DNA of 29,239 nucleotides from Levilactobacillus zymae (GTDB taxonomy: Bacteria; Bacillota; Bacilli; Lactobacillales; Lactobacillaceae). Position numbers and translations under genes: made by a program. The stretch covers positions 1 through 29,239 of the forward strand of contig NZ_JAVLAS010000006.1 in the NCBI RefSeq assembly GCF_032190635.1, in the 5' to 3' direction. Below, in pieces: positions 1 to 29,239 of this stretch. The notes under the pieces are model-generated. The model was not told the origin of the DNA, made no database searches, and was given only the letters and a program-made list of their open reading frames with translations. The first letter of the stretch is position 1. Each line of letters opens with the position of its first letter.

Positions 1-468
1 TTGGACTTTTCCACAGCCCAATTCTCACCAGCAGAACTAGAAAAGCAAAACAAGGATTTGGTGAACCATGCTAATGATTTCTTAACTGATGAAGATAGTG
101 GCTTACCCGTTTTCTTAGAACCCGAAGCCGTGCAATTACTTAGTTTCTGGTGCCGCACCCCGCAACAAATGCGCCGGTTTATTGGTATCATCTTGAATGC
201 TAAATATCGAGTTGAAAAGGATCATCAGGACATTGGCGTCATAATTCCACTTGATGATGAGGAACTGAAGCCTTTAATGACTAAAGCCTTGAGGCGCTAC
301 TTTAACGCTCTTAGAAGCAATGAGAAACACATCAAGAACGTTGAAAACTACTTGTACGGCACCATGCAAAACCTATTTGGCGTTTGGTGGAATAAACAAG
401 CGGCTAGAGAATATGCGGCCAAACACCCCGAAGAACAGAACACTGACAATGGACGTTCTTGGAATTGA
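1..468 (+). CDS. repA: RepA (RepA_N-type plasmid replication initiator), C-terminal part
   Basis: This is the C-terminal 155 residues of a plasmid replication initiator. The frame is open at base 1, so the TTG there is not a real start: the last codon of the window (AAG, 29237-29239) runs straight into it. Segments such as SGLPVFLEPEAVQLLSFW, RRFIGIILNAKY and NVENYLYGTMQNLFGVWWN are what I remember of the conserved tail of RepA proteins on lactobacillar plasmids. The stop is TGA at 466-468. In this family the initiator acts in cis on an origin inside its own gene; repeats that fit this lie at 29205-29235. The other part of the gene, at 28817-29239, lacks its N-terminal codons, so whether any functional RepA is made is open. 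Family assignment is confident; activity is not. Confidence 0.85.
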   Translation: MDFSTAQFSPAELEKQNKDLVNHANDFLTDEDSGLPVFLEPEAVQLLSFWCRTPQQMRRFIGIILNAKYRVEKDHQDIGVIIPLDDEELKPLMTKALRRYFNALRSNEKHIKNVENYLYGTMQNLFGVWWNKQAAREYAAKHPEEQNTDNGRSWN

Positions 469-519
469 ACGTCACATGGACTCATTTAAGCCGTTTTAAG
501 TGTTACATGCATAATTATA

Positions 520-541
520 TTAAAATCGCTTTAAAATCGCT
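520..541 (+). repeat. Tandem 11-bp repeat downstream of repA
   Basis: TTAAAATCGCT occurs twice head to tail in an AT-rich gap between repA and the next gene. A related TTTAAGCCGTTTTAAG lies just upstream. It could be part of repA termination or an operator for the next operon. No strong terminator is visible in the gap 469-617. Confidence 0.4.
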
Positions 542-617
542 TAGAAGCAAAAATAGGCACCTTGAGTGGCTGAATTGGCGATGACTGAACTAAGGAAATG
601 TGAAAGGAGCTTTTTAA

Positions 618-815
618 ATGACCAAATCCAGCAAAGAAGTCGAAAAAATAGAGCAATTGTTGGCTGACCTCTGGGCAGTCAATATTCAAGACATTTGGGA
701 ACAAGCGGCATATAATCCAGATCCTGATAAACGCAAACTGTTTGACGCGTTACACACTTACCTCTTAGATAAACACCAAGAGCAAATTATCAATGACAAG
801 CATTTCGTGATTTAA
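618..815 (+). CDS. Small acidic protein, putative antitoxin partner of the zeta-like kinase
   Basis: 65 residues, preceded by a good ribosome binding site (GAAAGGAG, about 8 bases before the ATG). It is helix-rich and acidic, with segments KEVEKIEQLLADLWAVN and KLFDALHTYLLDKHQEQ, and has no membrane segment. Its stop is separated by one base from the ATG of a P-loop kinase gene of the zeta toxin type, the usual order of antitoxin then toxin, so translational coupling is likely. I do not recognise the protein itself as a classical epsilon antitoxin; the role is inferred from position, size and charge. It is intact while the toxin gene is broken. Confidence 0.6.
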   Translation: MTKSSKEVEKIEQLLADLWAVNIQDIWEQAAYNPDPDKRKLFDALHTYLLDKHQEQIINDKHFVI

Positions 816-816
816 C

Positions 817-1409
817 ATGAGTGAGCCAAAGAGATACATCATCGTGGCTGGGATAAGCGGCGCTGGTAAAAGCACTTTATATCGCGCGAGACCCGAATTA
901 TTTACTCACTCCAAACGATTAAATACCGATGAAATCCTCCAAAAAATGGGTGGCGATTAGCATAAAAATCGTGACAACTTTAGGGCAATGCGCGAAGAAA
1001 TAAAACAACTCCACGCGGCTTTAAATGCTGGGCAGAGTATTCATGTTGAAACAACCTTATCTGGTCAAGAAAAGGCACAATTAAATTTAATCGAGCGGGC
1101 TCACCAAAATGGGTTTGAGGTCACGCTTTTATACGTGGCGTTAAAAAACAAAAAAGTAGCAATTAATCGGGTTCATGAACGGGTCAAAAAGGTGGGCACG
1201 GTGTACCAGATTAAGTTGTTGAAAAACGTTATAGTCAATCAAATCATAATTTAGCAGCAGTCGCATTCAAAGCTGATAATGTCGTGATCTATGATAATAG
1301 CCAAAAATTTGTGTCAGTTTACAGACGAGATCATGACCAGGTGATCAAAAATAATTTGCGTAACTTTCTTTGGATAAATCCAAAAATTACCTTTGAAGCC
1401 GCCATTTAA
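817..1409 (+). pseudogene. Zeta-type toxin (P-loop kinase), inactivated by stops and a frameshift
   Basis: From ATG 817 the frame reads a nucleotide-binding start, RYIIVAGISGAGKST, with a clear Walker A GISGAGKS, and LNTDEILQKMGGD, the region expected after the P-loop in zeta toxins. A TAG at 958-960 interrupts it, and the same frame continues from HKNRDNFRAMREEIKQL through HVETTLSG. Near 1195, in the AAAAAGG run, the frame shifts by one base. The other frame then gives KGGHGVPD, a further in-frame TAA, and VVEKRYSQSNHNL to the stop at 1409. KGGHGVP..V..RY is typical of zeta toxins, which phosphorylate UDP-N-acetylglucosamine. Past 1409 the same frame stays plausible to 1505, so TAA 1407-1409 may also be a mutation. 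At least three lesions make this a dead toxin. Confidence 0.8.
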
Positions 1410-1481
1410 AAGCAACTAAATGACTTTGTTAAAAATAATCCAGATTTAAAAATTAGAAATCTCATGAATGATTCAGAAAAT

Positions 1482-1517
1482 AAAAACGATCAGCCTAGTA
1501 ACTAGGCCGATCGTTTT
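1482..1517. terminator. Bidirectional terminator between zeta remnant and mob genes
   Basis: AAAAACGATC.GCCTAGT is answered by ACTAGGCCGATCGTTTTT, a stem of about 17 pairs with A and T runs on both sides. It can end transcripts from both convergent operons. The stop codon of the minus-strand gene lies inside the stem. Confidence 0.85.
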
Positions 1518-1773
1518 TGAGCTTATTCGGCTTATGGGAATTAACGTAATCGGCAAATATGTTTAAAAGCTCTTCGGTTTGTTCAACCGATAGATTATCA
1601 GCTTGAAAGTATTTTTCGAGTAAAGCCCCTTTTTGAATTAATCGGCGAGAACGGGCTTTACGGGCTTGCCGATTTTCGTAGTATTTAGATTGCCGTAATT
1701 TAAAATTTTCTCGCTCAATTTTTTGTTTTAAACGCGCTTGTTGTTCAATTAGTTTTTCATATTTATTAGGCAT
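1495..1773 (-). CDS. Small coiled-coil mobilisation accessory protein (DUF3847-like)
   Basis: 92 residues when started at the ATG at 1773-1771, which has AGGAG and a GGGGA run at good distance. An ATG twelve bases earlier (1785) sits directly against that AGGAG and is less likely. The protein begins with a charged coiled coil (YEKLIEQQARLKQKIERENF). It then has RQARKARSRRLIQKGALLE, a basic motif I associate with small proteins of the DUF3847/TraD type found beside MobQ relaxases. It is the second gene of a two-gene operon diverging from mobA across oriT, so a role in relaxosome assembly or its control is likely. The C-terminus overlaps the terminator stem. Confidence 0.65.
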   Translation of the reverse strand: MPNKYEKLIEQQARLKQKIERENFKLRQSKYYENRQARKARSRRLIQKGALLEKYFQADNLSVEQTEELLNIFADYVNSHKPNKLKNDRPSY

Positions 1774-1794
1774 GGAATTCCCCATCTCCTATGA

Positions 1795-2004
1795 CTAATG
1801 ATCTACGGGCTTTTCCTTTAAAAACTCGGATACTTTTTTGGATAAGGACTTGATATTGTCATTAGATAAATTAGCATAATCTAAATTGGCTTGACTGATG
1901 ATTTGTTTACCTAGCCGTTGTTCAATCTTATTTTTTTCGTCCTTAATTTTTTGATTAAGGTCTTTTAATTTAGCTTCTTGTTTTTCTAAGTTACTTTGAG
2001 ACAT
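1795..2004 (-). CDS. Small coiled-coil protein beside oriT, putative relaxosome accessory
   Basis: 69 residues from the ATG at 2004, chosen because TTGGAGGGATCGTT lies just upstream; a longer frame starting at 2043 lacks a binding site. About 35 N-terminal residues form a highly charged helix (KQEAKLKDLNQKIKDEKN), followed by EQRLGKQIISQANLDYANLS, a pattern seen in small TraC/MobC-like helpers. It is transcribed away from oriT and is separated by about 20 bases from the next gene, so the two form an operon. Function is inferred from size, coiled coil and position only. Confidence 0.55.
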   Translation of the reverse strand: MSQSNLEKQEAKLKDLNQKIKDEKNKIEQRLGKQIISQANLDYANLSNDNIKSLSKKVSEFLKEKPVDH

Positions 2005-2153
2005 AACGATCCCTCCAATCATATTAGAAATAATCACCGACACTATATCATACAGAGAACGTTAAGTCAAAGTATGAAAGTTGAAATAGCGAAGCGGAAG
2101 GCATACACTATAAGTAAATTTAGGGGAATCAGAAGACCAAGTAAAACGAGGTC

Positions 2154-2184
2154 AATGCGCACTTACACGTCATCTTTGATGACG
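2154..2184 (-). other. oriT: oriT: MobQ-type nick region with adjacent hairpin
   Basis: On the minus strand a perfect hairpin, CGTCATC-AAA-GATGACG (2184-2168), is followed at once by TGTAAGTGCGCATT (to 2154). TAAGTGCGC with an inverted repeat just 5' of it is the layout of the RSF1010/pIP501-type MobQ nick site, as I remember it. It lies between the divergent accessory genes and mobA, where oriT is expected. A second hairpin, GTCGCC-GAT-GGCGAC, lies at about 2218-2232. The exact nick is inferred by analogy. Confidence 0.8.
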
Positions 2185-2274
2185 TTGTGCTAAACCCATT
2201 AAAACCTGTATTAGAAGTCGCCGATGGCGACAACAAAGTCAAACCCATAAACCCAAAGAAAGGTGGTGACCGAC

Positions 2275-4335
2275 ATGGCAATTTTTCACATGAGTTTTAG
2301 TAATATTAGTGCTGGTAAAGGACGAAGTGCGATTGCCAGTGCCGCTTATCGAAGTGGTGAAAAGCTATTTGATGATAAGGAAGGTCGCCACTATTTTTAT
2401 GCCCGCTCGGTTATGCCAGAAAGCTTTATTTTGACGCCAAAAAATGCACCAGCATGGGCCAGTAATCGAGAACAATTATGGAATGAAGTTGAAAAGAAAG
2501 ATCGTAAATCAAACTCACGGTATGCAAAAGAGTTTAACGTGGCTTTACCAATTGAGTTAAGTGAAGATGAACAAAAAACATTATTAACTAAATACGTGCA
2601 AGAAAACTTTGTTGATCAAGGCATGGTAGCCGATGTAGCGATTCATCGTGATCACCCAGATAATCCACACGCACACGTGATGTTAACCAATCGCCCATTT
2701 AACCCCGATGGTACTTGGGGACAGAAAACAAAAACCAAATACATTTTAGATAGTCATGGTAATAAAACTAAGACCCCTGCAGGGAATGTGAGAAACCGAA
2801 AAATTTGGTTGGTTGATTGGGATAAAAAAGAAAAAATAACTGAATGGCGGCACAATTGGGCGGCAAGTGTCAATCAGGCTTTAGAGCAAAAAAGCATTCC
2901 TGATCGGATCAGTGAAAAATCATTTGTGGAACAGGGAATAGCTGACACACCAATGCAACACGAGGGAATCAATAGCAAACGGCATGAAAGAAAGGCATTT
3001 AATCAACAAGTTAAGAACTATCGTAAGTCCCAAGCTGGCTATAAAAATATGCAGGAGAAAGTAGTTAATCAAGGCCACTTGGATAGCCTAAGTAAACACT
3101 TCTCGTTTAACGAGAAAAAAGTGGTCAAAGAGTTAAGCCACGAACTGAAAACTTATATTAGTTTGGAAAGTTTAGATGATAAGCGGCGCATGCTATTTAA
3201 TTGGAAAAACAGTACCTTAATTAAGCACGCTGTTGGTGAAGATGTCACTAAGCAATTATTGACAATTAACCAACAAGAAAGTTCACTAAAAAAAGCAGAT
3301 GAGCTCTTAAATAAAGTAGTTGATCGCACGACTAAAAAACTTTATCCAGAGCTTGATTTTGAACAGACAACCGCGGCTGAACGACGGGAATTGATTAAAG
3401 AAACTAATAGTGAACAAACGATTTTCAAAGGCAGTGAATTAAACGAACGTTTAATGAATATTCGTGATGATTTATTGATCCGACAATTATTGACCTTTAC
3501 CAAACGGCCATACGTTGGCTGGAAGTTATTAATGCAACAAGAAAAGGAAGTCAAAATCGAGCTTAAATATACGCTGATGATTCATGATGATAGCTTAGAA
3601 AGTCTAGAACACGTTGATCAAGGTCTACTAGAAAAGTATTCACCAACCGAGCAGCAAAAGATTACTCGCGCAGTCAAAGATTTGCGAACAATCATGGCTG
3701 TTAAGCAAGTTATTCAAACCCAATACCAGGAAGTTTTAAGAAGAGCCTTTCCTAACGGCAATTTTAATGAATTACCAATGATTAAACAGGAACAAGCCTA
3801 CACAGCCGTGATGTACTATGATCCTGTTTTAAAGCCATGTCAGGCTGAAACAATTGAACAGTGGCAAGCAAATCCACCACAGGTGTTCAGTCCCCAAGAA
3901 CATCAACAAGGACTAGCTTATTTATCGGGACAGCTTAGCTTAGATCAGTTAGAAAATCATCACTTACAACGGGTTTTAAAGCATGATGGCACTAAACAAC
4001 TCTTTTTGGGTGAATGCAAAGTCGATCCAATGATTAAGAACAGTCAGATTGAGAAAATCCAAAAGCAGTTAAAAGGGCAACAAGCCAAGGACGACCAGTA
4101 TAGAAAAGTAAATATTGGACATTATCAACCGCTAAATTACAAGCCAGTTAGTCCAAGCTACTACTTAAAGACGGCCTTTAGTAACGCAATCATGACCGCC
4201 TTATATGCCCGTGATGAAGATTACGAACGGCAAAAACAGGCGCAAGGTTTAAAGGAGACTGAGTGGGAAATGACGAAAAAGCAACGGCAACACCAAACTC
4301 GAAACCGGCATGAAGATGGGGGCATGCACTTGTAA
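2275..4335 (+). CDS. mobA: MobA/MobL-family (MobQ) conjugative relaxase
   Basis: 686 residues from ATG 2275; AAAGGTGG lies about 7 bases before it, and the GTG at 2263 is inside or against that site. The N-terminal relaxase domain starts [15 protein letters not shown] and has ASAAYRSG with Tyr25, matching the position of the catalytic tyrosine in RSF1010 MobA. The metal-binding histidine motif [13 protein letters not shown] lies at residues 123-135. The enzyme nicks oriT and stays bound to the 5' end of the transferred strand. The C-terminal 450 residues are charged and helical, without a clear helicase or primase motif, as in other relaxases of this length on Lactobacillus plasmids. It appears full length. 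No type IV secretion genes are in the window, so the plasmid would be mobilisable, not self-transmissible. Confidence 0.92.
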
Positions 4336-4339
4336 TCAC

Positions 4340-5090
4340 AAAATTAGCGACTGGTTAATTGGTATGAATGGTAGCCCATAATGTATTTTATATTGATAAA
4401 AATTTGGTACGTAGAGCGTGCTCGATTAGTTACCCATAGCTGCCAGCCTTGTGTATGGTCTATCAAAGAGACCAGGCAATCAAAAACTTTAAGCCGGAAC
4501 CCTATTTTGAACTAAATGCGGAAATTGTAGCTAATCAGCAAAAATTCGTCGCGAAATTAGCCCCTATCAGCGATTTAAAGACAAAGCAGGGCTAACGACA
4601 TTCATGCAAGCTAAACACGTTCAGAAAGGCTCACAGGCTGGTTTAATCAAGGGCGTTCAAAACCAGGCTAAAAAACGTGCTAGTCCCCAACTATTCTCGC
4701 TATCCAGTCTGCAAAGTGCCATGAATAAACGTTATCACGCCAGCGCCAGTCAAACCTTAGCGGCCATTCAGAGTTTATACGAAGCCAAGTACCTTAGTTA
4801 TCCCCGCACCGATTGTGCTTACATCACTGATGAAGAATTTGATTATTTAGTGGCTAATCTGACGAAGTATCTGGGTTTAGTCTCTAAGCCAGTCGCTTTA
4901 ACCAATACCACCCCAAATAAGCGCTATGTTAATGGAAAAAAGGTTGAAGAACACTACGCCATTATCATGACTAAAGTCGTCCCGACTAAAGATCAATTAG
5001 CTACCTTACCTAAAATACAGCATCAAGTCTATGACTTAGTTTTAAAAACGACGTTAGCGATGTTTGCTGATCCGTATGAGTACGAGGTAG
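4340..5090 (+). pseudogene. topB: Type IA topoisomerase (TopB-like) remnant
   Basis: Directly after mobA several frames hold pieces of one topoisomerase. 4343-4375 gives ISDWLIGMNGS, like the WL.G.NASR segment. About 4440-4590 gives MVYQRDQAIKNFKPEPYFEL. From about 4592, after a one-base frame change, comes a 4604-5090 stretch with YEAKYLSYPRTDCAYIT, the active-site tyrosine region of type IA enzymes, and VYDLVLKTTLAMF. The N-terminal Toprim part is absent, internal segments are missing, and the 3' part stops where the 29-bp repeats begin at 5091. Plasmid topB genes are often found behind mobilisation genes. The remnant cannot encode a working enzyme. Confidence 0.75.
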
Positions 5091-5154
5091 GTCAAGAATC
5101 TTGTGTAAATGAAATGCCTGGTAGCGTCAAGAATCTTGTGTAAATGAAATGCCT
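5091..5154. repeat. Two direct 29-bp repeats with 6-bp spacer, resembling IS ends
   Basis: Positions 5091-5119 and 5126-5154 are identical over 29 bases, separated by GGTAGC. On the minus strand each reads ...TTTACACAAGATTCTTGAC, a form I associate with terminal repeats of IS256-family elements. The topoisomerase remnant ends exactly at 5090. No transposase body is present. They look like leftover ends from repeated transposition or imprecise loss. Confidence 0.55.
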
Positions 5155-5202
5155 TCGTACATATAATATGTATCTAACTTAAATAAGTAATGAGAAAATA
5201 TC

Positions 5203-5375
5203 ATGTCTAAATTAACTGAATCTCAAATACGGGCCAATAAAAAATAGGACGATAAAAACAATATATTAACAAGCGGTCAGTAGCACGTAACTTTGTTAAG
5301 CAACTACCTACCGATGATGACCTCGCAAAGTTTCTTAGCCTAATTTCTGATCGTCATAAGTTTTTACATGGGTAA
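5203..5375 (+). pseudogene. Small conserved lactobacillar plasmid protein, broken
   Basis: From ATG 5203 the frame gives SKLTESQIRANKK and then a TAG at 5242-5244 where a tryptophan codon would fit. A second frame from about 5262 gives YINKRSVARNFVKQLPTDDD, then LAKFLSLISDRHKFLHG. Together they resemble a short hypothetical protein (about 60 residues) that I have seen on other Lactobacillus plasmids. A premature stop, a small deletion and an IS30 insertion at the 3' end, whose first bases supply the final stop, all damage it. Function unknown. Confidence 0.5.
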
Positions 5376-6406
5376 ATTCTATAATTAATCCGAACAAAAA
5401 TTAAAAAAAGCCCAAAGCAATCTCTTACAATGGTAGTAGCTAATTCCAACCAACTATAAGGAGCGATTACTTTGGGTATCTCTACTTTATCAAGTTTTCA
5501 ACGTGGCGCGCTAGCACAACTAGTCAGTGAAGGTCATCATACTTACCAAGATATGGCTGACGCTTTAGGCGTTGCCAAATCTACCATTCACTATGAATTG
5601 AACCGGGTTAAACCTTATGACCCTGAATTGGCCCAACAAGATGCTGACCGCAAAAGACGGGCTTGCGGTCGCCATTCGATTCTAACATCATCATTAGTGA
5701 CTTTAATTACCAATCACTTGCGATTAACCTGGTCACCAGAAGCGGTCGCGACTGCTTTTAACTTGGGTACCGCTTCAATTTATAATTGGCTTAATCGTGG
5801 CTGGTTACCTTTCGAATTAGCTGATCTACCTAATCGAAATATCCGACAGTGTCGAGTTAATGAACACCGTGGCACATTTACAAGTGGGACTTCGATTGAA
5901 CAACGACCAACAATTGTTAATCAGCGGTTAGCTTTTGGTCATTGGGAAGTAGATACAGTGCTTTCTGGCCGGAAAGCGTCACGAGCATGCCTGGTCACTT
6001 TTGTAGAACGTAAGACGCGACTTCTATGGGCCATAAAAGCCCCTAACCGAACTGCCAAGGCCTTAAATAGCGCCTTTGAAAAGTTTATGGGAACCTTTGG
6101 TTCCCAAGTGAAATCTATAACTGTTGATCATGGTAAAGAGTTTGCCGATTATCAATCCATAGAACAAGACTATCAAATTAAAGTTTATTTTTGCCATCCA
6201 TATTCACCATGGGAACGGGGTTCCAATGAATATTTCAATCGACGGTTACGTTGGTTCTTCCCGAAAAAGACTAACTTTGGCCAGGTAACGACAGATGAAA
6301 TCCTGGCAGCGCTTGAACTTATTAACCAACGGCCATTAAAAATCCATCATCAACAAACTGCCATTGAAAGTTTCCGGGCTTGTTCGGATTAAACTTGTAA
6401 TTTGCC
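5371..6406 (+). mobile_element. IS30-family element, ISLpl1-like, copy 1
   Basis: About 1036 bp. The left end GGTAAATTCTATAATTAATC and the inverted right end ending at 6406 match over most of 26 bases, and the same ends bound the copy at 11181-12213. It carries one transposase gene reading right. The second base pair triplet of the left end (GGT) differs from GGC in copy 2. I see no clear target duplication, which may mean that one flank was lost. Confidence 0.85.
5472..6392 (+). CDS. IS30-family transposase (ISLpl1-like)
   Basis: 306 residues from a TTG start at 5472, supported by AAGGAG seven bases upstream and by the same TTG context in copy 2. An N-terminal helix-turn-helix lies at residues 24-45 (YQDMADALGVAKSTIHYEL). 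The DDE catalytic core reads HWEVDT (Asp161), ITVDHGKEF (Asp219) and RGSNEYFNRRLRWFFPK (Glu253). Length and motifs are complete, so it may be active. It differs from copy 2 at many residues, so the two copies are not a recent duplication but related elements that arrived separately. Confidence 0.93.
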   Translation: MGISTLSSFQRGALAQLVSEGHHTYQDMADALGVAKSTIHYELNRVKPYDPELAQQDADRKRRACGRHSILTSSLVTLITNHLRLTWSPEAVATAFNLGTASIYNWLNRGWLPFELADLPNRNIRQCRVNEHRGTFTSGTSIEQRPTIVNQRLAFGHWEVDTVLSGRKASRACLVTFVERKTRLLWAIKAPNRTAKALNSAFEKFMGTFGSQVKSITVDHGKEFADYQSIEQDYQIKVYFCHPYSPWERGSNEYFNRRLRWFFPKKTNFGQVTTDEILAALELINQRPLKIHHQQTAIESFRACSD

Positions 6407-6560
6407 AGATAAAGAAAATTCAGAAATCACTTTTAAAGTTGGCGGTGTCTGTGTTTCGAATAAGTAACTAAATGTGACAACTTATCGTTACTTGAATATT
6501 TTTGATTAGTTTGCTAGCATATAAGAAGTATTATTAAAACATGAATAAATAAATCAGTTG

Positions 6561-6621
6561 ACGTAAGCTCAAGGTGTTCTCTTTCAGGGGTGTGTAAGAG
6601 GTATCTGGGTTTACGTTTTTT
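6561..6621 (+). promoter_or_regulatory. Possible leader hairpin or attenuator before the antiporter gene
   Basis: ACGTAA at 6561-6566 pairs with TTACGT at 6611-6616, which is followed by TTTTT. About 44 bases, including CTCAAGGTGTTCTC and AGAGGTATCTGGG, lie in between. The T run sits 15 bases before the AGGAGG of the next gene. This geometry would suit a conditional terminator. I could not match it to a named riboswitch class. Confidence 0.4.
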
Positions 6622-6639
6622 GTATGAGGAGGTTTTTGT

Positions 6640-7794
6640 TTGGAATTTTTAGGTACCTTGGTGATCATCTTGATTACAACTAGTCTATTTGGCCATCTAG
6701 CCTCTAGGGTTGGTATCCCAGCAGTGATCGGTCAATTATTTGTTGGAATTATTCTTGGCCCTGCGTTGTTGAATTGGGTTCACGCCAATGATTTCATCCA
6801 TATTTTTTCAGAGATTGGGGTTATCATCTTAATGTTTATCGCCGGACTTGAGAGTGATCTTACATTGCTTAAAAAATATTTGCGTCCTAGCATAATTGTC
6901 GCGTTGTTAGGAGTTTTGATTACGATGGTACTGATCTATCCAGTTGGTATTGTTTTTGGCTTGACACAATTTGAAAGCTTGTTTTTGAGCGTTATTTTTG
7001 CCGCAACGTCGGTTTCAATTTCAGTTGCTGTCATGAAAGAACTAAATTTACTTGATAGTAAGAGCGGTTCAACAGTCCTCGGTGCCGCGGTGGTTGACGA
7101 TGTGCTAGCTGTCGTTTTACTTAGCATTATGGTAAGTTTAATAGGTACAAAGGCTGGTACGGATACCCAGATACCGCTAGCTCTGACTTTTTTAGAGCAG
7201 CTAATTTACTTTGCCGCAATTTATTTCGTGATGCGTTTTATCGCCCCTCTCCTCGCTAGACTAGGCACCAAATTATTGAATCCAGTGGGACCTACTATAA
7301 TGGCGATGATTTTGTGTTTTGGTATGGCATATATTGCAAATCTGATTGGACTGAGTGCAGTAATTGGGGCCTTTTTTGCAGGAATTGCGATTGCACAAAC
7401 TCATGTAGCTCATGAAGTTGATCAAAGTATCGAACCAATCGGTTATGCGATTTTCATTCCTGTATTCTTCGTTTCAATTGGTTTAAGTATGTCACTAGCT
7501 GGCATAGAACACGATTTGTTATTAATTATCGTATTGACAATTGTGGCAACACTGACGAAACTATTAGGAGCGGGGAGTGGGGCTAAATGGGCCGGATTCA
7601 GTTCGAATGAAGCTTACCTCGTTGGTGCAGGGATGGTCTCGCGTGGGGAAATGGCCTTGATTATCGCTCAAATAGGCTACCAATCCAAACTAATCAGTGA
7701 TGATTACTATTCGGCAATTATCACTGCCATTATCCTAACAACGTTATTAGCACCATTACTACTCAAACATGCGGCTCGTCATATAAACTACTAA
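6640..7794 (+). CDS. napA: NapA-type Na+/H+ antiporter (CPA2 family)
   Basis: 384 residues from TTG 6640, with GAGGAGG eight bases upstream. It is very hydrophobic, with about 12 to 13 membrane segments. The N-terminus TSLFGHLASRVGIPAVIGQL and LFVGIILGPALL are typical of the CPA2 (KefB/NapA) family. The pair of aspartates in AAVVDDVLAVV (Asp153, Asp154) matches the ion-binding DD motif of electrogenic antiporters such as NapA. The protein ends right after the membrane domain, with no TrkA-type regulatory domain, as in NapA and unlike KefC. It would exchange cytoplasmic Na+ for protons under salt or alkaline stress. It lies next to a ClC gene and is bracketed by ISLpl1-like elements. It appears intact. 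Confidence 0.85.
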   Translation: MEFLGTLVIILITTSLFGHLASRVGIPAVIGQLFVGIILGPALLNWVHANDFIHIFSEIGVIILMFIAGLESDLTLLKKYLRPSIIVALLGVLITMVLIYPVGIVFGLTQFESLFLSVIFAATSVSISVAVMKELNLLDSKSGSTVLGAAVVDDVLAVVLLSIMVSLIGTKAGTDTQIPLALTFLEQLIYFAAIYFVMRFIAPLLARLGTKLLNPVGPTIMAMILCFGMAYIANLIGLSAVIGAFFAGIAIAQTHVAHEVDQSIEPIGYAIFIPVFFVSIGLSMSLAGIEHDLLLIIVLTIVATLTKLLGAGSGAKWAGFSSNEAYLVGAGMVSRGEMALIIAQIGYQSKLISDDYYSAIITAIILTTLLAPLLLKHAARHINY

Positions 7795-7884
7795 AACATT
7801 TTAGCGGTATGACACCCCTTCTCTGTGAAAAATAACTACTAGATTTCATCGAGATATTGCCTAGTTTAATTAAGTACTAAATTA

Positions 7885-7907
7885 TATAATATTGGTTATA
7901 ATGGAGG
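7885..7907 (+). promoter_or_regulatory. Possible promoter -10 and strong ribosome binding site of the ClC gene
   Basis: TATAAT at about 7885-7890 has only a weak -35 (TAGTTT) 17 bases upstream. ATGGAGG follows at 7901-7907. The site places the start at the TTG 7917, nine bases after GGAGG. Confidence 0.45.
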
Positions 7908-7916
7908 ATTAGTTAT

Positions 7917-9495
7917 TTGATACAGCTTGTAAAAGAAAAATTTGACGTTACTCGTTTGCGATTTGTTTTACTCGGCCTGCTTGTGGGTTTAATGAGTGGC
8001 ACCGTTGTTAGCTTATTTCGCTATTGTATTGAGATAGGGCTGCACTATAGTCGATTGGTATATAGATACTTACGAATCGCGCCGTTTGTCGAAGGATAAT
8101 TGGTGGGAATGGGCATTGTTGATAGGCATCAACCTTGGTTTAGCGTTAATTGTGGCTCGACTTCTCAAGAGAGAACCTTATATCGCTGGTTCTGGAATTC
8201 CGCAAGTTGAAGGTCAATTGGCTGGTGAATTGGAAATGCACTGGTGGTCAATTCTTTGGCGAAAATTTATCGGTGGTATTCTGGCATTGGGACCTGGATT
8301 ATTTCTCGGACGAGAAGGACCAGCGATTCAATTAAGTGCGTCAGTTGGTCAAGGTTTCGCTTCTGAGTTTAAGTTATCAGGAACTGATCGCCGACTACTA
8401 ATTGCATCAGGCGCCGCTGCTGGATTAGCAGCAGCGTTTAATGCCCCCATTGCTGGAACTCTATTTGTCTTAGAAGAGATTTACCATAATTTTTCACCGC
8501 TGGTTTGGTTAACAGCATTAGCCGGAGCAATTGGTTCAAATTTTATTTCGCTGAATGTTTTCGGACTTGTTCCCGTGTTACATTTAAGTTATTCACGTAG
8601 TTTACCAGTATCAAATTATTGGCACTTAATTTTACTCGGCATTGTTTTGGGATTATTTGGTTACTTATATCAACGGGTCTTGTTAGTTATGCCTAGGTGG
8701 TATCATCAATTGACACATTTGCCACGCCCAATACAAGGTGTCGTACCATTTCTGCTGGTAATTTTAGTTGGTTACTTTTCGCCAAATTTACTCGGTGGTG
8801 GTAATGGCTTAATTTTGGGATTTGGCCAGCATGTTCCACCTTTGTTTGTACTAATTGCAATTTTTATTATACGATTCGTCTTTTCAATGATTTCATATGG
8901 TTCCGGATTACCTGGCGGTATTTTCTTGCCGATTCTTTCTTTAGGTGCTGTGATTGGTGCGGTTTATGGCGTCTTAATGAATCAATTAGGATTATTATCG
9001 CATGTCTATATCATGAACCTAATCATTTTTTCCATGGCCGGTTACTTTGCTGGAATCGGAAAAGCTCCCTTCACAGCTATCTTGCTGGTAACAGAAATGG
9101 TTGGCAATTTAACACATTTAATGCCATTAGCAGTCATATCGTTAACTGCTTACCTTGTTGTTGATTTATTAGGCGGTGCACCAATCTATGAAGCATTGCT
9201 TAAGCAGATGACAATGCCTAAAACTGTTCAGCAACTTCATCGACCTGATCATTTGGAAATACCGGTTTTCTTTGGCAGTCCCTTAAACGGCAAAATGGTC
9301 CGAGACATGCCATGGCCTAAAGAAGCACTGCTCATTGGAATCCGGCGTGGCGAACAAGAAGTGATTCCACATGGTGACACCTTGATTCATGAAGGTGATA
9401 CGTTAGTACTGTTAACTGATACAACCCAACGACCCCAAGTTAAACAACGGATTGATGCATTATTAGCAACCTTAGAAAAAAAGCACCAAGACTAA
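7917..9495 (+). pseudogene. clcA: ClC-family chloride/proton antiporter with TrkA-C domain, frameshifted
   Basis: The first 60 codons (TTG 7917 to TAA 8099) give the first membrane helix (RFVLLGLLVGLMSGTVVSLF). After a one-base frame change close to 8086-8099 the rest runs to 9495 as 469 residues. The second part has all ClC signatures: GSGIPQVEG, GREGPAIQ with the gating glutamate, and GSGLPGGIFLP. A soluble C-terminal domain with PHGDTLIHEGDTLVLL is of the TrkA-C type. The gating Glu points to a Cl-/H+ exchanger and not a fluoride-type ClC. The frame break falls in the loop after helix one, so the gene should be inactive unless the error is in the sequence or an internal start yields a shorter protein. 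It forms a pair with napA, 122 bases apart. Confidence 0.85.
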
Positions 9496-9577
9496 GTTAA
9501 TAGGTAAATTGGTTTATCATAATGGTAGGTATCAGATTAAGTGGGTCCGTTGGCAGACATAAACATATTGGAAAACT

Positions 9578-10541
9578 ACCCGTTGTGCTAGTTAATTAGC
9601 TGCCAGGTATCTACGAATAAAAGTTGTTCTAATCGACTTTTGAAACCACGCAGACATCGGGCCCGATTATGTTCAACCTGAAATAAAACCTGCCATTTAG
9701 AGAATAGAGTTTCGATCATGCGCCTTTGGCGCTTCAATAAGGTGCTATTCAGTCGTGATTGGGGCATGTTACGGCGTTTGGGTGTCCAGAAATCAATGTG
9801 TCGTTGCTTTAATTGATCTTTTAGTGGTTGACTAAGGTAGCCAACATCGGCCAAAACATGTGAGCAAGCGTATTGGTCAATCAATTCTGGCACTAAACGA
9901 ATATCATGAATTGAAGCAGCTGAAATTGAATAGGCCACTACAATGCCTTGATTGGTGACCTGAAAATGTCCCTTTAAACCATAGAACCATTGTTTCTTGG
10001 TGGCATTATAGCCAATGTCAGCAAGTGAGCGTAAAACTTTGGCTCGATGATTACGAATTGATTGGCATAATGGGATTGGAAAACTATCTATGATGGTGTA
10101 AGTCACTGATGGTAAACAGTGTTTAACTAAACCAACCCGCAGGGTTTGGAGCAGACAGCCCATAGCTGTGCACCGTCGATTAAAACGAGATCGTTCTGGC
10201 AAACCAGTCAGCCCTAACCCAACTAACAGACGATAAAAAGCACATTGATTAGTGATACCAAGTGATACCTGCCAACACATCAAAGCCATGATAGTTACAT
10301 CTGATATTTTGGCATGATTAGCATTCTTTCTTTGCCGAATTTTGCAGGAAACATAACGTTGATATAGTGGCGTTACAACCGCAACCCAGGGTTGCCAAGG
10401 TGCTTGCACGATAGTTGTAGGTTGAGTAAGATAATATTGGCTTGACATCGTTCACACTTCTTTGTTTAGGATACTTAAAAGTGTAAGCCTGCCAGGCTTT
10501 TTATGTACTTTAATTGTCCCATTTCAACTAGCACAACGGGT
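9578..10541 (-). mobile_element. IS982-family element
   Basis: 964 bp bounded by ACCCGTTGTGCTAGTTAA at 9578 and its inverted partner ending ...CACAACGGGT at 10541. The flanks carry the same 11 bases, ATTGGAAAACT, at 9567-9577 and 10542-10552, so this is a clean insertion with target duplication. The duplication is longer than I expect for this family. A lone end of a related element sits at 17258-17284. Confidence 0.88.
9588..10448 (-). CDS. IS982-family transposase
   Basis: 286 residues reading left from ATG 10448. The catalytic triad is visible as TYTIIDSFPIPLC (Asp), HVLADVGYLS (Asp) and RQRRMIETLFSKWQ (Glu), with the PKRRN segment between the second Asp and the Glu, as in IS982. KGHFQVTNQGIVVAYSISA is the typical core strand. 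It fills almost the whole element and ends ten bases inside the left repeat. No frameshift or stop is seen, so the element could be active. Confidence 0.9.
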   Translation of the reverse strand: MSSQYYLTQPTTIVQAPWQPWVAVVTPLYQRYVSCKIRQRKNANHAKISDVTIMALMCWQVSLGITNQCAFYRLLVGLGLTGLPERSRFNRRCTAMGCLLQTLRVGLVKHCLPSVTYTIIDSFPIPLCQSIRNHRAKVLRSLADIGYNATKKQWFYGLKGHFQVTNQGIVVAYSISAASIHDIRLVPELIDQYACSHVLADVGYLSQPLKDQLKQRHIDFWTPKRRNMPQSRLNSTLLKRQRRMIETLFSKWQVLFQVEHNRARCLRGFKSRLEQLLFVDTWQLIN

Positions 10542-10673
10542 ATTGGAAAACTATATACAAATACGGTGAAGTACGAAAAACGCTGAAACAGAATTAGTTG
10601 AACCTATTTTGAAAAATACAAAGATAAATAATATGCCGAAAATGCCTTGCTACCCAATTTTTCATAGTCATGC

Positions 10674-10812
10674 TATAATGTAGACAGAAAAGGAAGCCTT
10701 GCGCTAACAAGACTTCCTACGCAAGCCGCTTCAAAGGCGGTGGCGAAGTTAATAAGACAGCATTAAGCTACCCTGTAACCTACCAAAGTTACGCAGGGCG
10801 GCTTTTTTATTT
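10674..10812 (+). ncRNA. Putative antitoxin RNA (RNAII) of the holin-like toxin locus
   Basis: A promoter with extended -10 (TGCTATAAT, TATAAT at 10674-10679) reads toward the toxin gene from the opposite side. The transcript would begin near 10686, contain GGAAGCC, ACTTCCTACGC and hairpin-forming segments, and end at the shared terminator at 10767-10808. It overlaps the toxin 3' end, and parts such as CTTCCTACGC can pair with the two CAGGAAGGTTT copies in the toxin leader. This is the layout of Fst/Lpt-type type I systems. Confidence 0.65.
10767..10808. terminator. Bidirectional terminator shared by toxin mRNA and antitoxin RNA
   Basis: GCTACCCTGTAAC pairs with GTTACGCAGGGCGGC with small bulges, followed by TTTTTT on the plus strand. 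The toxin stop codon lies in the T run, so both convergent transcripts end here. Confidence 0.75.
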
Positions 10813-10896
10813 GTGGTGCTTGTCGATATAGCTGAGTAGCGCGATTAAAAACGTGCCAAACAGCAACATCAACGAGAGTGCCTGGAAGACGCTCAT
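10807..10896 (-). CDS. Putative holin-like type I toxin (Fst/Lpt-type)
   Basis: 29 residues, start ATG at 10896-10894, with AGGAAGG about 11 bases upstream. The peptide is one membrane helix (LSLMLLFGTFLIALLSYI) followed by the charged tail DKHHK, preceded by MSVFQA. This is the signature of the putative holin-like toxin (Fst/Lpt) family that is widespread on lactobacillar plasmids. The leader upstream carries CAGGAAGGTTT twice, the element that pairs with the antitoxin RNA. A membrane-damaging peptide kept silent by an antisense RNA gives post-segregational killing and so plasmid stability. A longer overlapping frame at 10763-10945 is out of phase and not real. Confidence 0.85.
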   Translation of the reverse strand: MSVFQALSLMLLFGTFLIALLSYIDKHHK

Positions 10897-10994
10897 TGAC
10901 TGTGAAACCTTCCTGAAGATTATTCCATGTTCCCATGGGCCTCACCTCACAAGGGAAAAGACAGCCACCGCCCTTAAACCTTCCTGCGTAATCT

Positions 10995-11023
10995 ATTATA
11001 CAGGTGAATTAAGTATTGACCAA
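10995..11023 (-). promoter_or_regulatory. Toxin mRNA promoter
   Basis: On the minus strand TTGGTC, a 17-base spacer and TATAAT are followed by a long leader of about 90 bases before the toxin ATG. The leader starts near GCAGGAAGG, the first copy of the RNA-pairing repeat. Confidence 0.75.
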
Positions 11024-11081
11024 GCACAATAAAAATAGATCATGGAGTTTCATGGGATCCTAAATTTGATCAAATTAAGAA

Positions 11082-11180
11082 TCAGCAAAACATCTTTTGT
11101 AGATACCCTTTTTTGAGTTCCTGGAGTTTTTCAAGCTTACGCTGATGAAGAGCTATAGTATCGTCTAGCTGTTTGAAAAA
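11082..11180 (-). pseudogene. hsdS: C-terminal tail of a type I restriction specificity subunit (HsdS)
   Basis: The minus strand reads FFKQLDDTIALHQRKLEKL, then QELKKGYLQKMFC and stop TGA at 11084-11082. L.QLD..I.LHQRKLE.L...KKG.LQKMF is the conserved end of HsdS proteins, which give DNA sequence specificity to type I restriction enzymes. The ISLpl1-like element at 11181 cuts it off, so only about 32 codons remain. No hsdM or hsdR is in the window. Confidence 0.75.
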
Positions 11181-12213
11181 GGCAAATTCTATAATTAATC
11201 CGAACAGAAATTAAAAAGCCCAAAGCAATCACTTACAATGGTAGTAGCTAATTCCAACCAATATAGGGAGTGATTACTTTGGGTACATCTACTTTATCAC
11301 GTTTTCAACGTGGCGCACTAGCACAACTGGTCAATGAGGGAAATAAATCTTACCAAGTAATGGCTGACGCCTTAGGCGTCGCCAAAGCTACGATTAGCTA
11401 TGAGTTGGACCGGGTTAAACCTTATGATCCAGAATTAGCTCAGCAAGATGCAGATCGCAAAAGGCGGAATTGCGGTCGTCGTTCGATGCTGACGGCAGCA
11501 TTAGCGACTTTAATTACCAATCACTTACGATTAACCTGGTCACCAGAAACCATTGCGGCCGCTTATAACTTGAGCACTGCGTCAATTTATAATTGGCTTA
11601 ATCGTGGCTGGCTCCCCTTCAAATTGACTGATCTACCCAATCGGAATGTCCGCCAGCACCGAGTGAGCGAAAATCGTGGGAAATTTACAAGTGGGACTTC
11701 CATCGAACAACGGCCAACAACTGTTAATCAACGGTTAGCTTTTGGTCATTGGGAAGTAGATACGGTGCTTTCTAGTCGAAGTGAGCCACGATCATGTCTG
11801 GTTACATTCGTAGAACGTAAGACCCGACTTCTATGGGCCATCAAAGCCCCTAATAGAACGGCTAAGGCTCTAAACACCGCCTTTGGCAAGTTTATGGGGG
11901 CCTTCGGTCCCCAAGTAAAATCCATTACTGTTGATCATGGTAAAGAGTTTGCCAATTATCAGGCCTTAGAACAGGATTATCAGATCAAAGTTTATTTTTG
12001 CCATCCATATTCACCATGGGAGCGAGGTTCCAATGAATATTTTAATAGACGGTTACGCTGGTTCTTCCCGAAAAAGACCAATTTTAGCCAAGTAACGACT
12101 GATGAGATCCTAGCAGCACTTGAACTAATTAATCAACGACCATTAAAAATACATCATCAACAGACTGCCATTGAAAGATTCCGGGCTTGTTCGGATTAAA
12201 CTTGTAATTTGCC
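11181..12213 (+). mobile_element. IS30-family element, ISLpl1-like, copy 2
   Basis: 1033 bp, from GGCAAATTCTATAATTAATC to the inverted end finishing at 12213, same orientation as copy 1. AA flanks both sides and could be the 2-bp target duplication. It interrupts the hsdS tail. With copy 1 it brackets a 4.8 kb segment holding napA, clcA, the IS982 element and the type I toxin locus. Confidence 0.88.
11279..12199 (+). CDS. IS30-family transposase (ISLpl1)
   Basis: 306 residues using the TTG at 11279, the start equivalent to copy 1; AGGGAG precedes it. A frame opening nine bases earlier is possible but lacks spacing. The helix-turn-helix is YQVMADALGVAKATISYEL. The DDE core reads HWEVDT, ITVDHGKEF and RGSNEYFNRRLR at the same residue positions as copy 1. 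The sequence agrees closely with what I remember of ISLpl1 from L. plantarum. It appears complete and possibly active. Confidence 0.93.
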   Translation: MGTSTLSRFQRGALAQLVNEGNKSYQVMADALGVAKATISYELDRVKPYDPELAQQDADRKRRNCGRRSMLTAALATLITNHLRLTWSPETIAAAYNLSTASIYNWLNRGWLPFKLTDLPNRNVRQHRVSENRGKFTSGTSIEQRPTTVNQRLAFGHWEVDTVLSSRSEPRSCLVTFVERKTRLLWAIKAPNRTAKALNTAFGKFMGAFGPQVKSITVDHGKEFANYQALEQDYQIKVYFCHPYSPWERGSNEYFNRRLRWFFPKKTNFSQVTTDEILAALELINQRPLKIHHQQTAIERFRACSD

Positions 12214-12315
12214 AACTGAAAAATTAATTTTACCTTGACCCAGTTACCTGGTGTGCATCAAATAAGTAGTGATTGAGCACCAAACGAAAAGATTTATTAG
12301 ATTAATAAGTAAAGC

Positions 12316-12354
12316 AAACCCCTGAGTTGGAGTAAATCCAAACTCAGGGGTTTT
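12316..12354. terminator. Strong bidirectional terminator
   Basis: AAACCCCTGAGTT pairs with AACTCAGGGGTTTT, with a further GG/CC pair toward the loop. It stands between the IS30 element and the resolvase gene and isolates the two. Confidence 0.85.
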
Positions 12355-12400
12355 ACTGGTCTAACTGTTTTTCAGACCATTCTCTGTAAACTGCATCTTG

Positions 12401-12422
12401 CCACTAGGGTATACCCTAGTGG
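12401..12422. promoter_or_regulatory. Perfect 22-bp palindrome before the resolvase gene
   Basis: CCACTAGGGTA and its exact complement meet without a loop, followed by CCTTTCTT. It may be the dimer-binding part of a resolvase recombination site (res), an operator or a weak terminator. An extended -10 (TGCTATACT, about 12437-12445) lies just downstream and could start the resolvase mRNA. Confidence 0.55.
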
Positions 12423-12492
12423 CCTTTCTTGTTTCTGTGCTATACTAGGAATTACAAGTGTTCATTAGAACTGTCCAAAAGGAGAGCTAAAA

Positions 12493-13089
12493 ATGGCTAA
12501 AATCGGTTATGCTCGCGTGAGTTCCAAGGAGCAACATTTAGATCGACAGTTAGCGGCTTTAAAAGACGTTGATAAATTATTTACGGATAAATTAAGTGGG
12601 GCTAACATTAATCGGCCAGAACTGCAAAAGATGCTGGCCTATATTCGTGAGGGTGATATTGTCCTGGTCACTGAATTAGATCGCTTAGGCAGAAACAACC
12701 AGGATTTAACCCAGATCATGAACACCATTCAAAATAAGGGAGCAACCCTAGATGTGTTGAATTTGCCGTCCATGACAGGGATTGCTGACCCAAATTTACG
12801 TCAACTGATGACCAACTTGATTATTGAACTCTATAAGTATCAGGCCGAAAGTGAACGTAAGCGAATCATTGAGCGCCAGCAGCAAGGGATTGCCTTAGCT
12901 AAGCAGCAGGGTAAATATCATGGGCGTAAACCCCAATACACCCAAGACGATCCCCGCTTGCAACATGCTTTTAAACTTTATCAGGCAGGCATGAGTGATG
13001 TCGATGTTGCCCGTAATACAGGAATTAAACGGACAACCTTTATAAGGTATCGAAAGAAATTTAATGTTAAGGTAGATTGTAAATTATGA
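12493..13089 (+). CDS. Serine recombinase (plasmid resolvase/invertase family)
   Basis: 198 residues from ATG 12493 with AAAGGAGAG nine bases upstream. The N-terminal catalytic domain starts AKIGYARVSSKEQHLDRQL with Ser10 as nucleophile. TDKLSGANINRPELQ and LVTELDRLGRNNQDL supply the conserved arginines. ESERKRIIERQQQGIALAK is the long helix that leads to a C-terminal helix-turn-helix (SDVDVARNTGIKRTTFIRYRKKF). Enzymes of this type resolve plasmid multimers or transposition cointegrates, or invert DNA; on Lactobacillus plasmids they usually serve multimer resolution. It is complete and has its own promoter region and a palindrome upstream. Confidence 0.9.
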   Translation: MAKIGYARVSSKEQHLDRQLAALKDVDKLFTDKLSGANINRPELQKMLAYIREGDIVLVTELDRLGRNNQDLTQIMNTIQNKGATLDVLNLPSMTGIADPNLRQLMTNLIIELYKYQAESERKRIIERQQQGIALAKQQGKYHGRKPQYTQDDPRLQHAFKLYQAGMSDVDVARNTGIKRTTFIRYRKKFNVKVDCKL

Positions 13090-13129
13090 GCTTCTTTAAA
13101 GTAATTTCATTATGATGTATATGGCATAG

Positions 13130-13158
13130 TTGCTTTTCTTCGTATTTAGGATTAGTAT
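13130..13158 (+). promoter_or_regulatory. Promoter of the kup gene
   Basis: TTGCTT, 17-base spacer, TAGTAT. The gene's ATG at 13204 follows a TTGGAGGC ribosome binding site. Confidence 0.5.
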
Positions 13159-13203
13159 TTTGCAATGCTATATTTCAATAATTAGCGTTGGAGGCAAGCA
13201 AAT

Positions 13204-14394
13204 ATGAATAAGCAACTAGAACGTGTTTCTTTTGCGGGGGCACTTGTTACTTTAGGAATTGTGTACGGTGATATTGGCACTTCACCATTGTATGTTATGA
13301 ATGCATTGATTGGTGACGCCGGTAAAATGGGAAATATTTCTCCCGATTACGTGATTGGATCGATCTCGTTGATTTTTTGGACATTAATGATCATTACAAC
13401 GTTGAAGTATGTTGTCATTGCAATGCAAGCCGATAATAAGCGTGAGGGCGGAATTTTTGCTTTATATGCATTGGTTCGAAAAAATTCAAAATGGTTAATT
13501 TGGCCAGCCTTGATTGGTGGGGCGGCTATTTTGGCCGATGGAACATTAACTCCTGCAGTAACTGTGACTTCAGCCATTGAGGGATTAAAAAAACAACACC
13601 TTGGCCCTGTGGTGTTTAGTAATTCTCAACATAACGTCTTGATTATCACAACAGTTGTTCTACTCGTATTATTTATGATTCAACGTTTTGGAACAGGTGT
13701 GATTGGGAAATCCTTTGGACCAGTGATGATTTTATGGTTTGGCTTTTTGGCTGTCTTTGGAATCGTTAATCTAATCAATTATCCAATGATATTGAAGGCT
13801 ATTTCTCCTTATTATGCAATTAAGATACTCTTCAGTCCAGTTAACAAAGTGGGAATCTTTATACTTGGAAGTATCTTTTTGGCAACCACAGGAGCAGAGG
13901 CTTTATATTCCGATATGGGTCACGTTGGCAAGAAGAATATTTATGTAACCTGGCCACTAGTATATAGCACCCTATTTTTAAATTACTTAGGTCAGGGGGC
14001 TTGGATAATTAGACATGCAGGTGACACTGCTTACAGGCACTTATCGAACTTAAATCCCCTTTATGAAATGCTCCCAGGGCCTTGGCGCCTAGTTGGCATT
14101 TTGCTAGCCACACTCGCTGCAATCATTGCCTCTCAGGCGTTGATTACGGGTTCTTACACTTTAGTCGATGAAGCAATTGGCTTAAAATTTTTACCTAGAA
14201 TGGTTATTAGACATCCAAGTAATATAAAAAATCAAATTTATATTGCAACTGTTAATTGGATACTATGTATAATAACAATCAGTGTAGTCTGGTTCTTTGG
14301 TAGCTCACAAAAAATGGAGGCTGCGTATGGTTTAGCAATCACTATTACCATGCTTATGACTACCGTGCTTTTGCATGAATTTTTAAATGCCTGA
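13204..14394 (+). pseudogene. kup: Kup potassium uptake transporter, truncated by an IS30-family element
   Basis: From ATG 13204, 396 residues are readable. The family signature [18 protein letters not shown] lies at residues 18-35. [32 protein letters not shown] and [16 protein letters not shown] follow, with about ten membrane segments. Kup proteins of lactobacilli are about 660-690 residues long, so the last membrane segments and the cytoplasmic domain are missing. Homology ends at HEFLN (14388); the final NA and stop come from the inserted element. The frame resumes beyond it at 15570 as EFLNKHLNKGTALIIALFFGS. A truncated membrane protein is unlikely to work as a K+/H+ symporter. Confidence 0.88.
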
Positions 14395-15567
14395 TTTACA
14401 ATTCAAGTGCACCACTTAAATAATTGGACCAAAAAGGCCATGAAGACCTATTCTTAAATCAACGACGAATTAAGAAAGAAGTGTCTTCATGACCCAATCT
14501 AAGCGTACCACGACTAGTCATTACCAACAACTCCAATCTGCCGAACGGACTCTTATTATGAACTGGCGATTTGATGGCCGTTCTTGCCATCAGATCGCCC
14601 AAATGTTGCACCGAAGTCCCAGCACCATCAGTCGTGAAATTCGACGAGGGAGCGTTCACCAGCTAGGCCCTAATCGACGACCTACACTGGTCTATTGGGC
14701 TGAGTCTGCCCAATTACTACACAATAAAGCCCGTGAAGCCTGTCACGCCCAGAGCTGGCTTGACAAGGCACCACAATTCTTCCTACAGCTAACTAAAGCG
14801 CTCAAAAAACGCCAACGTCTTTTAAGCGTAGATACCTTTGTGCACTATTATCAGGTCAATCACCCGGACGACCGGTGTCCTTCAGTGCCCACTGTCTATC
14901 GCTATATCGACGCGGGTGTCCTGAAATTAAAGAATGGCGATTTACCCATGAAGCTGCGGCGACACGCTAGATCCGGTTATCGTTCACACAAACGCCTAAA
15001 CAAGCGTAACTTCGGGAAATCCATCGAAGAGCTTCCCGTAGAGGCCCAAGAACGTCAGGTCGCTGGCCATTGGGAAGGCGACTTGGTTAAGGGCAAGCGT
15101 GAGGCCAGTGAACCAGCACTAATGACCCTTATTGACCGGGCAAAACGGTATGCCATCATTGTCAAGATACCGAATTACCACGCCGATACCTGCCTTAATA
15201 CGCTTCAGAACATTGTTGACGACTATGGACCGGAGCACTTCAAAACGGTGCTTTTTGACAACGGTTCTGAGTTTTCCAAACTTTCCCAGGTCAAGGGACC
15301 GGATGTCTATTTTGCTCATCCGTACTCGCCCTGGGAACGTGGCAGTAACGAGCATCTGAATGGTGAAATCCGTGAGTTCATTCCTAAGGGTAAGTCCATG
15401 AAAGAGCTAAGTATTGTGAACGTTCAGGCCATCCAGGATATCCTTAACTCTCGTCCCCGCAAGGTTCTGGGCTACCAGACTGCCATGTCCTTATTACCCG
15501 ATTTCGACTAAGCTAGACCAACTGATAAGAATGGGTTGTGAGTGTTGCACTTGATTTGACAATTCAG
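14391..15567 (+). mobile_element. IS30-family element (second type), inserted in kup
   Basis: About 1.18 kb. The ends are inverted: the left contains ACAATTCAAGTGCACCAC and the right, read inward, ACAATTCAGG outside and AAATCAAGTGCAACAC inside. Thirteen bases, TGAATTTTTAAAT, occur on both sides (14376-14388 and 15569-15581) in the interrupted kup gene. That is long for a target duplication in the IS30 family. Confidence 0.82.
14489..15511 (+). CDS. IS30-family transposase
   Basis: 340 residues from ATG 14489, with GAAAGAAG upstream. The helix-turn-helix at residues 32-52 is SCHQIAQMLHRSPSTISREI. The DDE core is GHWEGDLVKGK (Asp198), VLFDNGSEF (Asp257) and PWERGSNEHLNGEIREFIPKG (Glu288). Length is right for the family and no lesion is seen. 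It is clearly different from the ISLpl1-like pair and only about half identical to the transposase at 15725-16750, so three IS30 lineages share this plasmid. Confidence 0.92.
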   Translation: MTQSKRTTTSHYQQLQSAERTLIMNWRFDGRSCHQIAQMLHRSPSTISREIRRGSVHQLGPNRRPTLVYWAESAQLLHNKAREACHAQSWLDKAPQFFLQLTKALKKRQRLLSVDTFVHYYQVNHPDDRCPSVPTVYRYIDAGVLKLKNGDLPMKLRRHARSGYRSHKRLNKRNFGKSIEELPVEAQERQVAGHWEGDLVKGKREASEPALMTLIDRAKRYAIIVKIPNYHADTCLNTLQNIVDDYGPEHFKTVLFDNGSEFSKLSQVKGPDVYFAHPYSPWERGSNEHLNGEIREFIPKGKSMKELSIVNVQAIQDILNSRPRKVLGYQTAMSLLPDFD

Positions 15568-15569
15568 GT

Positions 15570-15632
15570 GAATTTTTAAATAAACACCTAAATAAGGGAA
15601 CGGCGCTTATAATTGCCTTGTTTTTTGGTTCC
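15570..15632 (+). pseudogene. Kup fragment stranded between two IS30-family elements
   Basis: The frame GAATTTTTAAATAAACAC... gives EFLNKHLNKGTALIIALFFGS, the direct continuation of the interrupted Kup membrane domain. It fades out by about 15660, at the left end of the next element. Only some 20 to 30 codons survive here. Confidence 0.8.
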
Positions 15633-15670
15633 CGGTTTGTAAAATTAAGTTAGAAATTTAAAAAGCCCTC

Positions 15671-16864
15671 AATTGTCAAATCAAGTGCAACACTAAGAAT
15701 CTATTCTTAGAAGTGGTCTAGTTGCTAAGCTAGTTCAGGCATTAGATCGGCTGGGCAACGATAGTTTAATGAACGCCGCAGCCGGTTGTTTAAGGTATCC
15801 TGAGCCAGCTGAATATCAATGAGTGAGGCCAAAACCAAGGATCTACCCTTCGGGAAGAACTCGCGCAAAAGGCCGTTAGTGTTCTCATTGGTTCCGCGTT
15901 CCCATGGTGAATAAGGATGGGCAAAGTAGATGTCCGTTCCCGCCACTTGGCTCAAGCTTGAGAACTCGGCACCGTTATCAAAAGTAATGGTTTTAAAGTA
16001 CTCAGTTCCATAGTCATATAAGGTGTTCTGGAGGGCTTTCAAGCAAGTGTCGGCATGATAATTGGGAAGTTTAACGATGATTTCTAAACGACTAACACGT
16101 TCAGTCAAAGTCATTAATGCTGGCTCAGATTCAACTCGTTTACCTTTGACCAAGTCACCTTCCCAGTGTCCAAGCTCTTGACGTGCTTGAACCACAGTGG
16201 GACGCTCTTCGATTGAATGGCCCAGATTCTTCTTATTGATTCGGTGATGCTTTGTTCCGGGACGTTTGACTCGGCGACGGAGTTTAGCTGGTAGGTCTGA
16301 ATTACGGATAGTTAAACGCTGGTCATCAATGTATCGATACACCGTCGGTGTTGAGGGACAGACAACTCCTGGGTAATTAGTCTTGAATTGGTGAACAAAA
16401 GTATCCACACTATGCATTCTGGGGCGAGCTTTTAAAGCTGTAACCAAAGCATTACAGAAGGTTTGACAGTGATCAAAGAGTCCACGATAACAGCTGTTTA
16501 GCCGGTGCTTACGATAAACTGCTTCGCCAGTTTCCGCCAGATATGACTGTTCGAAGATACGAGTATTAGCGTTAATCTGTGTTGTTGTCCCCCGTCTTAA
16601 TTCACGCGAAATCGTACTGGGATTACGATGAAGAGCCTTGGCAATCTGGCGGATGGACCAATCTAAGCCCCTTAGGGCTTCAATTCGACCACGTTCAGCT
16701 AAATTGAGTTGGTGATACTGATTAGATATGATATTCTTAATTCGGGTCATGAAGATACCTCTTTCTTGTTTGTGGTGAATTAAGAATAGGTCTTCATGGC
16801 CTTTTTGACTAGTCTGAATAAAGAACTGGTCTAGTAGAGCAGGTGTTGCACTTCAATTTTAAAT
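15671..16864 (-). mobile_element. IS30-family element (third type), reverse orientation
   Basis: About 1.19 kb. Its left end AATTGTCAAATCAAGTGCAA matches the inner end of the neighbouring element. The right end contains GTGTTGCACTTCAATTTT. Left of it lies the kup fragment, right of it an integrase remnant, so it joined two unrelated segments or deleted what lay between. Confidence 0.8.
15725..16750 (-). CDS. IS30-family transposase
   Basis: 341 residues from ATG 16750, with AAGAGG about eight bases upstream. The helix-turn-helix region is WSIRQIAKALHRNPSTISREL. The DDE core reads GHWEGDLVKGK, ITFDNGAEF and PWERGTNENTNGLLREFFPKG. It is complete. Its non-coding leader (AAAAAGGCCATGAAGACC) is nearly the same as that of the element at 14391-15567, though the proteins differ much, so the ends and leader are conserved for function. 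Confidence 0.92.
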   Translation of the reverse strand: MTRIKNIISNQYHQLNLAERGRIEALRGLDWSIRQIAKALHRNPSTISRELRRGTTTQINANTRIFEQSYLAETGEAVYRKHRLNSCYRGLFDHCQTFCNALVTALKARPRMHSVDTFVHQFKTNYPGVVCPSTPTVYRYIDDQRLTIRNSDLPAKLRRRVKRPGTKHHRINKKNLGHSIEERPTVVQARQELGHWEGDLVKGKRVESEPALMTLTERVSRLEIIVKLPNYHADTCLKALQNTLYDYGTEYFKTITFDNGAEFSSLSQVAGTDIYFAHPYSPWERGTNENTNGLLREFFPKGRSLVLASLIDIQLAQDTLNNRLRRSLNYRCPADLMPELA

Positions 16865-16866
16865 CG

Positions 16867-17099
16867 AGGGGCTTTCCCGTCTTCTTATCGTGAATCGACA
16901 CATGACTTTGAACACTGCCATCACTAGCGAATACATCCGCATACTTTAGGGCTAGTACATCGCTAACCCGCAATAAGGTGGCTTTCCCGACTTGGAATAC
17001 GGTGTAGTTACGGCGCCCGTAAATAAAATTATTTAACAACGTATCCTTAATCTGACTTAAAATATTAGAATCTTTGATAGGTAGTACCAGCTGCTTTAC
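16867..17099 (-). pseudogene. Tyrosine recombinase/integrase N-terminal part, truncated
   Basis: The minus strand reads KQLVLPIKDSNILSQIKDTL, NNFIYGRRNYTVFQVGKATL, LRVSDVLALKYADVF and HDKKTGKP. GKATLLRVSDVLALK carries the first catalytic arginine region of plasmid integrases in lactobacilli. The frame then enters the IS30-family element, so the catalytic HxxR and Tyr are lost. The natural start is also unclear: before KQLVLP stands GTA where related proteins, as I recall them, begin with Met. The ATG at 17039 would give a shorter peptide. Confidence 0.75.
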
Positions 17100-17200
17100 G
17101 ATTTGTATCGCCTCATTAGGTATCGTTTTTTATTATATTATAATTATAACACCTAATATTCACTTTCACAATACTATCTCTTTATAAATAAGTAATTTCA

Positions 17201-17227
17201 AGGTGTTATTTGTAATAAATAACACCT
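17201..17227. repeat. Inverted repeat upstream of the integrase remnant
   Basis: AGGTGTTATTT pairs with AAATAACACCT around a short loop. A further ATAACACCTA lies at about 17147-17156, followed in both places by A/T-rich sequence. These could be operator or recombinase arm sites of the lost integrase. Confidence 0.45.
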
Positions 17228-17257
17228 ATTTTAGTGAATCTAATTATTTACTACCCA

Positions 17258-17284
17258 TTGTTCCATTTTAACTAGCACAACGGG
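17258..17284 (+). mobile_element. Orphan end of an IS982-family element
   Basis: TTGTTCCATTTTAACTAGCA, then CAACGGG, matches the right end of the IS982 element at 10541 with two changes. No transposase or second end is near. It marks the border between the integrase remnant and the next region. Confidence 0.7.
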
Positions 17285-17479
17285 GGGCGCTCGTATCAAC
17301 TATTATTCAGCTGGGATGCATATCTATAGACCCCCGCCCATATAAAATTGCCCTATTCCCCCCCATATAATCTACGTTACCCGTCAGATAGCACACGTAG
17401 GTGTCTTACGTTTCACTAAGACCCCCTATAAATAATCCTTCTGAAACGAAATAGACCTATTAAAATCCACATTAGAATC
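17284..17479. other. Gap with C-runs, nothing recognised
   Basis: No open frame and no clear promoter. Short poly-C tracts (CCCCCGCCC, CCCCCCCC, GACCCCC) alternate with ATATAA-like words. Confidence 0.4.
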
Positions 17480-17827
17480 CTACTCTCGTATGCCTCGAAT
17501 GAAGATCAGGATACCCTTATAATCATACATTGCTAAATGCTTACCTACCCGACCAAGAGTCAATTTATAATACCCTTTCCTAAAACTATTATTGTACTGA
17601 TATCCTTTAAGCTGGTATTTACCCTTACCCGATGATCGCCACTTAGCATTTTTAAACATTTGAGTCAGTGCCCCTGTAAAATAATACGACTTAGCATTAA
17701 CAATTACCGAATTATGAGTCCCATGTATCCAAAATCGTCGTAATTTATTAGGAGTCCCACTAAAATATGTTTGAACGTGTATAATATGAACGTCACAGTA
17801 ATAATGGATAATTTTTTCTCTAAATGA
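17480..17827 (-). pseudogene. Unrecognised open frame without start, probable gene fragment
   Basis: A minus-strand frame stays open for 115 codons, from after TAA at 17830-17828 to TAG at 17482. It is rich in Tyr, Lys and Gly: TYFSGTPNKLRRFWIHGTHN, VNAKSYYFTGALTQMFKNAK, KYQLKGYQYNNSFRKGYYKL. The only ATG before the stop that could serve would leave 59 codons (from QMFKNAKW). The composition is like C-terminal domains of secreted or cell-wall proteins of lactobacilli, but I do not recognise the family. The absence of a start suggests a decayed 5' end. Confidence 0.4.
17780..17785 (+). promoter_or_regulatory. Candidate -10 upstream of the structured region
   Basis: TATAAT preceded by CACTAAAATATGTTTGAACG. 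The CACTAAAA word recurs in front of the -10 of units in the array at 20.5-21.0 kb. No good -35. It could drive the structured RNA at 17.9-18.7 kb but would start antisense to the open frame at 17480-17827. Confidence 0.25.
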
Positions 17828-18112
17828 TTACAGGGTAGGTGAATGGAGAACCCATGGAAATTCCATACATAAACATTATTATCATTTTTTAATTTTTCTT
17901 CGTTAATAGTATTGGATCAGGCACTACTTGTGATTACTTGGAGGAATATTGTCATCATTTCCCCTAATGATATTCTTGAGAGCATTATCTGAGTGGGTTG
18001 CTGATCAACCCTTGTGGTTATCCCAGATAATATCCAATGACGGCTAAGGAGCTTCTTAGAGGTGAATAATAGAAAAAGTTTGATGCATGCTAAGCAACTA
18101 GGTTTAATCAAC

Positions 18113-18187
18113 TAATAGAACGGGTAATACCTATTGATAGAGCGGGAATAGAACAGATATGAATCCATTGATAGAACAGGAATAGAA
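18113..18187 (+). repeat. Three spaced copies of ATAGARCGGGAATA-like repeat
   Basis: TAATAGAACGGGTAATA (18113), TTGATAGAGCGGGAATAGAA (18134) and TTGATAGAACAGGAATAGAA (18168); the last two are 34 bases apart. They may be protein-binding repeats (iterons) or repeated parts of the structured RNA. Confidence 0.55.
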
Positions 18188-18633
18188 TGGGAACTAATGG
18201 TTAACCAATCCTCAAATATCCCTTAACAATCTATCATGGTTTTCGGATAGATGTAGGGTCTTTAGGGGCGAACCAGAGCCCCTGAATGGCTGTGGTCTTC
18301 AGCCAAACAATTGGTAGAAAATTGGTAATAGTTATTTAGGACCCAGTGCTTTCGGGCTAGAAGAGAACCACTTCTACCTCGACCCTTTATCAGGGGGATA
18401 AGGTGCCAAGGCACCTTCTGGTAAGACCTCTTGAAGATTGAGAAGATACTAAAACCAATTCTATTGATTTCTTTCCATTACTTTGGATTGTTATTGGAGA
18501 CTACTTTTTCAATTCTGGGTACCTTCTATGAAGGGTTTTGACTTGCTCTTAATGTTGAATCACGTTCGGAGAAAAGTGAGGTGCATTAAGAGATTAGTAC
18601 GCCCCACTTTTCGATGGTAAAAACCTCTTGTAA

Positions 18634-18649
18634 CGTTGTTATAACAACG
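18634..18649. promoter_or_regulatory. 16-bp perfect palindrome
   Basis: CGTTGTTATAACAACG, directly before the large terminator. It could be an operator for a dimeric regulator or the last hairpin of the RNA. Confidence 0.45.
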
Positions 18650-18662
18650 ATTGTTGAACTTA

Positions 18663-18712
18663 AAAAAACGCGAAATAAGGATTGCTAAAAAAACTTTCAT
18701 TTCGCGTTTTTT
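18663..18712. terminator. Very strong terminator, 14-bp perfect stem
   Basis: AAAAAACGCGAAAT pairs exactly with ATTTCGCGTTTTTT around a 22-base loop. It ends the structured region on the plus strand and could also act on the minus strand. Confidence 0.85.
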
Positions 18713-18752
18713 AGCACTTTTTCGATACCCCCAAAAATAAATTTAATATCAG

Positions 18753-18790
18753 CGCTAGTCCTTACTCTGCCAAGGGATTAGCGTTATTTC
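18753..18790 (+). terminator. Second hairpin with T-rich tail
   Basis: CGCTAGTCCTT pairs with AAGGGATTAGCG with one wobble and a bulge, followed by TTATTTCTTCT. Loop ACTCTGCC. It has the same build as the terminators in the array at 20.5-21.3 kb. Confidence 0.6.
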
Positions 18791-18907
18791 TTCTGCTTAG
18801 CCATAAAATGTAATGAAAATGTAATATTTACAATAATTGCCGGTTAGTTCACCCATTGAACGATTGAGAAAGTTATTATGAAGTCAATAGTTAATGACTC
18901 AAAATAC

Positions 18908-19037
18908 TATAATAGGACACACAATACCTTTTTTCTTAAATTTACTGATTCTAGTATTAATCTTTTCTGTGATACATTATATTCGAAGAGAAGAAAAGGG
19001 CAACTAAGATATATAAATATGGATGCATGTTGCCTTT
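18908..19037 (+). promoter_or_regulatory. Promoter and leader hairpin of the 381-aa gene
   Basis: TATAAT at 18908-18913 with a poor -35. The leader of about 160 bases contains GGCAAC (18999-19004) pairing with GTTGCC (19029-19034) followed by TTT, 41 bases before the ATG. This could be an attenuator, and hence a control point for small RNAs. The ribosome binding site AGAAAGAAG is weak. Confidence 0.4.
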
Positions 19038-19077
19038 ATACTATATAAGAATAAAACTAGAAAGAAGAAAAAACTGA

Positions 19078-20223
19078 ATGAAATTCAAAAATATGGAACT
19101 GATTAAGCATTGGAATACATTAGAAAATAGAGCAATTGTGTATAATTTATACGATTCTGAGAATGTTACTGGGCATTCTCTGGAAGAAAAGATGGATTGT
19201 TGTAACCTCGCTAAGATAACTGGTGAGCCTAGTAGATGTGGAGTAGCTTCCAGAGGTGCTCATAAAGGATTACAAGTATTCTTTTCAACTGGTCATGAGC
19301 ACTCATCATATACGGTGCTAGAACTGACAATGAAGGTGTTAGGCTCGGACTTTGCAAACTTTGTTAAGCCTTTTACCAACTTTTTTTACAACGCTGATAG
19401 TAATGCTGATGCAGATTTGACAGACTTTAACGAGTCCTTGGTCGATGTATGTTCCGCCAATTATGGCATGGTATCAGTCTATGGGTCGATTAAAGACCCC
19501 GGCTTAAAGGCGTTCATCAAGCGGGATAAGGACGTATTAAAAGTGCTAAAAGCGGTGTATACTACTGCCTTGAGTATCTCATGGTACGTCAATCCAACAG
19601 ACCAAGAGTTACCATGTACACGCATGAGTTCCCGGGATATCTCCGAAAAAACAGGAGTGAAGGAACGGAAAGTTACCAACATTCTTACCATTCTTCGATT
19701 AATGCACGCCATTGCTGAAGTACCTACTAATCGATTCTCCAAGCCTTACTTCGAGCGGTACATCGATTCTGCTAAGGTTTGGATGCATAAGCCGGTATAT
19801 GTAGTTTTTCCTCTGGCAAAGGTTGATTGGTCACTGGTTAATACATGTGAATTTACTGCTAACTCAGTCATTAGTCAGTCATCCGTAACGTACTGGTTCG
19901 GTGATGATATCGCCCAAGAGGTATTTGTGGACAAGGTTAACCATTCCATTCAACTTACCTTAATGATGGCCTTCGGTGATATTATTGGATGTACTAATCA
20001 CTCTCTATCAGTTAAAACGGTCAAAGATACCGCATTGTCCATTGTCCAGAACGAGGTATCCGATATTATCCCGGATGAAACGGTTAGCAGCGCTTGGAAA
20101 AGTTTCCAGTTATTTCTCCCATGGTCTAGTATTAAGATGGTAACTAATTCTCGTGCTGAAGAAGAAAACAAGAATGGACTCGCTAAGCCTAATGAACGGG
20201 TACTTATCCCAGAAAGCAACTAA
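19078..20223 (+). CDS. Unrecognised 381-aa protein with central helix-turn-helix; candidate replication initiator
   Basis: I do not recognise this protein. The N-terminal 150 residues contain several cysteines (MDCCNLAKITGEPSRCG) and DFANFVKPFTNFFYN. About residues 180-215 read TRMSSRDISEKTGVKERKVTNILTILRLMHAI, a winged-helix-like segment of the type found in replication initiators and regulators. The C-terminus, including FQLFLPWSS, ends in a charged tail (RAEEENKNGLAKPNER). No signal peptide or membrane segment. It stands between a structured RNA region with spaced repeats and an array of small transcription units followed by parAB. That setting, together with a damaged repA elsewhere on the plasmid, makes a replication or copy-control role plausible. 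A transcription factor is the alternative. Confidence 0.7.
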   Translation: MKFKNMELIKHWNTLENRAIVYNLYDSENVTGHSLEEKMDCCNLAKITGEPSRCGVASRGAHKGLQVFFSTGHEHSSYTVLELTMKVLGSDFANFVKPFTNFFYNADSNADADLTDFNESLVDVCSANYGMVSVYGSIKDPGLKAFIKRDKDVLKVLKAVYTTALSISWYVNPTDQELPCTRMSSRDISEKTGVKERKVTNILTILRLMHAIAEVPTNRFSKPYFERYIDSAKVWMHKPVYVVFPLAKVDWSLVNTCEFTANSVISQSSVTYWFGDDIAQEVFVDKVNHSIQLTLMMAFGDIIGCTNHSLSVKTVKDTALSIVQNEVSDIIPDETVSSAWKSFQLFLPWSSIKMVTNSRAEEENKNGLAKPNERVLIPESN

Positions 20224-20241
20224 GAAAGAAGATATGTAAGA

Positions 20242-20484
20242 ATGTTCAGAGATATTTTTAAAATAGCGGCGGTTAGCCGTTGGTATCACCATGATAATCG
20301 AGTACAAAGGTCAGATAGAAGAAAAGCCCAGGGTAAGTCCCAACTCTCATACTCCGACTTGAAAACGCTTCGTAAGGCTTTCTTCTGGATATTTCTAGTA
20401 TCTATTTTTGCTGATTGGGGTATGGTCGGGGCAATCTGTGCCATTGCTTGGGTGATACTTTGGATTGTTGCAATCATGTACTAG
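20242..20484 (+). CDS. Small membrane protein of unknown function
   Basis: 80 residues from ATG 20242, 18 bases after the 381-aa gene, so probably cotranscribed. Residues 1-50 are basic (RWYHHDNRVQRSDRRKAQGK). They are followed by one or two membrane helices (AFFWIFLVSIFADWGMVGAI, AWVILWIVAIMY) reaching the C-terminus. The basic half would face the cytoplasm. A terminator follows directly at 20488. The ribosome binding site is weak (AAGAAGAT). No family recognised; the hydrophobic tail makes chance unlikely but does not show a function. Confidence 0.6.
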   Translation: MFRDIFKIAAVSRWYHHDNRVQRSDRRKAQGKSQLSYSDLKTLRKAFFWIFLVSIFADWGMVGAICAIAWVILWIVAIMY

Positions 20485-20487
20485 CCA

Positions 20488-20518
20488 GTCCCTACTCCCA
20501 TAGGTAGGGGCTTTCTTT
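20488..20518 (+). terminator. Terminator of the 381-aa gene operon
   Basis: GTCCCTAC pairs with GTAGGGGC around TCCCATAG, then TTTCTTT. The T tract runs straight into the first promoter-like unit of the array. Confidence 0.8.
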
Positions 20519-20520
20519 GT

Positions 20521-20637
20521 ACACTAAAAGTGTTATAATCTGGTTGTCCCAGAGTTAATCTACCTCTTGCTTAGATTTTATTCCAGAAAATCTTTGCCTT
20601 AAAAAAGTTCGCTAGTTCCTCGCTAGAGTGCTTTTTT
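20521..20637 (+). ncRNA. Array unit 1: promoter, short transcript, terminator
   Basis: The inverted repeat ACACTAAAAGTGT (20521-20533) abuts TATAAT (20534-20539); TG at the right place makes it an extended -10. A transcript of about 90 bases from near 20546 would end at the stem AAAAAAGTTCGCTAG / CTAGAGTGCTTTTTT (20601-20637). No open frame with a binding site. Confidence 0.5.
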
Positions 20638-20640
20638 ATT

Positions 20641-20733
20641 ACATGAAAAAATGTTAACATTAAGAGGCATGAGAATGCTCTTTCATTTACGGTTTGTGAG
20701 TCCTTACTCTCAGTCTGGTAAGGGCTTTTCTTA
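20641..20733 (+). ncRNA. Array unit 2: short transcript with GNRA hairpin
   Basis: ACAT..ATGT flanks the spacer before TAACAT (20655-20660), with TG in extended position. The transcript starts with GCAT-GAGA-ATGC, a GNRA tetraloop hairpin (from 20668), and ends at GTCCTTAC / GTAAGGGC TTTTC (20700-20729). About 60-65 bases, very like unit 5. Confidence 0.5.
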
Positions 20734-20823
20734 TACACTAAAAGTATTACAATATATATGCGTGTATAATACGCATCATCTTCTTCTGAGTCCTCATTTT
20801 CTGGTTAATGGGGGCTTTTTTAT
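20733..20823 (+). ncRNA. Array unit 3
   Basis: ATACACTAAAAGTAT abuts TACAAT (20748-20753). The transcript has a 5' hairpin ATGCGT-GTATAAT-ACGCAT (20758-20776) and ends at GTCCTCATT / AATGGGGGC TTTTTT (20790-20821). Confidence 0.45.
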
Positions 20824-20924
20824 TGTCTGAAAAGTGTTATTATGTAGTCGCTTCATATACATCTACAATATGTAGTAATTGGTATTACTAAGAAGCCCTC
20901 CTTCTGCCCACTGAGGGCTTTTTT
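20824..20924 (+). ncRNA. Array unit 4
   Basis: TTGTCTGAAAAGTGT precedes TATTAT (20838-20843), TG in extended position. The transcript of about 75 bases ends at AGCCCTC / GAGGGCT TTTTT (20894-20924). Contains TACATCTACAATATGTAGTA, able to fold weakly. Confidence 0.45.
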
Positions 20925-20926
20925 AT

Positions 20927-21018
20927 TGTCTGAAAAAATGATACTATCAAGAAGCATGAAAATGCCCTTTCATGTATTGAGTGGTGGGCCCTTACTTATA
21001 TTCTGGTAAGGGCTTTTC
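20927..21018 (+). ncRNA. Array unit 5: paralogue of unit 2
   Basis: TTGTCTGAAAAAATGA precedes TACTAT (20942-20947). The transcript begins AAGAAGCAT-GAAA-ATGC, the same hairpin as unit 2 with GAAA in place of GAGA, and ends at GCCCTTAC / GTAAGGGC TTTTCC (20988-21018). Confidence 0.5.
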
Positions 21019-21020
21019 CT

Positions 21021-21134
21021 ATATACTAATTAGTGCTATCATGAACACCATAGCATTTCACCTCAAATACTACCTTCATCAATTTGTGCAGAGTTAAAAA
21101 GGCCCTCTAGTTTTATCGCTAGGGGGTCCTTTTA
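21021..21134 (+). ncRNA. Array unit 6
   Basis: The palindrome ACTAATTAGT (21025-21034) overlaps the extended -10 TGCTATCAT (TATCAT 21037-21042). The transcript of about 85 bases ends at GGCCCTCTAG / CTAGGGGGTCC TTTTATT (21101-21135). Confidence 0.45.
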
Positions 21135-21135
21135 T

Positions 21136-21268
21136 TATCTCTTTATAAATATACCAGATACATACGAATGCTACCTTATGAAGCTGTCAGGGGCACTCAA
21201 AGTATCTCTTGGGAATTATAAAGTAACGACAAAAAAGGCCCCTACTCCGCATAATATAGGGATTTTTT
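21136..21268 (+). ncRNA. Array unit 7 (weakest)
   Basis: TCTCTTTATAAATATACC may serve as promoter but lacks the shared palindrome. A stretch of about 110 bases ends with CCCTA / TAGGG followed by ATTTTTT (21240-21268). Preceded by AAAAAAGG. It may instead be only a terminator for converging transcripts. Confidence 0.3.
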
Positions 21269-21340
21269 GTGTGCATTCTGCTTCATTTAAGCGGACAAGT
21301 ATACGTCTAAAAAGTGAACGTGTCGTCTGAGCGCGCCATA

Positions 21341-21709
21341 CTATTTTCCCTTAGTTCGGGCGTCTCTACTCTCCAGAATATCTAATTGAAAAGTAAATTT
21401 TCGCTTGTCTTCAGCGTCTAAAGAATCAATGAGATAGTCTAATGCGTTATCAATGGCATCTTTTTGAGATTTATATAGACCAATTCCAGATAAGGCTTCC
21501 GCTTTGTTTTTAATATGGTTGTTAATTCTAACGTTAGCATAAAAAGTAACAGAATCTGCAACGCTTTTTTCCAGTTTTGATGGTTTGTAATTATTACTTT
21601 TGAGGTCATCTGTAGTAAAGGTGTTTTTGGGTTTAATATCTTGTCCACGATCAAGTGGGTCTGTCTTTGGTTGTTTCTTCAGATTGGGATTGTTTAATAA
21701 TCCGCTCAT
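21341..21709 (-). CDS. parB: ParB-like small partition protein (putative ribbon-helix-helix)
   Basis: 122 residues, start two bases after the ParA stop, so translationally coupled. The N-terminal half is polar and probably disordered (NNPNLKKQPKTDPLDRGQD). The C-terminal half has a strand followed by helices (VTFYANVRINNHIKNKAEAL, QKDAIDNALDYLIDSL), which fits a ribbon-helix-helix DNA-binding fold. Small ParB proteins of this build occur with type Ib ParA; they bind the centromere and repress the operon. Recognised by position and architecture, not by a strong sequence motif. Confidence 0.7.
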   Translation of the reverse strand: MSGLLNNPNLKKQPKTDPLDRGQDIKPKNTFTTDDLKSNNYKPSKLEKSVADSVTFYANVRINNHIKNKAEALSGIGLYKSQKDAIDNALDYLIDSLDAEDKRKFTFQLDILESRDARTKGK

Positions 21710-21711
21710 TT

Positions 21712-22518
21712 CTATTCACCAGCCATTCTGCTAAATATTTCATCAGTAACGTTGGAGTATACGTCTTGAACTGCTTTATCAAACTGATCTTTAAATGTCA
21801 CCCCGGTTACATCATATCTTTTTAAGCGTTCCATATTTTTGATTGTTATGTCAAAAATATTTTCTTTTCCAAAGATATCGATTGCTTTAGCTAAGGTGCT
21901 CTTATCGACAGGAGCACCATTTTTCAGCAAAACTGGTAATATCCCTAGTAAATCTAATGTCGGAGCGTGGAATTCATTGATAATTTGATCTTGCATGTAT
22001 TTGATAAATGCTTGGGCACCCTGAAGCGATCTTTCCTGAGTTTGAAGAACGACAATTGCGTAGTCAGTCATATATAATGCGGTGTCTGTGATTAGGCTAA
22101 TTGTAGGTGGAACGTCGACCAACAAATAGTCATAGTCATCTTTCCACGGATTTATTAAGGTAGACAAGTATTTTACACGATCGGTGTAGTCAGAAATTAT
22201 ATTCTCCATATATCTAGGATATAAAGAAAAGTCAGCTGAGGATGGAAGAATATCTAAATTTTGGATAACGTTGATGATAGCCGGTTTGAGGTTTTTGTTT
22301 TTAATTGCGGTCATCAAGGTTTCATCAAAAGAAGTTACTTCACCACCGACGTTATTTTTAGTTTTTAAATATAAATTAGTTGCGTTAGCTTGAGGATCCA
22401 AATCTATTAATAGTGTTTTATACCCACGACGTGCCAACTCGATACCAGTCATTGTACTATTGGTTGTCTTGCCAGTTCCACCTTTAAAGTTTGAAAATGT
22501 TATGACTTTACTGTCCAA
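21712..22518 (-). CDS. parA: ParA-family partition ATPase (type Ib)
   Basis: 268 residues from ATG 22518, with AGGTGATAT upstream. The deviant Walker A KGGTGKTT is at residues 12-19 in VITFSNFKGGTGKTTNS. LLIDLDPQANATNLYL carries the A' motif and YDYLLVDVPPTISLITD the Walker B/switch region. The protein starts directly with the ATPase domain, lacking the helix-turn-helix of type Ia ParA, so it is of type Ib like its small ParB. It would move plasmid copies to both cell halves by ATP-dependent binding to the nucleoid. The operon reads left, toward the small-unit array. Confidence 0.92.
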   Translation of the reverse strand: MDSKVITFSNFKGGTGKTTNSTMTGIELARRGYKTLLIDLDPQANATNLYLKTKNNVGGEVTSFDETLMTAIKNKNLKPAIINVIQNLDILPSSADFSLYPRYMENIISDYTDRVKYLSTLINPWKDDYDYLLVDVPPTISLITDTALYMTDYAIVVLQTQERSLQGAQAFIKYMQDQIINEFHAPTLDLLGILPVLLKNGAPVDKSTLAKAIDIFGKENIFDITIKNMERLKRYDVTGVTFKDQFDKAVQDVYSNVTDEIFSRMAGE

Positions 22519-22574
22519 AATATCACCTCATAAATATGTAGTGTAATGCTCTTAAATCATAGCACAAAAATTAG

Positions 22575-22716
22575 TACATGTATACAAATACAAACGTGTA
22601 AAAGTAAAAATGTATACATGGGTTCTATGTAGGCTGCAATAAAGGCGTTTTGATCGAGTATACAAATACTAATTATTACATTATTACAAATACTAATGTA
22701 ATAATGTATACATTTT
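22575..22716. promoter_or_regulatory. parS: par operator/centromere region
   Basis: The upstream region of parA has ACAAATACTAAT at 22662 and 22686 (24 bases apart), an inverted repeat TATTACATTA / TAATGTAATA (22674-22703) overlapping the second copy, and several GTATAC(A) words (about 22581, 22612, 22658, 22706). Such repeats before type Ib par operons are where ParB binds as both centromere and operator. Confidence 0.65.
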
Positions 22717-23071
22717 TTAAAAAAGTGTTGATTTATTTTATTAAGAGAAATACAATTGTCCTTGTAAGTGAATACAAAAAAACACCCACCAATTGGAGTT
22801 GGTGAGCGCCAAACAATCTTATAATTTATAGATTATTATATCATGGCCGGTGCGATTTTTAAAGCCCTAGGGGACAAGCTGGGGTCTAAATCCAAGGGGA
22901 CACGTTTGCCAGTGCGACTTCAATAAGTCTGGCTATACCACAACAAGGTCATCTGTACGGCTGGGTGGTGAATGGTGAGCGCGACCATTAACGGCGTGGG
23001 TGGTAAAACGAAGCTTCGGCTTGGTGCCATTGATTAGTTGGTGATCGAACAAACATAAATACGTATCATCA

Positions 23072-23092
23072 ACGCCTACTAGGGCGTTTTTT
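23072..23092 (+). terminator. Terminator in the structured stretch
   Basis: ACGCC-TACTAG-GGCGT followed by TTTTT. It implies a plus-strand transcript that starts somewhere in 22.8-23.0 kb. Confidence 0.6.
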
Positions 23093-23206
23093 AGTAGGCT
23101 AAACCGAAAACGTAGGTTTATAATGAGTGGTGGTAGCAATACCGCAATTGTACAGACAAGCGACGGGCGTTAACGACCGACGAACTAAGGGGAGACTTTT
23201 AGTAGT

Positions 23207-23260
23207 AGAATTGTACTCTGGTTCAGTTATTCTAAATAGCTGATTCCAGGGAACAATTCT
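23207..23260 (+). promoter_or_regulatory. Long leader hairpin before the 110-aa gene
   Basis: AGAATTGT pairs with ACAATTCT; further in, CTGG..CAG pairs with CTG..CCAG. It lies 30 bases before the ATG and has no T tail, so it would act on translation or RNA stability if transcribed. Confidence 0.5.
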
Positions 23261-23290
23261 GCGCTCAAAACGTCACTCCCTCTAAACTGA

Positions 23291-23623
23291 ATGGAAAACC
23301 GTAACCCGTCAAGTCAAATTCCAAAGAAAAAAAGAAAGTTGGTGGAATTGTTGGAATGTAAGGATTACATTGTTCCATTGAATCCAGATGTGATCATTAA
23401 GAAGACAATCTATCGGAGTTCTGCAAGAATTACTGAGCGACAAAGGAACCAAGTGAAGAGAGTTTTGCGTAGTCAAGGGTATCAGGGAAGAATTAGTAGT
23501 ATTCGATACACTCGGGTAAATTACAAGTATTCCTTTAAAGTATCCGTGAAGTATCAGGGGAATGTCGGTAAGTTTTTGGTTAATACAAAGAATGAGACAG
23601 TTGAATTCAAGGGAATGGCCTAG
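23291..23623 (+). CDS. Basic 110-aa protein, not recognised
   Basis: The protein is strongly basic, with PKKKRKLVEL near the start, RITERQRNQVKRVLRSQGYQ in the middle and a strand-rich end (NYKYSFKVSVKYQGNVGKF). This suggests nucleic-acid binding, but there is no family I know. No Shine-Dalgarno sequence is visible before the ATG; a later start is possible. It sits behind the structured stretch and its hairpin, pointing away from parAB and toward the S-layer gene. No membrane segment. Confidence that it is a real gene is moderate, from length and non-random composition. Confidence 0.5.
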   Translation: MENRNPSSQIPKKKRKLVELLECKDYIVPLNPDVIIKKTIYRSSARITERQRNQVKRVLRSQGYQGRISSIRYTRVNYKYSFKVSVKYQGNVGKFLVNTKNETVEFKGMA

Positions 23624-23916
23624 ACGTAATTTCAGTGAATTTCACAAACTCATTTTCCCCAATTAAAGCCAATCTGCGACCTATACCACTTCTTTTTTGG
23701 ACAAATTCACAATCGAAAAATAACGGAATGTGGAAGTACCAGGGCGTGAGGTGGTTACTTGGGATAAGCCGCCTTATGTAAAGTAAGAATCGGTATAGCT
23801 AATTGTATTATCAACCATAGCATGTTAAGCAATGAGATGATGGTAAGTGTTATTAGGTTTGCTTGTTCTCTACTACTGTTAGTAACTTAATGGAAACGTT
23901 CTTCTTTCTATTCTTA
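23624..23916. other. Intergenic stretch, nothing clear
   Basis: No open frame or strong hairpin is visible. TAATGGAAACGTT and surrounding AT-rich sequence lead into the promoter at 23917. Confidence 0.4.
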
Positions 23917-24023
23917 TTGACATTATATTAAATAGATGTTAGTCTACATTAAGAGATTTCTTTAGAGTTGGTTTTTTCCTTCTTTGAAGATCGGACGCTC
24001 CTTCAAGCAGGGCGTCCTTTTTT
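23917..24023 (+). ncRNA. Short transcription unit A upstream of slp
   Basis: TTGACA at 23917 with 17 bases to TAGTCT. A transcript of about 75 bases would end at GGACGC / GCGTCC TTTTTT (23993-24023). No coding frame with a binding site. The build is like the units in the array, though the promoter has a proper -35. Confidence 0.5.
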
Positions 24024-24044
24024 ATTACAAACATTTCGTCGTCA

Positions 24045-24135
24045 TTGCTTTTTTGCTACATATAAGATATAATTGTACCTGCATAGATGAAGTCCATGAT
24101 TCTTCCCTTCCGCTGACCTGTTGAAGGGTTTTTTT
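24045..24135 (+). ncRNA. Short transcription unit B upstream of slp
   Basis: TTGCTT, 17 bases, TATAAT (24068-24073). The transcript of about 55 bases ends at CCCTTC / GAAGGG TTTTTTT (24105-24135). The following GTGCACTATTTTAGTGATTAT repeats the palindrome-before-AT-rich word pattern of the array. Confidence 0.5.
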
Positions 24136-24187
24136 GTGCACTATTTTAGTGATTATGACTTTTTCGTGAATTTGTTAAAGTTTTCTT

Positions 24188-24216
24188 TTGGCATAGTTGG
24201 TAACGTATGCTATAAT
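24188..24216 (+). promoter_or_regulatory. S-layer gene promoter
   Basis: TTGGCA, 17-base spacer, TATAAT with extended TGC. Close to consensus, as expected for a very highly expressed gene. Confidence 0.85.
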
Positions 24217-24221
24217 TGCCG

Positions 24222-24264
24222 TTAGCAAGAATGATTGTGGACATTTACATAATGTTTTTGCTAA
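24222..24264 (+). promoter_or_regulatory. S-layer mRNA leader hairpin
   Basis: TTAGCAA pairs with TTGCTAA, with an inner ACATT/AATGT. It starts a few bases after the expected transcription start. A 5' stem of this kind may protect the mRNA from degradation. AGGAGG follows at 24276-24284. Confidence 0.6.
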
Positions 24265-24291
24265 AAAGAAATTATTAGGAGGTTTTCATCT

Positions 24292-25770
24292 ATGCGTTCA
24301 TCATTCGCAAAGTCTATTTATGTAGGCGCTGCAGTGTTAGGTTTAGCTGGTCTTTCAGCTGTTACTACCACTACTGCAAGTGCTAAGAGCTATGCAACTG
24401 CCGGTGCTTACAGCAAGCTGACTACTGACGCTACTAAGCGTAACGTAGAAGCTAATGGTACTCACGCCCTTTACACTAAGCCAGGTACTGTTAAGGGTGC
24501 CAAGGTTGTTGCTTCTAAGGCAACCATGAAGGACTTAGCTGATTCCAAGAAGTCCGCTAACTACTTCCGTGCTTACGGTGTTAAGACTACTAACCGTGGT
24601 TCCGTATACTACCGTGTTGTAACCATGGACCAAAAGTACCGTGGTTATGTTTACGGTGGTAAGGTTAAAGGTACGTTCGGCGGCGGGATTACTTCTGCTG
24701 AAACGACTACTGCTAACACGACTGACAGCATGATTGGTAAGACTGTTAGTTTCACTAATCCTGGTACTAAGCATGTTACCTGGACTGCGCCTAAGTACAC
24801 TCAATACAAGTCTGGTGCTTCTAAAGTTGTTAAGAACACCACTCCTTTCGCCGGTGACACTTTAAAGGTCACTAAGGCTGAAACTAAGACTCGTGAAGGC
24901 TCATTATACTACTACGTTGAAGACCAACAAAACCCTACGGTTAATGGTTGGATCTACAGCAAGGCCGTTACGACTGATGCTTCCGCTATTTACAACCAAG
25001 CAACTGATGTTAAGGTAAACCTTGTTGCTACTGATGGTACGATTGTAAAGTCCACTACTTTAGCTAAGTTGACTGCAAACAACGCTAATAACACTAATGT
25101 TGGTACTGCTAAGGCAAATGCTAAGGGTACTGCTGTTGGTTATGATGCGGTTAAAAAGGCAACTAAGAAATGGAGTAAGTCACTATTAAAGGGTACCGGT
25201 TATACTTACTCAGAAGGCAATGCTGCTAACAAAGCTGCTTTGTATGCTGCAAAGACCGGTGATACAGTTAGCTTAACGGTTACTAAGGGTGCTCAAGCTG
25301 TTCAAAGCATCGCTGCATACTACCAAGACGGTCTTAAAAAACCAGTTAAGTTGATCTCTTCTAATGCTACTTTGAAAGATAAAGCTAATTTGGTTTACCA
25401 AGTAAAGTTCCCAACGTTAACTGCTGCCTTCTCTGGCGCTAATGGTGCTAACTACACCGCTGCTGACGTTCAAAACTTCTTGACTATTAACAAGGCCAAC
25501 ACTTTGACCTCAGTTCCTTATGCTAAGAATGCTAAGGGTAATGTGGTTCCTTCTGACTCTCCTGATGCTGTTAATGCTAATGGTCATACTAAGCCATATG
25601 CGAAGGGGAAAACTTTCTCACCACAACTTTATCACACCACCTACACGTTAACTTCTGGTCTTGCTGGTACTTACACTACTAATGGTACTGTATTTGCTTT
25701 ATACAATGCTAAGGAAGTTAAGGGTTCTGCTAATACTACTAATACTGGTGCCGTTAGCGTCTTCGGTTAA
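24292..25770 (+). CDS. slp: S-layer protein (L. brevis Slp-type)
   Basis: 492 residues from ATG 24292, AGGAGG nine bases upstream. A signal peptide of about 31 residues ends in TTTTASA before [12 protein letters not shown]. The mature N-terminus, with [20 protein letters not shown] and [20 protein letters not shown], is like L. brevis SlpA-type proteins, where this half binds cell-wall polysaccharide. Tyrosine and lysine recur in repeats ([22 protein letters not shown]). The C-terminal half, rich in Thr, Ala and Asn, is the variable, self-assembling part exposed outside. Codon use is strongly biased (GCT, ACT, GGT, AAG), unlike most neighbours, as in highly expressed genes. It has its own promoter, leader and terminator. 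A plasmid or IS-bounded location for slp is unusual. Confidence 0.93.
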
Positions 25771-25793
25771 TAGTAAATATTAATTTATAGTAA

Positions 25794-25827
25794 GAAAGCC
25801 TGAATTTTTAGATTCAGGCTTTTTTTA
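25794..25827 (+). terminator. S-layer gene terminator
   Basis: AAAGCCTGAAT pairs with ATTCAGGCTTT around TTTTAG, then a T run. 24 bases after the stop codon. Confidence 0.9.
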
Positions 25828-25851
25828 TATTCAACTTGATTATATAATTTT

Positions 25852-27333
25852 GGTTCTAAAATATCTGTTGTTGGTAATCAAATGAATTTGATTACTGGCA
25901 ACGGATATTTTTGTATAATCAAAGAATGTAAAAAAATGTACAAAAAAGGGATATAGTCGCAGACCTATATCCATCCACTACCACATTTCAAGAAAGAGAA
26001 AGTGACTATATCCTATGACTAATGATACTAAAATTATCCTGGGGATAAAAGACCCCAACATCAAAAAGTTAAAAGTGATGAACCCCTTGGAAATGATGGG
26101 CCCACTTAAAGTGCAGGCAATTTTGGACTATCGTCCAAAAGCATGCCCCAAATGTGGTGTCTTAAACCAAAAAAGTATTATCAAATATGGCTGGCGCTGG
26201 GCCAATGTTAAATTGCCTCGAACTGCCGAACGGGATGTCCAGCTTCATCTTAAAAAGCGGGACTTCAAGTGTAAGCACTGCCTACAATACTTTCTTGCGG
26301 AAACACCACTAGTTCAACGAAACCACACCATCTCTAACACAAGCAAACTTGCCTGTTTTCTAAAATTAAGTGAAACAGTTTCGATGCGTCATGTCGCTAC
26401 CGAATTAAGCATCTCAAGTACAACGGTCCTGCGAATCATGAGAAGCTATCAGGGCAACGTCAAAACGCGTTTTGACTGGTTACCGGCTGTAATTAACATG
26501 GATGAGGTCAAGTCTACCAAAGACGCAAAGGGATCCATGAGCTTTGTATTTATGGATGGTATTCGGTGTGAATTCTTGGACATTCTGGAATCGCGGACAC
26601 TCTATGATTTGGAGAATTACTTTAAACGTTATACGAAGAAAGCTAGAGAAAGCGTCAAAGTCATTGTGACAGATATGAACTACACTTATCCCAAACTAGC
26701 TGAATCTATTTTTCCAAATGCGATTGTGGTAACCGATCGGTTCCACATCGTTAACTCCGTGATGCGGGGATTCACTCGAGTAAGGATTCGTATCATGAAA
26801 TCCTATGCGCCTTCAAACATGAAATATAAGGCTTTAAAGCGTTACTGGCGACTGTTCTTTAAGCCCAACGAGAAGTTGGACTTAAAGAAGTACTCTAATT
26901 ACACTAACATTCCTGGAAGCCAAACTGAGAATAGCGTAGTCGAATATCTTCTTGATATCAACGAAGAATTACGCGAAGCATATAACCAGTTACAGACGGT
27001 CATGAGTGCCGTTAGGTACCGTGACATCGCTCGACTAGAAACAGTTCTAGACGGAAAAGACAATGGCTCAGAAGAAATGACGAAGGCGTTGAACGCACTG
27101 GTTGAGAACCGAGAATCGGTTGATAATGCATTGAGATATGAATTCTCAAATGGTCCAATGGAGGGTATTAATAACAAAATCAAGGTAATAAAGCGAGTTG
27201 CGTACGGCTTTGGCTGTTTCACAAGCTTTAGATTAAGGATTCATCTGGCATTTGGGCTCAAAAAAAATTGCCTAATCTCAAAGGATTAGACAATTTTATA
27301 AATGGAATTACCAACAACAGTTGACATAGAACC
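25852..27333 (+). mobile_element. ISL3-family element
   Basis: 1482 bp bounded by GGTTCTA...CTGTTGTTGGTAAT and its inverted copy ending AGAACC at 27333. The flanks 25844-25851 and 27334-27341 are both ATAATTTT, the 8-bp target duplication expected for ISL3. A clean insertion close behind the slp terminator. Confidence 0.92.
26015..27289 (+). CDS. ISL3-family transposase
   Basis: 424 residues from ATG 26015, preceded by GAAAGAGAAAG. The N-terminus has a zinc-ribbon with two Cys pairs (CPKCG, CKHC). A helix-turn-helix follows (SMRHVATELSISSTTVLRIM). The transposase core carries VINMDEVKST, VIVTDMNYTYP and FHIVNSVMRGF. FSNGPMEGINNKIKVIKR near the C-terminus holds the catalytic glutamate. All are usual for DDE_Tnp_ISL3. 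It fills the element and shows no lesion, so it may be active. Confidence 0.93.
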   Translation: MTNDTKIILGIKDPNIKKLKVMNPLEMMGPLKVQAILDYRPKACPKCGVLNQKSIIKYGWRWANVKLPRTAERDVQLHLKKRDFKCKHCLQYFLAETPLVQRNHTISNTSKLACFLKLSETVSMRHVATELSISSTTVLRIMRSYQGNVKTRFDWLPAVINMDEVKSTKDAKGSMSFVFMDGIRCEFLDILESRTLYDLENYFKRYTKKARESVKVIVTDMNYTYPKLAESIFPNAIVVTDRFHIVNSVMRGFTRVRIRIMKSYAPSNMKYKALKRYWRLFFKPNEKLDLKKYSNYTNIPGSQTENSVVEYLLDINEELREAYNQLQTVMSAVRYRDIARLETVLDGKDNGSEEMTKALNALVENRESVDNALRYEFSNGPMEGINNKIKVIKRVAYGFGCFTSFRLRIHLAFGLKKNCLISKD

Positions 27334-27414
27334 ATAATTTTGTATACGTAATACGGCAGTAGGCATCTGGCTGAACAGTGTGCGATCCATGGTATTTGCA
27401 TATTTTTTGATGAT

Positions 27415-27539
27415 GTGAACTACTCGGCCATAAATGACCGAGCTTCTAGGAACACCGCTGACTTACAACATTAGTGACTAGCACTACGTTCAGAGGTTAC
27501 GGCTATTTACTAGGGCTCGTTCCGAGCCTGATTAGTCGG
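27415..27539 (-). ncRNA. Right end and omegaRNA-like region of an IS200/IS605-type element
   Basis: Behind the tnpB stop, the minus strand has GGCTCG-GAA-CGAGCC (about 27512-27526) and, at the end, CTCGGTCATTTATGGCCGAG followed by TAGTTCAC (to about 27415). A stem of this shape closes right ends of lactobacillar IS605-like elements, and TnpB omegaRNAs are made from exactly this place. Sequence beyond 27415 would be the guide. Confidence 0.55.
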
Positions 27540-27929
27540 TTAAGCGCTTAAGATATTCTTGGCCGCGTTAATATCACGATCATGGTTTATGCCACATTTA
27601 GGGCAAGTCCACTCACGAACATCTAAAGTGTGTTTGCCGTCATCAAATCCGCAGTTACTGCAAATTCGACTGGTTTTCCTCGGGTTCACAGTGACCAACT
27701 GTTTCCCATACCAAGCACACTTATACTCCAGTTGAGAACGTAGTTCTCGCCAACCTTGGTTAGCAATTGCCCGAGCAAGCTGATGATTGTGTAGAAGATT
27801 CTTGGTTTTCAAATCTTCTATCTTAATCAGATCGTACTGCTCGACGAGTTGTTTACTGAGATTGTGCAGGTAGTTATTCCGTTGGTTGGCGATCTTTTCG
27901 TTATACTTGGCAACCATGTGCTTGGCCTT
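27540..27929 (-). pseudogene. tnpB: TnpB (RNA-guided nuclease ancestor of Cas12), C-terminal part
   Basis: About 128 codons remain of a protein that is normally near 400. The frame is open upstream of ATG 27917 (AKHMVAKYNEKIANQR) up to the IS5-family insertion at 27930, so that ATG is internal. DLIKIEDLKTKNLL has the RuvC glutamate. SRICSNCGFDDGKHTLDVREW and CPKCGINHDRDINAAKN form the zinc ribbon and the last RuvC aspartate. Without its N-terminal domain and first RuvC motif it cannot cut DNA. No tnpA is present. Upstream codons may continue at 28788-28813, on the far side of the IS5-family element, in the same phase. Confidence 0.85.
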
Positions 27930-27930
27930 A

Positions 27931-28787
27931 AGAAGCTGTCCAAGATCTATGATTTTTGATATACTTCTATGTAAAAAGCGAGTTTGAGCTATGAAAAATT
28001 ATCCCAGCAATATTACTCGGCAACAATTTGAATTAATTCGACCAGCTTTAGAAAATTTTCGTAAGCGAACTAAGCCTCGAAAATATGACCTCTACGAGGT
28101 CTTCTGTGCGGTCCTATATGTCTTGAAAACCGGTTGCCAATGGCGTCAAGTCCCCGGTGATTTCCCAGAATGGCGGTCAGTTTACAACTATTACAAAATT
28201 TGGTCAACTAAAGCTGAGCCTACGGCTGATTCTTTATTGGAACAAGTTTTAAAAAAATTGTCATTGCTCGGCGAACTTACCAAGGACGTTCAGCTTTAAC
28301 TTCCTTTATTATCGTTGACGCTCAGAGCGTCAAAAACACCGCTACTGCTGAAAACAAAGGTTACGACGCTGGTAAGAAAATCTCGGGGATTAAGCGCCAT
28401 CTGGCAGTTGATATCAATGGCTTTCCGCAGGCCATTCACATGACGCGAGCGAACGTCTCTGATCGAGACGGGGCCAGTGCAATGATCGCTTTACATGCCA
28501 TGCATTTACGCCAGGTTCAAAATGTCTTAGTTGATGGTGGTTATTCAGGCGTTAATTTTCAGCTCGATGTAGCCAGTAATTTAAACGCAACCGTGCAGGT
28601 TGCGAAGCGCAATGAGTTGCATCGATTCGAAGTCATGCCCCAACGTTGGGTAGTCGAACGATCTTTTAGTTGGCTAGAGAATTGTCGGCGACTTTGGAAA
28701 AATTGTGAGCGTCAATTAACCACCAGTCTGCAAATGGTCGTTTTAGCGTTTTTAGCACTATTACTTAAGAGATTTTAGACAGCTTCT
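27931..28787 (+). mobile_element. IS5-family element (IS427-type)
   Basis: 857 bp with inverted ends AGAAGCTGTCCAAGATCT / AGAAGCTGTCTAAAATCT flanked by TA on both sides, fitting a TA duplication. It is inserted between the tnpB remnant and the DNA in front of repA. Two overlapping frames encode the transposase. Confidence 0.88.
27991..28778 (+). CDS. IS5-family transposase made by -1 frameshifting
   Basis: Frame one (27991-28299, 102 codons) has the N-terminal DUF4096-like part: RKYDLYEVFCAVLYVLKTGC, WRQVPGDFPEW. At A-AAA-AAA (about 28246-28252) in TTTTAAAAAAATTG a slip of one base back enters frame two, which continues VIARRTYQGRSALTSF and carries the catalytic residues IIVDAQSVKN (Asp), VLVDGGYSG (Asp) and QRWVVERSFSW (Glu) to 28778. 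A heptamer of this kind between two frames is the normal expression mode of IS427-type elements, so the split is probably programmed and not a defect. The A run also allows a plain mutation. Confidence 0.85.
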
Positions 28788-28823
28788 TAACAGAGATACA
28801 TATTTTATCTTCTTGACGCTACC
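28788..28823. other. Junction between IS5-family element and repA
   Basis: 36 bases that belong to neither. TTCTTGACGCTACC at 28810-28823 occurs again, on the opposite strand, at 5120-5133 next to the 29-bp repeats. Read leftwards the segment could also be the next codons of tnpB. It replaced the first codons and control region of repA. Confidence 0.5.
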
Positions 28824-29239
28824 GATCTTTTAGCGATAGTGCCATTTTACTTTATTCGGTGTTACGCGATCGTCTAAGTTACTCACTAAGCAATAATTGG
28901 GTTGACGAAAATAACAACGTATATTTCATATACACAAACAATGAACTAAAAGATTTACGAAACTGGTCAAATAATAAAATCAATAAGATTAAACACGAAT
29001 TAATGGACGCAAACCTTTTGTATCAAAAACATATGGGGTTTAATCCAAGATCAGGCAAAAACGAACCAAATAGATTATATTTGGCAGATTTGGAAGTAAC
29101 AGCAAAAGACGTTTATATTAAGCGAGAGCCATTAAAATCGCCTGAACCCCTTGGTACAAGCGGACTTCTCAAAAAGAGACAAGATCTAGACTATACTAAT
29201 AATTTAGATACTAATAGATATAATATAGATACTCAAAAG
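28817..29239 (+). pseudogene. repA: RepA, N-terminal and central part, lacking its own start
   Basis: The frame reads RYRSFSDSAILLYSVLRDRL, NNWVDENNNVYFIYTNNELK, NKIKHELMDANLLYQKHMGF and on to NIDTQK at the window end; it then joins base 1. This is the RepA_N domain (winged helix), which normally starts about 20 residues earlier. Here an in-frame TGA stands at 28814-28816, directly before the homology. The only in-frame substitutes are GTG 28859 or ATG 29003, neither with a Shine-Dalgarno sequence, and both lose part of the DNA-binding domain. The replicon is therefore probably inactive or poorly expressed. Confidence 0.75.
29205..29235 (+). repeat. Three TAGATAYWMW repeats inside repA, candidate oriV
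   Basis: TAGATACTAA (29205), TAGATATAAT (29215) and TAGATACTCA (29226) follow each other at 10- and 11-base steps, one helix turn, in an AT-rich part of the gene. RepA_N plasmids carry their origin repeats in the middle of rep. Confidence 0.65.

Follow-up and report, generated by a model that had tools for sequence, protein, structure and literature searches.

The question raised by this locus is what could be encoded in about 650 plasmid bases in which terminators and promoters alternate in a regular series. The window, that is, the whole stretch of DNA that was analysed, is a single contig of 29,239 bases (G000:C6), and the series occupies positions 20487-21134, where six units, all on the + strand, lie between an 80-aa open reading frame (ORF) and a converging par operon. 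Every unit follows the same order, in which a hairpin terminator is directly followed by a promoter, about 64-93 nt and the next terminator. The region is best read as a plasmid tandem array of six independent non-coding small RNA (sRNA) genes, for the products of which base pairing in trans is the most likely mode of action, and a probability of about 0.72 is given to this reading. In the proposed organization, each unit would possess its own promoter (an extended -10 element in five of six), an RNA of about 64-93 nt and its own intrinsic terminator, the T tract of which would occupy the -35 position of the next promoter. The features of the region are listed below, with transcription and the RNA ends as we infer them.

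19078-20223: gene of a 381-aa protein
20242..20484, + strand: 80-aa ORF upstream of the array
20487..20519, + strand: terminator 0, with its T tract at the -35 position of unit A
20531..20539, + strand: extended -10 of unit A, TGTTATAAT (TATAAT at 20534)
20546..20638, + strand: predicted unit A RNA, with unpaired AGTTAATCTACCTCTTGCTT, the hairpin AGATTTT-ATTCCAG-AAAATCT and a terminator
20652..20660, + strand: extended -10 of unit B1, TGTTAACAT (TAACAT at 20655)
20667..20733, + strand: predicted unit B1 RNA
20748..20753, + strand: -10 of unit C, TACAAT, the sole one of six without TG
20760..20823, + strand: predicted unit C RNA, with a 5' hairpin, a ATCTTCTTCTGAG core and a terminator
20835..20843, + strand: extended -10 of unit D, TGTTATTAT (TATTAT at 20838)
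20850..20924, + strand: predicted unit D RNA, with CCCTCCTTCTGCCC in the terminator arm and loop
20939..20947, + strand: extended -10 of unit B2, TGATACTAT (TACTAT at 20942)
20954..21018, + strand: predicted unit B2 RNA, with the hairpin GCATGAAA-ATGCCC-TTTCATGT and a terminator
21034..21042, + strand: extended -10 of unit E, TGCTATCAT (TATCAT at 21037)
21049..21134, + strand: predicted unit E RNA, with core CACCTCAAATACTACCTTCATCAATTTGTGCAGAG and a terminator
21231..21272, strand not given: hairpin outside the array, taken as the terminator of the converging par operon
21341-21709, minus strand: DUF5388 protein of the par operon
21712-22518, minus strand: ParA of the par operon

Terminator 0 presumably ends the upstream operon, and units B1 and B2 are paralogues located 287 bases apart. 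A preliminary description of this DNA had proposed tandem terminator-promoter units in which each T tract touches the next promoter. Both points hold, since six such junctions are present on the + strand with the coordinates and -10 words that it gave, TG precedes the hexamer by one base in all promoters except that of unit C, and the T tract begins 22-23 nt ahead of each of the six -10 words. Of the "six or seven" units counted there, six stand and the seventh does not, as no extended -10 follows the terminator at 21101-21128. The hairpin at about 21231-21272, offered as that seventh unit, is also found in plasmid stretches that lack the array (L009; matches over query 751-821) and is probably the terminator of the par operon. 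The start had been set at 20480, next to the 381-aa gene; this position overlaps the stop codon of the 80-aa ORF, which intervenes.

Neither upstream gene defines the array. The 381-aa protein matched ten database proteins at E ≤ 0.001, with no known family and no Rep family among them, its gene matched two plasmid records, and its structure model is of low confidence (mean pLDDT 55). The 80-aa ORF, by eye a probable small membrane protein, matched 98 plasmid records by tblastn, 81 of them from Lactiplantibacillus, and had no annotated feature in 55 of the 60 rows listed from the PLSDB gene table, which is incomplete. In four Lactiplantibacillus/Pediococcus loci that were read (L121, L122, L123 and L124), a parA gene and a small ORF precede this ORF, and the 900 nt that follow it contain no terminator having an extended -10 at a distance of 20-24 nt. 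The array is thus not tied to the 381-aa gene or the 80-aa ORF. In another part of the window, an Rfam match to the RatA antitoxin RNA (10676-10764, + strand; 58.2 bits vs a gathering score of 49) marks a possible type I toxin-antitoxin locus on the array plasmid.

The layout departs from chance expectation. A scan of 20480-21150 detected six terminators, compared with a mean of 0.72 (sd 0.77, maximum 3) in 200 dinucleotide shuffles, and the extended -10 pattern TGNTANNNT followed four of the six within the search span, compared with a mean of 0.05 and a maximum of 1; none of the 200 shuffles matched the real value for terminators or for terminator and extended -10 pairs. A second, stricter detector recovered four array terminators, two of which had TGNTANNNT at 20-24 nt, and across 400 kb of this chromosome the same detector found an extended -10 at this distance for 2 of 176 terminators; extended -10 words located 3-84 nt after chromosomal terminators numbered 28 in all in these 400 kb. 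A consensus scan of 19000-23000 gave no excess of sigma-70 promoters (15 found vs 14.1 expected) and predicted none of the six array promoters, to which it is blind because they have no -35 consensus.

The same seam recurs in related plasmids, from which, together with the window, 27 junctions were chosen by hand (ten loci in all, with a selection of the junctions in the fetched loci). TG is present ahead of the -10 in 26 of them, and the hexamer starts with TA in all 27 and ends with AT in 23 (AT by eye), with A at position 5 in 25 and T at position 6 in 26; as many are close relatives picked for their junction-like look, and as related plasmids do not provide 27 independent events, these figures describe the set and are no test. 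The T tract starts 21-23 nt before the hexamer, that is, at the -35 position, in 25 of the 27 (22 by script, and the B2 units of L002 and L006 and unit C of L055 by eye, the script having given an earlier T run), and a 17-nt spacer would place a -35 box on the T tract. The terminator has been lost to an insertion sequence (IS) at two junctions (F of L003 and B2 of L076), and at the B2 junction of L006 the T tract is kept and the hairpin in front of it is gone. A spacer palindrome was considered as a repressor site; it occurs in some junctions (ACACTAAAAGTGT) and by eye is absent from most of the 27.

A BLAST search with 20480-21150 matched 19 of 72,556 plasmid records, 18 from Levilactobacillus and one from Lactiplantibacillus, which correspond to about a dozen distinct arrays because many are near-identical types of L002, L001, L006 or L007. 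Two laboratory strains of Levilactobacillus brevis are among the carriers, ATCC 367 with an L002-type array (NC_008499) and KB290 with an L007-type array (NC_020822). A 28-base pattern of the E core was found in four contigs from three further species (L. tangyuanensis, L. mulengensis and L. hammesii). With strict filters, a covariance model of B matched 4 of the 397 genomes of the family, counting the own genome, and all four belong to a single genus out of 40. A model of E matched 6 of 35 genus genomes, own included, with one weak chance-like match; this match, in G337 (E 0.0027), seems to be an ordinary intergenic region and was rejected. No array was found in phage records, the sole matches being two records at window 21263-21300, beyond the array, and the exact E-core and A-core patterns, the two that were searched, had no match in viral contigs. 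Ten putative chromosomal relatives, fetched from weak BLAST matches in other genera, proved by eye to be single junctions or lone terminators beside ordinary genes. Single junctions of a terminator-like T tract with a TGAAAAAATGATATNNT-like promoter were observed between ordinary chromosomal genes of other Lactobacillaceae genera (L061, L062, L064 and L065, with L063 looser), and the terminator/promoter seam is thus not unique to the array.

The set of units differs from plasmid to plasmid. The following orders were read by eye with core anchors, W being the window array.

W: A-B1-C-D-B2-E
L002: F-B1-A-B2-E
L003: F-B1-C-B2-E
L001: altered B1-C-D-B2-E
L007: 5'-truncated A-B2-E
L006: B2-E
L005: A alone
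L075: E behind an F-like terminator
L055, 3540-5050 (own-genome contig C3): promoterless A-B1-C, IS30, E; a second array in the genome, with D and B2 missing
L004: C and B2-E on separate stretches
L076: A and B2-E with an IS in between
L120, 4780-4960 (one plasmid): F and a possible further unit with TGATAGTAG at the -10 position

Since either B1 or B2 can come after A, either A or C after B1, and either D or B2 after C, exchange appears to take place at the seam between units. IS elements bound or interrupt several arrays, and damaged units are found, namely, A of L007 and L055, in which an IS has removed the 5' end or the promoter, and E of L002, the terminator of which is replaced by other sequence. 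Among the loci scanned, unit D is present only in W and L001/L079. Plasmid recombination and IS insertion may have led to duplication, loss and reshuffling of units at the terminator/promoter seam.

Within the units, the cores are conserved above their flanks in the four families compared, A, B, C and E (D, with two near-identical copies, was excluded, and F was outside the comparison). Mean pairwise identity in the core, the 5' end and the promoter spacer was 0.93, 0.64 and 0.71 for E (seven copies), 0.97, 0.69 and 0.79 for C (four copies), 1.00, 0.87 and 0.67 for A (two copies), and 0.86, 0.55 and 0.68 for B (six copies). The unit A core is identical at 54 of 54 bases between W and L002, and a 34-base A anchor is exact in all six A copies aligned. 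As plasmids exchange DNA, the core identity may partly reflect recent spread between plasmids, though the flanks of the same units differ. The proposal of an sRNA cluster in the preliminary description gains support from this comparison, in which the units recur in varying combinations and preserve their cores and promoter words as the remaining bases diverge.

The predicted RNAs consist of a 5' part, a core and a terminator, and on average they fold more stably than shuffled sequences, with z from -1.6 to -5.9 for eight RNAs and from -2.1 to -3.9 for seven RNAs, the terminator hairpin contributing much of this energy advantage. In all four B2 copies that were folded, AUGCCC is predicted to be enclosed by an 8-bp hairpin, which includes one double change from U-A to C-G, and B1 folded by itself takes another form; one double change was also seen in the E terminator. 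Covariation in B was not significant, as the change on both sides seen in two pairs was also produced by 64 of 500 shuffles and the score was reached by 169 of 500, and unit C gave none under the alignment given, so the structural argument rests mainly on folding energies. Exposed CU-rich, anti-Shine-Dalgarno-like stretches, which could cover ribosome-binding sites, are predicted in A (CUACCUCUUGC), D (CCCUCCUUCUGCC) and E (UCACCUC...CUACCUUCAUC). Because these unpaired stretches resemble the 3' end of 16S rRNA, the RNAs are proposed to block ribosome-binding sites, as LhrC does.

The preliminary description knew of no described class with this layout, but clustered sRNAs in several copies are on record, among them LhrC of Listeria (PMC12101431). 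In Listeria monocytogenes, lhrC1-4 are clustered and lhrC5 lies apart, the RNAs are 111-114 nt in length, and their CU-rich motifs bind the ribosome-binding site of target mRNAs (PMC12101431). The array, as known at the sequence level, likewise consists of tandem units each with a promoter and a terminator, and CU-rich motifs are present in its predicted RNAs, the pairing of which was overall not above that of shuffles. In contrast, the LhrC copies are variants of one RNA regulated by LisRK, whereas the array is plasmid-borne, its cores A, C, D and E differ, and only B1 and B2 are clear paralogues. No Rfam family reached its gathering score in 20200-21400, and LhrC, a model of which we take Rfam to contain, is not among the six sub-threshold matches. 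The array would, on the best reading, work like the LhrC sRNAs but is no member of that family by the tests made; its unlike cores, plasmid location, unit shuffling and regular terminator/promoter overlap are distinctive.

Other known systems resemble the array in part. Streptococcal csRNAs are several small anti-Shine-Dalgarno RNAs per genome, which are CiaR-controlled and chromosomal; a set of several small RNAs with anti-Shine-Dalgarno-like stretches would be common to both, and the sequences were compared through Rfam only. In Gram-positive plasmids, antisense copy-control RNAs come from the strand opposite the rep leader, which they overlap; like the predicted array RNAs, they are small plasmid RNAs with terminator hairpins. 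Unlike an antisense copy-control RNA against a rep leader, however, the array has no ORF of at least 60 aa opposite 20490-21134, and arrays exist without the neighbouring 381-aa gene. The shuffled order and content of small units recall integron cassette arrays, but each array unit has its own promoter, the seam is a terminator/promoter junction, and no integrase is found beside the array among the window ORFs. The repeats are not those of a CRISPR locus, as each occurs in just two or three copies of 37-64 nt, which have diverged. A literature search, beyond the reach of which most subscription journals lay, returned no paper on such an array.

Several alternatives have to be weighed against the reading as sRNA genes. 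The region could be a transcription insulator, in which a stack of terminators separates convergent operons and the promoter-like words are incidental. The site between two convergent operons and the presence of six terminators or more would suit this function, but an insulator requires neither the TG kept at nearly every hand-picked junction nor cores conserved above spacers, and arrays also occur without a par gene in the stretch read, so this explanation is very unlikely. Small peptides or type I toxin genes are less probable still. The preliminary description had seen no translatable frame with a binding site, which needs qualification because nine ORFs of 20-59 aa overlap the region and a 15-aa B2 frame is present in W, L001 and L003; this frame is cut to 5-6 aa in L002, L006, L007 and L076, that is, in four of seven copies. 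No B2 frame as expected of a type I toxin-antitoxin locus is kept in all copies, the A and E cores contain no ATG, C and D were checked against the ORF list of the window, and inspection by eye revealed no properly spaced ribosome-binding site in the units. A third proposal adds to the preferred reading instead of replacing it: RNA polymerase could release one RNA, slide about 35 bp and start the next, so that the array would be made as a set. The regular spacing of 21-23 nt at the 25 listed junctions with a T tract fits such a relay, and post-termination sliding and reinitiation at nearby promoters are documented in vitro (PMC6978380, PMC6978322). This spacing may, however, simply stem from duplication of an ancestral junction or from compactness, polymerase can also reach extended -10 promoters directly from solution, and restart occurs mostly in the reverse direction in the system of PMC6978322; the addition is unlikely.

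The targets of the putative RNAs bear on a further alternative, in which the cores would serve as an antisense arsenal against competing plasmids and phages, aimed at their translation starts, with a unit set that varies as the rivals change. The search covered the non-chromosomal contigs of the host, contig C4, six public records with phage genes, partition genes and 15% of the chromosome, and no target was clearly above shuffled controls in these sequences. Contig C4 (L088, L089) of the same assembly, 38.8 kb in length, resembles phage genes for head, terminase and lysin proteins and also has a ParA gene; it is probably a phage-plasmid living beside the array plasmid, and such a rival in the same assembly would agree with an arsenal. 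The window form of E pairs with the C4-type parA start at -28.7 kcal/mol, compared with -28.6 kcal/mol for the best of 898 background starts, and this is the commonest parA type in the loci gathered, which were partly fetched by par flanks and are biased accordingly. The three starts that rank highest for D all belong to a single gene, found in three related phages or phage-plasmids (-28.4, -28.4 and -27.7), with 12 contiguous pairs by eye. On the other hand, for the E forms of L002, L001 and L075, the C4-type parA was matched or beaten by 15, 8 and 22 of the 898 background starts, one C4-type parA variant ranked behind 46 of them, and plasmid L007 holds both E and its would-be parA target. 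With shuffled cores, the best value of E against plasmid starts was reached in 4 of 28 and the mean of its best five, four of which are near-identical parA starts, in 1 of 28; that of D against phage starts was reached in 1 of 28, and these minima are unexceptional given the many tests. B2 also matches a site in C4 upstream of terS, and this match is poorer in three relatives. A single-bulge pairing scan of 13 sequence sets against six cores (78 comparisons) gave scattered low values, with 0/40 once (C vs contig C2, at a site inside a 385-aa ORF) and 1/40 twice (C vs C6 and B1 vs L099), and in a table against 16 start regions, no more than 1 of 60 simple shuffles reached the value in 9 of 112 cells, shuffling of this kind leaving the anti-Shine-Dalgarno run uncontrolled. 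Two groups of candidates were rejected: phage targets, where four of the six best start-region matches lay on contig C4 at the first ranking and controls failed to uphold them, and partition-gene targets, where the leads for E and D were weakened by shuffled cores.

An arsenal against rivals is accordingly improbable. The broadest version, a mobile recombining cassette array whose RNA-only effectors would silence translation starts in rival plasmids and in phages and whose fused seams would hand polymerase on from one unit to the next, appears more doubtful again. Control of replication, partition or incompatibility, as suggested in the preliminary description, is not borne out, because the arrays lie beside differing par types or on IS-bounded pieces without a par gene in the stretch read, and the complementarity to par starts is only suggestive.

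Independent non-coding sRNA genes, the products of which would pair with mRNA in trans, therefore remain the preferred reading. If expressed, the array would constitute a compact and transferable collection of dissimilar sRNAs that belong to no Rfam family, and the plasmids would be trading regulatory RNAs as modules. In addition, the regular overlap between the T tract and the -35 position would provide a natural construct for testing the restart of a terminating RNA polymerase at the next promoter.
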